From Candidatus Omnitrophota bacterium (lineage in GTDB: Bacteria > Ratteibacteria > UBA8468 > B48-G9 > JAFGKM01), in the NCBI GenBank assembly GCA_023819375.1, contig JAMWDI010000001.1:171685-235684 (forward strand): DNA of 64,000 bases, written 5' to 3'. Positions 1 through 64,000 of this stretch are shown piece after piece (within the stretch, counting starts at the first letter, position 1; the number at the start of each line of letters is the position of its first letter). The position numbers were made by a program, and so were the translations under genes. The notes beneath the pieces are model-generated. The model had not been told where the DNA came from. It worked only from the letters and a program-made list of their open reading frames with translations, and did not search any database.

Positions 1-2
1 AA

Positions 3-767
3 AAATTTTTGAAATTTCCTGTTATCGCTGTAAATAATGCTAAAACAAAGTATTTATTTGATAATAGATACGGAACAGGACAATCAACTGTTGATGGACT
101 TTTAAGAGCTACAAATATTTTAATTTCTGGAAAAACAGTTGTAATATGTGGTTATGGATGGTGTGGAAAAGGTATTGCAAAAAGATTTAGTGGTATGGGG
201 GCTAAAGTTGTAATTGTTGAAGTTGATCCTATTAAAGCAATTGAAGCGGTAATGGATGGCTTTTCGGTTATGCCATTAATTGAAGCGTGCAAAATAGGAG
301 ATATATTTATTACTGCAACAGGAAATACATCAGTAATAACATTAAAAGAAATAAATAAAATGAAAGATGGAGTAATTTTAGGTAATTCTGGACATTTTAA
401 TGTTGAGATAAAAATGGAAGAAATAGAAAAATTCACAAAAAGTAAAAATAAAATCAGAGAAGGGCTTGAAGAATATATACTACAAAATGGAAAAAGGGTT
501 TATATCCTTGGAGAAGGACGTCTTTTAAATCTTACTTGTGCAGAAGGCCATCCACCAGAAGTAATGGATATGAGTTTTTCAAATCAGTTTCTATCAATAA
601 AATATCTAAAAGAAAATCCTAATCTTAAAATTGATATCTATGATGTACCCGAGGAAATAGATAAACTTGTTGCTAAATATAAACTTGAAACAATGGGAAT
701 AAAAATTGATTCTCTTAAAAAGGAACAAAAAAAGTATCTTTCTATGTGGGATCTTGGAACTTCATGA
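3..767 (+). CDS. ahcY: Adenosylhomocysteinase (SAHase), C-terminal part; 5' end truncated by window edge
   Basis: Frame is open to the left edge; motif KFPVIAVNNAKTKYLFDNRYGTGQS and Rossmann GYGWCGKG typical of SAHase. Confidence 0.93.
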   Translation, partial: KFLKFPVIAVNNAKTKYLFDNRYGTGQSTVDGLLRATNILISGKTVVICGYGWCGKGIAKRFSGMGAKVVIVEVDPIKAIEAVMDGFSVMPLIEACKIGDIFITATGNTSVITLKEINKMKDGVILGNSGHFNVEIKMEEIEKFTKSKNKIREGLEEYILQNGKRVYILGEGRLLNLTCAEGHPPEVMDMSFSNQFLSIKYLKENPNLKIDIYDVPEEIDKLVAKYKLETMGIKIDSLKKEQKKYLSMWDLGTS

Positions 768-1381
768 AAAATTCTCTTGTGATAGGAATAACAGGAATTT
801 TAGGTTCAGGAAAAACTACAGTCTGTCAAATTTTAAGAAATATGGGTTTTAAAGTCATATCTTGTGACGAAATAGTTCATCAACTTTTAGAAAAAAAGAG
901 TATAATAAAAAAAATTGAAAAAATTTTTGGGAAAAATGTTATTCTAAAAAATAAAATAGATAGAAAAAAATTAAGAAAGATTATATTTGAAAATCCTAAA
1001 GAAAAAGAAAAACTGGAAAATTTATTGCATCCTTTTGTTTTTAAGAGAATAAATAGAGAAATTCTTGACACACGTAAAAATGGAGGTATAATATTTATTG
1101 AAATCCCTCTACTCTTTGAAACAAAAAGTGAAAGTTTGTTTGATAAAATAATAGTTGTAAAGGCACTCCGTAAAAAAATAAAAGAAAGATTGAAAAATAG
1201 ATACTCAGAAGATGAAATAAAAAAAATATGGAAAACTCAATTACCTCTCAGTTATAAAGAAAAGAAAAGTGACTTTGTTATTGATAATTCTGGTTCTATT
1301 TTAGAGACTGAAAAGAAAATAAAAAAAATCCTTTTGAGATTAAAAATTAAAAAGGGAGTGAAAGATGGAAGAAAAGATTAA
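764..1381 (+). CDS. coaE: Dephospho-CoA kinase
   Basis: P-loop [17 protein letters not shown] at N-terminus; ATG overlaps the ahcY stop (ATGA); length about 205 aa. Confidence 0.88.
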
Positions 1382-2657
1382 TGAGTTAAATGTTTCAACT
1401 TTAAGAAAACTAAGTGTTAGTAGATTACAGAAAATTGCAAAAGAGATGGAAGTTAATGGAGTCAGTGGATTAAGGAAAGAGGAATTAATTTATAAAATTA
1501 TGGAAGCACAAGCAAAAAAGAATGGACTTTTATTTGGAGAAGGTGTTCTTGAAGTCCTTCCTGATGGTTTTGGTTTTTTAAGAGTCCCTAATTATAATTA
1601 TTTACCAGGACCAGATGATATTTATGTCTCGCCTTCCCAAATAAAAAAATTTGGACTTAAAACAGGGGATACTGTTTCGGGTCAGATAAGACCACCAAAA
1701 GAAAACGAAAAATATTTTGCACTTTTAAAAGTTGAAATGGTAAATGGTGAACCACCTGAAAATATCGCAAATAGAGTCCCCTTTGAAGAACTAACACCAA
1801 TACATCCTAATGAAAGATTTATTCTTGAAACTACACCTGATGAAATAACAACAAGAGTAATTGATTTAATAGCACCTATTGGTAAAGGACAAAGAGGTCT
1901 AATTGTCTCTCCACCAAGGGCAGGAAAAACAGTAATTTTACAAAAAATAGCAAATGCAATTGCTAAAAATCATCCTGAAGTATATTTAATTGTCTTACTT
2001 GTTGCAGAAAGACCAGAAGAAGTTACAGAAATGAGAAGAATAGTAAAAGGTGAAGTTATAAGTGCAACGTTTGACGAATCTCCTGAAAGACATACGCAAG
2101 TTGCAGAAATTGCTCTTGAAAAAGCCAAAAGACTTGTTGAACATAAAAAAGATGTTGTTATTCTGCTTGACAGTATTACAAGGCTGGCAAGGGCATATAA
2201 TATTTTAGTTCCTCACAGTGGAAAGATAATGACTGGTGGCCTTGAATCCACTGCTCTTGATAAACCAAAAAGATTTTTTGGTGCAGCAAGAAATATTGAA
2301 GAAGGTGGAAGTTTAACCATAATAGGAACTGCCTTAATTGATACTGGAAGTAAAATGGATGAAGTTATTTTTGAAGAATTTAAAGGGACTGGAAATATGG
2401 AAATAAACCTTGATAGAAGACTTGCAGATAGAAGAATTTTCCCTGCAATAGATATAAACAGGTCTGGCACAAGAAGAGAAGAACTTTTAATAAATCCGGA
2501 AGAATTACAGTTAATCTGGTTATTGAGAAAAATCCTTGCTCCTTTAAACCCAATTGAAGCAATGGAGTTATTAATAAACAAAATTAAATCAACAAAATCC
2601 AATATTGAGTTATTATTGAGTTTAAAAGCACAAGCAAAGGAATATTCTAATCTTTAA
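1365..2657 (+). CDS. rho: Transcription termination factor Rho
   Basis: [77 protein letters not shown]. Confidence 0.97.
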
Positions 2658-3774
2658 CAAAAATCTTATGAATTTTCTTAATCTCGTCCCTTATTTTTAT
2701 TTTCTGTGGACATTTTTTTTCACATTCACCACATTCTATACACTCATCTGCTTTTTTTCTTGTATCATTTTTTTCTAATCCTATATTTCTATATTCTTTC
2801 ACAAATTTTTCAGATCCTAAAAGTATAAAATTGTTATAAAGATTAAATATAAATGGCACTGGAATATTTCTTGGACAGGGCATACAGTAATTACATGACG
2901 TACAAATTATTTCGCCAATCTTTTTTCTCTCTTCTATAATATTTTCAATCAATTTTATTTCACTTTCATCAAGAAATTCATTTGAACTGGCAATTTTAAC
3001 ATTTTCTTCAACCATCTCCATAGAACTCATACCTGAAAGAGCAACTGAAACATTTTTATTTGAAAAAACAAACTTCAAAGCAATTTCAACAGGTGATTTA
3101 TATTTTTCTTTAAAAACATTCATAAGATATGGAAACTCACTTAAACGTCCACCTGCTATAGGACCCATAACAGCAACTCCAATTTCTTTTTTGGCAACAT
3201 ATTCAATATTTTCTTCATTACTTCTATCAATCAAATTATACTGACATAAAACTGTTTCAAAAATATCACAACTATCAATAATTTTTCTCATATTCTCAGG
3301 TTTGTCATGAAAAGAAAAAGAAATATGTTTTATCAAACCCTCTTCTTTTGCTTTTATTGCTTCTTCAATAAGATTTAATTTCAATACTTTTTCTTCAAAA
3401 TTTTGTAAGTTCAAACTATGAAAATGATAAAAGTCAATATAATCTGTATCAATTTTTTTTAATTGTTCTTCAAGAAATTTCCTATAATCTTCTCTCTTTT
3501 CCACATTCCATATAGGACATTTTGTTGAAATATAAATCTTTTCTCTAATTTCTTTTACTGCTTTTCCTACAATTATCTCACTTTGACCTTCGCAATAACC
3601 ATAAGCAGTATCTATATAATTTATCCCCAATTCTATACCTCTTCTAATAATTGCAATCGAAAGATCTTCATCTATTACTCTTTTGCCATTTATTTCCTTA
3701 TAAGGAAGACGCATTGCACCAAATCCAAGCAATGAAACATAAACACCAGTTTTGCCAAATTTTCTATATATCAT
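2647..3774 (-). CDS. Aldo/keto reductase with C-terminal 4Fe-4S ferredoxin-like domain
   Basis: [42 protein letters not shown]-terminal [11 protein letters not shown] and [12 protein letters not shown]. Confidence 0.9.
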
Positions 3775-3816
3775 ATTTTGCTCTTTTCTTTATTTTTTAT
3801 TATAATATTCAAAAAA

Positions 3817-4365
3817 ATGGTAAAAATCAATAATATAGAAATTGAATGTGTAAAAGGTGATATCACAGAGCAAAAGGATATTGACGTAATTGTAAATGCT
3901 GCAAATAAATATTTAAGCCCCGGTGGAGGAGTTGCAGGAGCAATACATAAAAAAGCAGGGCCTTTACTCTATGAAGAATGTAAAAAATATGCACCTATTA
4001 ATACAGGAGAAGCAGTAATAACAAAAGGATATAATTTGCCAAACCCTTATGTAATACACACTGTTGGACCAGTTTACTCTGAAGAAAAAAATCCAGCAGA
4101 AAAATTAACTTTATGTTTTAAAAATTCTTTAAAACTTGCTGACAACAAGGGATTAAAATCAATTGCCTTCCCAGCAATTTCAACAGGAATATTTGGTTAC
4201 CCTGTTGAAGAAGCGAGTGAAGTCTCAATAAAAGCAGTTTTAGAAACAATTCCAGAATTAAAATCAATAAAACTGATAAGATTTGTTTTATTTGATGAAA
4301 AAACCTATTCTATTTTTGCTCAAAAATTGGAAGAACTTACAAAAAAGAACGAAAGAAAAAGTTAA
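3817..4365 (+). CDS. Macro domain protein (ADP-ribose / O-acetyl-ADP-ribose binding or hydrolase)
   Basis: VKGDITEQKDIDVIVNAANKYLSPGGGVAGAIHKKAG, HTVGPVY, IAFPAISTGIFGYP; start moved to internal Met14 of the ORF. Confidence 0.92.
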   Translation: MVKINNIEIECVKGDITEQKDIDVIVNAANKYLSPGGGVAGAIHKKAGPLLYEECKKYAPINTGEAVITKGYNLPNPYVIHTVGPVYSEEKNPAEKLTLCFKNSLKLADNKGLKSIAFPAISTGIFGYPVEEASEVSIKAVLETIPELKSIKLIRFVLFDEKTYSIFAQKLEELTKKNERKS

Positions 4366-4441
4366 TTAAATACTGAGATTGGTTTACAGACTTAATGTTC
4401 ATCACAAATTTTGAAGTTTTCAAAAACAAAATTTAAAATTT

Positions 4442-5083
4442 TTATACTTTTCTTTTATAAAAAGTTTCAATAACCCTAACTGCATCTTCAGGTTCATTTA
4501 CAATTTCAAATATTTTAAGGTCTTCTTTGTCAATATATCCTCTTTTTAAAAGTATATTTTCCATCCAAGAGATAAATCCTTGCCAATAATTTTTATCCAT
4601 CAAAACAACAGGAAATCTATGAACTCTCTTTGTTTGTATTAACGTAATTGCTTCTGTAAATTCATCAAGAGTTCCAAAACCTCCAGGAAATATTACAAAT
4701 CCTTTAGCGTATTTTACAAACATAACTTTCCTTGTAAAAAAATATCTAAATGAAACCAAAGTTTTTATATATGGATTTGGTTTCTGCTCTTCAGGTAATT
4801 CAATATTTAAACCAATTGATTCACCACCTGCAAGTGTTGCCCCTTTATTGCCTGCCTCCATTATACCTGGCCCCCCACCTGTGATTATAGTATATCCTTT
4901 CTCTGCAAGTAATTTGGCAGTAATAACTGCTTTTTCATACCATTCATCCCCTGGCTTTATCCTTGCAGAACCCCATATAGTAACTGCTTTTTTTACTTTC
5001 TCAAGCATTTCAAAACCATCAACAAATTCTGCCATTATTCTAAAGATTCGCCATGCCTCTTCCTCATATTTACTCTTTTTCAT
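4442..5083 (-). CDS. LOG family protein (TIGR00730-type, lysine-decarboxylase-like fold)
   Basis: TIITGGGPGIMEAGNKGA and FPGGFGTLDEFTEAITLIQTKR (PGGxGTxxE). Confidence 0.92.
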   Translation of the reverse strand: MKKSKYEEEAWRIFRIMAEFVDGFEMLEKVKKAVTIWGSARIKPGDEWYEKAVITAKLLAEKGYTIITGGGPGIMEAGNKGATLAGGESIGLNIELPEEQKPNPYIKTLVSFRYFFTRKVMFVKYAKGFVIFPGGFGTLDEFTEAITLIQTKRVHRFPVVLMDKNYWQGFISWMENILLKRGYIDKEDLKIFEIVNEPEDAVRVIETFYKRKV

Positions 5084-6347
5084 TTTTAATTTCCTCCACT
5101 ATTAAAGTAAGTCCTTTAATATCAACAACTTTTACTTTTTTATTTTTTGGAATAATACCAGAAGTACTTCTTGCTTTCCAATATTCTCCATGAATAAAAA
5201 TCATTCCTTCTGGATTAAGATCCGAAATCACTTTTCCTTCTTCTCCTATAAGTCCCTCTTTTCCAGTAATTATTCTTCTTCTTTTTGTTCTCCAAGCAAA
5301 CCAGATAATAAACCAAATAAATATACTTGCAAATACACTTACAAAGAAAATTGTTGAAATAGGAATTTTAATCATTGAGCCTTTTTTGAATAACATTAAC
5401 GAACCAAGAACAAAACTGATAATTCCAGAAGTGATAAAGATTCCAAAAGTAGGAGTAATTGCTTCAAGGGCAAAAAATATAAAACTTAAAATTATCAGAA
5501 TTATTCCAGCAAGATTTATAGGCAATGTATGGAGCCCAAAAAAAGCCAGTATAAGAGCAATAGTTCCGACAATTCCAGGTATTCCAAAACCAGGATGTGA
5601 CAATTCAAAAATTATTCCCCATATACCAATAACAAGTAAAAGATAAGCAATATTTGGATCAGATATAAATTCTAAAATTTTGTCCCTTATTTCAGGTTTG
5701 GCTTCCTTAATCTCTGTTCCTTTTGTCCTAAGCACAATTTCTCGAGTTTTGGTCTTTACTTTCCAATTGTCTATTTTATCTAATAAATCATCTATATCTT
5801 TTGCTTTTAAATCAATAACATTTTCTTTCAGTGCCTCTTCTTCTGTTGATGAAATGCTTTCTCTCACTGCTCTTTCTGCCCATTTTTCATTTCTATTTCT
5901 GTGTCTTGCTATTGTCTTTATAAAACTTACAGTATCATTTACAATCTTTTCTTCCATCTTTTTATCCATTTCTCCACCCATTAAAGTAACTGGATGGGCT
6001 GCACCAATATTTGTTGCAGGAGCCATAGCAAGGATATGAGCAGAAAGTGCTATGAAGGTTCCGGCAGATGCACATTGAGCACCACTAGGATAGACATAAC
6101 AGATTACAGGTATTTCAGAAGATAAAATTTCCTGAACTATTTTTCTTGTTGAGGAAAGAAGGCCGCCAGGAGTATCAAGTGTTATCAATACAAAATCTGC
6201 CTTATTTTTTGTAGCCAACGAAAGGACATGTTTCACTTGATAATAAGTAACCGGCCCTATTGCACCGTCAATTTTTAAAATATATCCAACTGAAGGAAAA
6301 ACTAAATTTACCAGAAATACAAAATATAATAAAATTAACTTTTTCAT
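5070..6347 (-). CDS. NfeD-type membrane serine protease (ClpP-like domain plus C-terminal OB domain)
   Basis: TLDTPGGLLSSTRKIVQEI, CASAGTFIALSAHILAMAPATNIGAAHPV, multiple TM segments and C-terminal NfeD domain. Confidence 0.9.
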   Translation of the reverse strand: MKKLILLYFVFLVNLVFPSVGYILKIDGAIGPVTYYQVKHVLSLATKNKADFVLITLDTPGGLLSSTRKIVQEILSSEIPVICYVYPSGAQCASAGTFIALSAHILAMAPATNIGAAHPVTLMGGEMDKKMEEKIVNDTVSFIKTIARHRNRNEKWAERAVRESISSTEEEALKENVIDLKAKDIDDLLDKIDNWKVKTKTREIVLRTKGTEIKEAKPEIRDKILEFISDPNIAYLLLVIGIWGIIFELSHPGFGIPGIVGTIALILAFFGLHTLPINLAGIILIILSFIFFALEAITPTFGIFITSGIISFVLGSLMLFKKGSMIKIPISTIFFVSVFASIFIWFIIWFAWRTKRRRIITGKEGLIGEEGKVISDLNPEGMIFIHGEYWKARSTSGIIPKNKKVKVVDIKGLTLIVEEIKNEKE

Positions 6348-7429
6348 TTTATTTGAATGTCAGGTCTCAAAATTTCTTCACCATTCACTTCAATTTTTAA
6401 TAATGGCCAGTTTTTATCTTCCGTAATTATTAGTGGTTTTTCTTCTGTTGTAATTATAGTATCTTCTGATTTTGTCCCTGTTATTGAAGGATTCCAAGCA
6501 TATGCTTGATTTTCTTTGACTAAAAATTCACTTTTTTCTGTTGCTCTAAAATATCTTGTTAAATAACCAGTAGGTCCACCTTGGTGATGTTTTTTCCATT
6601 CATTTCCAAAACCTTCTTTCTCATACGCTTTTATACCTTCTTTAAAAACTTCTCCAATAGTTTTTCCTCTTCTTGTTGAATTGATAAATATAGCATCAAT
6701 TTTACAAACAGAAAGATGTCTTTTTCTCAATTCATTTGGTAAATCGCCAAAATAAACAAAACGAGTTAAAGATACTATTAAACCTTTTCTCCTTCCACAG
6801 AGAACAATCATAACATGTTTTCTTATTTTATTTTCTGTTGGAATTGGATGTCTAAATCTTTCAATTCTTTCGTCGCCAGCAATTAAAATAACAATAGGGA
6901 CAATATTTTTATACCATAATTTTTCACTTAATTTTCCTGCTATTTCAATTTCTTTTTCTCCCTGTTTTATTTCTTTACACACTTCTGTCACAACTTCACT
7001 TGCATCTCTTCCTAATTTTTTATATCTTTCTAATTCTTCAGGCAAAAGCGGATAGTGCAATTTTTCTAAATTTATCTGCACATAATCAGGGATGAATACG
7101 TCGGAACCAATTTTTCCTGAAATAATTTTTTTAATTTTCTCATCAAAATTTTCACCAAACCAGTTTTCCACGATTGGTTCAAATCCATAATCACCCAACT
7201 CTTCTTCATTAATCCTTGGATGTTCAATGTTGTTTGTAATATAATAGATTTTTTCTTTGGTAATGAGTAACTTACAAACTCCAATTTCTGTATGAAGTCC
7301 AACATAATTAATTTTTCCACCAGTAAACCAGGCAAAATTACTTACTTTATTTATCAAAACACCTTTAATCTTCTCTCTTTCCATCAATTCCAAAATTCTT
7401 GACCATTTAATTTTTATTTCATTTTCCAT
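6344..7429 (-). CDS. M24 'pita-bread' family protein (Xaa-Pro peptidase/creatinase-like), metal ligands apparently degenerate
   Basis: KHHQGGPTGY and SEDTIITTEE match M24; the usual DxG...D..R region reads MIVLCGRRKGLIVSLTR. Confidence 0.75.
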   Translation of the reverse strand: MENEIKIKWSRILELMEREKIKGVLINKVSNFAWFTGGKINYVGLHTEIGVCKLLITKEKIYYITNNIEHPRINEEELGDYGFEPIVENWFGENFDEKIKKIISGKIGSDVFIPDYVQINLEKLHYPLLPEELERYKKLGRDASEVVTEVCKEIKQGEKEIEIAGKLSEKLWYKNIVPIVILIAGDERIERFRHPIPTENKIRKHVMIVLCGRRKGLIVSLTRFVYFGDLPNELRKRHLSVCKIDAIFINSTRRGKTIGEVFKEGIKAYEKEGFGNEWKKHHQGGPTGYLTRYFRATEKSEFLVKENQAYAWNPSITGTKSEDTIITTEEKPLIITEDKNWPLLKIEVNGEEILRPDIQIK

Positions 7430-7488
7430 ATATTAAAATTATCTCTTATATTGAATTTTTTTGCAAAATAATTTATAATAAAAACCTT

Positions 7489-8652
7489 ATGAATGGAAAA
7501 GAAAGAGTTTTAAATGCGTTCAACCATAAAGAAAGTGATTACGTTCCTATTGGAGACCAATTGATTGTCTCAAAAGTTGCATCTGAAATTTTAGGGAGAT
7601 ATGCTTATACCGGTGGGGGAGAATTTTCAAAAGATACAATAGAACTGCTATATAAAGGAGAAAGGGATTTTCTTGTTGAAAGATATGTAGAGGATACAGT
7701 TGAAATTCACGAAAAATTAGGGCTTGATTTTATTAGAGTTGGGCTTGTCCCTTCAAAAAATTATTCAAAAGATGAACTTCCTAAAAAAATTGATGAAAAT
7801 ACATATCTTTTTGAAGATAAAGAAATTAATAAATGGTCAATATATAAATTTTCTCCAGAATCCGGCCAATTCTTTTGTGTTTCTTCATCTCTTGATAAAA
7901 ATGGCTTTGAAGAAATAGAAAAAGAAATTGAAATTTTAGAAAAAAAATTAGGAGAAGAGATTAAATTTGAAGATAAAAGTATTTTTGAAGGCTGGGATAA
8001 AATAGTTGAAAGAGTTAAAGGGAAAATGGCAATTGCTTTTTCAGTTGGAATTTCAATTCCGATTAAACCAATTTATCTTGAATGTCTTATTTTAAAACCG
8101 GACTGGATAGAAATTTATCTTGATTATCATACAAAATGGGCAATTGAATTTATAAAAGAAAGTAAAAAACATGGAGCAGATTTTATCCTCGGTGGTGGAG
8201 ATCTTGCAGATAAAAATGGTCCAATTTACAGTCCTGAAATTTTTAGAAAATTCTTAATGCCAAGATATAAAAAAATATTGGAAGTCTGTCATAATCTGGG
8301 ACTTTATTATGTATTCAGAAGTGATGGCAACACAAGACCTTTATGGGATATCTGGTTTTTAGAAATTTGTTTTGATGGTTATGGAGAAATTGATAAATCT
8401 GCTGGAATTGAATTGAAGGAACTTAAAGAAAAATATGGAGAAAAAATAACACTCCTTGGAAATATTGATTGTTCAAAGACACTTATTTATGGAACTAAAC
8501 AAGAAATATATAAAGAAGTAGAACAATGCATCAGAGATGCAGCAAAAGGCGGTGGATATATTTTAACCTCTTCTAATAGTATTCACTATAATGTACCTGC
8601 AAAAAATTTAATTTATATGATTGAAGCAGGAAGAAAATTTGGTAAATATTAA
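7489..8652 (+). CDS. Uroporphyrinogen decarboxylase (URO-D) superfamily protein, probably a methyltransferase-like member
   Basis: MNGKERVLNAFNHKESDYVPIGD N-terminus, GGGDLADKNGPIYSPEIFRKFLMPRYKKI, LLGNIDCS. Confidence 0.82.
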   Translation: MNGKERVLNAFNHKESDYVPIGDQLIVSKVASEILGRYAYTGGGEFSKDTIELLYKGERDFLVERYVEDTVEIHEKLGLDFIRVGLVPSKNYSKDELPKKIDENTYLFEDKEINKWSIYKFSPESGQFFCVSSSLDKNGFEEIEKEIEILEKKLGEEIKFEDKSIFEGWDKIVERVKGKMAIAFSVGISIPIKPIYLECLILKPDWIEIYLDYHTKWAIEFIKESKKHGADFILGGGDLADKNGPIYSPEIFRKFLMPRYKKILEVCHNLGLYYVFRSDGNTRPLWDIWFLEICFDGYGEIDKSAGIELKELKEKYGEKITLLGNIDCSKTLIYGTKQEIYKEVEQCIRDAAKGGGYILTSSNSIHYNVPAKNLIYMIEAGRKFGKY

Positions 8653-8654
8653 AA

Positions 8655-9731
8655 TTATTCCTTTATTTCCTTAACAAATTTGGCTATTAAATCTCCTACT
8701 TCACTCGTTGTTAAACCCATTTTTCCTGCTTCAAGTGATTTTATATAACCCTCAGATAATGCTTTAATAATTGCCTTTTCTATTATTTTTGCTCCTTTCA
8801 TTTCACCAAGTTGCTCAAGCATCATACTTCCTGCTAAGATTGTTGCTAAAGGACAAGCAATATTTTTACCAGCATATTTTGGAGCAGACCCATGAATTGG
8901 TTCAAACATACTTACACCTTCTGGATTTATATTTCCTCCTGCAGCAATTCCAAGGCCTCCTTGCGTTATAGCACCAAGATCTGTAATTATATCTCCAAAC
9001 ATATTATTTGTAACTATAACATCAAACCATTCTGGATTCTTAACCATCCACATACATATAGCATCAACGAAAGCAAAATCAAGTTTAATATCAGAAAAAT
9101 CTTTTGAAACTTCATTTGCTGTTCTTCTCCATAAATCACCCTCATATGTCAAAACATTCGCCTTATCAACGACTGTTAAAGTTTTCTTTTTATTTCTTTT
9201 TCTTGAAAGTTCAAAAGCAAATCTGATACATCTTTCTACCCCTTTTCTTGTATTGATTGACAATTGTATTGCTATTTCATCTTTTGTCCCTTTCTTAAAA
9301 TTACCACCAATTCCACAATATAAACCTTCTGTATTTTCTCTAACTACAACGTAATCAATATCTTCTGGGGTTTTATTCTTCAAGGGACAATCAACTCCAG
9401 GGAAAAGTTTTACAGGTCTTAAATTTATATATTGATCAAGTTCAAATCTTATTTTAAGTAGTATCCCTTTTTCCAAAATACCTGGTGGAACATCAGGATG
9501 CCCAACTGCTCCAAGATAAATCGCATCAAGTTTTTTAAATTCTTCAATTGCACTTTCCGGTAGTGTTTCACCAGTTTTGAGATATCTTTCACCCCCAAAA
9601 TCATAATATATCCATTCAATCTTAAAATCACATACTTCACTTACACTATCAATCACTTTAACTCCTTCTCTTATTATTTCAGGACCTATGCCATCTCCCC
9701 CTATAACACCTATTTTATAGTTTTTCTTCAT
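8655..9731 (-). CDS. leuB: 3-isopropylmalate dehydrogenase (isocitrate/isopropylmalate DH family)
   Basis: IGVIGGDGIGPEIIREG, VVRENTEGLYCGIGG, NMFGDIITDLGA, EPIHGSAPKYAGK; located in a leu operon. Confidence 0.9.
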   Translation of the reverse strand: MKKNYKIGVIGGDGIGPEIIREGVKVIDSVSEVCDFKIEWIYYDFGGERYLKTGETLPESAIEEFKKLDAIYLGAVGHPDVPPGILEKGILLKIRFELDQYINLRPVKLFPGVDCPLKNKTPEDIDYVVVRENTEGLYCGIGGNFKKGTKDEIAIQLSINTRKGVERCIRFAFELSRKRNKKKTLTVVDKANVLTYEGDLWRRTANEVSKDFSDIKLDFAFVDAICMWMVKNPEWFDVIVTNNMFGDIITDLGAITQGGLGIAAGGNINPEGVSMFEPIHGSAPKYAGKNIACPLATILAGSMMLEQLGEMKGAKIIEKAIIKALSEGYIKSLEAGKMGLTTSEVGDLIAKFVKEIKE

Positions 9732-11029
9732 AACTTTACTCCTTTTTGAATAAATATTTTTTTATAATGCTCTGAAGTTTCAAATATTCCTCCACTAACT
9801 TTAAAAAATTCCTCGTTCAAATTAAAAATCCCATTTTCAGGCAAAACCCATTTTTTACCATAAAAGGGATGATACTCCAAAAGTTTCTCCCAATTTTTAT
9901 AATATTGAAATCCATTTGATTCAACTATAGGAATTTTTAACTCTGGTAAAGTTTTAATTCCTGAAGAGAAAATTTTATTCCATTCAACAAGTACAGGTAT
10001 AACTGTTAAATCTGCACAAAAATAATCCATATTCCTCTTTTCTGCTTCATTTATTATCTTTAAAGTCATACTCAATGTTTTTGCAATCGGTTTAAGAGCC
10101 ACTCCTTTATAACCCATTTGACTTCTTTTTATAACATCTTTATCTGTATGAGCACTTTCATCCGCAACAATTCTCACAGGAATATCACTTATATCTATTT
10201 CCATGTTTTCTGGGAATGGTTCCTCTATAACAATTACCTGTTCAAGTGCCTTTATTTTATCTAAAAAATCAATTAATCTCATCAATCTATCTTTACTATC
10301 ATATCTTCCATTTGCGTCAAAATAATACGGAATTTTACCATTTTTTGTAAAAGAGATTGTATAATTTTTAAATTTTTCATGTATCGTTCTAATTCTTTCT
10401 TTATCCCAATTTAACATTTTTTCTCTATCCCCATCATTTGCAGGATCTGAACCAATTTTAATTTTTAAAACAAAAAAACCTTCATTTATCATCTTTTCTA
10501 TTTCTTCAAGTGAAATAGCATATGATATTAAAGGAACACAGGCGATTTTTTGATGTCTATATTTAAATGGATATTTATATTTTTCCGGTATCATATCAAA
10601 AAAATTATTTATTTTTTTCTCTTTTGCATATAAAATCCACAAAGCATTATCAACAGGAACAAGAGAATTTAAAGTAAAAGTCTCTCTTAAATCATTTCTT
10701 CCTGTTATTTTTTTTGCATATTTATGAACCTCTTTAAAAATATAATCAAAAATTTCAACAGGATTTTCAATTTCTATATCTTTTAAAATTTTTAATGCAT
10801 ACTGTGTAGTAGAAAACATCAAAGCATTTCCTCCTTCTTCACTATTTTCAGAAAAAACATTACTATCTGCCCATAAAACACTTTGAGTTCCAAGACCAAT
10901 TGAATAATTATTTTCACTCTCCAAATAAACTATACTTTGCCATGCACCTGTTAGAAACTTCCCTTTAAATCCAAGTGGCTTTTTAAACTCTTCAATCTCA
11001 AAACTTAAATCAGTATTTTGGATTTTCAT
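9728..11029 (-). CDS. Enolase superfamily protein (mandelate racemase/muconate lactonizing-like)
   Basis: [42 protein letters not shown] give the ordered D/E/D metal-ligand and Lys pattern of the superfamily. Confidence 0.75.
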
Positions 11030-11528
11030 TTTTTTCTATTTCTTTTACATATTTTTCAGCAATTTTCATAAGTCCACCACTTTCTATTATCTTTTCTAAA
11101 AATTCAGGATATCTGTTAAATTTATAGATTTTACCATTTCTCATATTTTTAACATGACCTACACTAAAATCAACTTCCAGTATATCCCCTTCTTCTATTT
11201 CGTCTACTTCTTTTAGTTCTATCAAAGGTAATCCAATGTTTATAGAATTCCTGAAAAAAATTCTTGCAAAACTTTTAGCAATTACAACTGAAATTCCACT
11301 CCCTTTAATTGAAATAGGAGCATGTTCTCTGCTACTACCACATCCAAAATTTTCACCTGCAACGATTATATCTCCTTTTTTAACTTTTTTTGCAAAATCA
11401 GGCCTGATTGTTTCAAAGCAATGCAAAGATAATTCTTTTTCGTCGGTTGTATTTAAATATCGTGCAGAAATTATATCATCTGTATTTATGTGATCTCCAA
11501 ATTTCCAGACAGTCCCTTTTATTTTCAT
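11010..11528 (-). CDS. leuD: 3-isopropylmalate dehydratase small subunit
   Basis: [48 protein letters not shown]. Confidence 0.93.
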
Positions 11529-11546
11529 TTTTTTTCCTTTTTTTAA

Positions 11547-12563
11547 TCAACACCACATTTTACAATATTTTTGCATTGATTTTATAACCTGCCCTATATT
11601 TTCAATTGGGGTTCCTGGATAAGCACCAAAAATAAGTAAAAGCCCCCCATTTTTGCTTCCGAGTTTTTTAATACAATTCTTTATATGTTTGTCGATATCT
11701 TCCAATTTTCCAAAAATTGTTATTTTCTGTCTATCTATATCAAGTGAAATTGTAATGATCCCTTTTGCAAACTTTTCCAAATTATCAAGACCATTCACAA
11801 GATCCTGCGGATTTAAAATTGTTACTCCTGTTTCAATTAAATCTGGAATAATGTCAACAATATATCCATCAGTATGTAAATAAACCTCTACATTTTTTCT
11901 TCTACATATTGTAAAAATTTCCTTATAAGATGGTTTTATTAATTCCCTCCATTTTACAGGATTTATTGGCAAAGAATTTTGATGTCCAAGATCATCACCA
12001 AAACTTATCACATCTGGTTCAAGTTCAACATACTTTTTTATAATTATTTTCCAATATTCAGTTAAAATCTCTATCAAGTTTTTTAGTCTCGGCTCATTTA
12101 AAGCAACATCTATCATAAAATTTTCAAATCCTCTCAAATATATGAGCCGAAGGTAAAAAAAGCCGTGATCAACACCAAGAAAAACAGTTCCTCCTTCTTT
12201 TTTTATTTTTTTCACATATTCTTTCAACTCATCCCAATTTTTATATTTTAAAGGGTCTGGAGGATTAAAATATTTTAAATTTTCCCAATCAGAAAGTGGA
12301 TGCTTAACAACTTGTCCATCAAGATAATCCCCAGGATAATGCCATAAACAACCCCATTCATCCTCTTTAAAATTTTCTTTTTCTCTTTCAGGTATTTTAC
12401 TTATTCCAATATTTACATCAACACATTCTTTTTTTAAATTTTCAAAATATTCTTCATTTTCATCCCATACTTTTCCATTTATACTTACTGTACATGGGAC
12501 AAAACCATTTCCTTCTCTTTTTATAATTTTTAAAAATACCTCCCTTTTTTCCCAATCTTTCAT
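11547..12563 (-). CDS. URO-D superfamily protein within the leu operon
   Basis: DVISFGDDLGHQNSLPINPVKWRELIKPSYKEI and LHTDGYIVDIIPDLIETGVTILNP are typical of URO-D-like methyltransferases. Confidence 0.8.
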   Translation of the reverse strand: MKDWEKREVFLKIIKREGNGFVPCTVSINGKVWDENEEYFENLKKECVDVNIGISKIPEREKENFKEDEWGCLWHYPGDYLDGQVVKHPLSDWENLKYFNPPDPLKYKNWDELKEYVKKIKKEGGTVFLGVDHGFFYLRLIYLRGFENFMIDVALNEPRLKNLIEILTEYWKIIIKKYVELEPDVISFGDDLGHQNSLPINPVKWRELIKPSYKEIFTICRRKNVEVYLHTDGYIVDIIPDLIETGVTILNPQDLVNGLDNLEKFAKGIITISLDIDRQKITIFGKLEDIDKHIKNCIKKLGSKNGGLLLIFGAYPGTPIENIGQVIKSMQKYCKMWC

Positions 12564-13819
12564 ATTACCTCCTCAGGATGACAGATTTTACCTTTAATTG
12601 CACTTGCAATTGCAACTTCTGGATTTGATAGATAAACATAACTTTCGGGATGACCCATCCTTCCTATAAAATTTCTATTTGTTGTTGCAATAGCAACCTC
12701 TCCTTTACTTAAAACTCCCATATGTCCTCCAAGGCATGGACCACAAGTTGGAGGACTAATGACACAACCTGCAGAAAGGAAGATTTCTATTAATCCTTCT
12801 TTTAATGCTTCTTGATAAATTTTCTGTGTAGCAGGTATAATTATACATCTTACTTCTGGATGAATTTTCTTTCCTTTCAATATTTTCGCAGTTTTCCTTA
12901 AATCACTTATTCTTCCATTTGTACAAGAACCTATTACAACCTGATCTATCTTTACATCTTTATATTCCCACACACTTTTTGAATTACTTGGCAAATGAGG
13001 AGAAGCAACTTGTGGATCAATTTTATCTACGTTTATTTCTATTATTTTTTCATAATCATTTTCACTATCAGTTTTCAAATCCAATTTTATTTCAAATTTT
13101 GCATCAATCTCTTTTAAATAATTTTCTGTAATTCTATCAAATTTTATTATTCCGTTTTTAGCACCACCTTCAATTGCCATATTACACATGGTAAATCTAT
13201 CATCCATAGGTAAATTTTCAATAACAGGACCTGTAAATTCCATACTTTTATAATTTGCACCATTCACTCCTATTTTTCCAATTGTATAAAGAATTAAGTC
13301 TTTTCCTCCAACAAATTCTTTTAATCTTCCATAATAATAAAATTTTATTGTCTCAGGAACTTTAAACCACAACTTCCCTGTTATCATAGCATACGCAACA
13401 TCGGTACTCCCAACCCCTGTAGAAAAACTACAAACTGCACCATAAGTACATGTATGACTATCTGCTCCTATAATCAGCTGTCCTGGCAATGTTAATCCTT
13501 CTTCAGGTAAAAGAACATGTTCTATTCCAGCCCTTCCAATTTCATAAAATCTTACTCCATACTTTTTTGAAAATTCTCTTAATTTTTTTACAAGTTCTGC
13601 ACTTTTAATATCTTTACAAGGGGTAAAATGATCAGGGACAAGTACAATTTTTTTTGGGTCAAACACCTTTTTTGCCCCAATTTTTTCAAATTCTTCAATA
13701 GCAAGAGGACCTGTTATATCATTTGCTAAAATTAAATCTACATTACATTCAATAAAATCACCTGGTAAAACTTCCTTTTTATCAGAATGGAAAGCAAGAA
13801 TTTTCTGCGAAATTGTCAT
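12560..13819 (-). CDS. leuC: 3-isopropylmalate dehydratase large subunit (aconitase family)
   Basis: IIGADSHTCTYGAVCSFSTGVGSTDVA, VIGSCTNGRISDLR, SAGCVISPPTCGPCLGGHMGVL. Confidence 0.94.
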   Translation of the reverse strand: MTISQKILAFHSDKKEVLPGDFIECNVDLILANDITGPLAIEEFEKIGAKKVFDPKKIVLVPDHFTPCKDIKSAELVKKLREFSKKYGVRFYEIGRAGIEHVLLPEEGLTLPGQLIIGADSHTCTYGAVCSFSTGVGSTDVAYAMITGKLWFKVPETIKFYYYGRLKEFVGGKDLILYTIGKIGVNGANYKSMEFTGPVIENLPMDDRFTMCNMAIEGGAKNGIIKFDRITENYLKEIDAKFEIKLDLKTDSENDYEKIIEINVDKIDPQVASPHLPSNSKSVWEYKDVKIDQVVIGSCTNGRISDLRKTAKILKGKKIHPEVRCIIIPATQKIYQEALKEGLIEIFLSAGCVISPPTCGPCLGGHMGVLSKGEVAIATTNRNFIGRMGHPESYVYLSNPEVAIASAIKGKICHPEEVI

Positions 13820-13820
13820 T

Positions 13821-15350
13821 TTAAGTCCCTTTTATTTTTTTCTTTTCTATATTACTCCTTAAGAGATAAAAATTTATTGCATTCAAGTAGGCTTTTCCAC
13901 TTGCTTCAATAATATCTGTGCTCACTCCCTTACCATAAACCCTCTCCCCATCTATTTCAATACAAACTGTTACTTCTCCCTGTGCATCTTTTCCCCCTGT
14001 GATTGCTGTAATTTTATACTCTTTTAAAATAGGGGAAAGTTTAGTTATCCTATCAATTGCTTTATAAAGAGCATCAACTGGGCCATCTCCTCTTGAAGCA
14101 TCTTCAATAATTTTATTACCTTTTTTTAATCTAACAGTCGCAGAAGGAATTGTTGAAGAACCAGAAATTATATGAAAATATTCAAGTGTATAAACTGGAT
14201 TAACAGAAATTATTTCTTCTTCTGCAAGTGCTATTAAATCAACATCGTGAATTTCTTTTTTCTTTTCTGCAAGATTTTTAAATTTTTCAAAAAATTTCTC
14301 AAATTTATCTTCTTCAAACTCAAAGCCAAGTATTTTTAATCTTTCTCTTAAGGCATGTCTTCCTGAATGTTTGCCAAGAACAAGTTCACTTTTTGGAATT
14401 CCTATCATTTTAGGATCTATAATTTCATAAGTTAATCTATGTTTAAGAATACCATCTTGATGAATACCTGACTCGTGTTTAAAGGCATTTGCTCCAACTA
14501 TTGCTTTATTTGGTTGAACAGGAATACCTGTTAAAGTTGAAACGAGTCTACTTGTTTTAAAAATTTCTTCTGTTTTAATATTTGTTTCAACCTTATAATA
14601 ATCTTTTCTAACAACCAGATTCATAACAACTTCTTCAAGGGCAGCATTTCCTGCTCTTTCTCCTAATCCATTTATTGTGCATTCAACCTGTCTTGCTCCA
14701 TTTAAGATGGCGCTTAAAGAATTACTAACAGCAAGTCCAAGATCATTATGACAATGTACACTTATAATTATTTCTTTTGGTAAATTTTCTCTTAAAAATT
14801 TAATCAATTTCCCAAATTCTTCTGGAATTGCATAACCCACTGTATCTGGAATATTTATAGTTTTTGCTCCTTCTTCTGCTACTGCTTTACAAACTTCCAA
14901 AAGAAAATCTGGTTCTGTTCTTGAAGCATCCTCAGGAGAAAATTCTATATCTTCTATAAATTTTTTTGCATATCTAACTTTTTCTCTTGCTATTTTAAGT
15001 ATTTCTTCTTTTGCTTTTTTCAATTTATATTTTCTATGAATCTCACTTGTTGCGAGAAAAAGATGCAATCTTGGTTTTTGGGCAGTTTCAAGTGCTTTGA
15101 GAGCAGAATTTATGTCTTCATCTTTACATCTTGCGAGAGCACAGACAACACAGTTTTTTACATTTTCTCCTATAATTCTCACTGCTTTTGCATCATCTGG
15201 GCTTGAAATTGGAAAACCTGCTTCAATTATATCTACACCAAGTTTTTCAAGTTGTAAAGCAATCTTAAGTTTTTCATCACTTGTTAAACTTGCTCCTGGT
15301 GATTGTTCTCCATCCCTTAATGTTGTATCAAAAATTAAAACTCTTTCCAT
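13821..15350 (-). CDS. leuA: 2-isopropylmalate synthase
   Basis: ERVLIFDTTLRDGEQSPGASLTSDEK, HCHNDLGLAVSNSL, INGLGERAGNAALEEVVM, C-terminal regulatory domain; start moved from the annotated ORF start (15527) to Met60. Confidence 0.95.
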   Translation of the reverse strand: MERVLIFDTTLRDGEQSPGASLTSDEKLKIALQLEKLGVDIIEAGFPISSPDDAKAVRIIGENVKNCVVCALARCKDEDINSALKALETAQKPRLHLFLATSEIHRKYKLKKAKEEILKIAREKVRYAKKFIEDIEFSPEDASRTEPDFLLEVCKAVAEEGAKTINIPDTVGYAIPEEFGKLIKFLRENLPKEIIISVHCHNDLGLAVSNSLSAILNGARQVECTINGLGERAGNAALEEVVMNLVVRKDYYKVETNIKTEEIFKTSRLVSTLTGIPVQPNKAIVGANAFKHESGIHQDGILKHRLTYEIIDPKMIGIPKSELVLGKHSGRHALRERLKILGFEFEEDKFEKFFEKFKNLAEKKKEIHDVDLIALAEEEIISVNPVYTLEYFHIISGSSTIPSATVRLKKGNKIIEDASRGDGPVDALYKAIDRITKLSPILKEYKITAITGGKDAQGEVTVCIEIDGERVYGKGVSTDIIEASGKAYLNAINFYLLRSNIEKKKIKGT

Positions 15351-15391
15351 ATTCCCCTTTTTTCTTTTTTCCTTAAATAATACCATAAAAT

Positions 15392-15419
15392 TTGACATAG
15401 ATAAAGAAAAATGTATAAA
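15392..15419 (+). promoter_or_regulatory. Putative sigma-70-type promoter for the lipoprotein gene
   Basis: TTGACA (15392-15397), 16 nt spacer, TATAAA (15414-15419), about 31 nt before the ATG. Confidence 0.5.
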
Positions 15420-15450
15420 ATCTTTTAAAAAGTATTGAAATATTGAAAAA

Positions 15451-16056
15451 ATGAAAAAACTATTAATCATTTCAATTTCGTTAATCATAATTTTTTCTGG
15501 ATGTTTTAAAAAAAGAGAAATAACCAATCTACCATTGAGTCCACAAGAAATAGAAGAAGCAATAAATTATGGAAGAACAAAAGCAAATTTAACATTTACT
15601 GAATTTACTGAGAAATGGACAATAGATTATGGATATGAACAAGGCAAAGGAAAAGTTACTTTAATCACACCATTTTTAAGGATAGCCTTACTATCAAAAA
15701 ATGCAACTGAAAAAAGACAAAAAATTGATATGAAAGTCATAAATCTTGCTTTGAAAGACATTGCAGATAAAATTGTTTTTAAAGTGACTTTATATGGAGA
15801 TTATCCAACTTTTGGGAGAACAGCGAAGTTTTATTTAGAATATAATAATAAGAAAATCCAACCTCTTTCTGCCTTTATGTCTCCTTATTCACAATTTGCA
15901 AGAGATTATACACATATTTCAGAAGGAGAAGTAAAATTTTCTAATCAGGGAATACCCAAAACTGCAAAGGTTAAACTTTTTGTTGTGTTTATTCCTTATG
16001 AAAAGGAGAAAGAAACTACTTGTTCTTTTGAATTTGATCTGAGTAAATATAAATAA
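15451..16056 (+). CDS. Putative lipoprotein, unknown function
   Basis: N-terminal MKKLLIISISLIIIFSGCFKK signal with lipobox-like FSGC; no recognised domain. Confidence 0.65.
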   Translation: MKKLLIISISLIIIFSGCFKKREITNLPLSPQEIEEAINYGRTKANLTFTEFTEKWTIDYGYEQGKGKVTLITPFLRIALLSKNATEKRQKIDMKVINLALKDIADKIVFKVTLYGDYPTFGRTAKFYLEYNNKKIQPLSAFMSPYSQFARDYTHISEGEVKFSNQGIPKTAKVKLFVVFIPYEKEKETTCSFEFDLSKYK

Positions 16057-16795
16057 TAATAAACCTTATTAACCAGAAAGAAAAAGCACCGATTAAAAAA
16101 CCTCCTATTACATCAAATGGGAAATGAACACCAATATAACATCTTGAAAATCCAGAAAATATGCTGAATAACAAAAATAAAATCTTCCATTTTGGCAAAA
16201 TCCATGAAAGAAATAATGCTCCTGTAAAAACAACTTGAGCATGTCCAGAAGGAAAGGAATATTTAGTTATTGGTTTCTCCAGTACATTTATGCTTTTTTC
16301 ATCAAAATATATAAAGGGTCTTGGAAAAGAAATTACTATTTTCAAAATATGAACAATAATTTCACCAAGAAAAAGAGAAAGTATAAAAATTAAAAATAAC
16401 TTTTTAAGTTCATTTCTTTTTTTAAAGTAAATTATACTTCCAACGAGAGGAATAAGAATATATTCTTTACCAAAAGAAGAGAGAAATATAAAGACAGCAT
16501 CTAAAATTTTGCTTTTTTTAGCAAATTTATTTATGAATAAAAAAAGGACTTCATTCCATTTTTTAATTTTTTCTTTAAAACTATTAGAACCAGATTTTAC
16601 CGAAATTTGATAATTTTCAAATTTTTCTTTATTTATTTCAGCATATAGACAAAAATTATGAAAAGCAAAATTTTCAAAGATTTTTTTATCATTTAAAAAC
16701 ACCTCTGAATATAAGGAATGAAATTTTATAGCAAAGATAAATAATAAAATTTGAATCTTAAATAGACCTAACACAAAATATTTTTTAAAGTTCAT
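16016..16795 (-). CDS. PAP2-family membrane phosphatase
   Basis: RPFIYFDEK, SFPSGHAQVVFTGALFLSW, SRCYIGVHFPFDVIGG match the PAP2 signature; several TM segments. Confidence 0.88.
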   Translation of the reverse strand: MNFKKYFVLGLFKIQILLFIFAIKFHSLYSEVFLNDKKIFENFAFHNFCLYAEINKEKFENYQISVKSGSNSFKEKIKKWNEVLFLFINKFAKKSKILDAVFIFLSSFGKEYILIPLVGSIIYFKKRNELKKLFLIFILSLFLGEIIVHILKIVISFPRPFIYFDEKSINVLEKPITKYSFPSGHAQVVFTGALFLSWILPKWKILFLLFSIFSGFSRCYIGVHFPFDVIGGFLIGAFSFWLIRFIIIYIYSDQIQKNK

Positions 16796-16861
16796 AACTT
16801 ATTATCAGTATTGATTATATCAAAAACAATTTCAGAAGACAAAATTTCCATCTTAAAGAAA

Positions 16862-17551
16862 TTACAATTTTTCCACGAAAACTTTTATTTCCCTGCCTTT
16901 TAATTCTATAATACTTATATTTTCAGCATAACAACCAGAATGAAAAATATAGACATTATCTACTTTCAATGGTTCTTTCATTAAAATATGACTATGTCCA
17001 CCGAGAATAAGAGAAAATTTTTTCAATTTTTTAGCAAGTTTTATATCTTCCTCAATCCCCATATGTGTTAAAAATATGATCAGGTTACTTTTTTCATAAA
17101 ACTTTTCAGCCAATTTTTCTCCGCAAAAAATAGGATTTAAAAAATAAAGTGGAGAAATTTTTTTCCATATCTCTTTTACAACAGGAACTGTTAAACCAAT
17201 TAAAGTGATGTTAAAATCCTCAATTTTCAAATCTAAATAAGGCAAAATTTTACTCAATTTTTTTGTATAGAAAAGATTTGCTGAAAGGTGAGGGAAAGAA
17301 GAATTTTTTAATTTAAATTTAAAGAAAAAGGGAATAGGATGAAATTCTCTGTTACCAACTGCTCCTGCCGTATAACCAATCTGACTCATTAGAAAAAGTG
17401 TTTTTTCATAAAATCTCAAATCAAAATTACCGGCACAGATAGCATCACCTGAATCTAACAAAATTGCACCTTTCTCTTTATATTTGTAAATCTTTTTTGC
17501 TTTCTTATATGTAAGTTTACCATGAAAATCAGATGTATGAATTATAAGCAT
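16862..17551 (-). CDS. Metallophosphoesterase / 5'-nucleotidase-like protein
   Basis: LIIHTSDFHGKL, LLDSGDAICAG, GAVGNREF, FLTHMGIEEDIKLAK, LILGGHSHILM. Confidence 0.85.
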   Translation of the reverse strand: MLIIHTSDFHGKLTYKKAKKIYKYKEKGAILLDSGDAICAGNFDLRFYEKTLFLMSQIGYTAGAVGNREFHPIPFFFKFKLKNSSFPHLSANLFYTKKLSKILPYLDLKIEDFNITLIGLTVPVVKEIWKKISPLYFLNPIFCGEKLAEKFYEKSNLIIFLTHMGIEEDIKLAKKLKKFSLILGGHSHILMKEPLKVDNVYIFHSGCYAENISIIELKGREIKVFVEKL

Positions 17552-17558
17552 TTTTCTT

Positions 17559-17885
17559 TCAAATAAATTTAAGCATTTTTAAAATGTTATACAAAATATG
17601 TGGAAACAAAATTACAAAAAAAGTTATTTTAAGATTAATCCTTAAAATGAACTTATCTAAAAGGAAGAAGAAAAAAGATATTAAAAAAGTTGAAAAATCA
17701 AGAAATAAAGGTTCTGGTTTGCCAGGATAGAGATTAAATTTTCTCAAAAGAAATCCGATAAGAAAACAAAGAGAACTTAAAAGATAAAGATAAGAATACT
17801 CAAATTTTTTGAAGATAAAGATAATACCCAGATATATAAAAATCCATTTTAGAAGAATAATTAAATTTTCCATCCCATATTTCAA
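17559..17885 (-). CDS. Small multi-TM hypothetical membrane protein
   Basis: 108 aa hydrophobic ORF abutting its neighbours on the same strand; no recognised family. Confidence 0.5.
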   Translation of the reverse strand: MKYGMENLIILLKWIFIYLGIIFIFKKFEYSYLYLLSSLCFLIGFLLRKFNLYPGKPEPLFLDFSTFLISFFFFLLDKFILRINLKITFFVILFPHILYNILKMLKFI

Positions 17886-18775
17886 AAATGGGAAAATCCT
17901 CTATCTTTAATTTCCATAATTTTATCTTTGTAAACACCAATATATTTTTTCTCCTTTATAATTTCTCCAATTCGTGTAATTTTCAAATTTCCTATTTTTT
18001 CAGGGATTTTTTCTTTTTTATCTGCAGTAAATAAAATTTCATAATCCTCACCATCATTTAAGGCATGTTCTATTGCTTCAATTTCACTTTTACTTATTTT
18101 TTTTGCATCAGAAGAAACAGGTAATTTTTCCAAATAAATCCTAAATCCAACATTATTATTTTCTACAAGTTTGATTAAATCGGATGAAAGTCCATCAGAT
18201 ATATCAATCATACTTGTAATTTCATATTTTTTAATCAATCTTCTTATCTCAAATAGAGGTGGTTTAAGATTATATATTTTTCTAATTTGCGAAGCACCAA
18301 GAAATCCAGTCACATAGATAAAATCACCAACTTTAGCACCACTTCTTGTTTTCAAGTATTTTTTTTCAACAATACCAATCATAAAAATATCAACAAATGA
18401 TACTTCCGATTTTGTCAAATTCCCACCTATAATTTCAAATTTATATTTTTTGCTCATCTCTTTAATTCCTTTTGTTAAATCTTCAATAATTTTAAAGTTT
18501 GGTTCTGAAAGACCAAGAGAAACCAAGGCAAATTTAGGTTTTCCTCCCATTGCAGTTATATCACTTAAATTTACACATATGGCTTTTTTGCCTATTTGAT
18601 ACCAATTATATTTTTTTCTCTCAAAATGAACATTTTCAACAAGACAATCAGTTGTCAAAATGAAATAATAATTTTTTGAATACTCAATTACTGCACAATC
18701 ATCTCCTATTCCAAGTATTGCTTCTTTTTTTTTGAAATTTCGTTTCAAAAAATCAACTATTTCTTTTTCATTCAT
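17882..18775 (-). CDS. thiL: Thiamine-monophosphate kinase
   Basis: IGDDCAVIEY, TTDCLVENVHFERK, VNLSDITAMGGKPKFALVSLGL, MIDISDGLSSDL, GEDYEILFT. Confidence 0.94.
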   Translation of the reverse strand: MNEKEIVDFLKRNFKKKEAILGIGDDCAVIEYSKNYYFILTTDCLVENVHFERKKYNWYQIGKKAICVNLSDITAMGGKPKFALVSLGLSEPNFKIIEDLTKGIKEMSKKYKFEIIGGNLTKSEVSFVDIFMIGIVEKKYLKTRSGAKVGDFIYVTGFLGASQIRKIYNLKPPLFEIRRLIKKYEITSMIDISDGLSSDLIKLVENNNVGFRIYLEKLPVSSDAKKISKSEIEAIEHALNDGEDYEILFTADKKEKIPEKIGNLKITRIGEIIKEKKYIGVYKDKIMEIKDRGFSHF

Positions 18776-20106
18776 TTTTCCATATAATTCTCAATTACTT
18801 CATAAAGAATTCCAATTTCATCAGCAATATCTAAAATAGTTATTCTTTCTCTTATAAATCTTGAAAGTTCAAGAGTATCATAAATAAGATTTTTGTTATC
18901 ACAGATTTGTTTTAAATGATAAGGACATCTTGCGTTTTCTAAAATTTTCTTGATTTTTTCAGAAGAATTTACAATAGAAAAACAATCCTTTTTAATTTTT
19001 TCCCAATTTTCAGGTAATTTCCTTTTTATTTCCTTCAAAAGTTTTAACTTATTTTTAAATATCTTTTCTAAATGTTCTTTACTTAGAAAAAATAAATTAA
19101 CCAATTTTTCCAGTTTCTTATCATAATCAATTTTTCTTTCCAATAATCTTTTTTCTATATCAAACCTTTCAATTTTTCTCAATTTTTCATAAATTAAAGA
19201 ACTAAAAAAAACCCCTGTCCCTACTTGTAATCCATGATAATCAAAGGGTTCCATTTTCTTTTGGGACGTATACATATCAAGAAAATGAGAAATTAAATGT
19301 TCACCACCAGAAGCAGGAGACGAAGAACCTGCTATTATCATTGAAATTCCACCAAAATTGAGTCCTTCCATTAAGTTCTGTATAGTTTTAACATCCCTTT
19401 TCAAAATTTTTTCGCCTTTATTTATATATTTTTTCTCTGCTTTATTTACAATTTTTAATGGTAAGGAGCAGTAATTTTCATTAGTTAGTATTGAAGATAT
19501 TTTCCAATCAGCATTTGCAAATCCTTTTGCAAGCGAATCAGCAAATCCAGATTTTATAAGTTCAATAGGTGCCTGTGATATTACCATTTTATCTATATAA
19601 ACATATTCAGGTGGTTTCACTGGAACTGTAATTTTAATTCCATCTTTAATATAAGCAGATACAGGAGAAGTGTAACCATTCATTGATGGAGCAGTTGGAA
19701 AAGAAATTACAGGAATTTTTTCAATATATCCTGCCAGTTTCCCAAGATCTGTAATGGTTCCACTTCCAACAGTTAAAATTAAATTTTTTCCGTCAAGATT
19801 TTTGTAAATTTCTTCAAGATATTCATATCTTGCAGTTACTCTATTTTCATTTTTTGGTGTTAAAACGCAAGAAGTTGTTATAAAATCTCTTAATTCTCTT
19901 TTTATCTTTTCCCCATATATTTCCCAGATTATATTATCGCATAAAAGAAGTACTTTCTTTTTATCATTTTTAAATTTTTTTCTGATAAAACTTCCTATTT
20001 CTTCTAAATTTCCATATTCAATACCTTTAATATCTATTCTATGGACTCTTCCACAATCTTCACATTTAAATTTTTTCCCCAGTATATTTTCTATTTCAAA
20101 AACCAT
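18772..20106 (-). CDS. sn-glycerol-1-phosphate dehydrogenase (AraM/EgsA family)
   Basis: VGSGTITDLGKLAGY, FPTAPSMNGYTSPVS, GFADSLAKGFANADWKIS, ASGGEHLISHFLDM, HGLQVGTG. Confidence 0.87.
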   Translation of the reverse strand: MVFEIENILGKKFKCEDCGRVHRIDIKGIEYGNLEEIGSFIRKKFKNDKKKVLLLCDNIIWEIYGEKIKRELRDFITTSCVLTPKNENRVTARYEYLEEIYKNLDGKNLILTVGSGTITDLGKLAGYIEKIPVISFPTAPSMNGYTSPVSAYIKDGIKITVPVKPPEYVYIDKMVISQAPIELIKSGFADSLAKGFANADWKISSILTNENYCSLPLKIVNKAEKKYINKGEKILKRDVKTIQNLMEGLNFGGISMIIAGSSSPASGGEHLISHFLDMYTSQKKMEPFDYHGLQVGTGVFFSSLIYEKLRKIERFDIEKRLLERKIDYDKKLEKLVNLFFLSKEHLEKIFKNKLKLLKEIKRKLPENWEKIKKDCFSIVNSSEKIKKILENARCPYHLKQICDNKNLIYDTLELSRFIRERITILDIADEIGILYEVIENYMEK

Positions 20107-20802
20107 TTATTTTAATTTCTTAAGAATTTTATAAAATTCTTGAGCATTTGAAAGCATATTATGGTTATTATTAAAATAAACAAAAATCCTTTCAGGTTTT
20201 AAAAGTTTAATTTTTGCCACAATTTCTTCAAACTCTTCTTTTGTATAATTATGTGAATACCAACCTGTTCTGCCATGAAATCTCAAATAAATTGTTTCAT
20301 TTGTTTTAACTATAAAGGATCTTATTTCAGGACTATCAACACTAACAAAAACAAGACCAATTTTTTCAATTTTTTTAACCCATTCTTCTGAAAACCAACT
20401 TTTATGTCTAAATTCAATAGCAAACCTTTCTTTATCCTTTAAATCTGAAAAAAAATCTCCAACTCTATCAAAAAATTCTGTTGAGAAAGAAGGAGGCATC
20501 TGGAATAAATAAAAAACTATTTTTTCCTTAAGAGGAGAAAATAAGTTTTCAAAATCTTTCCAGACATCTTTACTTTCTCCACTTAATTTAAATAGATGTG
20601 TTATTTTTCTATGAACTTTTATTGAAAAACATATATTTTCTGATTTATTTGCCCAGCCTTTTATTTGGTTTGGATAAGGAAATCTATAAAAAGAAGAGTT
20701 TAATTCAACTGAATTTAATTTTGAATTTTCAACATACCATTCAAAACTTCTTCCTTCATTCCAACTGTAAAGCCATCCACTTGTTCCAACATAAATTTTC
20801 AT
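20107..20802 (-). CDS. DUF72 (YecE-like) family protein
   Basis: IYVGTSGWLYSWNEG, NSVELNSSFYRFP, FSIKVHRKITH, FAIEFRHKSWF, YLRFHGR, YFNNNHN. Confidence 0.92.
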   Translation of the reverse strand: MKIYVGTSGWLYSWNEGRSFEWYVENSKLNSVELNSSFYRFPYPNQIKGWANKSENICFSIKVHRKITHLFKLSGESKDVWKDFENLFSPLKEKIVFYLFQMPPSFSTEFFDRVGDFFSDLKDKERFAIEFRHKSWFSEEWVKKIEKIGLVFVSVDSPEIRSFIVKTNETIYLRFHGRTGWYSHNYTKEEFEEIVAKIKLLKPERIFVYFNNNHNMLSNAQEFYKILKKLK

Positions 20803-21995
20803 TCTCCTTTACTCCTTTCCCCCTCAAGTTTTGAAGGTAAGCCAAATATTTCTATAAAACCAGTAGATGCTTTATGGTCAAAAATATCTCCATGCGAATA
20901 AGTAGCAAGTTTTTCCTTATAAAGTGAATATGGCGATTCCCTACCAACAACTGTACAATTTCCTTTATAAAGTTTCAATTTTACTGTCCCAGTTACATAT
21001 TTCTGTGTCTCTTCAATAAATTTATCAAGACATATTCTTAAATGAGAAAACCACTGACCAAAATATATAATTTGGGAATATTTTATAGAAACAAGTTTTT
21101 TAAATTCATATAAATCTCTTGAAAAGACAAGTTTTTCAAGTTCAGAGTGGGCTGTATGTAATATAACTGCTGCCGGTGCTTCATATACTTCTCTTGATTT
21201 TATACCAATCACTCTATCTTCAATCATATCAATTCTTCCTATACCATGTTTGGCCCCTATTTCTGCTACTTTTTCAATAATTTTTATTTGATCCATCCTT
21301 TTTCCATTTAAAGAAACAAAAATACCTTTTTCAAAACCAATTTCAATATATTCACCTTTTTCAGGTGCCTTTTCAGGAGAATTTGTAATCTGAAAAGCAT
21401 CTTCAGGTGGTTCCTGCCATGGATCTTCTAAAACTCCGCATTCAATAGAAATTCCCCATAAATTTTCATCTATACTATATGGTTTTTCTTTAGAAACACT
21501 TATTGGTATTCCTTTTTTCCGAGCATATTCTATTTCTTCTTCTCTGGATTTAAATTCCCATTCTCTTAAAGGAGCAATAATTTTTATTTCAGGTGCAAGA
21601 TATTTGAATGTTAACTCAAATCTTATCTGATCATTTCCTTTACCTGTACAGCCATGACTTACAGCATCTGCTTTTTCTTTTTTTGCAATTTTTATAACAC
21701 TTTCTGCTATTAATGGTCTTGAAAGGGCGGTTGCAAGAGGATATTTATCTTGATAGATAGCGCCAGCCTTCAAAGCAGGGATAATATACTCGTTAACAAA
21801 TTTTTCTCTTAAATCTTCATAATAAAATTTCTTTGCTCCTGCTTTTATGGCTCTTTCTTCAAGGATATCTGGTGATTCTATTTTCTGTCCTATATTTGAA
21901 GTATAAGCGATAACCTCTGCATTATATTTTTCTCTCAAATAACTAATTGCAACTGATGTATCAAGACCTCCAGAATACGCAATAACTATTTTCAT
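20799..21995 (-). CDS. argG: Argininosuccinate synthase
   Basis: KIVIAYSGGLDTSVAISYL, YPLATALSRPLIA, SHGCTGKGNDQIRFE, PWQEPPEDAFQIT. Confidence 0.97.
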   Translation of the reverse strand: MKIVIAYSGGLDTSVAISYLREKYNAEVIAYTSNIGQKIESPDILEERAIKAGAKKFYYEDLREKFVNEYIIPALKAGAIYQDKYPLATALSRPLIAESVIKIAKKEKADAVSHGCTGKGNDQIRFELTFKYLAPEIKIIAPLREWEFKSREEEIEYARKKGIPISVSKEKPYSIDENLWGISIECGVLEDPWQEPPEDAFQITNSPEKAPEKGEYIEIGFEKGIFVSLNGKRMDQIKIIEKVAEIGAKHGIGRIDMIEDRVIGIKSREVYEAPAAVILHTAHSELEKLVFSRDLYEFKKLVSIKYSQIIYFGQWFSHLRICLDKFIEETQKYVTGTVKLKLYKGNCTVVGRESPYSLYKEKLATYSHGDIFDHKASTGFIEIFGLPSKLEGERSKGE

Positions 21996-22007
21996 TTTTC
22001 TCTCCTT

Positions 22008-23114
22008 TTAAAAAAATTTTTCTTCTCTAAGTTTCTTTAACAATTTTACCCTATCTATTACTAAAGCACCAAATCCATTAGAGACTGCAGTGAAATTAAA
22101 TAAAATTTTAAGTGTAGGGTTTAAAGCAAACAAATTAAAAATTAAAATCCCTAATATAATTGATATGATCCAGATTAATTTTGAATCTTTAAATTTAAAA
22201 AATATTTTTCTAGCAAGATAAATAAAAATAAAACCTCTTGAGACATATAAAGCAGAAAGAAATAATGAAAGTATGATTACACCCACTGGAACTCCGATAA
22301 CAATGATAAGCAAGAAAAAAATAAGCAAACTTATAAGTAATATAAAAAGAAGCCCAAGAAAAAAGGATTTTATAAATTTTTTTCCAGATGTATTTACTGT
22401 GGATTGAAATAGATTAGGAGCAAAAATTAAAAGTAAAATATGTGGAAGTAGAAGTGAAAAAATAGAGTAAAAAAATCTAAATTTTTTTAAAATTAACAAT
22501 TTTTCAAAAAATTTTTCTCCATATGGTTTTTTTTGTTGTATTTTTCCTTTTATTTCCACTTCTTTATAAAAAATGGGGGATGAAGAATAATAGGTCAAAT
22601 TTCCTAATATTTTACTTCCTTCTTCAATCTTAATTCTCTTGCCATGTATAATTACATCTGAAAAAACTCCTGAAATTTTTACTTCTTCTCCATAAAAAAA
22701 ACTTTTTCCTAAAACATTAACGTTTTTAAGATCAATCTTATTTGCTACAACCCTCAAGTTTCCATTTATTTTAGAATTTTCAATAAATAAATTTCTTGCT
22801 AAGCAGGTAAAACTATTTCCCACCTTTCCTTTAAAATAAACTTTATTTCCTATAGAGTAAAAATCACCCTCTATAATGGATTCAATTTCTTGATTTAAAG
22901 AAGCACATAAAAAATCTCCTTCTATTTGAAAATTACCTTTTATATTTTTTACCAGCCCAAAAAATTCATTTTTAAGGTTTCCATTCAAAAATAGGTTTTC
23001 TCCAATCGCAAAAATTTCTTCTTTAGCACCATTTATTTTTATTTCATCATTTATAAATATTTTAGAAAAAGAAAAAAGTGATGAAATGAAGAAAAAAAAC
23101 AAAGTTTTTTTCAT
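22008..23114 (-). CDS. Exported/membrane protein with bactofilin-like (polymer-forming) repeat region and C-terminal TM segments
   Basis: N-terminal signal, turn-rich beta-helix-like repeats (GNLKNEFFGLVKNIKGNFQIEGDF... KINGNLRVVANKIDL... GSKILGNLTYYS), then 3-4 TM helices. Confidence 0.6.
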   Translation of the reverse strand: MKKTLFFFFISSLFSFSKIFINDEIKINGAKEEIFAIGENLFLNGNLKNEFFGLVKNIKGNFQIEGDFLCASLNQEIESIIEGDFYSIGNKVYFKGKVGNSFTCLARNLFIENSKINGNLRVVANKIDLKNVNVLGKSFFYGEEVKISGVFSDVIIHGKRIKIEEGSKILGNLTYYSSSPIFYKEVEIKGKIQQKKPYGEKFFEKLLILKKFRFFYSIFSLLLPHILLLIFAPNLFQSTVNTSGKKFIKSFFLGLLFILLISLLIFFLLIIVIGVPVGVIILSLFLSALYVSRGFIFIYLARKIFFKFKDSKLIWIISIILGILIFNLFALNPTLKILFNFTAVSNGFGALVIDRVKLLKKLREEKFF

Positions 23115-23587
23115 TTTTTAATTATTTTCATCAAGGCAATTTCATCACATCTCGGAAATTTAGGACAATTAATACAATCAACCCAAATTTTATGTGGTAA
23201 TCTTGTTTTTGGCACTCTGTGAAAACCAAATTTTTCAAAAAATTCAGAATTATAAGTAAGAACAAAAACTTTTTCAACTCCAAGTTTTTTCGCTTCTTTC
23301 AATAATTTTTCAATTAATTTTCTTCCATATCCTTTTTTTTGAAAAGATTCTTTAATTGCAACAGATCTTATTTCTGCGAGATCTTTCCATATAATTTTCA
23401 AAGACCCGCAACCAATAATTTTCCCATTTTTTTCTATTACATAAAAATCTCTTATTCTTTCATAGATCTGATTTAATGAAAGGGGTAACATCTTGCCTTG
23501 AGATGCAAAACTATTTACTATTTTTCTTATTGAATTTACATCTTTTAACTTTCCTTTTCTTATTATTATCTCTTCTTTTTCTTTCAT
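23111..23587 (-). CDS. argA: GNAT acetyltransferase, probable short-type N-acetylglutamate synthase
   Basis: IRKGKLKDVNSIRKIVN, AEIRSVAIKESFQKKGYGRKLIEKLL, C-terminal HKIWVDCINCPKFPRCDEIAL; adjacent to argG region. Confidence 0.7.
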   Translation of the reverse strand: MKEKEEIIIRKGKLKDVNSIRKIVNSFASQGKMLPLSLNQIYERIRDFYVIEKNGKIIGCGSLKIIWKDLAEIRSVAIKESFQKKGYGRKLIEKLLKEAKKLGVEKVFVLTYNSEFFEKFGFHRVPKTRLPHKIWVDCINCPKFPRCDEIALMKIIKK

Positions 23588-24192
23588 TTTATAATAACCT
23601 TCCTACCTGAAATACTAACTCTACCCTCATAAATCAATCTTATTGCAAGTGGATAAATAATGTGCTCCTTCTCTTGAATTCTTTTATGGAGGGTTTCAGG
23701 TGTATCATCGGGAAGAACAGGAACAACTGCTTGTAAAATAATAGGACCTGTATCTATACCTTCGTTAACAAAGTGAACTGTACAACCCGTAAATTTTACT
23801 CCATATTCCAGGGCTTGTTTCCATGCTTCAAGTCCAGGGAAAGCAGGTAAAAGTGAGGGATGAATATTTATTATTTTATTCGGAAAACTCCTCAAAAAAG
23901 TTGATTTTAAAACTCTCATAAAACCAGCAAGACAAACAAGTTCAACTTTGTTCTCTTTTAAAACCTCTACGTATTTTTTTTCTATTTCTCTCCCTAAAAT
24001 TGTTTTATACTTTTCACACGGAATACAAACTGCTTTTATCCCTTCTTTTTTTGCTCTTTCAAGAGCATACGCATTGGGATTGTCACTTATAACAACTCCT
24101 ATTTTTATTGGTAAATTTTCTTGTTTAATATAATCAATAATTGCTTGTAAATTTGTCCCTTTCCCTGAAGCAAGAACTCCTATTGTAAACAT
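23584..24192 (-). CDS. purN: Phosphoribosylglycinamide formyltransferase
   Basis: IGVLASGKGTNLQAIID, LAGFMRVL, NIHPSLLPAFPGLEAWKQALEYGVKFTGCTVHFVNEGIDTGPII. Confidence 0.96.
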   Translation of the reverse strand: MFTIGVLASGKGTNLQAIIDYIKQENLPIKIGVVISDNPNAYALERAKKEGIKAVCIPCEKYKTILGREIEKKYVEVLKENKVELVCLAGFMRVLKSTFLRSFPNKIINIHPSLLPAFPGLEAWKQALEYGVKFTGCTVHFVNEGIDTGPIILQAVVPVLPDDTPETLHKRIQEKEHIIYPLAIRLIYEGRVSISGRKVIIK

Positions 24193-24488
24193 TTTTTTAT
24201 CTCCTCTATTTTCTTAAGCATTTTTTTTAATAATTTAACATATTCTTTTCTATCTTCCAATTTTTTTTCTCTCAATTTCCTTTTAACCCCTTTAATTTTC
24301 ATTCCGTCCTTATAAATCAAGTTCTTAATATTCCTTAACATTTCTATATCATTTTGGGTATAAATTCTATTCCCTTTTTGGTCTCTCATTATTTTAAAAT
24401 TCAATTCTTTTTCCCAGTATCTCAATATATGGGCAGGAATATCAAGTAATTTTGAAACTTCTCTTATATAATAAAATTTTTCTTTCAT
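24180..24488 (-). CDS. MerR-family transcriptional regulator
   Basis: FYYIREVSKLLDIPAHILRYWEKEL winged HTH signature; 102 aa. Confidence 0.85.
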   Translation of the reverse strand: MKEKFYYIREVSKLLDIPAHILRYWEKELNFKIMRDQKGNRIYTQNDIEMLRNIKNLIYKDGMKIKGVKRKLREKKLEDRKEYVKLLKKMLKKIEEIKKCLQ

Positions 24489-25471
24489 TCTTTTTTCAAT
24501 TCTCTAACCATTAATTTTTTAATCTCTTCTTTTGGACAACTCCCTTCATATAAAATTCTATAAATTGATTCTACAATAGGCAACTCAACATTATATTTTT
24601 TTGAAATATTATAAAAGGCATTTGTCGTTGGAATCCCCTCAATAACCATTTTTGATATTTCAAGGTATTTTTCCTTTCCTATCTTTACAATCCCTTCTCC
24701 AAAAGATCTATTTCTACTATACTTACTAAAAGATGTAGTGATAAGATCTCCCAATCCCGAAAGTCCTCTAAATGTTTTTTCTTCTCCCCCAAGAAATACT
24801 CCTATTTTTATCATTTCATTTAAACCACGCGTAAGATAGGCTGCCTTTGTATTTATTCCAAGTTTAAAACCATCTATAATACCCGCTCCTATTGCTATCA
24901 CATTTTTAAATGCACCACCTATTTCAACCCCTATAATATCGTTCGTCGTATAAACTCTAAATTTTTCAGAACTTATCAACTTTTGAATATATTCTGCAAT
25001 TTTTTCATTTTTTGATGCAATAACTGCAGCAGTTGGGCATCCTTTTGCTATTTCCCTTGCAATTGTTGGACCAGAAAGGACCAGAAGTTTCTCATCATCT
25101 ATAAATTCTTTAAATATTTCTGACATTCTTTTACCTGTATTATATTCAAGTCCTTTTGTTCCTATTATAACAGGTTGTTTTTTATAATGATTTTTAAGCA
25201 ATTCAACAGTTTTTCTAAAAAATGAAGACCTTACTGTTATAAAAATTATTTCAGAATTCACTACAACTTCTTCAAGTGAATTTGATATATTTATTTCTTT
25301 TGGTATTTTTATACCCTTAAAATATTCTACGTTTTCTCTCTTTTTTACCAATATCTCATAATTTTCTCTTAGTGGTTCCCAAAGAAAAATTTTATACTTT
25401 AATCTATAAAAAAGTATTGCAAGAGAAATTCCCCAACCCCCACTACCTAAGATACCTATTTTTTCTCCCAT
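24485..25471 (-). CDS. gpsA: NAD(P)H-dependent glycerol-3-phosphate dehydrogenase
   Basis: IGILGSGGWGISLAILF, KGLEYNTGKRMSEI, LSGPTIAREIAKGCPTA, IGGAFKNVIAIGAGI, GLGDLITTSFSKYSRNRSFGE. Confidence 0.96.
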   Translation of the reverse strand: MGEKIGILGSGGWGISLAILFYRLKYKIFLWEPLRENYEILVKKRENVEYFKGIKIPKEINISNSLEEVVVNSEIIFITVRSSFFRKTVELLKNHYKKQPVIIGTKGLEYNTGKRMSEIFKEFIDDEKLLVLSGPTIAREIAKGCPTAAVIASKNEKIAEYIQKLISSEKFRVYTTNDIIGVEIGGAFKNVIAIGAGIIDGFKLGINTKAAYLTRGLNEMIKIGVFLGGEEKTFRGLSGLGDLITTSFSKYSRNRSFGEGIVKIGKEKYLEISKMVIEGIPTTNAFYNISKKYNVELPIVESIYRILYEGSCPKEEIKKLMVRELKKE

Positions 25472-26070
25472 GGAAGTGTAATTCTGTTTTCTTTTCTTTT
25501 TAAAAGACGTTTTATATTTTCTCTGTGAGTAAAAATAATAAAGACAAAAATTAAAACACTTATAGAAAAAAGAAATCTATTATCTGTATAAAAATAAATA
25601 ACAAAAATCGGTAGAAAAAAAGAACCCAAAATTGAACCAAGAGAAACAAATCTTGTAGTCAAAACTACAATTAACCATATTAAAAAAGAAAATAAAGCAG
25701 GCAATGGCAAAAGTCCAACTAAAACTCCGAAACTTGTTGCCACTCCTTTGCCACCCTTACCTTTTAAGAAAATTGAAAAAGAATGCCCCACAATCGAAAA
25801 TAATCCACCCACAAATATTAAAGGTATTGAATATTTTAAAATCTTTCCTAAAAAAACAGGGAAAAAACCTTTCAATATATCAAAAATTAAAACAGGAAAG
25901 CCTAATTTCCAGCCACAAACTCTATAAACATTTGTCGCTCCAATATTCCCACTTCCATATTTTCTAATATCTATACCTTTAACAGTTTTACATAAAAGAT
26001 AACCAAACGGAATACTTCCAATTAAATAACTTAAAATAAAATAAAAAATTTTTTCCACATTATAAACCAA
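25456..26070 (-). CDS. plsY: Acyl-phosphate:glycerol-3-phosphate acyltransferase
   Basis: YLIGSIPFGYLLCK, DIRKYGSGNIGATNVYR, FLKGKGGKGVATSFGV. Confidence 0.96.
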   Translation of the reverse strand: MVYNVEKIFYFILSYLIGSIPFGYLLCKTVKGIDIRKYGSGNIGATNVYRVCGWKLGFPVLIFDILKGFFPVFLGKILKYSIPLIFVGGLFSIVGHSFSIFLKGKGGKGVATSFGVLVGLLPLPALFSFLIWLIVVLTTRFVSLGSILGSFFLPIFVIYFYTDNRFLFSISVLIFVFIIFTHRENIKRLLKRKENRITLPWEKK

Positions 26071-26698
26071 GAAGTTCTTTTACTTTATCAACAGCACTTG
26101 CAGCATCAGGAGCATAACCATCTGCACCAATTTCATCTGCAAATTCTTGTGTTACTGGAGCACCACCTATTATTACTTTTACACTATCTCTTACTCCTTC
26201 TCTTTTTAAAACTTCAATTGTTTCCTTCATTTGTATCATAGTTGTTGTTAGAAGAGCACTCATCCCTATTACTTTTGCACCACTTCTTGCTGCCTCAACA
26301 AATTTTTCAGGAGGGACATCAATACCAAGATCAACAACTTCAAAACCTGCTCCTTTCCACATCATAACTACAAGATTTTTACCTATATCATGCAAGTCTC
26401 CTTTAACTGTTCCAATTGCAAGTTTTGCAATTGGTTTTATTCCTGCTTGCACAATTAATGGCTCAAGTAAACTCATGCCTTTATTCATAGCCCTTGCCGC
26501 TATTAAAACTTCAGGAACATAATATTCATTATTTTTAAATTTTTCTCCAACGACATTCATACCTGCAATCAATCCTTCATTAAGTATTTTTTCAACAGGA
26601 ACTTTTTCTTCAATTGCTTTGCTTACCAGTTCTTCTGTTTTCTTCATATCCCCTTTAATTATTGCCTCTTTAATTTCACTAACCAAATTATCCGCCAT
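26060..26698 (-). CDS. B12-binding corrinoid protein (MtaC/MtbC/MetH-cobalamin-domain type)
   Basis: GTVKGDLHDIGKNLVVMMWKGAGFEVVDLGIDVP (DxHxxG), IGMSALLTTTM, VIIGGAPVT. Confidence 0.93.
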   Translation of the reverse strand: MADNLVSEIKEAIIKGDMKKTEELVSKAIEEKVPVEKILNEGLIAGMNVVGEKFKNNEYYVPEVLIAARAMNKGMSLLEPLIVQAGIKPIAKLAIGTVKGDLHDIGKNLVVMMWKGAGFEVVDLGIDVPPEKFVEAARSGAKVIGMSALLTTTMIQMKETIEVLKREGVRDSVKVIIGGAPVTQEFADEIGADGYAPDAASAVDKVKELLGL

Positions 26699-26792
26699 TT
26701 TTTTCCTCCTTTTTGTTTAAAAATTTTAAATAAATACATTTTTATGTCAAATATTTTACATAAACAAATAAAAAAAGTAAAATAAATTAATT

Positions 26793-26865
26793 GGGCGGTT
26801 AGCTCAGTGGTTAGAGCACTACCCTTACAAGGTAGGGGTCGCAGGTTCAAGTCCTGCACCGCCCA
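26793..26865 (+). tRNA. tRNA-Val (anticodon UAC)
   Basis: Acceptor GGGCGGT/ACCGCCC, anticodon stem CTACC-CTTACAA-GGTAG, T-arm GCAGGTTCAAGTCCTGC, discriminator A. Confidence 0.95.
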
Positions 26866-26920
26866 TTGAAACTTTTAAACTTTATCTCTCATCTAAAATC
26901 TTGAAAAAGGAGGGCAAAAG

Positions 26921-28789
26921 ATGGCTGAAAAAATTATTGGAATAGACCTTGGAACAAGTAATTCTTCTGCAGCAATAATGGAAGGAGATAAACCTGTCAT
27001 TATTCCAAGTGCAGAAGGAACTACAATTGTTGGAGGGAAGGCTTTTCCTTCTTATGTTGCTTTTACCAAAGATGGACAAGTCCTTGTAGGTGAACCTGCA
27101 AGAAGACAAGCAGCAGTTAATCCTGAAGGAACTGTTTTTGCTGTGAAGAGAAAAATGGGAACTGATTATAGATATAACATTTATGGAAAAACATATACAC
27201 CAGAACAAATTTCTGCTTTCATACTTCAAAAAATCAAAAGAGATGCAGAGCAATTTTTAGGTTATCCGATTAAAAAAGCAGTTATTACTGTACCTGCTTA
27301 TTTTAATGACAATCAAAGACAAGCCACAAAAGATGCTGGAACAATTGCTGGATTGGAAGTAGTTAGATTAATTAACGAACCTACTGCTGCTGCACTTGCT
27401 TATGGTCTTGATAAACTAAAGGAAGAATTGAAAATACTTGTTTTTGACTTTGGAGCAGGAACTCTTGATGTAACAATAATGGAAATGATGGGAGGAGTTT
27501 TTAAAGTTCTTGCTACAAGTGGAGATACGCAACTTGGTGGTACAGATATGGATAATGCTTTAATCGAATATATTGTAGAGGAATTTAAAAAGGAAACAGG
27601 AATTGATTTAAGAAATGATAAAATGGCAATGATGAGATTAAAAGAAGCAGCAGAAAAAGCAAAAATAGAACTCTCATCTGTTGTTGAAACAGAAATAAAC
27701 CTTCCTTTCATAACTGCAGATCAAACAGGGCCAAAGCATCTTGTTATGAAAATAAGAAGAGCAAAACTTGAAGAACTTGTTGCTCCAATCATTGAGAGGT
27801 GTAAAGGACCTATTGACAGGGCTTTAGAAGATGCCAAATTGAAAAGGTCCGATATCAACAAAGTAATTCTTGTTGGTGGCCCTACAAGAATGCCAATAGT
27901 TCAAAAATTTATAGAGGAATATATTGGAATTCAACCAGAAAGAGGTGTTGATCCTATGGAATGTGTTTCTATTGGTGCAGCAATTCAAGGTGCAATACTT
28001 GCAGGTGAAATGAAAGATAAAGATATTTTACTTCTTGATGTCACCCCACTTTCCCTTGGAGTTGAAACACTTGGAGGAATTTTTACAAAGATTATTGAAA
28101 GAAATACCACAATACCTGTAAGAAAAAGTCAAATATTTACAACTGCTGCTGATAACCAGACATCTGTTGAAATCCATGTTCTTCAAGGTGAAAGGCCAAT
28201 GGCAAAAGATAATTTATCTCTTGGAAGATTTCACCTTGATGGAATTCCACCCGCACCAAGAGGTGTTCCTCAAATAGAGGTAACCTTTGATATTGATGCA
28301 AATGGAATATTACATGTATCTGCTAAAGATCTTGGAACTGGAAGAGAACAATCCATAAGAATAACAGGTTCAAAAAAACTTTCACAAGAAGAAATTGAAA
28401 GAATGATAAAGGAAGCAGAAAAATATGCAGAACAAGATAAAAAGTTAAAAGAAATTGCTGAACTTTCCAATCAGGCCGATTCTTTAATATATACAGTGAA
28501 TAAAACATTAAAGGAACATGGTCATAAATTGAGCGAAAATGAAAGAAAAGAAATAGAAGAGAAAATAAACAATTTGAAGAAAATAATTGAGTCTGATACA
28601 AAAACAGCAGATCAAATAAGAAAAGGAATAGAAGAATTAGAAATGGCTTCTCACAAACTTGCTCAGATTTTATATCAACAAGCCCAACAGTCACAAAGTT
28701 CTACGACAGAAAAAGAAGAAAAACCCAAAGATGAAAAGGTAGTAGATGCTGAATATAAAGTGGAAGATGATAAAAATAAAGAACAATAA
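26921..28789 (+). CDS. dnaK: Chaperone DnaK (Hsp70)
   Basis: [62 protein letters not shown]; preceded by AAGGAGG. Confidence 0.97.
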
Positions 28790-28866
28790 ATTCAAGTTTT
28801 TAATTAACTCTATGTTCTCCTTAAAGTTTTATTCAATTGCATAAAAATATTTGAAACATTTTTCCA

Positions 28867-29472
28867 TTATCTTATAAGTTTCAAATGTTTTAACGTTGTT
28901 AAGGAACTTCTTTCATACTCTTCAAGTTTTATTTGTATAAATTTTATTGCTCCTTCAATATTGGGTATCAAAACATGTTCAAGGGCATTAACCCTTCTTC
29001 TTGTTCTTTCAATTTCAACAACAAAACCAATTAACTTATTTTCAAGAAAATAAAGTTCTAACAAATTCTTTAAAATTTCAAAACTTTCTTTTAAAAGGTA
29101 ATTATAAAAGGGAGGTAAAAAATAATTTGGTTGAAACTTTTCTATCTCTACCATTTTAATTTCAGAAACAGGTATGTTAAAAATTCTCTTTTTCTCAAAT
29201 TTAAATTCAACTTTTAAAAATTGTGTTTTTAAAATATAATCCCACCTTTCTTTATTCATACCGCCCTTTAAAATTAAAATTTTTTCGTAAAACCTTATTA
29301 AATCCTCTTCAATTTTTTCTCTCTTTTTTCTAACTTCAGAAACTATTTTTCTAAACTCTATAAGAAGTTGTTCTTCTTTTTCTTTCAATAATTTATGCCC
29401 TCTTTTTGCAAGATTTATTCTTTTTTTTAACTTTAAAAGTTCCATTCTGGTAGGATTAACTTTCATTCTCAT
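28867..29472 (-). CDS. atpD: V/A-type ATPase subunit D
   Basis: [29 protein letters not shown]-terminus and [18 protein letters not shown]-terminal signature. Confidence 0.93.
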
Positions 29473-30880
29473 TTTCTTCTTTCCAATATTTTTCCATTAT
29501 AAAGGGTGGGATTCTCTTTATTTCTGATTTTGGTAACATTTTTATTAATTTCCAGCCAAGATTTAAAGTTTCTTCAATACTTCTATTTTCGTTTAAACCT
29601 TGATTTATAAATTCTTCTTCAAACTTCTTTGCAAAATTCAGATGTAAAATATCTATTTCGGTTAATGCTGCTTCACCAAGAATTATCGCCAGTTCTTCTG
29701 CCTCTTTTCCTCTTGCATAAGAAGCAAAAAGTTGACTTGCAAGATATGGATGGTCTTCTCTTGTAAGTTTTTCACCTGTCTCTCTGTTTACTCCTATACC
29801 TTTGTCTCTCAATCTTGAAAGTGAAGTTAAAATATCAACAGGTGGATATATGCCTTTTAAATGTAAATCCCTTGAGAGAATTATTTGTCCTTCAGTAATA
29901 TAACCAGTTAAATCTGGAATTGGATGTGTTTTATCATCCTGAGGCATAGTAAGAATTGGTATTTGAGTTATTGAACCAGTTCTACCTTTAATCCTACCCG
30001 CTCTTTCATATATTGTCGCAAGGTCCGTATAAAGATATGAAGGATATCCTCTTCTTCCAGGGATTTCATCTCTTGCTGCCGATATCTCCCTTAATGCTTC
30101 TGCATAATTTGTCATATCGGTAAGAATTACAAGAACATGCATTCCAAGTTCAAAAGCAAGATATTCAGCACAAGTCAATGCAATCCTTGGAGTTGAAATT
30201 CTTTCAATTGCTGGTTCATCTGCAAGATTTATAAATATCACACATCTTTCAATTGCTCCACTTTCAATAAACTCTTTCTGAAAAAACTCTGCCTCTTCAA
30301 ATGTTATTCCCATGGCAGCAAATACAATTGCAAATTTCTCCTCTTTTTCTGTCAGAATTTTGGCCTGTTTTACTATCTGTGTTGCAAGCAAATTATGAGG
30401 CAATCCTGAACCTGAAAAAATTGGAAGTTTTTGGCCTCTAACCAAACTATTTAATCCATCAATTGCAGAAATCCCAGTTTGTATAAATTCTGAAGGATAA
30501 TCTCTTCTTGTTGGATTAATTGGAGAACCATTTATATTAAGATATTTTTCAGGAATAATTTCAGGGCCTCCATCTCTAATTTTTCCCATTCCTGTGAATA
30601 CTCTTCCCAGCATAGAAGGGGAAACACCCAATTCTATTGGTTTACCAGTAAATCTTACCTTAACTTCACTCAAACTTAATCCTGAGGTTCCTTCAAAAAC
30701 CTGAACAAGTGCTTTATCTCTTTCAACCTCCAAAACTTTTCCCAACCTTTTTTCTTCATTTTGAATAACTTCAACAAGTTCACCATACCCGACTCCTTCA
30801 ACTCCCTCTATTAAAATTAATGGCCCTGAAATATTTTTTACACTTTCATAATTTTTAAGGTAATTTATTATGTTTTTCAT
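29456..30880 (-). CDS. atpB: V/A-type ATPase subunit B
   Basis: [87 protein letters not shown]; start moved to Met47, which removes overlap with purM. Confidence 0.94.
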
Positions 30881-30934
30881 GACAAAATAGATTATAATTA
30901 TAAAATAAAAAATGTCAAAAATCTGGAGGAAAAA

Positions 30935-31951
30935 ATGATACTTAATTATAAAAAGGCAGGTGTTGATGAAAAAAAGGCAGAAAAACTTGTTGAATTTATT
31001 AAAAAGAAAGCAAAACAAACTTTTTCAAAAAATGTAATAGGTGATATTGGATTTTTTGGGGGTTTTTTTAAAATCCCGGAAGATTATAAAAATCCTATTT
31101 TTGTTTCATCTACAGATGGGGTTGGAACAAAAATTTTACTTGGACAAGAAATGGGAATTTTCAAAGGGTTAGGAATAGATCTTGTCGCAATGAATTGTAA
31201 TGATGTTTCTGTTTGTGGTGCAAAAGTCTTATTTTTTCTTGATTATATAGCAGTTGGAGAAATAAAAGGGAAAAGAGAAAAAGAAATAATAGAAGGCATT
31301 ATTGAAGGATGTAAAATTGCAGAATGTTCTTTAATCGGTGGAGAAATTGCTCAAATGAAAGACATTTATGGTAAAAATGGTTTTGACCTTGCTGGATTTT
31401 GTGTAGGTATTACAGAGAAAGACAAATTAGTTGATGGGAGGAAAATTAAAAAAAATAATGTTGTTTTAGGGATTTCATCAAATGGTGTTCATAGTAATGG
31501 TTTTTCCCTTATAAGGAAAATTTTCAAAAAAAGAGATTACCATAAATATTTTGATGAACTCGGAAAGACACTTGGGGAAGAATTGTTAGAACCTACATTC
31601 ATCTATTCTCCTTTTCTTTATGAATTATCTTCTTTAAATTTAATAAATGGCGCATCCCATATTACAGGTGGTGGGATAGAAGGAAATTTAATAAGAGTTT
31701 TGCCTCCAAAATTGAAATGTGTAATAGACAAAAATTCATGGGAGATACCCCCAATTTTCAAGATAATCCAAAAATTTGGAAGAATAATGGAAAAGGAAAT
31801 GTTTAACGTTTTCAATATGGGCATCGGGTTAATTCTAATTTCAGAAAAAGAAAATATTGAAAAAATATTACAAATTTCTCAAAAGTACAAATTAAAAGTG
31901 TATATTATTGGAGAAGTTAAAGAAGGAGAGAGAAAAATAGAAATATCATGA
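30935..31951 (+). CDS. purM: Phosphoribosylformylglycinamidine cyclo-ligase
   Basis: [86 protein letters not shown]. Confidence 0.96.
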
Positions 31952-33252
31952 AAATTCTTTTTATAAATCCACCTATCTACGATTTCTCTGCATACGATTT
32001 ATGGTCAAAACCTCTTGGTTTTTTAAAAATAATTGACTTATTCGTTAAAAATGGAGTAGAAATCTTCTATTTTGATTTTCTCAATAGAAATCATAAATTT
32101 TATGAAAATCTCAAAGTTAAAAAAGGTAAATATGGATGTGGAAGTTATTACTACGAAATAATAGAAAAACCAGAAATTTACAAAAATATCCCAAGAAGAT
32201 ATAAAAGATTTGGATTACCAAAAGAAATATTTCTTAACTATATTGAAAACGTTGGAAATCTTGACTTCATTTTTATAACAACCGGTATGACATACTGGGT
32301 TTTGGGAATTAAAGAAACTATAGATATTATAAAGAAATTTTATCCGAAAACTCCTGTAATTCTTGGTGGAATTTATGCCACATTTTGTTATTATGATGCA
32401 AAAAATCTAAATGTTGATTTTATTTTCCGTGGAAAAAATATTTATTCTTTTTTTCTTGAATTCCAAAAAAATTTTAAAATAGAATTGAAATTTCCCGATG
32501 AAATTAAGCCTTACTGGAATATCTATGAAAAACTTGATTATCTGGTTGTTAAAACTTCTTATGGATGTCCTTTTTCCTGTTGGTATTGTGGAATAAAACA
32601 ACTTGAACCTGAATATTTTAAACTGGATCATAAAAAAATAGTTGAAGAGTTAAGTGAAAATATAGAAAAATTTAAAACAAATGATGTTGCCTTTTACGAT
32701 GATGCTCTTCTTTATGATTTTGAAAATCATCTATATAAAATTCTTTTTGAAATTACACAAATCTACAAACACATTAGATTTCACACTCCCAATGGGATTC
32801 ATCCCAAATTTTTAAATAGAGATGTTGCTCAAAATCTTAAAGAAATGAATTTTAAAACTATAAATTTGTCACTTGAAACGATAGATAAAGAAAGAGAAAA
32901 AGAGTCAGGTTATAAGGTAAATTTTAAAGATTTTGAAAGTGCAATAAAAAATTTAGTTGATGCAGGATTTACAAAAGAAGAAATAGGTGTATATATACTT
33001 GCAGGACTTCCAGCACAATCACCTAAAGAGGTTTTAAATACAGTTAAAATACTTAAAAATTATCCCTGTAAAATAAAACTTGCTGAATACTCTCCAATTC
33101 CTGGAACTATTGATTACGAAATTGCTAAAAAACTCTATAGAGAATTGCCAATTGAAAATCCTCTTTTTCAGAATAATTCAATTTATCCACTATGGAATTT
33201 TGAAAACAAATGGGAAATAATAAATTTGATAAAAAAAGAAATTAAAACTTAA
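31948..33252 (+). CDS. B12-binding-domain radical SAM protein
   Basis: [16 protein letters not shown]-terminus, TPVILGGIYATF, YGCPFSCWYCG (CxxxCxxC), LETIDKEREKESGY. Confidence 0.87.
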   Translation: MKILFINPPIYDFSAYDLWSKPLGFLKIIDLFVKNGVEIFYFDFLNRNHKFYENLKVKKGKYGCGSYYYEIIEKPEIYKNIPRRYKRFGLPKEIFLNYIENVGNLDFIFITTGMTYWVLGIKETIDIIKKFYPKTPVILGGIYATFCYYDAKNLNVDFIFRGKNIYSFFLEFQKNFKIELKFPDEIKPYWNIYEKLDYLVVKTSYGCPFSCWYCGIKQLEPEYFKLDHKKIVEELSENIEKFKTNDVAFYDDALLYDFENHLYKILFEITQIYKHIRFHTPNGIHPKFLNRDVAQNLKEMNFKTINLSLETIDKEREKESGYKVNFKDFESAIKNLVDAGFTKEEIGVYILAGLPAQSPKEVLNTVKILKNYPCKIKLAEYSPIPGTIDYEIAKKLYRELPIENPLFQNNSIYPLWNFENKWEIINLIKKEIKT

Positions 33253-33261
33253 AAAATTGAT

Positions 33262-34854
33262 TTATATCTTTATGAAATTCCATTTATAAGGTGAAAACAT
33301 TTTTTCAAGATATTCGTTCATATCTATATTTTCCTCTTCAAATCCCTTTTTCCATTTATTGAAATCAAAAAATTCTTTCCAGTTTTCAAACTTTGCCCCT
33401 TCCTTCCATACTCTATAAATTATCTTTGCAAGTTTTTCATCTCCTCTTCCCAAAAAGCATTCAACACAACTTACTTCATATGGTTGAAAATTAAATTTTA
33501 CAAACTTATTTTTTTTCAATTTTTCAGTTATAAAATTCCTTTTTTCCTCATATTCATCCTTCGTTATAAATCTCTCTCCTTCAAAAAAAGTATGAGGTTT
33601 AGGAATAAAAGTATTAAAAGAAACGTTAACTTTAATAATCCTTGAAACTTCATTAATTAATTTAACCACGTCTTCCAAATCTTGCTTCCTTTCCTGAGGT
33701 AGTCCTAACATAAAATAAAGTTTTATATGCCTATATTGATTATTTCTTGCTTCCATTGCAAGTTTTAATAGTTCTTCATCTCCTATATTTTTGCCTATTT
33801 TTTTCCTTAAATTTTCTCCAGTCTCAGGGGCAAAAGTTAAATTTGTTTTTTTTATTTCTTTAATTTTTAAAGCAAGTTTAAATGAGAAAGTATCTATTCT
33901 TAAAGATGGAAAAGAAATTGAAACCTTTTTATCTTTAAATTCTTCAACAAGTTTATCAATAATAGAATCAATATTGGGATGATCTCCAGAGGAAAAAGAA
34001 AGAAGAGAAATTTCTTCATATCCTGTATTTCTATATGTTATTTTTGCAATCTCAAGTATTTTCTCTACATTTCTAATTCTTACAGGTCTCCAACAACTCC
34101 CTGCTTGACAAAATTTACAACCCTGTCCACATCCTCTCATTATTTCAATTGTAATTCTATCATGAATAATATCTGTTAATGGAACAAGATATTTTGTAGG
34201 GAAATAAGCATCATTTAAATTTTTGACAACCGCCTTTTTAACATTTTCCTTTGGAAATAAAGGAACAAAAATAGAATCAATTTTGTTTAAATTTTCTAAA
34301 ATTTTTATTCTATTTCCTCTGTTTTCCTTCACAATATCTATTATCTGATTTATAACTTCTTCTCCTTCTCCAATAACAAAGGCATCAACAAATGGCAAAA
34401 GAGGAAGAGGATTAAAAGAGCAATTCCCACCAACTATAACAATTGGATCTTCATTTTTTCTTTCTATTGAAAAAATAGGGATATTTGACAATTCAAGTAT
34501 ATTCAAAAAATTTGTATAATTGAGTTCTGAAGATAAGCTTATTCCTACGACATCAAATTGAGAAATAGGTGTTTTAGTTTCCAGTGAAAATAATGGTATT
34601 TTTTCTTTTTTCATAAATTCTTCAAAATCAACCCAAGGTGAAAAAAATCTTTCGCATTTACAATCATCTCTTTCATTTAAAATTCCATACAAAATTCTTA
34701 TTCCTAAAGAAGACATACCAACCTCATAAACATCAGGATATCCAAGAGCAAAATTTACATTTTTCTTTTCTTTAATATAAATATTAATTTCTTTTCCAAG
34801 ATATCTTGCAGGATTTTTTACATATGGTAATATCTTTTCAATTTTTTTTTCCAT
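33262..34854 (-). CDS. B12-binding-domain radical SAM protein, TIGR03960-like
   Basis: VKNPARYLGKEIN, LGYPDVYEVGMSSLGIRILYGILN, EIMRGCGQGCKFCQAGSCWRPVRIRN; directly downstream of rodA. Confidence 0.88.
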   Translation of the reverse strand: MEKKIEKILPYVKNPARYLGKEINIYIKEKKNVNFALGYPDVYEVGMSSLGIRILYGILNERDDCKCERFFSPWVDFEEFMKKEKIPLFSLETKTPISQFDVVGISLSSELNYTNFLNILELSNIPIFSIERKNEDPIVIVGGNCSFNPLPLLPFVDAFVIGEGEEVINQIIDIVKENRGNRIKILENLNKIDSIFVPLFPKENVKKAVVKNLNDAYFPTKYLVPLTDIIHDRITIEIMRGCGQGCKFCQAGSCWRPVRIRNVEKILEIAKITYRNTGYEEISLLSFSSGDHPNIDSIIDKLVEEFKDKKVSISFPSLRIDTFSFKLALKIKEIKKTNLTFAPETGENLRKKIGKNIGDEELLKLAMEARNNQYRHIKLYFMLGLPQERKQDLEDVVKLINEVSRIIKVNVSFNTFIPKPHTFFEGERFITKDEYEEKRNFITEKLKKNKFVKFNFQPYEVSCVECFLGRGDEKLAKIIYRVWKEGAKFENWKEFFDFNKWKKGFEEENIDMNEYLEKMFSPYKWNFIKI

Positions 34855-34856
34855 TT

Positions 34857-35945
34857 TTAAAGATAAGTTGAATACTTTTCAATACTTGAAAGAATTGTTA
34901 TAGAAAGAATAGAAACTACTAAAGAAGAGCCACCATAACTAATAAAAGGAAGGGGGAGACCAACAATTGGGAAAACACCACATGCCATACCTAAATTTAT
35001 CAAAAATTGACCAGCAAACATAACAAAAATTCCAGTTGCAACAAGTCTTCCAAATTCATATCTTGTATTACATATGATTTCCCAAATTCTATTTAAAAAA
35101 TAATAATAAAGAAAAATAAAAATTAAAACACCAAGAAAACCAAATTCTTCTGCAATAACACAAAATATAAAATCAGTATGATATTCAGGAAGAAAAGCAA
35201 GTTTTGTTTGAGTTCCTTTTAAATATCCTTTACCTATAAAACCTCCAGAACCAATTGTAATTATAGATTGAAGAAGATTATACCCTTTACCAAGTGGATC
35301 CCTCATAGGATTTAAAAATGTTAAAATTCTCTCTCTTTGATAATCTTCCAGAAATATCCAAACAACCGGAGAGAGAAAAATAAACACTAAAAATAATCCA
35401 ATTAATTGTTTTCTGGTCATCCCAGAAATATAACAAATACCTAAAAAAATTAAAATGAAAATAATACTCGTCCCAAGATTTGGTTGTTTAAATACAAGTA
35501 AAAATGGAATACCAACTATTATCAAACTCACAAGTAAAGTAGAGAACTTTCCTATATCTCTTCCTGAAAGATATGATGATAAAGTTAAAATTATAACTAA
35601 TTTAGCAAATTCTGAAGGTTGAAAATAAAACCAACCGAGATTGATCCACCTGGAGGCTCTCCCCTGCCCTTTAATTAAAACAAGAATTAGTAAAAAAAGT
35701 GTCAAAAAATAAAATAAATATGATAATTTTTCAAGTTTTCTATAATCGCTATTTCTGAAAATATAAAGTAAAATAGTCCCTAAAATTATCCACAAAACCT
35801 GTTTTATAAAAAATCCTTCTTTTGTTATAACTCCCTTAGAGGCACTGAATAAAATACATAAGCCTATAAAAATCAAAACATAAGTTAAAAATATCAAACT
35901 TTTTTCTCTAATACTATATTTGAGATATTGAAGTTTCTGTTTCAT
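34857..35945 (-). CDS. rodA: Rod shape-determining SEDS glycosyltransferase RodA
   Basis: SRWINLGWFYFQPSEFAKL, DFIFCVIAEEFGFLG, GLPLPFISYGGSSLV; multi-TM. Confidence 0.95.
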   Translation of the reverse strand: MKQKLQYLKYSIREKSLIFLTYVLIFIGLCILFSASKGVITKEGFFIKQVLWIILGTILLYIFRNSDYRKLEKLSYLFYFLTLFLLILVLIKGQGRASRWINLGWFYFQPSEFAKLVIILTLSSYLSGRDIGKFSTLLVSLIIVGIPFLLVFKQPNLGTSIIFILIFLGICYISGMTRKQLIGLFLVFIFLSPVVWIFLEDYQRERILTFLNPMRDPLGKGYNLLQSIITIGSGGFIGKGYLKGTQTKLAFLPEYHTDFIFCVIAEEFGFLGVLIFIFLYYYFLNRIWEIICNTRYEFGRLVATGIFVMFAGQFLINLGMACGVFPIVGLPLPFISYGGSSLVVSILSITILSSIEKYSTYL

Positions 35946-37641
35946 TTTCTTCCTCTAAAATTTCTGGTATAAATATTCTTTTTAAAATTTTACCTGCAAT
36001 TTCTGCTGCTTGTGGAGAAGAGCCATAATCAAGATATACAATAATTGCAATTTTAGGATTATCAAAAGGAGCATAACAAACAAAAGCACCATGTGTAGGT
36101 AATTCAGTTTCTGAAGATGCTCTCTGTGCTGTTCCTGTCTTTCCTGCAATTTCAAGACCTTCCACCTTAGCCCTGACACCAGTTCCAAATTCTACAACAT
36201 TTTTCAATCCTTTTTTCAATATATCAAGTGTTTCAAAATCTATATAAATAGTTTTTTTTAGATAAGGAGTATTTTCTTTTATTGTCTCTCCTTTAGGAGA
36301 AATTATTTTTTTCAATATAAATGGTTGCCATATATTCCCTCCATTTGCCACTGTTGCAATTAAGGATAAAAGTTGAATTGGAGTTGTTGTTATAGGGCCT
36401 TGGCCAATTGATAAGTTAAGGGGATCCGCTTCCCTGGGTTGAGGAATATAACCAGAGGCTTCACCCGGTAAATCAATTCCTGTTGGTTTGCCAAGTTCAA
36501 ATTTTTTAGCATATTCTATTAATTTGGAAACTCCTAATTTCATTCCTACTGTCCCAAAGAAAATATTACAGGAAAAAGGTAAAGCAAGATTTATATCAAC
36601 CCATCCATGACCTTCTTCTTTCCAGCAATGAAAAACTCTATCAGCGACTTCAATAAAACCTGAACATTCAATTCTATCAAATTCCTTAATTGTTCCGGTT
36701 TCAAGAGCAGCAATCTCAGTAATAATTTTAAAAATTGAACCAGGAGGATATTGCCCTTTTATTACTCTGTTAAAAAATGGCTTCTCAGGATGTTTTCTTT
36801 CATCAAGATAGGGAAGAATATTTTCAGGATCAAAAACAGGATTACTGACAAGAGCCAGTATTTCTCCATTTCTCGGATCCATTATACAAACACAGCCTTT
36901 TTTATCTCCCAGTTCCTCATAAGCAATTTCCTGAATAGTAGCGTCTATGGTAAGATATATATCATTTCCTGGTTGTCCTTCTTTTCTTCCAAGTACTCTT
37001 CTTTGATGCCCCAAAGCGTCAACTTCAACTTGTATACCTCCCGGAATTCCCCTTAAAAATTCATCATAATATTTTTCAATTCCATCCTGACCAATAACAT
37101 CTCCCATCTTATAACCTTTTTCTTTTAATTTTTCAAGTTGAAACTTAGAAATTTCTCCAAGGTATCCAAGTAAATGAGCCATTTTCTTTCCGAAAGGATA
37201 AACTCTTCTTATATCCTCTTGAATAAAAACCCCGGGTAAATTAGAAGAATTTTCTTCTATCAGTGAAATTTCAATACTTGTAAGATTCCTTTTTAAAACA
37301 ATCCTATCAAAAGGATTTTTATAATTCCCATTGAATTTTCTTATTAAATATTCCCTATCGATCTCAATTATATTTGAAAGAATTTCTGCCACTTTCTCTG
37401 GATTTTTTAAATCGTAAGGAACAAAAACAAGATTTGCTGACGGAGCATCTTTTGCAAGTATTCGCCCATTTCTATCATAAATTAATCCTCTTGGAATTCC
37501 CGTTTCTATTACTCTTATACAGTTTTTCACAGATAACTGGTATAACTCTGGATATTTGATAACTTGTAAATAAAAACATTTCCCAAGTATTACAAAGATA
37601 AAAATCAATAAAAATCTTTTTAAAATATCCTCTCTTCCCAT
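35914..37641 (-). CDS. mrdA: Penicillin-binding protein 2
   Basis: IPRGLIYDRNGRILA, GQDGIEKYYDEFLRG, YPPGSIFKI (SxxK), SCN, KTGTAQ. Confidence 0.95.
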   Translation of the reverse strand: MGREDILKRFLLIFIFVILGKCFYLQVIKYPELYQLSVKNCIRVIETGIPRGLIYDRNGRILAKDAPSANLVFVPYDLKNPEKVAEILSNIIEIDREYLIRKFNGNYKNPFDRIVLKRNLTSIEISLIEENSSNLPGVFIQEDIRRVYPFGKKMAHLLGYLGEISKFQLEKLKEKGYKMGDVIGQDGIEKYYDEFLRGIPGGIQVEVDALGHQRRVLGRKEGQPGNDIYLTIDATIQEIAYEELGDKKGCVCIMDPRNGEILALVSNPVFDPENILPYLDERKHPEKPFFNRVIKGQYPPGSIFKIITEIAALETGTIKEFDRIECSGFIEVADRVFHCWKEEGHGWVDINLALPFSCNIFFGTVGMKLGVSKLIEYAKKFELGKPTGIDLPGEASGYIPQPREADPLNLSIGQGPITTTPIQLLSLIATVANGGNIWQPFILKKIISPKGETIKENTPYLKKTIYIDFETLDILKKGLKNVVEFGTGVRAKVEGLEIAGKTGTAQRASSETELPTHGAFVCYAPFDNPKIAIIVYLDYGSSPQAAEIAGKILKRIFIPEILEEENETETSISQI

Positions 37642-38135
37642 CTTTTTCTTAACTCCTCAGTGAATATCCCAATAACAAATCCAATAAGAAAATTAAATAA
37701 TGAAAAAAGCACTGCGTATTTTAATAAAGTAAACCCTTCCCACAACATTTCATTTTTCCCTTTGAAAACAAGTAGCAAAAAATACAAAAAACTAAATATA
37801 AAGATAAAAAAACTTTTACTTTTTATTGATTTTACCACAAAAAAAGAGGAAAAATAAACAATAAGAAGAAATCTAATAGAAGAACTTCCAGGGATATCTC
37901 TGGCAAAAATATCATTTATAAGCCCAAGAATAAAACTTAAAAAGAGGGCTAATTCTATTTTACCTTCAAAAGAAAGTAACAGAAGATAAACAAGAAAAAA
38001 AGATGGTGTGATTTTAGTATGAAAAAAATTAAAAAATATATATTGAAAAATAGAAACCAGCAAAATTTGTTCAAAAGTCAGAAAAATTTTTCTTCTATTT
38101 TCCAATAATAACCTCCTCAACTCCCTGAAATGCAA
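37620..38135 (-). CDS. mreD: Rod shape-determining protein MreD-like membrane protein
   Basis: Multi-TM protein between mreC and pbp2; FILGLINDIFARDIPGSSSIRFLLIVY resembles the MreD motif. Confidence 0.8.
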   Translation of the reverse strand: MHFRELRRLLLENRRKIFLTFEQILLVSIFQYIFFNFFHTKITPSFFLVYLLLLSFEGKIELALFLSFILGLINDIFARDIPGSSSIRFLLIVYFSSFFVVKSIKSKSFFIFIFSFLYFLLLVFKGKNEMLWEGFTLLKYAVLFSLFNFLIGFVIGIFTEELRKRWEERIF

Positions 38136-38763
38136 TATATGGTTTAACCCATATTTTAAGATAAAGAGAATTCTTTTCTTTACATATTTTTACTACCCTT
38201 CCAATTTTAATTCCAGGAAAATAAAATTCACTAAAATTTGAAGTATAAACCTCTTCATTAATTTTCACTTTGCTATCATAAGGAATATATTTTAAAAGAA
38301 GATAGGGACCATAACCACCTTCAATTACACCAACTTCTCGTGTATTTCCAAGGATTACACTTATTTTTGTATTACTGTGAAATAAAGAGATAATTTTGGA
38401 ATAGGTTTCTTCCACTTTTTCAACTTTCCCAATTAAAAAAAGTTCCTTTGTAAAAACGGGTATATTTTCAATTATGCCATCTTTTCTTCCTTTATCAATA
38501 ATTATCTCTGCCGGATAAATATAAGGTCTTAATCCTATAACCTCTGCAACTTTAAAGTATGAAAAAATTTTTCTTTCCTTTAAATTAAGTATTTCCCTCA
38601 ACCTTTTATTTTCTCTAATAATCTCTTCGTAATTTATAAAATTTTCTTTTTTTGTTTCAGAAAAAGATAGGGACTTCTTATTATTTAAAGAGGATTTTTC
38701 AATAAAAAAAGAAAAAAGTAAAAAAATAAAAAGCATCAATTCTCTTCTGAAAAGATACAGCAT
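38095..38763 (-). CDS. mreC: Rod shape-determining protein MreC
   Basis: ENKRLREILNLKERKIFSYFKVAEVIGLRPYIYPAEIIIDKGRKDGI; directly downstream of mreB. Confidence 0.9.
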   Translation of the reverse strand: MLYLFRRELMLFIFLLFSFFIEKSSLNNKKSLSFSETKKENFINYEEIIRENKRLREILNLKERKIFSYFKVAEVIGLRPYIYPAEIIIDKGRKDGIIENIPVFTKELFLIGKVEKVEETYSKIISLFHSNTKISVILGNTREVGVIEGGYGPYLLLKYIPYDSKVKINEEVYTSNFSEFYFPGIKIGRVVKICKEKNSLYLKIWVKPYIAFQGVEEVIIGK

Positions 38764-38766
38764 TTT

Positions 38767-39792
38767 TTATTCCTGAGGAATCTGTTTAAAATATCTCTCA
38801 TCCTCAAGCATCTTTCCAGTTCCTCTTACAACAGCAGTTAATGGGTCATCTGCAATGTATACAGGTAATTTTGTTTCTTCTGAAATAAGTTTATCTATTC
38901 CTCTCAATAAAGCACCACCACCTGCAATAAAAATTCCTCTATCAATTAAATCACTTGACAATTCGGGTGGAGTTTCTTCAAGTACATCTTTAACAGCATT
39001 TACAATACTATTAAGAGTATCTTTCAATGCTTCTCTTATTTCTTCAGATGTTATTTTAATTATTTTAGGAAGCCCTTCAACTAAACTTCTCCCATGAACT
39101 TCCATAGACAATTCTTCTTTTAGAGGATATGCTGAACCTATTTTTATCTTTATCTCTTCTGCTGTTCTTTCACCTATTAGTAAATTATATTTCTTTTTTA
39201 AATATTCTATAATTGCTTCATCCATTTCATTCCCTGCCACTCTCAAACTTTTAGTTAAAACAATACCTCCTAATGAAATCACAGCCATTTCTGTAGTTCC
39301 TCCTCCAATATCAAGAATAAAACTGCCTGACGGTTCCTCAACCGGAAGTCCAACGCCAATTGCTGCTGCCATAGGTTCTTCTACTAATTTTACCATTCTT
39401 GCACCTGCCTTTAATGCTGTTTCTCTTACTGCTCTTCTTTCTACACTTGTTATTCCAGAAGGAACTGAAATGACTATTCTTGGAGGTATAACAAACCTAT
39501 GTTTATGCGTTTTAACTTTCATAATAAAATATCTTAACATTGCTTCACAGGCCTCAAAATCAGCAATTACCCCATCTTTCATAGGTTTCATTGCAACTAT
39601 GTTAGAAGGTGTTTTTCCCAGCATTCTTTTTGCTTCTTCTCCTACAGCCACTACCTTTTTTGTATTTGTATTAACAGCCACAATTGATGGTTCCATCAAA
39701 ACAACACCCTTCCCTTTTACATAAACACAGGTATTTGCAGTTCCAAGATCAATACCTAAATCACTTGAAAAAAATTCCCAAAATTTTACCAT
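38767..39792 (-). CDS. mreB: Actin-like cell shape protein MreB
   Basis: [64 protein letters not shown]. Confidence 0.97.
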
Positions 39793-39806
39793 TTTTTCCT
39801 CTCTTT

Positions 39807-40067
39807 TTATTCTGGAATAACTTTATATACCGTATCGCCTTCTCTTACATGTTCAATTACTTTTAAACCTATTTCATCTCCAGGAAAAGCAACTTCTATT
39901 TCTTTGTGTTCTTTTTGCATGGACTCAACTTTTTGGTTCAAATCAGTTGTATGGCCTTTAATATGTATTTCATCACCTTTTTTAAGTTCCCCATTTGTTA
40001 TTTTTATTGCTGCAACACTAATTTTTGTGTAATAATGAGTAACCTTTCCTATTTCAATCTCTTTCAT
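39807..40067 (-). CDS. Translation elongation factor-like small protein (EF-Tu domain II-type beta barrel)
   Basis: [56 protein letters not shown] upstream of the chosen ATG. Confidence 0.72.
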
Positions 40068-40114
40068 AATTTTCACCTCCTTCAAACTTTTATTTTATAT
40101 TTTAACATAAAATT

Positions 40115-41458
40115 TTAATTATTTCTTTTCAAACCATATTTCTGAATTTTATATCTCAAAATCCTTCTCGTTGTTTTCAAAATTTCTGCTGCTTTTGTTT
40201 GATTCCAATTTGCTTTTTTAAGAGCATCTTCTATTAATTTTTTTTCAAAATTTTCAACCTCTTCTTTAAAACTCCTAAAAATTCTTTTTCTAACTCTTAA
40301 CTCTTCTGGTAGATCATCCAACTCAATTATAACTTTTTCACTGTTTAAAACAAAAATTCTTTCAATAATATTTTTCAATTCTCTCACATTCCCAGGCCAG
40401 TCATATTCAAGAAATGCCTCTTTTGCCTCCTGACTGAAGTCTTGAATCTTACTGTTAAATTTCATTTTAAAAAATTTTATATAGTATTGAAGAAGTGGGA
40501 TTATATCTTCTTTTCTTTCTTTTAAGGGTGGAATTTCAATAGGAATAACACTTAATCTATAAAATAAATCTTCTCTAAATTTCCCCTTTCCTATTTCTTC
40601 TTTCAGATTTTTTGACGTTGCAGAAATAACTCTTGCATTACTTTCAATAAGTTCATTACTTCCAAGAGGAGAAAATTTTTTTTCTTCCAAAAATCTAAGT
40701 AATTTCACTTGTATACTTAATGGTATTTCCCCAACCTCATCAAAAAATAAAGTTCCTGAACCAGCAATTTCAATTTTTCCTTTTTTGCTTTTGAAAGCAT
40801 TCGTAAAAGCACCCTTTTCATAACCAAAAATTTCACTTTCAAAAAGTGTTTCTGGAATTGCTGCACAATGGATAGAAACAAAAGGTTGATCTCTCCTTGG
40901 GCCTGTTTCATGTATAAATCTTGCAATTAACTCCTTACCAACACCAGTAGGTCCTGTAATTAAAATAGGGCTATCTGTAAAAGCAATTTTTTCTGCAATT
41001 TTTATTATCTCAGCCATTATTTTACTTTTATAAACAATAGTATCAAGTGGATACTCTGTTTTTATTTCCTCTTTCAAAAACTCTATATGTGTAATCAAAT
41101 TTTTTGTCTTAAGTGTTTTTTCAATGGTTAAAACCAGTTCTTCTATATTGAAAGGTTTAGTTATATAGTCAACTGCTCCCATTTTTATTGCTTCAACTGC
41201 TGTTTTTATTTGTGAAACTGCGGTAAGCATAATAACCGAAATATTTTTAAATTTATCCCTTATTTCTTTAAGCAGTGCAATTCCATTAGTATCTGGTAAA
41301 AGAATATCAAGAATTACAACATCAGGTAATTCTTTTTCAATAATTGCTAAACCTTCTTTCCCAGTTGAAGAAACAAAAACTTTATATCTATTTTTTAAAA
41401 CAAATCTCAGTGATTCTCGAACTCCCTGTTCATCATCTATTACAAGTATTTTATTCAT
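40115..41458 (-). CDS. Sigma-54-dependent response regulator (NtrC family: receiver, AAA+, Fis HTH)
   Basis: Receiver ILVIDDEQGVRESL...VVILDILLPDTNG...VIMLTA...TKPF; GPTGVGKELIARFIH; GYEKGAFTNAFKSKKG; Fis-type HTH NQTKAAEILKTTRRILRYKI. Confidence 0.95.
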   Translation of the reverse strand: MNKILVIDDEQGVRESLRFVLKNRYKVFVSSTGKEGLAIIEKELPDVVILDILLPDTNGIALLKEIRDKFKNISVIMLTAVSQIKTAVEAIKMGAVDYITKPFNIEELVLTIEKTLKTKNLITHIEFLKEEIKTEYPLDTIVYKSKIMAEIIKIAEKIAFTDSPILITGPTGVGKELIARFIHETGPRRDQPFVSIHCAAIPETLFESEIFGYEKGAFTNAFKSKKGKIEIAGSGTLFFDEVGEIPLSIQVKLLRFLEEKKFSPLGSNELIESNARVISATSKNLKEEIGKGKFREDLFYRLSVIPIEIPPLKERKEDIIPLLQYYIKFFKMKFNSKIQDFSQEAKEAFLEYDWPGNVRELKNIIERIFVLNSEKVIIELDDLPEELRVRKRIFRSFKEEVENFEKKLIEDALKKANWNQTKAAEILKTTRRILRYKIQKYGLKRNN

Positions 41459-43355
41459 TTTTCAAAGGTAATTTAATTATAAAATTCTTACCTGACGGCA
41501 AAGATTCAATTTTAAAAAATCCTTCATGAGTTTCTATAATTTTTTTTGCCACTAGTATTTTTGTAATAAGAACTGTATTCAATTTTGAAAAAAATGGTAC
41601 AGAAATATCATCTTTTTCTAAAATTATATTGTTTCCACTTTCATTTATTGTAATTATAACTTCAAAATTTGACTCTTCAATATCTATAAATATTTTTTCA
41701 TCGAGTCCTTTTATGTCTTCTTCAATAAATTCAAAAATAAAATCAATTGCTTCTTTCAATTTCAATATATCAACTTCAACATTCCCGCTTCTAAATTTTT
41801 GTTTTCTTATTTCCACTTTTTTGTCTTTTATTAATTCATTTATCAAATCTTCACATTTTAAAATTTCTTTCTCTAAAATAAACTCCTTTCCAATTCTTCC
41901 AATACTCTCAATTATTTCATTTATTCTTTTGATTTCATCAAGCACTATCTTTGAAAATTCTTCTCTAAATTCTCTATCTTCATACATTATTGGTAACATT
42001 TGTGCAAAGGTATTTATAGCAACAAGAGGATTTTTTAACTCGTGGGACAACTTTGAAGCAACAAGTCCCCAGTATTTATTCTTTTCTATTTCTTTTTCTC
42101 TTTTTTCTATTTCTTTAATTTTTGTTAAATCTTGAAAAATTGCTACAACACCCAAAATATTTCCATTTTCATCGTCAATTATATTTGTACTCATTCCAAG
42201 AATTGACTTCGTTGGTATAAATTCAAATTCTTTTCTTGTAAAAGTTTCACCATATAATATTGCTCTTCTTATTAAATCTGCAATTTGAGAACCAATTTTT
42301 TCAATTTTTTCTCCTTTCAACTCTTCAAACTTAACTTTTAATATCCTCTCAGCAAATTCATTCATAATGTTAATTCTCCCTTCTTTATCAACTCCTATTA
42401 TTCCAGTAGGAAGATTTTTAAAAATAAATTCTTGATATCTCTTCTGATTTTCTATCTCTTTGTAAAGATAAAAATTATCAAAAACAACCGAAAGGTAATC
42501 AGTAATAGTAGAAAGAAACAATATTTCATCACTTTTTATTTCTTCATCCAATTCCTTTTCTCCAATAGTTAAAAATCCCACAAGTTTCCCTTTAAAAGTC
42601 CTTAAAGGGAAGATAATTTTACATTTAATCAAAGACAAAAAACTCTTAAAATTAACTCCTATTTCTATGCTATCAAACTTCAAAATTTTCCCCTTTTTCA
42701 TAAGATATTCTATAACAGGATCTTCCTCCTTCAATTCCAATTCATTAATAAGTTCTTCTTCCATACCATAAGAAGAAGCAATTTTAAAAGAGTGACCTTC
42801 TTTCAAAAAAATAGCAAGATGGTTATAGTGAAAATATCTTCTCAATATCTTCAAAATTTCAAAACAAGTCTTCTTAGTATCAAAGAAATTTTCAGCAATA
42901 CATTGAAAAACCATCCTAAAAATTCCATCTTTAAAATTTTCTTCAGAATTGTTATGTTTTTCACTTTTTGCAAAATTGATATCTATTTTTTTTCTTTGCA
43001 ATTTTTCAAATAACTTTTCTGCATTTTTAACCACGTAATGAATTTTCTCAACAAGTAATGATTTTTCAATAACTTCAAAGATGTCTCTCTGAAGAATTTC
43101 TCTTGTGCTTTTATCATATGTTGAAACCAAAGGAACAATAAGGATTTCATTATTTATAGAAAGAATCTCCTCTATTAATTCTACAGGATTTGTCTCATTT
43201 AAAGTAGTATCAATAAAAACTAAAAATGGTTCCCTTTCTTTTACTTTCCTAATCGCCTGTGAAGAACTAGTTGTTTCAACAAGATAATCTTTTAAAAGAA
43301 TTTTTATTGATTGTGAAATTGATAAATTGTCACTTATAACCATCAAATATTTCAT
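41451..43355 (-). CDS. Receiver-like/GAF/PAS protein with histidine-kinase H-box but degenerate ATPase domain
   Basis: N-term receiver-like (ISDN..FIDTTL..LVST..IEKS), PAS region (FKNLPTGIIGVDKEGRINIMNEFAERIL), H-box SKLSHELKNPLVAINTF; no recognisable N, G1 or G2 boxes. Confidence 0.82.
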   Translation of the reverse strand: MKYLMVISDNLSISQSIKILLKDYLVETTSSSQAIRKVKEREPFLVFIDTTLNETNPVELIEEILSINNEILIVPLVSTYDKSTREILQRDIFEVIEKSLLVEKIHYVVKNAEKLFEKLQRKKIDINFAKSEKHNNSEENFKDGIFRMVFQCIAENFFDTKKTCFEILKILRRYFHYNHLAIFLKEGHSFKIASSYGMEEELINELELKEEDPVIEYLMKKGKILKFDSIEIGVNFKSFLSLIKCKIIFPLRTFKGKLVGFLTIGEKELDEEIKSDEILFLSTITDYLSVVFDNFYLYKEIENQKRYQEFIFKNLPTGIIGVDKEGRINIMNEFAERILKVKFEELKGEKIEKIGSQIADLIRRAILYGETFTRKEFEFIPTKSILGMSTNIIDDENGNILGVVAIFQDLTKIKEIEKREKEIEKNKYWGLVASKLSHELKNPLVAINTFAQMLPIMYEDREFREEFSKIVLDEIKRINEIIESIGRIGKEFILEKEILKCEDLINELIKDKKVEIRKQKFRSGNVEVDILKLKEAIDFIFEFIEEDIKGLDEKIFIDIEESNFEVIITINESGNNIILEKDDISVPFFSKLNTVLITKILVAKKIIETHEGFFKIESLPSGKNFIIKLPLKNE

Positions 43356-45822
43356 TTTTTAATTCCTCTTTTTTAAAGATTGGAAATTTTATATAAACTT
43401 TTGTGCCTTTATTTTCTTCACTTTCTACATAAACTTTTCCACCATGCTCCTCTACAATTCTCGTAACAATTGAAAGTCCAAGTCCAGTCCCTTTATCTTT
43501 AGTTGTAAAAAATGGGTCAAAAATTTTGTCAATAATTTCTTTCTTTATACCTTTTCCATTATCTTCTATACATATTTCCGCATTATCATTCTTTATTTCT
43601 AAACTCACTACAATCACACCTTTTTCATTTTCAATTGCATCATAACTATTAGTAAGAATATTGAAAAAAACTTCTTTCAATTTTTCTCTATCTCCTTTAA
43701 TTATAATATTACTTTCTGGATAATTTTCAAAAATCTTTATATTTTTATTTTGGCATTGAAATCTCCACAAAATTAAGGTCGTCTTAAGCATTTCAATCAA
43801 ATTTATTTCTTCTATTTTTAATGGCTTTGGATTAGCAAATAGCAAAATCTGCTCAATCAGATGATTTATGCGTCTTACCTCATCTTGTAAAAGTTTGGAA
43901 TAAACATCTCTAAACTCTTTGTCATGATACCTTTCCGGAAAAAGATCTATAAATGTTTTAATAGCAACAAGTGGATTTTTTATTTCATGTGCAACTCCTG
44001 CAGCCATAACTCCAAGTGAAGCAAATTTTTCTTTTTCCTTTATTTCTTCTTGTAATTTTTTAATTTCTGTAATATCAGAAAAAATTGTTATTACCCCTCT
44101 TTTTTTATTATATTCATCTATAAAAGGAACCACAATTTCACGAAAAACATAATTTTTGTTATTCTTTTTGAGAATTATTTCTTCACTTAAAATTTCATTA
44201 TTAAGATTTTCAAACTTTTTTTCAATTAATGGAATTGTTTCAACAGGTAAAACTTTTTTATAATTCTTACCTATCAAATTTTCTTTTTTTATCTCAAAAA
44301 ATAATTCTATTTGTTTATTTGCAAACGCAACGTTCCCTTCTTCATTAAAACTTATAACACCAAAGGGCGAATTATCAAGTAAACTTTTAATATAAAGATT
44401 AGTAGATATAATTTCATGATAAAGTTTAATATTCTCTATTGCAATTCCTATTTGATATCCAAGATTTAAAAGCAACAATTGGTCTCTATATGAAAAAACT
44501 GAACCATCAATTTTCTGTTTTAAGAAAAGAAGACCCTTAACATGACCCTTTTCAATAATGCCTATTACAACGTCATATCCAATTTTATTAAAATCCTCTA
44601 CTATTTTTTCTTTTTCTGGATAAATTTTACTCATTCTTTCCTCTTCCTCTTTTATAATAATTTTTGATTTTTCAATTTCTTTCCAAAAAATAGTATCTTT
44701 GTCAAACGTTAACTTTATGCAAGATGGAAGATTTTCAGTTGTATATGGAAATTCATCTTTTTCTTTGAATAGTAATAAAACATCCTTTGGTATATTTAAA
44801 AAATTAGATAAAACTTCAACAAGATTTTCAAAAATTTCTTTGGGATTTGAAAAAGTAAATAGAACCTCAAAAATTTTTTTGGTAAACATTTCAATATCAT
44901 ATTTCAGAAATTTTAATCTTAAAACTTTTCTAAATTTTTCTTTTAAGGGATTATAAACTACTGCAACAATGAAACCACTAACAAAAATTGGCCAATTTTT
45001 AGGATGAATTCCAAAGAAAGATAAAAAAGATGTAATGATTTTAAAAGATATATAATAAATAGAAAAAAGAATAGAGAATAAGACTACATAAAGAGTAATT
45101 ATTTCATAAACAAAGGCAACATCCATTATTTTGTATTTTGCAATTCCATAAATTATAATTGAAGATATTATAGCAGAAGCGAAAGGAGATAATCTATCTG
45201 TAATAGATAAATCTATAAATAAAAGAGGAAGAAGGCCTAAAAAAATAGTAAATAATGTGCCAAATAAAACAGCAAGAAAAACATAATAAATTTCCAGTGC
45301 AATTATTCCCTTTTTTTCTTTCTTTTTTTTATATAAGTGTGCCAAACTATAACATAAAATGATCGCGATATTTATTGTATAAATAGAAATTTCTAATTTT
45401 CCATATTTCACCATGGGACCGCTTTTAATATTTTGAATATTTTGAAGGATACATTCACGTATAAAACCTGGAGAAAAAGATACTAAAACATTTATTAAAC
45501 TTAAAATATAAAAAAATAAAATACTTCTCAGTTTGTCCTTTGGAAATTTTTTTTCCCCTATGGAAAAAGCAAATATTGAAAATGTTGGAGGTAAAAAGGT
45601 AGAAAAAGCAAAAATAGTTCTCACAAAAAATTCTCCAACTTTCGCATCAGTTATAGATGCAGTTAAGAATCCAATAAAAGTCCACACTGATAGTTGTAAC
45701 GAAAAAAGTGAATAAATTTTATTTGAAAGTTTTCTTTTACTTTTTAAATAGAGAAATATCCCTAAAGAGAGATTTAAAATACTAACAATTAAAAAAGCAA
45801 TAGAAAGATTATTGATCACCAT
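43330..45822 (-). CDS. Membrane histidine kinase (N-terminal multi-TM sensor, GAF, PAS, HisKA, HATPase)
   Basis: H-box AAGVAHEIKNPLVAIKTF, N-box FFNILTNSYDAI, G1 IEDNGKGI, F-box FDPFFTTK, G2 GTGLGLSIV. Confidence 0.95.
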   Translation of the reverse strand: MVINNLSIAFLIVSILNLSLGIFLYLKSKRKLSNKIYSLFSLQLSVWTFIGFLTASITDAKVGEFFVRTIFAFSTFLPPTFSIFAFSIGEKKFPKDKLRSILFFYILSLINVLVSFSPGFIRECILQNIQNIKSGPMVKYGKLEISIYTINIAIILCYSLAHLYKKKKEKKGIIALEIYYVFLAVLFGTLFTIFLGLLPLLFIDLSITDRLSPFASAIISSIIIYGIAKYKIMDVAFVYEIITLYVVLFSILFSIYYISFKIITSFLSFFGIHPKNWPIFVSGFIVAVVYNPLKEKFRKVLRLKFLKYDIEMFTKKIFEVLFTFSNPKEIFENLVEVLSNFLNIPKDVLLLFKEKDEFPYTTENLPSCIKLTFDKDTIFWKEIEKSKIIIKEEEERMSKIYPEKEKIVEDFNKIGYDVVIGIIEKGHVKGLLFLKQKIDGSVFSYRDQLLLLNLGYQIGIAIENIKLYHEIISTNLYIKSLLDNSPFGVISFNEEGNVAFANKQIELFFEIKKENLIGKNYKKVLPVETIPLIEKKFENLNNEILSEEIILKKNNKNYVFREIVVPFIDEYNKKRGVITIFSDITEIKKLQEEIKEKEKFASLGVMAAGVAHEIKNPLVAIKTFIDLFPERYHDKEFRDVYSKLLQDEVRRINHLIEQILLFANPKPLKIEEINLIEMLKTTLILWRFQCQNKNIKIFENYPESNIIIKGDREKLKEVFFNILTNSYDAIENEKGVIVVSLEIKNDNAEICIEDNGKGIKKEIIDKIFDPFFTTKDKGTGLGLSIVTRIVEEHGGKVYVESEENKGTKVYIKFPIFKKEELKNEIFDGYK

Positions 45823-47041
45823 ATTTTTTAATGATTAATGAAGAATTACTCCCACCAAGCCCATGAGAATTTATTAAACAATATTCTACCTCACATTTTC
45901 TATGCTCGTTAGGAACATAATCTAAATCACATAAGGGATCGGGATATTCATAATTTATTGTTGGAGAAATTATATTTTGCTCAAATGCCAAAATGGCAGC
46001 AACTAACTGCAGAACCCCTGCTACCCCCAAAGGGTTTCCAATCATTGATTTAATAGAGGTAACTGGAATCTTATAAGCTTTTTCCTCAAAAATCTTTTTT
46101 ATTACTTTAGTCTCAATATAATCAAGAAAAGGATCTGATGGTGCATGAGCAGAAATAAGGTCAATTTTTGAAGGTAAAATACCTGCATTTTGGATACTTT
46201 TTTTCATTGCTTCCTCAAATCCTTTTTCTATTATATTTTCTTCTGCACTTTGTCCATATCCTAATATTTCACAATAAATATGAGTTTTCCTCAAAAGAGC
46301 AGAATTTAATTCCTCTAACACAACAAAACCTGCACCTTCGGATAAAACACCACCATCTCTCATTTTGTCAAATGGCTTACTGATTTTTTCCGGTTGGTCA
46401 TTCTTTAAACTAAGCATTTTCGCTGAAATAAATCCTTCTATTAGCAAAGGTGTTATCGGGGCTTCAGCACCGCCAGCAATAGCAATATCAATGTTCCCTT
46501 CTTTGATTTCTTTAAAAGCAAGTCCTATGCTATATAAGCCACTGGTACACCCTGTTGAAATAGTACAAATATTACACTCACTTATATTTAATTCGTTAAT
46601 TATTTCACTTATTCCAGCACTTGGAGCCCCTGAAGGAATAAAATATGGACTAATACTTTTATGTTTTCCTTTTATAAATTTTAAATGTTCTTTTTCAATT
46701 AAATCCATGGCACTTGTGCTAACTCCCAATGAAATTAAAATTTTCTGAGTATCAATTTTTTTTAAGTCAAGACAGGCATCTTCAATTGCCATTTTAGCAC
46801 AACTTACAGCAAATTGGGAAAATCTTGCCATTCTTTTTATTTTTTTCTTATCCTCTATATAATCTTCTGGCCTGAAATCTGTAACTTCACCTGCAATTTT
46901 TACAGGTAATTCAGTTGTATCAAAAGAAGTTATTTTCTTAATACCACTTTTCCCTTCTTTTAGGGCTTTCCAAAAATTTTCTTTTCCTATTCCATTAGGT
47001 GCTATTACTCCAATCCCAGTAATTACAACTCTCCTGTCCAT
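45809..47041 (-). CDS. Beta-ketoacyl-ACP synthase (KAS I/II, FabF-like) with predicted Cys-His-Asn active site
   Basis: RRVVITGIGVIAPNGIGKENFW, STGCTSGLYSIG (Cys), SAHAPSDPFLDYIE (His), KSMIGNPLGVAG (Asn in place of His). Confidence 0.92.
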   Translation of the reverse strand: MDRRVVITGIGVIAPNGIGKENFWKALKEGKSGIKKITSFDTTELPVKIAGEVTDFRPEDYIEDKKKIKRMARFSQFAVSCAKMAIEDACLDLKKIDTQKILISLGVSTSAMDLIEKEHLKFIKGKHKSISPYFIPSGAPSAGISEIINELNISECNICTISTGCTSGLYSIGLAFKEIKEGNIDIAIAGGAEAPITPLLIEGFISAKMLSLKNDQPEKISKPFDKMRDGGVLSEGAGFVVLEELNSALLRKTHIYCEILGYGQSAEENIIEKGFEEAMKKSIQNAGILPSKIDLISAHAPSDPFLDYIETKVIKKIFEEKAYKIPVTSIKSMIGNPLGVAGVLQLVAAILAFEQNIISPTINYEYPDPLCDLDYVPNEHRKCEVEYCLINSHGLGGSNSSLIIKKYGDQ

Positions 47042-47044
47042 CTT

Positions 47045-48664
47045 TCAAAATTTTTTATTTATCCCTCCTATTTCTTCATATAATTTTTTACTATTACCTG
47101 AATAAAAATAAACTCTGTTATTTTTCAAAAAATCTTCAATTTTTTCAAAATCTGAATATCTGTAAAGCAGGTATGCATCATCTGAAATAGAAACTTCAAT
47201 CCCTAAACTTTTTATTTCCTTCTGAAATTCTTCTGTTTTTCGTGCAAATTCTTTAAAAGACATACCATTTACTTTATAAGGAAGTGGTTGCCACATTGTT
47301 GGAGGAAACAGGGCTTTAATTTTGTAATTCATTATTTTCAAAGGATATGTTTCTTTTTCTAATTTAAAATTAAAACGTTCTGGAAATTTAAACCAGACAG
47401 TTCCAGGATAAATTCCTGGAAATTGTACTAACACAGAATCAGGATAAATTTCTTTCAAAAAATTAATAGTTTCTTCTTTTGTTTTTTCTGTTTCAAATGG
47501 AGCAGGATAAATTAAACTTATTATTGTAAAAATCCCTGCATCTTTACACCTTTTCAAAACTTTTTTCATATCATCTTTCTTAACATTTTTATTCATCCAT
47601 TTTTTCAATATTTCTTCATTTGCTGTTTCTACTCCAAAAAAAAGTGCTTCACACCCAGATTTTTTAAGCAAGTTAAAGTCTATATTCAAAAAATCATTTG
47701 GCTGAGCAAAACTTGTGTAGGAAACTTTAATTCCTTCTTTTAAAATTTTCTCTGCAATTCCTACAATTAAATCTCCAGGAGTGCTTGAACCTGCAAATCT
47801 AAAAAGTTTAATTCCATATTTGTTATTATAAAATTTCATTTCTTCTATTATTCTTTCAACAGATTTTTCTCTCCTTTTGCCACTTTTTTTGGGATGAATA
47901 CAAAAATAACACGAATTAGGACATCCTCTGCTTTCGTCAAGAACAATCATTTTTATTCTTTCTTCTATTTTCCAGTATATATCAACGTCATAAAGTGGAA
48001 TAGGAATAGAATCTAAATTTTCTATATATTTTCTTTCAGTTTTAATAACTTTCCCATTTTCTTTAAATATAAGATTTGGAATATCTTTTAATTTTTTTTG
48101 GCCTTTTACAAATTTGACCAATTCAATAATTGTCTCTTCCCCTTCTCCATAACATAAAGCATCAAAAAAATCCCCTTTCTCAAATATCCAGTGTTCAAAA
48201 ATGTCTACCTGGGGACCACCACCAAAAATTTTCAGTTCAGGCTTCTTCTTTTTTAAGTATTTTCCAATTTCCATAGACCAATCAAAACCATCTCCTGCCC
48301 ATAGTTTAAATCCAACAAAATCTACTTTTTCATCTTCTATAATCTTTAACAAGTAATTTTTCAGTCTTTCAAGATAAAATCTTTTATTATTCTCTATATA
48401 TTTTGAAACTCTTTTTAATTTCAAAACATCTAAAAAAGATGGTCTTTTATTTTGAATAAATATTTTGTAAGCAAATTTCTCAAGAAAATCCTTAATTTCA
48501 TTTGTATATACTTCGTCAAAAACAGAAGGAAGATTAAAATCTAAAATTTTTACTTTTACATTTTCTTTTAAAAGACATGTTGCCAAAGAAGCAAGACCAT
48601 TATCAGGGACGAAATCTGATAAAATTCTTGGTATGCCAACAATTGAAATTAAAAGTCCTTTCAT
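47045..48664 (-). CDS. B12-binding-domain radical SAM protein
   Basis: KIFGGGPQVDIFEHW, DALCYGEGEETIIELVKF, DESRGCPNSCYFCIHPKKSGK (CxxxCxxC), FFGVETANEEILKKWMNKN; start set at Met22 of the ORF (KGLLISIVG), an upstream ATG at 48727 also possible. Confidence 0.87.
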   Translation of the reverse strand: MKGLLISIVGIPRILSDFVPDNGLASLATCLLKENVKVKILDFNLPSVFDEVYTNEIKDFLEKFAYKIFIQNKRPSFLDVLKLKRVSKYIENNKRFYLERLKNYLLKIIEDEKVDFVGFKLWAGDGFDWSMEIGKYLKKKKPELKIFGGGPQVDIFEHWIFEKGDFFDALCYGEGEETIIELVKFVKGQKKLKDIPNLIFKENGKVIKTERKYIENLDSIPIPLYDVDIYWKIEERIKMIVLDESRGCPNSCYFCIHPKKSGKRREKSVERIIEEMKFYNNKYGIKLFRFAGSSTPGDLIVGIAEKILKEGIKVSYTSFAQPNDFLNIDFNLLKKSGCEALFFGVETANEEILKKWMNKNVKKDDMKKVLKRCKDAGIFTIISLIYPAPFETEKTKEETINFLKEIYPDSVLVQFPGIYPGTVWFKFPERFNFKLEKETYPLKIMNYKIKALFPPTMWQPLPYKVNGMSFKEFARKTEEFQKEIKSLGIEVSISDDAYLLYRYSDFEKIEDFLKNNRVYFYSGNSKKLYEEIGGINKKF

Positions 48665-48710
48665 ACAAAAAAATATTATATAATATGAAAGAATTCTTGC
48701 AAATTTTTTT

Positions 48711-48726
48711 TGGCACAAATTTTGCA
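48711..48726 (+). promoter_or_regulatory. Sigma-54 (-24/-12) promoter
   Basis: TGGCAC-AAATT-TTGCA matches consensus TGGCAC-N5-TTGCW with exact spacing; intergenic, about 54 bp before the response regulator ATG. Confidence 0.85.
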
Positions 48727-48779
48727 TATATCCTTTTTAAGGAGAATTTTGAAACAAATTTACAAAAAGGAGAAAAAAC

Positions 48780-49853
48780 ATGAAAAAAGAGGATCAAAAA
48801 GAAAGATATACTATTCTTATTATTGATGACGAAATTGGTCCAAGAGAATCTTTAAGAATATTATTTAAAAACAAATATGACGTAATTACTGCTGAAAATG
48901 GATTTAAAGGATTAGAAATTCTTAAATCACAAAAGGTTGATATTGTAATTCTTGATTTGAAAATGCCACAGAAAAATGGGATAGAAGTTTTATCAGAAAT
49001 AAGGCAGATTAACAAAAATGTTCCTGTAATAATCTTAACTGGATATGGAGATATGGAATCTGCTAAAAAAGCAATGCAATATGATATTGTGGGCTTTGTA
49101 AGTAAGCCATTTGAGATAATAGAAATTGAAGAATTAGTTGAGAATGGGATAGAAAAAGGGAAAGTGAAAATTAAAATAGGTGAAATAAAAGAAAAAATAT
49201 TAAATTTAAAGGAAAAAATTAAAGAGAAAGAAGAGGAGATTAAAAAACTTTTTGAAACCCATAAAATTACAGAAGAAAATTTAAAAGAAATAAAAAAATC
49301 ATTAGAAGTTGTTCAAAATTATGCAGAATCAATATTCAAAGAATTATCTTCTGAAACTCAACAATTTTCACTTAAAGAATTACTTAAAACTGAAGAAGAA
49401 ATTGAAACTTGTTTTTCTATTATAGAAAATATTATTGAACTATCTATTGAAAAAGAGTTTGAGGAAATAGACGTAAATAAATTGATTGAAAACATAGTAA
49501 GTTTATTAAAAATTTTTACAGAAAAACAAAATATAGAATTTGAAACACTTTTTTCCAAACAACCTTTAAAAATAAAAGGTAATTTTTACCAATTAAATAC
49601 AAGTATCATTTCCCTTCTTTTAGAATATATTCGAGAACTTAAAAATGTGAAACAAGTGATAATTGAAACCTCTAAAACAGATGATAGTGCAAAAATAAAA
49701 TTCAAACTAAAAACTGAAGAGGAAGAAATTTCTGAAAAAAATTATTTTTTAGAAATGATGGAAGAAGTAGTAAAAAGATATCATGGAAAATTGGAAATTA
49801 CTACAAATATTGAAAAAGAAATTCACATTTCAATAATTTTTCCTATCTCTTAA
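48780..49853 (+). CDS. Response regulator receiver fused to degenerate histidine-kinase-like domain
   Basis: Intact receiver TILIIDDEIGPRESL...VVILDLKMPQKNG-type...VIILTGYG...SKPF; C-term resembles HATPase secondary-structure pattern (VNKLIENIVSLLKIFTEKQNIEFE...VVKRYHGKLEITTNIEKEIHISIIFP) without N/G boxes; RBS AAAGGAG. Confidence 0.85.
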   Translation: MKKEDQKERYTILIIDDEIGPRESLRILFKNKYDVITAENGFKGLEILKSQKVDIVILDLKMPQKNGIEVLSEIRQINKNVPVIILTGYGDMESAKKAMQYDIVGFVSKPFEIIEIEELVENGIEKGKVKIKIGEIKEKILNLKEKIKEKEEEIKKLFETHKITEENLKEIKKSLEVVQNYAESIFKELSSETQQFSLKELLKTEEEIETCFSIIENIIELSIEKEFEEIDVNKLIENIVSLLKIFTEKQNIEFETLFSKQPLKIKGNFYQLNTSIISLLLEYIRELKNVKQVIIETSKTDDSAKIKFKLKTEEEEISEKNYFLEMMEEVVKRYHGKLEITTNIEKEIHISIIFPIS

Positions 49854-51053
49854 ATATGAATTTAAAATTTTCAACTGATTTCTATATTTATTTACAGTTC
49901 TTCTTGAAATTTTAATGCCCATATATCCTAATTTCAATGCAATTTCTTTATCGGTTAAGGGATCTTTTTCATTTTCGATAATTTCTTTAATTTTTTTCAT
50001 AATAAACTGCTTACTGTAATAATGTTTAAATTCTGGTGTAAATAAATCTTTTATTTTCAGAAGGCCGACAGGAGATAGTAGATATTTTCCATTTATAGCC
50101 CTGCTAATAGTTGAAATACTTACATTCATTTTTTCAGCAATATCTTTTTCTTTCAAAGGTAATAAGTCACCAGTTTCAAAAAATTCACTTTGATAATTTA
50201 TTATTTCTTCAAAAACTTTTTCCAGAAATTTTTTTCTTTTTTCAATCATTTCAATTATCAATTTTACTTTTTTGATCTTATCCTCAAAAAATTTTTTTTC
50301 TTTTGCAGAGAGAAAGGGAAAATTTACATACTTCTCATAATCTGTTTCTATTTTTATATATGAAGAAATTTTGTCATCTAAATAAACTTTAAATTTACCA
50401 TCAATTTTTTCTATTCTACCTTCAGGTATAATTCTTTTAATGATTTTTCTTTTATCACTAATTGGATATGGGTTTAATTTTTTTAATTTTTCAAAAGCAA
50501 ACTTCACATCTTCTTCACTTATTCCCATTTTATTACTGATTTCTTTAAAATTCTTTTTTATAAGTATATCCCAATACTTATCAACCATTTCATCTAAAAT
50601 CCAATCTTTATGATATCTTCTAATTTGAATTAAAAAACATTCTTTCAAGTTTCGCGCTCCTACCCCTGCTGGTTCCAAGGATTGAACAATTTTTAAAGTT
50701 TTTTCAACCTCTTCAATATCTACTTTCAAAATTTCTGCGACTTCCTTTAACTCCATCTTTAAATAACCATTTTCTTCAAGATTCATAATTATAAACTCTG
50801 CTATTTTTTCCATTTTTTCAGGAATATCCATCAGTTTAATTTGTTCCATTAATTCTTCTGTAAAAGGGATTTCTAATGGAATTTCATTAAAGTCAATATT
50901 TCCATAATTAAATTGTAAAAAAGGATTTTCTTCTGATTCCTTTTTTAAAAATTCTATAAGAGTATAAAGAGGAAAAGCAATAAATTTTGAAAATTGTATT
51001 TGCAATTGTAAAAGTTGTGGTTTAATTTTAAGTTCAAATTTTCTACTTTCCAT
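49830..51053 (-). CDS. rpoN: RNA polymerase sigma-54 factor
   Basis: LQSLEPAGVGARNLKECFLIQI, KEKDIAEKMNVSISTISRAINGKYLLSPVGLLKIKDLF, RpoN-box-like KISRRTVNKYRNQL. Confidence 0.95.
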   Translation of the reverse strand: MESRKFELKIKPQLLQLQIQFSKFIAFPLYTLIEFLKKESEENPFLQFNYGNIDFNEIPLEIPFTEELMEQIKLMDIPEKMEKIAEFIIMNLEENGYLKMELKEVAEILKVDIEEVEKTLKIVQSLEPAGVGARNLKECFLIQIRRYHKDWILDEMVDKYWDILIKKNFKEISNKMGISEEDVKFAFEKLKKLNPYPISDKRKIIKRIIPEGRIEKIDGKFKVYLDDKISSYIKIETDYEKYVNFPFLSAKEKKFFEDKIKKVKLIIEMIEKRKKFLEKVFEEIINYQSEFFETGDLLPLKEKDIAEKMNVSISTISRAINGKYLLSPVGLLKIKDLFTPEFKHYYSKQFIMKKIKEIIENEKDPLTDKEIALKLGYMGIKISRRTVNKYRNQLKILNSYLRDRKNY

Positions 51054-51121
51054 ATAATTTAGTATTATTTTACTATTTCTTCAAAGAATAGTGTATAATA
51101 AAATAAAAAAGGAATTTGACG

Positions 51122-51919
51122 ATGATAATCTCAATAATTGTGGTTGGTTGTCTTGGTTTATTTTTTGGAATTTTTTTAACTATTATTTATTCAAAATTTA
51201 AAACAGAAGAAAATCCTTTTTTTTCTAAAATTTACTCTCTTTTACCTAAAGCAAATTGTGGAGGATGTGGTTTTGCAGGATGTAATGATTTTGCTGAAAA
51301 TTTAATAGATGGTAAAACAACTCCTGAAAGATGTGTTATGTTAAATGAAGAATCTATCATAGAAGTATGTAATTTATTAGGAATTAAAAATGAAAGAAGA
51401 GAAAGAAATATTGCTAGAATTTGTTGTTATGGTGGAGATAATGCAAAAAAGAAATTTGAATATACAAGTTTTAGAACCTGCTCTGCTGTAAATGCAATTT
51501 TTGAAACAAATCTTGAATGTCCCTATGGATGTATTGGCTTTGGTGACTGTATCAGAATTTGTCCTGTAAATGCTATTAGTTTGAATGAAAAGAATATACC
51601 TGAAATTAATGAAGAAATTTGTATTGGATGTGGCAAATGTATTGAAATATGTCCTAAAAAAATAATAAAATTAATACCCTCAAATAAGAAAGTATATGTT
51701 GCCTGTTCTTCAAAAGATAAAGGAGCAGTTGTTGTTAAAATATGTCAATCTGGTTGTATTGGATGCGGTAAATGCTCTAAGAGCTGTCCTCAAAATGCTA
51801 TAAAAATTGAAGATAACCTTGCCATAATTGATTATGAGAAATGTAATAATTGCGGTAAATGTGTGGAAGAATGTCCGAGAAAAATAATCTTTATTTCAAA
51901 AATTTCAATTCTAGCATAA
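51122..51919 (+). CDS. rnfB: RnfB-like Fe-S electron transport protein
   Basis: N-terminal TM; LLPKANCGGCGFAGCNDFAENL 4Fe-4S motif; multiple CxxCxxCxxxCP ferredoxin motifs; ATG at 51122 preferred to the TTG at 51116. Confidence 0.88.
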   Translation: MIISIIVVGCLGLFFGIFLTIIYSKFKTEENPFFSKIYSLLPKANCGGCGFAGCNDFAENLIDGKTTPERCVMLNEESIIEVCNLLGIKNERRERNIARICCYGGDNAKKKFEYTSFRTCSAVNAIFETNLECPYGCIGFGDCIRICPVNAISLNEKNIPEINEEICIGCGKCIEICPKKIIKLIPSNKKVYVACSSKDKGAVVVKICQSGCIGCGKCSKSCPQNAIKIEDNLAIIDYEKCNNCGKCVEECPRKIIFISKISILA

Positions 51920-52675
51920 ATGGAAGAGAAAAATTTCAAAATTATTGTTTCTTTTGCAGGTAAGGATTATTATGGATGGCAAAAACAAAAAGACAAAAAT
52001 ACTGTTCAGGAAAAAATAGAAAAAGCCCTTCAAGAAATATTTAAATTTAATGTCAAAGTAAATGGATGTGGCAGAACAGACAGTAAGGCTCATGGAATTA
52101 ATTATGTAGCCAACTTTAAAGTTAAAACAAGATTAAAACCTGAAAATATTAAAAATGCTTTAAATTCAAAATTACCTTCTTCTATCTATGTAAAAGATGT
52201 TATTGAAGTTCCACCTGAGTTCCATGCAAGATATTCAGCAAAAAGGAAGATTTATAGATATATAATTTCACTTCAAAAAACCCCATTCCTTGAAGATTTT
52301 GCCTATTATTTAAAAGAAAAGGTTGATATTGAAAAAATGAAAGAAATATCAAAACTTTTCATCGGAAAACATGATTTTAAATCATTTCAATCTTCTGGAA
52401 GTAACATAAAAAATACAGTAAGAGAAATCTATAATATTGATATTAAAAAAGAAAAATTTTTTCTTGATGAAGATGTTGAATTAATTATAATTGATATTGA
52501 AGGTAGTGGCTTTTTATATAAAATGGTAAGGAATATGATAGGGACTCTAATTTATGCTGGAACAGGTAAAATTGAAATAGAAAAAGTTAAAGAAATTATT
52601 GAAAAAAAAGATAGAAAATTAGCCCCCCCTCCTGTTCCAGCAAAAGGTTTATTTTTCAAATATGCAAAATACTGA
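51920..52675 (+). CDS. truA: tRNA pseudouridine synthase A
   Basis: FAGKDYYGWQKQKDKNTVQEKIEKAL, GCGRTDSKAHGINYVANF, GSGFLYKMVRNMIGTLIYAG. Confidence 0.96.
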   Translation: MEEKNFKIIVSFAGKDYYGWQKQKDKNTVQEKIEKALQEIFKFNVKVNGCGRTDSKAHGINYVANFKVKTRLKPENIKNALNSKLPSSIYVKDVIEVPPEFHARYSAKRKIYRYIISLQKTPFLEDFAYYLKEKVDIEKMKEISKLFIGKHDFKSFQSSGSNIKNTVREIYNIDIKKEKFFLDEDVELIIIDIEGSGFLYKMVRNMIGTLIYAGTGKIEIEKVKEIIEKKDRKLAPPPVPAKGLFFKYAKY

Positions 52676-53570
52676 TATAAAAAATATCTTGAAAAATGAA
52701 TTTAAAGGTAAGTTTCTTGAGAATTTCCCACTTTCAGAATATACTAGTTTCAAATGTGGTGGCAATGCAAAATATCTTGTATATCCAGAAAATATTGAAG
52801 ATGTTTTCAAAATTGTAAAATTTGCAAAGATTTTTAACGAAAAAATTTTAATTCTTGGTAAAGGGACAAATGTTCTTATAAGTGATAAAGGATTTGATGG
52901 TATTGTAATTTCAACATTGAAAATGGAAAAATATACTATTAGAGAAAACACAATTATCTGTGAATGCGGACTCCTTTTAGCAAATTTATTAAAAATATGT
53001 ATTAAAAACTCTTTTTCAGGACTTGAATTTCTTGCAGGAATTCCTGGAACTGTTGGTGGTGGAGTAAAATGCAATGCAGGTTTAAAAAAAGAATATTTAT
53101 CAGATAGGATCTTGTTTGTGGAATATATTGATTTTGAAAAATTGGATGTTTTCAAAAAAGAAAGAAAAGAAATTTTTTTTGATTATAGAAAAAGTGAATT
53201 CAATGAAAACTCATTTATATGGAAAACAGGAATAACTGTAGAAAATGACGATGCTAAAAAAATAAAGAAGAAAATTAAAGAGTATATGAATAAAAGAATA
53301 AAAACTCAACCTTTAGGTTATAGTGCAGGAAGTATTTTTAAAAATCCTTATCCATACTATGCTGGAAATTTAATTGAAAAATGTGGTCTTAAAGGTTATT
53401 CCTTAGGAAATTGTTTTATTTCACCTAAACATGCAAACTTTATAATTAATAAAGGAAAAGCAAAAGCAGAGGATATTTACAAATTAATAAAACTGGTTCA
53501 AAATAAAGTTAAGGAAAAATTCAATATTGAATTGGAACTTGAAATAAATTTAATTGGAGAATTTGAATGA
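52662..53570 (+). CDS. murB: UDP-N-acetylmuramate dehydrogenase
   Basis: YTSFKCGGNAKYLVYPENIED, LGKGTNVLISDKGFDGIVI, GLEFLAGIPGTVGGGVKCNAG, YSAGSIFKNP. Confidence 0.96.
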   Translation: MQNTDIKNILKNEFKGKFLENFPLSEYTSFKCGGNAKYLVYPENIEDVFKIVKFAKIFNEKILILGKGTNVLISDKGFDGIVISTLKMEKYTIRENTIICECGLLLANLLKICIKNSFSGLEFLAGIPGTVGGGVKCNAGLKKEYLSDRILFVEYIDFEKLDVFKKERKEIFFDYRKSEFNENSFIWKTGITVENDDAKKIKKKIKEYMNKRIKTQPLGYSAGSIFKNPYPYYAGNLIEKCGLKGYSLGNCFISPKHANFIINKGKAKAEDIYKLIKLVQNKVKEKFNIELELEINLIGEFE

Positions 53571-54490
53571 AAGTTGCAATTTTATATGGTGGAGAAAGTC
53601 CTGAAAGAGAAGTTTCACTCAAGTCAGGTAGATGTGTTTATAATGCTTTAAAAAGAAAATATAAAGTTAAATTATTTGATCCCTCAGAAAAAAATTTTTT
53701 AAAAAATTTTATAAAATTTAAACCTGATTGTGTTTTTATTGCTTTACATGGTGGAATTGGAGAAAGTGGAGCAATTCAGGGATTTCTTGAAGTTTTAAAA
53801 ATACCTTATACTGGCTCTAATGTTTTATCATCTGCAATATGTCTTAATAAAATTATATGTAAAAAAATTTTAAAATCAAGTAGAATACCCACCCCTCCCT
53901 TCATTATTGTAGAAAACAAGATTAAAAACTTAAAAATTCCTTTTGGATATCCTGTAGTTGTAAAACCAGCCAGTCTTGGTTCTACAATTGGTGTAAAAAT
54001 AGTAAAATCAGAAAAAGAACTAATGATTGCTATAAAGGAGGCATTTTCTTTAGACGAAGAGGTTTTTATTGAAAAGTTTATTAATGGAAAAGAAGTAACA
54101 GTTGGAATTTTGGGAAATGAAGAGATTGAAATTTTACCTATAATTGAAATAAAAACTAAAAGCGGTTTTTATGATTATAAAGCAAAATATACACCAGGTG
54201 AAAGTTTTCATATAATACCCCCTGATTTACCAAAAAATGTTATAAAAAAGATTGAAAAAATTGCTAAAAAAACATATAGAGTATTAAAATGCAGTGGTCT
54301 GGCAAGAATGGAAGTAATTGTGGACAAGAAAAATAATCCTTTTGTTCTTGACGTGAATACTATTCCAGGTTTAACTGAGGTTAGTTTACTTCCAGACGCA
54401 GCAAAGTTTAAAGGAATAAGTTTTGAAGAATTATGTGAGAGAATTTTAAAACTTGGCCTGGAAAAATGGGAGAAAAAGATAAAAAAATAG
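53567..54490 (+). CDS. ddl: D-alanine--D-alanine ligase
   Basis: VAILYGGESPEREVSLKSG, ALHGGIGESGAIQGFLE, VVKPASLGSTIGVKIV, DVNTIPGLTEVSLLPDAAKFKG. Confidence 0.96.
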   Translation: MKVAILYGGESPEREVSLKSGRCVYNALKRKYKVKLFDPSEKNFLKNFIKFKPDCVFIALHGGIGESGAIQGFLEVLKIPYTGSNVLSSAICLNKIICKKILKSSRIPTPPFIIVENKIKNLKIPFGYPVVVKPASLGSTIGVKIVKSEKELMIAIKEAFSLDEEVFIEKFINGKEVTVGILGNEEIEILPIIEIKTKSGFYDYKAKYTPGESFHIIPPDLPKNVIKKIEKIAKKTYRVLKCSGLARMEVIVDKKNNPFVLDVNTIPGLTEVSLLPDAAKFKGISFEELCERILKLGLEKWEKKIKK

Positions 54491-55257
54491 AAGAGTTAAA
54501 GAAAAAAATTGAAACAGAGAAAAGAAAAAAAATTAAATTTTTATTATTTTTTATTTTGCTTTGTCTTTTTATTTACAGTTTCTTTTTTTTAAAAAATAAA
54601 ACCCTGAAATACTTATGGAGTTTAGAATTGTTTAAAATTAAGGAAATTAAAATTTATCCCGAAAATGTTTCTTCTTTTATAAAATCTTTTGTGGAACTTG
54701 AAAAAGATAAAAATTTATTATTTATCGACGCAGAAAACCTTAAAGAAAAGATAAACTCTATTCCTGATGTTGAATCATGTAAAATTTTAAAAATTTATCC
54801 TTCAACACTTCAAATTGAAATAATACTTAGAAAACCGTGGGCCTTATTAAAATATAACAACCAAGAATATCTTATTGACCGCGAAGGTGTAATAATAACA
54901 GAAAAAAAAGAAGGATTTTTATTTGAAATTTATGGAATAAAACCAGATAAAGAAAAGAATAAAGTTCAAGAAATTGAAAAAATTAATATTTTGACTGAGT
55001 TTGAAAAGTGGTATAATCATTTTAATGTAGGAAATCATTTTAAAATAAAAAAAATAGATATTACAGATCTATACAAAATTGAAATAAGTGATGGCGAAAG
55101 AAAATTGTTTTTCACACCTGAAGATTTAAAAGGGAAAATTGAAAAACTTTCTTTTATTTTGAAAAGTCTTAAAGATGATTTTGAATATATTGACACAAGA
55201 TTTAAGAATTTTTACATAAAATTTAAAAATGAAAGAAAGAATAATCACGGCGATTGA
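54466..55257 (+). CDS. ftsQ: Cell division protein FtsQ (POTRA domain)
   Basis: Single N-terminal TM, FKIKEIKIYPENV, IPDVESCKILKIYPSTLQIEIILRKPWALLKYNNQEYLIDREGVI; between ddl and ftsA. Confidence 0.87.
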   Translation: MGEKDKKIEELKKKIETEKRKKIKFLLFFILLCLFIYSFFFLKNKTLKYLWSLELFKIKEIKIYPENVSSFIKSFVELEKDKNLLFIDAENLKEKINSIPDVESCKILKIYPSTLQIEIILRKPWALLKYNNQEYLIDREGVIITEKKEGFLFEIYGIKPDKEKNKVQEIEKINILTEFEKWYNHFNVGNHFKIKKIDITDLYKIEISDGERKLFFTPEDLKGKIEKLSFILKSLKDDFEYIDTRFKNFYIKFKNERKNNHGD

Positions 55258-56467
55258 CCTTGGAACTACTAAATTTTTTGGACTTGTTGGACTTGTAAAG
55301 GAAGAAAATATTGAAATTATAGGGAGAGACATAATAAAGCCTGAAAGTGAATGGATTAAAGAAGGGAAAATTGGAGATATTGATGGTGTTGTAGAAGGAT
55401 TACTTTTGCTTATTGACTCTTTAAGGAGACAATCAGGAGAAAAAATAGAATGGGTAAATTTAGGTGTTGGTGGTGCCCATATAGTAGGTAGAATTTATTC
55501 CCAAAAAATGGAAATTCAGCCCAAAGGTAGAGCAATAAATGAGAATGACATACAATTTCTTGAAAAAGAAATTGCAACTCTTATTTTATCTGAAAATGAA
55601 AACATTAGAGAAACCCTCTGTATAATTCCTCAAGAATATATTATAGACGATACTATCTCTTTGGACAAAAAACCAATTGGAATGCACGGGAATACACTTG
55701 AAGTAAGAGCACATATATTAACTGGAAAAATAAATCCTATTAAAGACATTTATGAATGTGCAAAAAGATGTGGAATAAAAATAGAAAATTTATTTCCATA
55801 TGCATGGGCAGTTGCTGAGTCTGTTTTGAATGAACAAGAAAAAAAACTTGGCTGTGTTGTAATAGATATTGGTAAAAGTACAACTGATATTGTTTTTTTC
55901 TATGATGGCAAAATAATACTCACCGAATCTTTAAAAGTTGGGTCTTATCACATTGATTACGATTTATCATTAAAATATCATATTTCCCTTGATTTTGCTG
56001 AAGAGTTGAAAAGAACATATGCCTGGAGTGATTATAGATTAATAACTGGAAAAAAAGAAGGACTTGAAATGATAGAACTTAAAAATCCATCAGGAAGAAT
56101 TGTTGGAAAAGCCACAGTAGAAGAAATTTCAAAAATTGTTCATATAAGAGTTAAAGAAATATTTGAAGATTTAATTATTAAGGAAAGGCTTTTAAAAACA
56201 GGTCTTTTCCCTTTAAAAACTTCTGAAGTAATTCTTACAGGTGGTGGCGCTAAATTGAGAGGAATTATAAAACTGGCAGAAAATATTTTTAGATTACCTG
56301 CAAGAATTGGAATACCTCAGAAATTATTTAATCTTGATAAGAATTATCAAAAGCCAGAATTTTCAGCAGGTGTTGGCCTTTTATTGCTCGCTTCAAAGAA
56401 AGATAAAATTAAAAGTGAAACATTTATGGATAGAGTAAAAAACTGGTTTAAAAGGTGGTTTTATTAA
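55229..56467 (+). CDS. ftsA: Cell division protein FtsA
   Basis: ITAIDLGTTKFFGLVG, CVVIDIGKSTTDIVFFYDGKI, VILTGGGAKLRGI; upstream of ftsZ. Confidence 0.95.
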   Translation: MKERIITAIDLGTTKFFGLVGLVKEENIEIIGRDIIKPESEWIKEGKIGDIDGVVEGLLLLIDSLRRQSGEKIEWVNLGVGGAHIVGRIYSQKMEIQPKGRAINENDIQFLEKEIATLILSENENIRETLCIIPQEYIIDDTISLDKKPIGMHGNTLEVRAHILTGKINPIKDIYECAKRCGIKIENLFPYAWAVAESVLNEQEKKLGCVVIDIGKSTTDIVFFYDGKIILTESLKVGSYHIDYDLSLKYHISLDFAEELKRTYAWSDYRLITGKKEGLEMIELKNPSGRIVGKATVEEISKIVHIRVKEIFEDLIIKERLLKTGLFPLKTSEVILTGGGAKLRGIIKLAENIFRLPARIGIPQKLFNLDKNYQKPEFSAGVGLLLLASKKDKIKSETFMDRVKNWFKRWFY

Positions 56468-56478
56468 AGGAGGATAAA

Positions 56479-57570
56479 ATGGTAAAACCAATTATTGAAG
56501 AACCTGTTAAATTCTCAGATATAAATATAAAAGTCGTAGGTGTTGGAAATTGTGGAGGGAAAATTGTTTCAAGAATTTACGAACAAAAAATAAATGGAGT
56601 TCAATTTATAGCAGTCAGTACAAATGCAAGAGCATTAGAAAATACAAAGGCAGATATAAAAATTTTGATAGGAGAAAAAACTATTCAAGGCATAGGAACT
56701 GGTGGTGATCCTGAAAAAGGAAGAATAGCCGCTAATGAAGATAAAGAAAAAATATCAGAAGTTTTAAAAAATACAAAAATTTTATTTTTAATTGCTGGCC
56801 TTGGTAAAGGAACAGGAACTGGAGGAGCACCAGTAATTGCTAAAATTGCAAAAGACTTAGGAGCACTTACAATTTCACTTGTTACTACTCCATTTGAACT
56901 TGAAGGTGAAAAAAGTTTAAACCTTGCAAAAGAAGGACTTAACAATCTTTTAAAAAATGTTGATACATTAATTCATATATCAAATCAGAAACTTTTTGAA
57001 ATAGTTGACGAAAATATCCCTGCTATTGAAGCATTCAGTAAAATTGATGAAATTATTTTAAGAACAATCACTTCTATTACAGACCTTATATATAAAGAAA
57101 AATTGCTTGGAATTAGTTTTGCAGACATTCGTTCTGTTGTTGAAAATGCCGGCAAAGGAATCGTTGGAATTGGATATGGTAAGGGAGAAGGAAGAATGGA
57201 AAAGGCAGTTAGAGAAGCAATTGATAATCCACTTGTAGAAAAAAGTGAAATAATGCAAGCCAAAAATATTCTTATAAGTATTACTGGAAGTCCAGATTTA
57301 ACATGGAAAGAAATTTGGGACGCAATCCATATTATCCAATCAAGAATTTCTTCTCCTTCAAGACATCTTGGAATTGCGACAGATAAAAATCTCAACGATG
57401 AAGTTAAAATAACATTACTGGCTACAGGAATAGAAGAAAAACCAACGACAGAAAAAGAAAAACCTATTTTAGTTTCCCCAAAAAGGGAAGAAAAACTCTT
57501 TGGAAAAACAGAAATGGAAGAAAATATTGATGAACCTGCATGGCTAAGAAAAAGTAAGGAGGTACTATGA
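56479..57570 (+). CDS. ftsZ: Cell division protein FtsZ
   Basis: IKVVGVGNCGGKIVSR, GLGKGTGTGGAPVIAKIAKDLG; C-terminal peptide DEPAWLRK; AAAGGAGG RBS before the 56479 ATG. Confidence 0.95.
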   Translation: MVKPIIEEPVKFSDINIKVVGVGNCGGKIVSRIYEQKINGVQFIAVSTNARALENTKADIKILIGEKTIQGIGTGGDPEKGRIAANEDKEKISEVLKNTKILFLIAGLGKGTGTGGAPVIAKIAKDLGALTISLVTTPFELEGEKSLNLAKEGLNNLLKNVDTLIHISNQKLFEIVDENIPAIEAFSKIDEIILRTITSITDLIYKEKLLGISFADIRSVVENAGKGIVGIGYGKGEGRMEKAVREAIDNPLVEKSEIMQAKNILISITGSPDLTWKEIWDAIHIIQSRISSPSRHLGIATDKNLNDEVKITLLATGIEEKPTTEKEKPILVSPKREEKLFGKTEMEENIDEPAWLRKSKEVL

Positions 57571-58376
57571 AAATAGGAATATGTAATGAAATTTTTAAAG
57601 ATTGGAATTTTGAGAGAGTTTTTAATTATATAAAAAGCATAGGATATGAAGGACTTGAAATTGCTCCATTTACAATTTCTGATGATGTAAGAATTATCCC
57701 TGAAGATCAAATTAAAAAAATAAAATCAATTTCAGAAAAAACAGGAATAAAAATAATTGGAACTCATTGGCTTTTGGTTAAACCTGAAGGATTGTCTATT
57801 TCTTCTCCTGATAAAAATTTAAGGAAAAAAACTTCTGAATATCTCTCTGCCCTTGTAGAATTTACTTCAAAAATAGGAGGGGAAATAATGGTCTTTGGTT
57901 CACCAAAACAAAGAAAAATTAATGAGGGACAAACATATAATGAGGTAAAGAATTATTTAAAAGAAGTAATAATACCAGTTCTTGAAAAATGTGAAGAAAA
58001 AAACATCTATTTTTGTATTGAACCTCTTGCAAGAAGCGAAACAAATTTTATAAATAAAGCAGAAGAAGCAATAGAAATAATAGAAGAGATAAACCATCCT
58101 TATCTCAAATTACATCTTGATGTTAAAGCAATGAGCGATGAAGAAAAACCCATTCCAGAAATAATAGAAATGGGAGCAAAATATCTAAAACACTTTCATG
58201 TAAATGACAAAAATTTGCTTGGTCCAGGCTTTGGAGAGATTGATTATAAACCAATTATTGAAAAATTAAAAAAAATAGGTTATAATGGATGGTTATCTGT
58301 AGAAGTTTTTGATTTTTCACCAGGAGCAGAAGTAATTGCTGAAAAAAGTATACAATATTTAAAGAAATTTTTATAA
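57567..58376 (+). CDS. Xylose isomerase-like TIM-barrel sugar isomerase/epimerase
   Basis: FNYIKSIGYEGLEIAPF, GTHWLLVKPEGLS, FCIEPLARSETNF, LKLHLDVKAM, KHFHVNDKNLLGPGFGEIDY. Confidence 0.88.
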   Translation: MKIGICNEIFKDWNFERVFNYIKSIGYEGLEIAPFTISDDVRIIPEDQIKKIKSISEKTGIKIIGTHWLLVKPEGLSISSPDKNLRKKTSEYLSALVEFTSKIGGEIMVFGSPKQRKINEGQTYNEVKNYLKEVIIPVLEKCEEKNIYFCIEPLARSETNFINKAEEAIEIIEEINHPYLKLHLDVKAMSDEEKPIPEIIEMGAKYLKHFHVNDKNLLGPGFGEIDYKPIIEKLKKIGYNGWLSVEVFDFSPGAEVIAEKSIQYLKKFL

Positions 58377-58378
58377 AA

Positions 58379-59413
58379 ATGAAAATAAAAACTGGAGTTG
58401 CGGGATTAGGAAGAAGTGGATGGAATATACATTGTAATTTAATTTCACAATTACCTGAATTATATGAAATTGTCGCAGTATGTGATCCAGATGAAAAAAG
58501 AATAAAAGAAGCGAAAGATAAATTTAATTGTAAAACCTATTCTGATTATAATGAGTTTATTAAAGATGAAAATATTGAACTTGTCATAGTTGCCACATTT
58601 TCATCTCTTCATGCTGAACATACAATTAAAGCATTAAAAAGTGGTAAAAATGTTGTCTGTGAAAAACCAATGGCAACGAATTTGAAAGATGCTGATGAAA
58701 TGATTGAAACTTCTAAAAAAACAGGAAAATTGCTAACTGTTTTTCAGAATAAAAGATATGCTCCTGATTTTCAAAAAATTAAAGAGATAATTGACTCTGG
58801 TTTAATTGGTAAAATTATCCTTGTAAAGATGTTGTATCATAGTTTTAGTAGAAGATGGGATTGGCAGACATTAAAAAAATATGGAGGTGGCACTTTAAAT
58901 AATACAGGACCTCATGTAATAGATCAAGCACTTCAAATTTTTGGGGATAAAGAAGAACCTGAAATTTTTTGTCATATGGAAAAAACTTTAACTCTTGGAG
59001 ATACAGAAGATCATGTTAAGATAATTTTAAAAGGTAAATCTTCTCCAATGATTGATATTGAAATAACATCTGCTTGTTGCTATCCACAAGAAAATTGGCT
59101 TGTAATGGGAAGTTGTGGTGGAATAAAAGGAACATTTACACAATTGTATTGGAAATATTTTGACCCTAAAGATTTACCCCCAAGAGAAGTTGATGAAAAT
59201 CCTACTCCTGATAGAAGTTATAATGTAGAAAATATACCATGGAAAGAAGAAGAAAAATGGGAATTTTCAGAAAAAGACAAAAATTATCCAATCAACTTTT
59301 ATATAGATCTCTATGAAACTCTTGTAAAAGGAAAACCATTAAAAATAACTCCTGAAAGTGTCCGAAGAGTTATGTGGGTAATAGAAAAATGTCATCAAAT
59401 TGCTGGAATTTAA
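58379..59413 (+). CDS. Gfo/Idh/MocA family oxidoreductase
   Basis: TGVAGLGRSGWNIHCNLI, EIVAVCDPDEKRIKEAKDKF, KNVVCEKPMATNLKDADEMI, GGGTLNNTGPHVIDQAL. Confidence 0.93.
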   Translation: MKIKTGVAGLGRSGWNIHCNLISQLPELYEIVAVCDPDEKRIKEAKDKFNCKTYSDYNEFIKDENIELVIVATFSSLHAEHTIKALKSGKNVVCEKPMATNLKDADEMIETSKKTGKLLTVFQNKRYAPDFQKIKEIIDSGLIGKIILVKMLYHSFSRRWDWQTLKKYGGGTLNNTGPHVIDQALQIFGDKEEPEIFCHMEKTLTLGDTEDHVKIILKGKSSPMIDIEITSACCYPQENWLVMGSCGGIKGTFTQLYWKYFDPKDLPPREVDENPTPDRSYNVENIPWKEEEKWEFSEKDKNYPINFYIDLYETLVKGKPLKITPESVRRVMWVIEKCHQIAGI

Positions 59414-59426
59414 AAAAGGAGGGAAA

Positions 59427-60542
59427 ATGGGAAAAATTATTGTCAAAAATTCAAAAAGGGACTGGTATAATTTCCCTTTAAATGTTGAATTTGAAAAAGG
59501 AAATTATATTTTGAAAACAGAAAAAGATAAATTTTTTGCTCAGAGTATATTTGAAAATGGTAAAAATTATATTGTTTTTCTCCCTGGAATAATAGAAAAA
59601 GAAGAAGAAATAGAATTTAAAATAGAAAAGGAAGAAAATATTCCTGAAAATGTAAAAGTTGTTGATGATGGCAAAGGAAAAGTTGACGTTTTCATAAATG
59701 AAACTCTATTTACAACCTATAATTATTCACAAAATAACGCAAGACCATTTTTAAATCCTGTAATTGGACCATCTGGAAAATCAATTGTAAGAAAACCCGC
59801 AAGTCCAGAAAATATAGAAAAGTTTGATCACATTCATCATAGAGGAATATGGGTTGCCCATGGAGATGTAAATGGAATAGATAACTGGTCAGAATTAGAG
59901 GGTCATGGAAAAACTATTCATAGAAAATTTTTAAATCTCATAAGTGGACCAGTTTTTGGACTTATACATGCATTAAGTGATTGGGTTGATAATAAAGGGA
60001 AAAAAATACTTGAAGAAGAAAGAATAATAAAAATTTACAATTTACCTTTTGACCATAGAATTATTGATCATATATTAATTTTAAGAGCAAGTGAAACAGA
60101 GGTAGTTTTTAAAGATACAAAAGAAAGTGGCCTATTAAGTATAAGAGTTCATCCAGAAATGGAAGGGAGAAATACTGGAATAATTACAAATTCTTATGGA
60201 GCCACTGGAGAAAAAGAATGTTGGGGAAAACGATCTTTTTGGGTTGATTATTCGGGACAAATAGAAGGTGTAAAATGTGGAGTATCTATATTTGATCATC
60301 CTTCAAATTTAAGATATCCAACCTACTGGCATGTAAGAGATTATGGCCTTTTCAGTGCAAACTTTTTTGGACTCTCAGATTTTTACAATGACAAAAAAAT
60401 ATCAGGAACATATATTTTACCTTATGGTGAAGAATTAAAACTATTTTATAGAATTTACATTCATTCTGGAGATTGTGAAGAAAGTAAAATCAAAGAAAAA
60501 TATTTAAATTTCCTTTATTTACCTGAAATAGAAGTAAAATAG
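59427..60542 (+). CDS. DUF6807 (PmoA-like annotated) family protein
   Basis: FLNPVIGPSGKSIVRKPASPENIEKFDHIHHRGIWVAHGDVNGIDNWSE and FDHPSNLRYPTYWHVRDYGLFSANFFG; RBS AAAAGGAGG. Confidence 0.68.
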   Translation: MGKIIVKNSKRDWYNFPLNVEFEKGNYILKTEKDKFFAQSIFENGKNYIVFLPGIIEKEEEIEFKIEKEENIPENVKVVDDGKGKVDVFINETLFTTYNYSQNNARPFLNPVIGPSGKSIVRKPASPENIEKFDHIHHRGIWVAHGDVNGIDNWSELEGHGKTIHRKFLNLISGPVFGLIHALSDWVDNKGKKILEEERIIKIYNLPFDHRIIDHILILRASETEVVFKDTKESGLLSIRVHPEMEGRNTGIITNSYGATGEKECWGKRSFWVDYSGQIEGVKCGVSIFDHPSNLRYPTYWHVRDYGLFSANFFGLSDFYNDKKISGTYILPYGEELKLFYRIYIHSGDCEESKIKEKYLNFLYLPEIEVK

Positions 60543-60551
60543 GATTCAAAA

Positions 60552-62081
60552 ATGGAATATTTGATGGGTATTGATGTTGGAACAACAGGAGTTAAAATTC
60601 TTATAATTGATATAGAAGGGAATTTAAAAGGATCCAGCACAGTTGAATATCCATTAATAACTCCAAAACCTGGCTGGGCAGAACAAAATCCAGTTGATTG
60701 GTGGAATGCAACCTGTTTGTGTATTAAAAAAATTCTTAAAAAAACAGGAATAAAAGGGAAAGAAATTAGAGGAATAGGCCTAACAGGGCAAATGCATGGT
60801 GCTGTATTTCTGGACCAAAATAATAATGTAATTTATCCTGCAATTTTATGGTGTGATCAAAGGACAGCAGAGGAATGTAAAGAGATTAATAATATTGTTG
60901 GAGAAGATAAGGTTTTTGAAATAACCTGTAATCCTGTTCTAACAGGATTTCAAGCCCCTAAAATTTTGTGGTTAAGAAAGAATAAACCAGATATTTACAA
61001 AAATGTAAAAAAGATATTATTACCAAAGGATTATATAAGATTTTGTTTGACTGGAGAATTTGCAACAGACGTTTCAGATGCCTCTGGAACATCTCTTTTT
61101 GATGTTAGAAAAAGAAATTGGTCAGAAGAGATATTAGGGAAACTAAATATTCCGGTTGAATTTTTGCCAAAAGTATATGAAGGGACTGAAATTACAGGAT
61201 ATGTTAAAAAAGATGTAGCAAAAATTACAGGTTTAAATGAAAATACACCTGTTGTGGCTGGAGGAGGAGACCAAGCATGTGGAGGAGTTGGAAATGGAAT
61301 CGTAGAAGAAGGAAAAGTTTCAGTAACAATTGGAACAAGTGGAGTTGTTTTTGCTCATTCAGAAAAAGTAATTGTTGATCCGAAAGGAAGACTTCATACC
61401 TTCTGTCATGCTGTCCCTGGAAAATGGCATCTAATGGGTGTTATGCTTTCTGCCGGTGGTTCTTTCAGATGGTTAAGAGATACATTATGTGATGAGGAGA
61501 AAAAAGAAGGGAAGAAAAAAAAGATAGATCCATACGAAATAATGATAGAAAAAGCAAAAAATATTCCTGTTGGCTCAGAAGGACTTATATTCCTTCCGTA
61601 TCTGACAGGTGAAAGATGTCCTTATCCTGATCCATATGCTCGAGGCGTTTTTTTTGGTTTATCGTTAAAACATACAAAATCTCACATTATAAGAAGTGTA
61701 ATAGAAGGAATTACTTTTGGTTTGAAAGACTCAATAGAAATTATGAAAGAGATTAATTTACCTATTGGGGAAAAATTTATTGCAAGTGGCGGAGGAAGTA
61801 AAAGTAATTTCTGGTGTCAGTTAATGGCTGATATCTTTGGAAAGAATATTGCAAGATTAGAATGCCAAGAAGGAGCACCATTTGGAGCAGGAATACTTGC
61901 AGGAGTAGGCATTGGCTTATTTGAAGATGTTAAATCTGCCTGTAAAAAAATTCTTAAAGAAAAGGACATCTTTTTATATAATGAAGAAAATTTCAAAAAA
62001 TATGAGAATTTTTACAGAATTTATAAAGAATTATATCCTTCCTTGAAAAAAAATTTTGACAATCTCTCACAAATTTTGTAA
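60552..62081 (+). CDS. xylB: Xylulokinase (FGGY carbohydrate kinase)
   Basis: MGIDVGTTGVKILIIDIEG, GLTGQMHGAVFLDQNNNVIYPAILWCDQRT, GGGDQACGGVGNGIV, ASGGGSKSNFWCQLMADIFG. Confidence 0.93.
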   Translation: MEYLMGIDVGTTGVKILIIDIEGNLKGSSTVEYPLITPKPGWAEQNPVDWWNATCLCIKKILKKTGIKGKEIRGIGLTGQMHGAVFLDQNNNVIYPAILWCDQRTAEECKEINNIVGEDKVFEITCNPVLTGFQAPKILWLRKNKPDIYKNVKKILLPKDYIRFCLTGEFATDVSDASGTSLFDVRKRNWSEEILGKLNIPVEFLPKVYEGTEITGYVKKDVAKITGLNENTPVVAGGGDQACGGVGNGIVEEGKVSVTIGTSGVVFAHSEKVIVDPKGRLHTFCHAVPGKWHLMGVMLSAGGSFRWLRDTLCDEEKKEGKKKKIDPYEIMIEKAKNIPVGSEGLIFLPYLTGERCPYPDPYARGVFFGLSLKHTKSHIIRSVIEGITFGLKDSIEIMKEINLPIGEKFIASGGGSKSNFWCQLMADIFGKNIARLECQEGAPFGAGILAGVGIGLFEDVKSACKKILKEKDIFLYNEENFKKYENFYRIYKELYPSLKKNFDNLSQIL

Positions 62082-62107
62082 AATTATTAATTTAAAAGGA
62101 GTAATAA

Positions 62108-62506
62108 ATGGAAAATAAAGATAAACTTATTATTGGTATTGGAAGAAGAAAAAAAGCCACAGCAGTTGTAAAAATGAAAGAAGGAAAGGGTGAAATTATA
62201 ATTAATAAAAGAACACTGGAACAGTATTTTCCACTTTTTTATCAAAGAGAAGAAGCAATTAAACCCCTGATAGTGACTGATTTAAAAGATAAATTTGATT
62301 TTGAAATAAAAACAGAAGGTGGTGGAATAAGTGGTCAAGTGGATGCAGTGAAACTTGGAATTGCAAGAGCCCTTGTTAAGTATGATCCATCTTTAACCCC
62401 AAAATTGAAAGAATATGGACTTCTTACAAGAGACCCGAGGATGAAGGAAAGAAAAAAGTACGGACAGAAAGGAGCAAGAAAAAAATTCCAGTGGACCAAA
62501 AGATAA
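62108..62506 (+). CDS. rpsI: 30S ribosomal protein S9
   Basis: GIGRRKKATAVVKMKEGKGEIIINKRTLEQYFP; C-terminus DPRMKERKKYGQKGARKKFQWTKR. Confidence 0.98.
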   Translation: MENKDKLIIGIGRRKKATAVVKMKEGKGEIIINKRTLEQYFPLFYQREEAIKPLIVTDLKDKFDFEIKTEGGGISGQVDAVKLGIARALVKYDPSLTPKLKEYGLLTRDPRMKERKKYGQKGARKKFQWTKR

Positions 62507-63522
62507 AAGTTGGAATATTTGGAGCAAGTGGTTATGCTGGACAGAAACTTATAGAAATTCTTTTAAATCATCCTTTTGTTGAAATAACTGAATGTTATGT
62601 TGCACCAGAAGAAGGAACACCTACTTTAGAAGAAATTAATCTTAAATTTAAAAAAAGAATAAACTTGAAATGTAAAAATTCTCCTGATTGGAAAAGCATA
62701 GAAAAAAATTGTGATTGTGTCTTTCTTGCCTTGCCACATATTGTATCTATGAATTTTGTTCCAGAAATTTTGAAAATTGGGAAAGTTGTGATTGATTTAA
62801 GTGCTGATTTCAGATTTAAAAATGTTGAAACCTACGAAAAATGGTATACAAAACATAAAAACCCTGAACTTTTACAGTCTGCAGTTTATGGCCTTCCTGA
62901 AATGAATAGAGAAAAAATAAAAGATGCAAAACTTATTGCAAACCCGGGATGTTATCCTACAAGTATTATATTAGGTGTTTTACCACTTATAAAAAAGAAT
63001 TTAATAAAAAATGAAATAATTGCAAATAGTATAAGTGGTGTTTCAGGGGCTGGAAGAAATCCTTCCTTTTCTAATATGTTTGTTGAATGTAATGAAAATG
63101 TGAAAGCATATAAAATCGGAGAACATCGGCATCAACCTGAAATAGAAGAAATTTTAAACAATTTTGGTAAAAAAAATTATAAAGTTCTTTTTGTTCCCCA
63201 TCTTGCTCCATATAATCAAGGGATTTTATCAACAATTTATGTTGAATTAAAAGAAAAAACAAATTCTGGAGAGATACAGGATTTATATAATGAATTTTAT
63301 AAAGATGAACCATTTGTGAGAATTATGGATTATGGAGAAAGTGCTTCAACTAAAAATGTTTTTGATACAAATTTCTGTGATATTGGAATTAAACTTATTG
63401 ATGAGAAAAAAGTTGTAATAACTTCTGCAATAGATAATTTAGTAAAAGGGGCAAGTGGTCAAGCAATCCAAAATATGAATATAATTTTTGGTTTTAAAGA
63501 GACATTACCTTTCATATTTTAA
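62491..63522 (+). CDS. argC: N-acetyl-gamma-glutamyl-phosphate reductase
   Basis: KVGIFGASGYAGQKLIEILLNHPF, DLSADFRFKNVETYEKWY, IANPGCYPTSIILGVLPLI, SGVSGAGRNPSF. Confidence 0.96.
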   Translation: MDQKIKVGIFGASGYAGQKLIEILLNHPFVEITECYVAPEEGTPTLEEINLKFKKRINLKCKNSPDWKSIEKNCDCVFLALPHIVSMNFVPEILKIGKVVIDLSADFRFKNVETYEKWYTKHKNPELLQSAVYGLPEMNREKIKDAKLIANPGCYPTSIILGVLPLIKKNLIKNEIIANSISGVSGAGRNPSFSNMFVECNENVKAYKIGEHRHQPEIEEILNNFGKKNYKVLFVPHLAPYNQGILSTIYVELKEKTNSGEIQDLYNEFYKDEPFVRIMDYGESASTKNVFDTNFCDIGIKLIDEKKVVITSAIDNLVKGASGQAIQNMNIIFGFKETLPFIF

Positions 63523-63534
63523 ATTTTTAAAAAT

Positions 63535-64000
63535 ATGAAATTGGTCTTTCTTGATAGAGACGGAGTTATTTCAATTTTTACACCAAATGATTATATTAAA
63601 AAATGGTCTGAATTTGAATTTATACCAGAAGGGATTGAAGGATTGAAAATTTTAAAATCTGCAGGCTATAAAGTTATAATAATTTCAAATCAGGCAGGCG
63701 TTAACAAAGGGCTCTTTACAATGGATGACTTAAATGAGATAACAGAAAATATGTTGGAGGAATTGAGAAAAAAAGGGATTGATAATATTTTAAAAGTTTA
63801 TTACTGTATACATAAAAAAGAAGAAAATTGTGAATGTAGAAAGCCAAAAATAGGGCTTTTTAAAAAAGCAGAGGAAGATTTTGGAAAGATTGATTTTTCA
63901 AAAACATATTTTATTGGTGATTCTGATATAGATATTATTGCTGGTAAAAATATTGGAACAAAGACAATTTTAGTTTTAACAGGAAAAACGAAATCAAAAG
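63535..64000 (+). CDS. gmhB: HAD-family D,D-heptose 1,7-bisphosphate phosphatase-like (GmhB), 3' truncated by window edge
   Basis: My translation MKLVFLDRDGVISIFTPNDY...VIIISNQAGVNKGLFT...YYCIHKKEENCECRKPKIGLFKKAEEDF...YFIGDSDIDIIAGKN; not in the ORF track because it runs off the end. Confidence 0.8.
   Translation, partial: MKLVFLDRDGVISIFTPNDYIKKWSEFEFIPEGIEGLKILKSAGYKVIIISNQAGVNKGLFTMDDLNEITENMLEELRKKGIDNILKVYYCIHKKEENCECRKPKIGLFKKAEEDFGKIDFSKTYFIGDSDIDIIAGKNIGTKTILVLTGKTKSK

Follow-up and report, generated by a model that had tools for sequence, protein, structure and literature searches.

What do a fatty-acid-type ketosynthase and a B12-binding radical SAM enzyme do in an operon of sensor kinases? 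The question is raised by a locus in a 64,000-nucleotide stretch of DNA (the window) from a Candidatus Omnitrophota bacterium, where genes for the two enzymes (KAS and rSAM) are arrayed with those for two histidine kinases (HK1 and HK2) and an NtrC-type activator, opposite a response regulator gene (REC-HK) and close to rpoN. Among open-licence papers, the only ones covered, no relevant paper was found on this gene combination and none on sigma-54 in Omnitrophota, which in both cases is weak evidence.

Organization of the island

The first-pass annotation had described a five-gene minus-strand array in the order rSAM-KAS-HK1-HK2-NtrC. Its coordinates were confirmed, and Pfam and NCBIfam searches confirmed its domains (Table 1). 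The divergent sigma-54 promoter ahead of the REC-HK gene and the convergent rpoN were likewise found where they had been placed. The array is tightly packed: KAS and rSAM are separated by 3 bp, and the HK1/KAS, HK2/HK1 and NtrC/HK2 pairs overlap by 14, 26 and 8 bp, respectively. The rSAM start was assigned to the ATG at 48664, within a longer open reading frame beginning at 48727. The REC-HK gene and rpoN converge with a 24-bp overlap. Missing from the earlier description were the loss of a catalytic histidine from the KAS, the FadL and REC-HD-GYP genes of relatives, and the apparent devotion of the sigma-54 system to one promoter.

Table 1. Features of the island (window coordinates)
Feature	Position	Strand	Basis and remarks
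rSAM, B12-binding radical SAM enzyme (CX3CX2C)	47045..48664	-	Operon gene 1; Pfam PF02310 + PF04055
KAS, FabF-like; Cys165 and His299 kept, Asn336 for second His	45809..47041	-	Pfam/NCBIfam, alignments, residue counts, tree
HK1, 7TM-GAF-like-PAS-HisKA-HATPase sensor kinase, motifs intact	43330..45822	-	Pfam, alignment
HK2, atypical REC-(GAF-like)-PAS-HisKA; phosphoacceptor His438, degenerate ATP-binding domain	41451..43355	-	Pfam, alignment, profile search
NtrC-type sigma-54 activator, REC-AAA+-HTH_8; GAFTNA instead of GAFTGA	40115..41458	-	Pfam, motifs
Sigma-54 -24/-12 promoter TGGCACAAATTTTGCA, TGGCAC-N5-TTGCA	48711..48726	+	Exact match
REC-HK response regulator (REC-dHK), kinase part degenerate	48780..49853	+	Pfam REC, alignment, AlphaFold, Foldseek
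rpoN (sigma-54)	49830..51053	-	Pfam, TIGR02395

Recurrence across lineages

The complete arrangement, including the divergent promoter and REC-HK gene and the rpoN that converges on them, is repeated throughout the order to which the window genome belongs; its near relatives are labelled Candidatus Omnitrophota. In a neighbourhood survey the gene order was present in nearly all same-order relatives with a readable contig, and it is therefore beyond chance. The mreB operon adjoins the island in most relatives. The KAS-HK1-HK2 core was also found in Bacillota (Ca. Desulfopertinax), Nitrospinota and several further families, in the same order and mostly with rSAM first. Five cases have no rSAM beside the KAS (G058, G205, L076, L047 and G061); the operon in G061, from Aerophobetes, carries an unrelated KAS that retains the second catalytic histidine.

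Incidental adjacency of unrelated genes, for which one rSAM relative located away from KAS and kinases (G242) could be cited, was ruled out by the survey and is given almost no weight, since several families and several phyla keep the order even though identity between their KAS proteins is only about 45-55%. The adjacency of the island genes is not incidental.

The kinase-linked KAS

The island KAS consists of the N- and C-terminal ketoacyl-synthase domains (ketoacyl-synt N/C; Pfam, NCBIfam) and keeps the FabF lysine and fold, with an altered SFGFGG loop. It scores 408.4 bits against the NCBIfam fabF equivalog, below the cut-off of 493.75, and departs from the Cys-His-His triad of FabF (KAS II) in its last residue. 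Residue counts showed that the nucleophilic cysteine is kept in 29/29 kinase-linked KAS proteins, most of which also keep the basic ACP-docking patch, while the second catalytic histidine is present in none of the 29 as against 77/77 ordinary FabF sequences. The triads found were CHN, CHQ, CNI and CFQ, with the cysteine invariant and both histidines variable. In a quick tree these proteins formed one clade spanning Omnitrophota, Bacillota and Nitrospinota (SH-aLRT 95). Ordinary FabF is encoded elsewhere in the same genomes, in the window genome within a fab operon (locus L131) next to fabH/fabD/fabG/acpP-like genes, and the island KAS falls outside that group in the tree; a housekeeping FabF was thus ruled out. 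A KS chain-length factor was also rejected, because the active-site cysteine is never lost.

Since all 29 have lost the second catalytic histidine, the kinase-linked KAS are probably not normal condensing enzymes. The earlier interpretation is partly supported: the proposal that KAS and rSAM belong to a signalling pathway, for which conserved co-occurrence in several lineages had been named as the test, clearly passed it.

The Asn-type KAS could still extend chains, because a Cys-His-Asn triad is able to condense in FabH-type enzymes, where asparagine is standard at this position in priming synthases (PMC12664062). The KAS would then be a real condensing enzyme that makes a beta-keto-acyl or resorcinol/pyrone-like signal for HK1, comparable to DarB- or CqsA-type signals. 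The C-H-N form is that of all KAS from the Omnitrophota order, Desulfopertinax, G285/G148 and Nitrospinota, but sister forms have Gln or Ile, two of them without both histidines, and the fold family of the enzyme is that of FabF rather than FabH. We consider such a condensing role very unlikely.

The radical SAM enzyme and the transport genes

The combination of a B12-binding domain and CX3CX2C would place rSAM in the methylcobalamin class of radical SAM enzymes. Its family profile was detected in 29 of 386 genomes, at about one copy per genome and nearly always within this operon, and CX3CX2C is conserved in its relatives except the G310 copy. A ligand made by rSAM cannot be universal, because the enzyme is missing beside the KAS in five cases and the G310 copy lacks the motif. 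Weak NCBIfam matches include B12-radical SAM lipid methylases and cyclases (HpnJ, TIGR04072).

Two genes carried by relatives are absent from the window island, one for an outer-membrane channel of the FadL type and one for a REC-GAF-HD-GYP regulator. FadL precedes the REC-HK gene in most relatives; within the order it occurs at most once per genome, adjoining the island promoter or the island. The REC-HD-GYP regulator stands beside the kinases in most relatives. Transport of hydrophobic compounds recurs, since FadL lies at the operon end in G285/G148 and an MMPL exporter accompanies the operon in G058/G205. Judged from its genes, the circuit of the window species is decayed, with FadL and HD-GYP genes lost and REC-HK degenerate.

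KAS and rSAM might instead produce a lipid or polyketide-like compound with a structural role in the envelope. The kinases and FadL would then regulate the envelope state or respond to it, and the enzymes would be regulated cargo, not makers of a signal. The lipid-enzyme matches of rSAM, the FadL and MMPL neighbours and the adjoining mreB operon are consistent with this. However, the operon has a single KAS and no dedicated ACP, ketoreductase or thioesterase, the condensing residues are lost, and the sigma-54 promoter points to FadL/REC-HK, not to the enzyme operon. This makes an envelope product unlikely.

Kinases and REC-HK regulator

In Pfam searches HK1 comprised HisKA_7TM, PAS, HisKA and HATPase_c domains, with no REC and no HPt; a GAF domain was called only in the relatives L076 and L124. 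Window HK2 gave weak REC, PAS and HisKA matches and no HATPase match, and its GAF domain was called only in L076 and L144. The reported set of one intact and two degenerate kinases holds in the window and is partly lineage-specific: HK2 has a HATPase domain in other lineages, and the kinase motifs of REC-HK are intact in the aligned relatives. In the window REC-HK, REC is the sole Pfam domain, and the best Foldseek match of its AlphaFold model is LvrB (8vc9).

A sigma-54 system with one exact promoter

The island promoter has the GG-N10-GC pattern and matches TGGCACN5TTGCW exactly, which no other site in the 1.73-Mb window genome does. Allowing up to one mismatch gave 54 sites, nearly all inside open reading frames; only the island site is both exact and ahead of a start, and the idea that the genome has a larger sigma-54 regulon was rejected. 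One of the one-mismatch sites lies inside an open reading frame, some 130 bp upstream of a prepilin-like gene. Where the region could be read in rpoN-linked genomes, the start of FadL/REC-HK had the promoter in 16/16, as an exact match in 14 and with one mismatch in 2; of the genomes that lack rpoN, 0/4 had it. Promoter, rpoN and NtrC have been lost together in two genera that keep the remaining island genes.

The single-copy rpoN product belongs to the sigma-54 class (288.9 bits against TIGR02395, cut-off 277.35), with Pfam Sigma54 AID, CBD and DBD domains, the AID weakly matched, and the RpoN box SRRTVNKYR. The island NtrC is the only true bEBP in the window genome; its REC, Sigma54_activat and HTH_8 domains and the motifs GAFTNA, GPTGVGKE and LFFDEV, the last two for Walker A/B, mark it as an NtrC-family activator. 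GAFT(N)A in NorR still opens sigma-54 complexes (PMC2941729). From these matches the whole sigma-54 system of the window genome appears to be devoted to the single island promoter.

Proposed pathway

We propose, tentatively and at slightly less than even confidence, that the island forms a conserved operon for two-component signalling with a repurposed fatty-acid enzyme at its centre. An acyl-derived cue would be sensed by the 7TM kinase and relayed through HK2, and the outputs would be a sigma-54 circuit with one promoter and c-di-GMP. The KAS cysteine would take an acyl group from acyl-ACP and, without a normal condensing site, the KAS would be an acyl-transfer enzyme and not a chain extender. 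KAS and, where present, rSAM would create or modify a hydrophobic acyl-derived ligand, and its sensing by HK1 would lead to HK1 autophosphorylation. HK2, with a phosphoacceptor histidine and probably no working ATPase in the window lineage, may be phosphorylated in trans by HK1 as a relay partner, or may tune HK1. The NtrC output would open one sigma-54 promoter for FadL, a hydrophobic-compound channel, and the REC-HK regulator; in most relatives the REC-HD-GYP regulator would provide a second output, acting on c-di-GMP. FadL could also be a mere output, outside ligand handling.

Alternatively, the KAS itself may be the sensor: it would dock acyl-ACP, and acylation of its cysteine would track fatty-acid status. 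One of its two forms, acylated or free, would bind HK1 or else the atypical REC domain in HK2, set kinase activity and control import of exogenous lipid via FadL, with no diffusible ligand. The invariant cysteine beside two variable histidines suggests that acyl loading, not condensation, is conserved, and KAS-HK1-HK2 persists without rSAM. In Xylella, signalling by RpfF survives the loss of its catalytic activity; RpfF also binds to a REC domain (PMC4504480). This scheme, however, leaves no role for rSAM, which heads most operons, and the 7TM domain points to a ligand in the membrane or outside the cell; we regard a ligand-free KAS sensor as somewhat unlikely.

Significance and comparison with known systems

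In broader terms, and with confidence that stays below even, the operons may represent a class of signalling system that spans phyla. A KAS without condensing chemistry would serve the 7TM kinase pair, either as a sensor that is loaded with acyl groups or as the enzyme that makes the signal, and the sigma-54 machinery of a whole genome would serve one fatty-acid-channel uptake promoter. If true, this would be a new bacterial route for sensing fatty-acid or lipid status, with a lipid-building enzyme converted to signalling. The cysteine, the lost histidine and the one promoter give a clear test handle in organisms most of which are known from metagenomes alone. The locus also offers a clean natural example of a sigma-54 system pared down to a single activator and a single promoter; sister genera have lost the whole circuit.

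By analogy the island circuit resembles the logic of the DSF/Rpf system (RpfF-RpfC-RpfG) and is not homologous to it. DSF sensing by RpfC is passed to the HD-GYP regulator RpfG, and RpfF binds the REC domain of RpfC (PMC4504480). In both systems a fatty-acid enzyme gene adjoins one for a multi-TM kinase; an RpfG-type REC-HD-GYP regulator stands beside them in most relatives and is absent from the window island. FadL has been linked to the uptake or activity of DSF in certain bacteria, and DSF activity that depends on FadL has been described (PMC7504960). In contrast to DSF/Rpf, the island has a KAS instead of a crotonase, a 7TM-PAS kinase with a second atypical kinase, and a sigma-54/NtrC output; Pfam detected no RpfF crotonase-fold domain in any island protein, and HK1 is not an RpfC-type hybrid kinase with REC and HPt.

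In the LuxM-LuxN and CqsA-CqsS systems of Vibrio, a synthase and a multi-TM kinase feed the NtrC-type sigma-54 activator LuxO, as proposed here. No LuxM or CqsA homologue and no LuxU-like HPt was seen in the island, whose target, unlike that of LuxO circuits, is a protein gene (FadL/REC-HK). FabF (KAS II) is the closest sequence family of the KAS, with the cysteine nucleophile, most of the ACP-docking patch, the lysine and the fold in common, but the KAS differs in the lost second histidine, the altered loop, the score below the equivalog cut-off and its separate clade. Non-elongating KS0 ketosynthases also miss a catalytic histidine and have been proposed to transfer acyl chains (PMC9582728), but reside in PKS modules, whereas the island KAS stands alone in a kinase operon. 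Like the Leptospira hybrid response regulator LvrB, REC-HK has a REC fused to a kinase, with the differences that in the window the kinase part is degenerate and that the context is FadL and sigma-54. Finally, Chlamydia likewise has sigma-54 with a dedicated NtrC-type activator, CtcC (PMC7482065), but its regulon comprises many genes, whereas here there is one recognisable promoter.

Organization and conservation of the island

The first-pass annotation placed five minus-strand genes beside a divergent REC-HK gene (response regulator with a kinase part) and a convergent rpoN, and all these positions were reproduced. Domain searches bore out each assignment: a B12-binding radical SAM enzyme (rSAM), a FabF-like ketoacyl synthase (KAS), a 7TM sensor kinase (HK1), an atypical REC-PAS-HisKA kinase (HK2) and a sigma-54 activator (NtrC). 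The spacing is as tight as described, with junctions of 3 bp or overlapping.

Homologues of the window genes around KAS were surveyed in relatives (G, genomes; L, loci). Across the window's genus, family and order, nearly all genomes whose contig could be read show rSAM-KAS-HK1, near relatives being labelled Candidatus Omnitrophota. The complete arrangement, with rpoN convergent to REC-HK, the divergent rSAM-KAS-HK1-HK2-NtrC operon and then the mreB operon, occurs in other families of the order (L110, L112, L113, L116 and, minus a contig end, L035 and L037). Relatives carry two genes missing in the window: FadL/OMPP1 (PF03349), an outer-membrane channel directly 5' of REC-HK and divergent from rSAM, and REC-GAF-HD-GYP, a putative c-di-GMP regulator, directly 3' of NtrC. 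No FadL family member was found in the whole window genome, and in G001 a different gene occupies the expected FadL position.

Running an HK2 profile over the 386 genomes gave further tandem HK1-HK2 pairs, whose neighbourhoods were then read (Table). By profile search the rSAM family is present in 29 of 386 genomes, with one gene each (two matches in G024 are contig-end fragments), and sits in the KAS/kinase operon except in G242, G290 and G370. The first-pass annotation had considered that related genomes might carry KAS and rSAM at unrelated loci; the neighbourhood survey found otherwise, because the operon recurs across phyla and rSAM is nearly confined to it.

The cumulative GC skew minimum lies inside the island, where gene orientation switches from mostly minus to plus, possibly a replication or transcription switch point.

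Table. Features of the island and related loci
Feature	Genome or locus	Position	Strand	Remarks
Sigma-54 -24/-12 element TGGCACAAATTTTGCA	window	48711-48726	+	exact; 53 bp upstream of REC-HK start
EF-Tu domain-2-like protein, 92 aa	window	39807-40085	-	between signalling operon and mreB; same place in several genomes of same family; weak resemblance to tRNA-binding Pbp11
GC-skew minimum, orientation switch	window	~48-50 kb (region 46000-52000)		
Sigma-54-like site, one mismatch	L255 (G000:C9:156244-156259)	1205-1220		inside ORF, ~130 bp 5' of prepilin-like gene
rSAM homologue	L158 (G310)	4568-6319		same operon position; CX3CX2C iron-sulfur motif lost
KAS	L041	8001-9242		Phe for first catalytic His, Gln for second; neighbours include ICMT-like methyltransferase and FIST-domain sensor genes
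HK2 with C-terminal Fis-type (HTH_8) domain	L144	8145-10538		Pfam
HK2 with C-terminal Fis-type (HTH_8) domain	L123	1325-3580		by eye
rSAM-KAS-HK1-HK2-REC.HDGYP-FadL	G285/G148			G148 visible from KAS on (contig end)
rSAM-KAS-HK1-HK2-REC.HDGYP + REC-HK or kinase gene	G049/G196			G335 same from KAS on
KAS-HK1-HK2-REC.HK-MMPL exporter	G058/G205			
rSAM-KAS-HK1 and NtrC	G310			
KAS-HK1-HK2-REC.HDGYP-HK-NtrC	G061 (Aerophobetes)			
KAS-HK1-HK2-REC.HDGYP	Ca. Desulfopertinax (L076)			
KAS + HK1; HK2 + REC-HK	Nitrospinota genome (L047, G121)			on two contigs

A predicted sigma-54 circuit

The sigma-54 promoter proposed ahead of REC-HK was confirmed as an exact element. TGGCACN5TTGCW occurs exactly once in the window genome; of the 54 sites at ≤1 mismatch, the one in the island alone is exact, non-coding and before a start, its non-coding status depending on an rSAM start at 48664. 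The genome has one rpoN copy and, in the island NtrC, a single strong PF00158 activator; other PF00158 matches are weak and mostly in long Clp-like AAA proteins, as judged by length. Promoter calls were based on consensus and position, and on this basis a one-promoter circuit is predicted for the window genome. The one-mismatch site at L255 is a possible second target.

The site before FadL/REC-HK is exact (either pyrimidine being accepted at position six, TGGCAY) in 14 genomes (relatives or the window genome itself) and has one mismatch in G021 and G022, giving 16/16 genomes with a readable region and rpoN, or, for G001, a contig ending before rpoN. In G008, G010, G012 and G013, from two sister genera with a readable FadL region, promoter site, rpoN and strong activator were all not found; these genomes retain KAS-HK1-HK2-REC.HDGYP-FadL where readable. 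The losses are probably a single event, and the contrast with and without rpoN therefore does not amount to 20 independent data. NtrC carries the motif GAFTNA in most of the lineage; the equivalent NorR change, G266N, is functional and constitutive (PMC2941729).

The kinase-linked ketoacyl synthase

A quick maximum-likelihood tree built from 71 KAS (SH-aLRT support, without bootstrap) places 28 of the 29 kinase-adjacent KAS in one clade (SH-aLRT 95). Closest to it are L041, with a 7TM kinase gene immediately downstream, and L062, which adjoins NtrC. The exception, from G061, lies elsewhere and keeps both His. Residues were counted in 29 sequences (the clade plus L041 and L062, minus one partial sequence, G061 excluded), with FabF numbering after PMC7138838. 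The nucleophilic Cys is present in 29/29 kinase-linked KAS and 77/77 ordinary FabF, whereas the second catalytic His (His340 position) is found in 0/29 versus 77/77, being replaced by Asn (22), Gln (5) or Ile (2). The first catalytic His is present in 26/29, and the ACP-docking helix has largely kept its basic residues. Judged from these sequences, the kinase-linked KAS is not a normal FabF and conserves thioester formation, not the complete condensing site. Asn at the second position, taken alone, would be compatible with FabH-type condensation too, for which such an Asn is described (PMC12664062); condensation of that kind is retained as a rival reading. We infer that acyl transfer would be the activity left to these KAS, with KS0 domains as precedent (PMC9582728).

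Kinases and REC-HK

Alignment showed intact H, N and G boxes in HK1, whose sensor domain is HisKA_7TM. HK2 keeps the phosphoacceptor His (SHELKNP), and its ATP-binding domain is degenerate in the window's order; most simply, it would be a partner or relay kinase. The HK2 of G285 has both a HATPase and a Fis-type HTH, and by eye G034 HK2 has a similar C-terminal HTH-like tail. With their HTH_8 tails, the HK2 proteins of L123 and L144 are kinases that carry a DNA-binding part themselves; their operons have no NtrC gene. The window REC-HK is degenerate; its relatives keep the HK motifs. The structure predicted for the window protein (mean pLDDT 80) resembles REC-HK hybrids, most closely LvrB (8vc9); the domain arrangement keeps the overall TM-score low.

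Possible mechanism and comparison with known systems

From comparative sequence, on which all claims about the island are based, two versions of the mechanism may be drawn: a ligand is made, or KAS is a protein sensor. Among known systems, DSF/Rpf signalling comes nearest as a working analogy; it combines a fatty-acid enzyme, a multi-TM kinase and a REC-HD-GYP protein (PMC4504480); in Salmonella, FadL affects the DSF response (PMC7504960). Since the island system has neither a crotonase nor the RpfC architecture, its likeness to DSF/Rpf is one of analogy, not membership.
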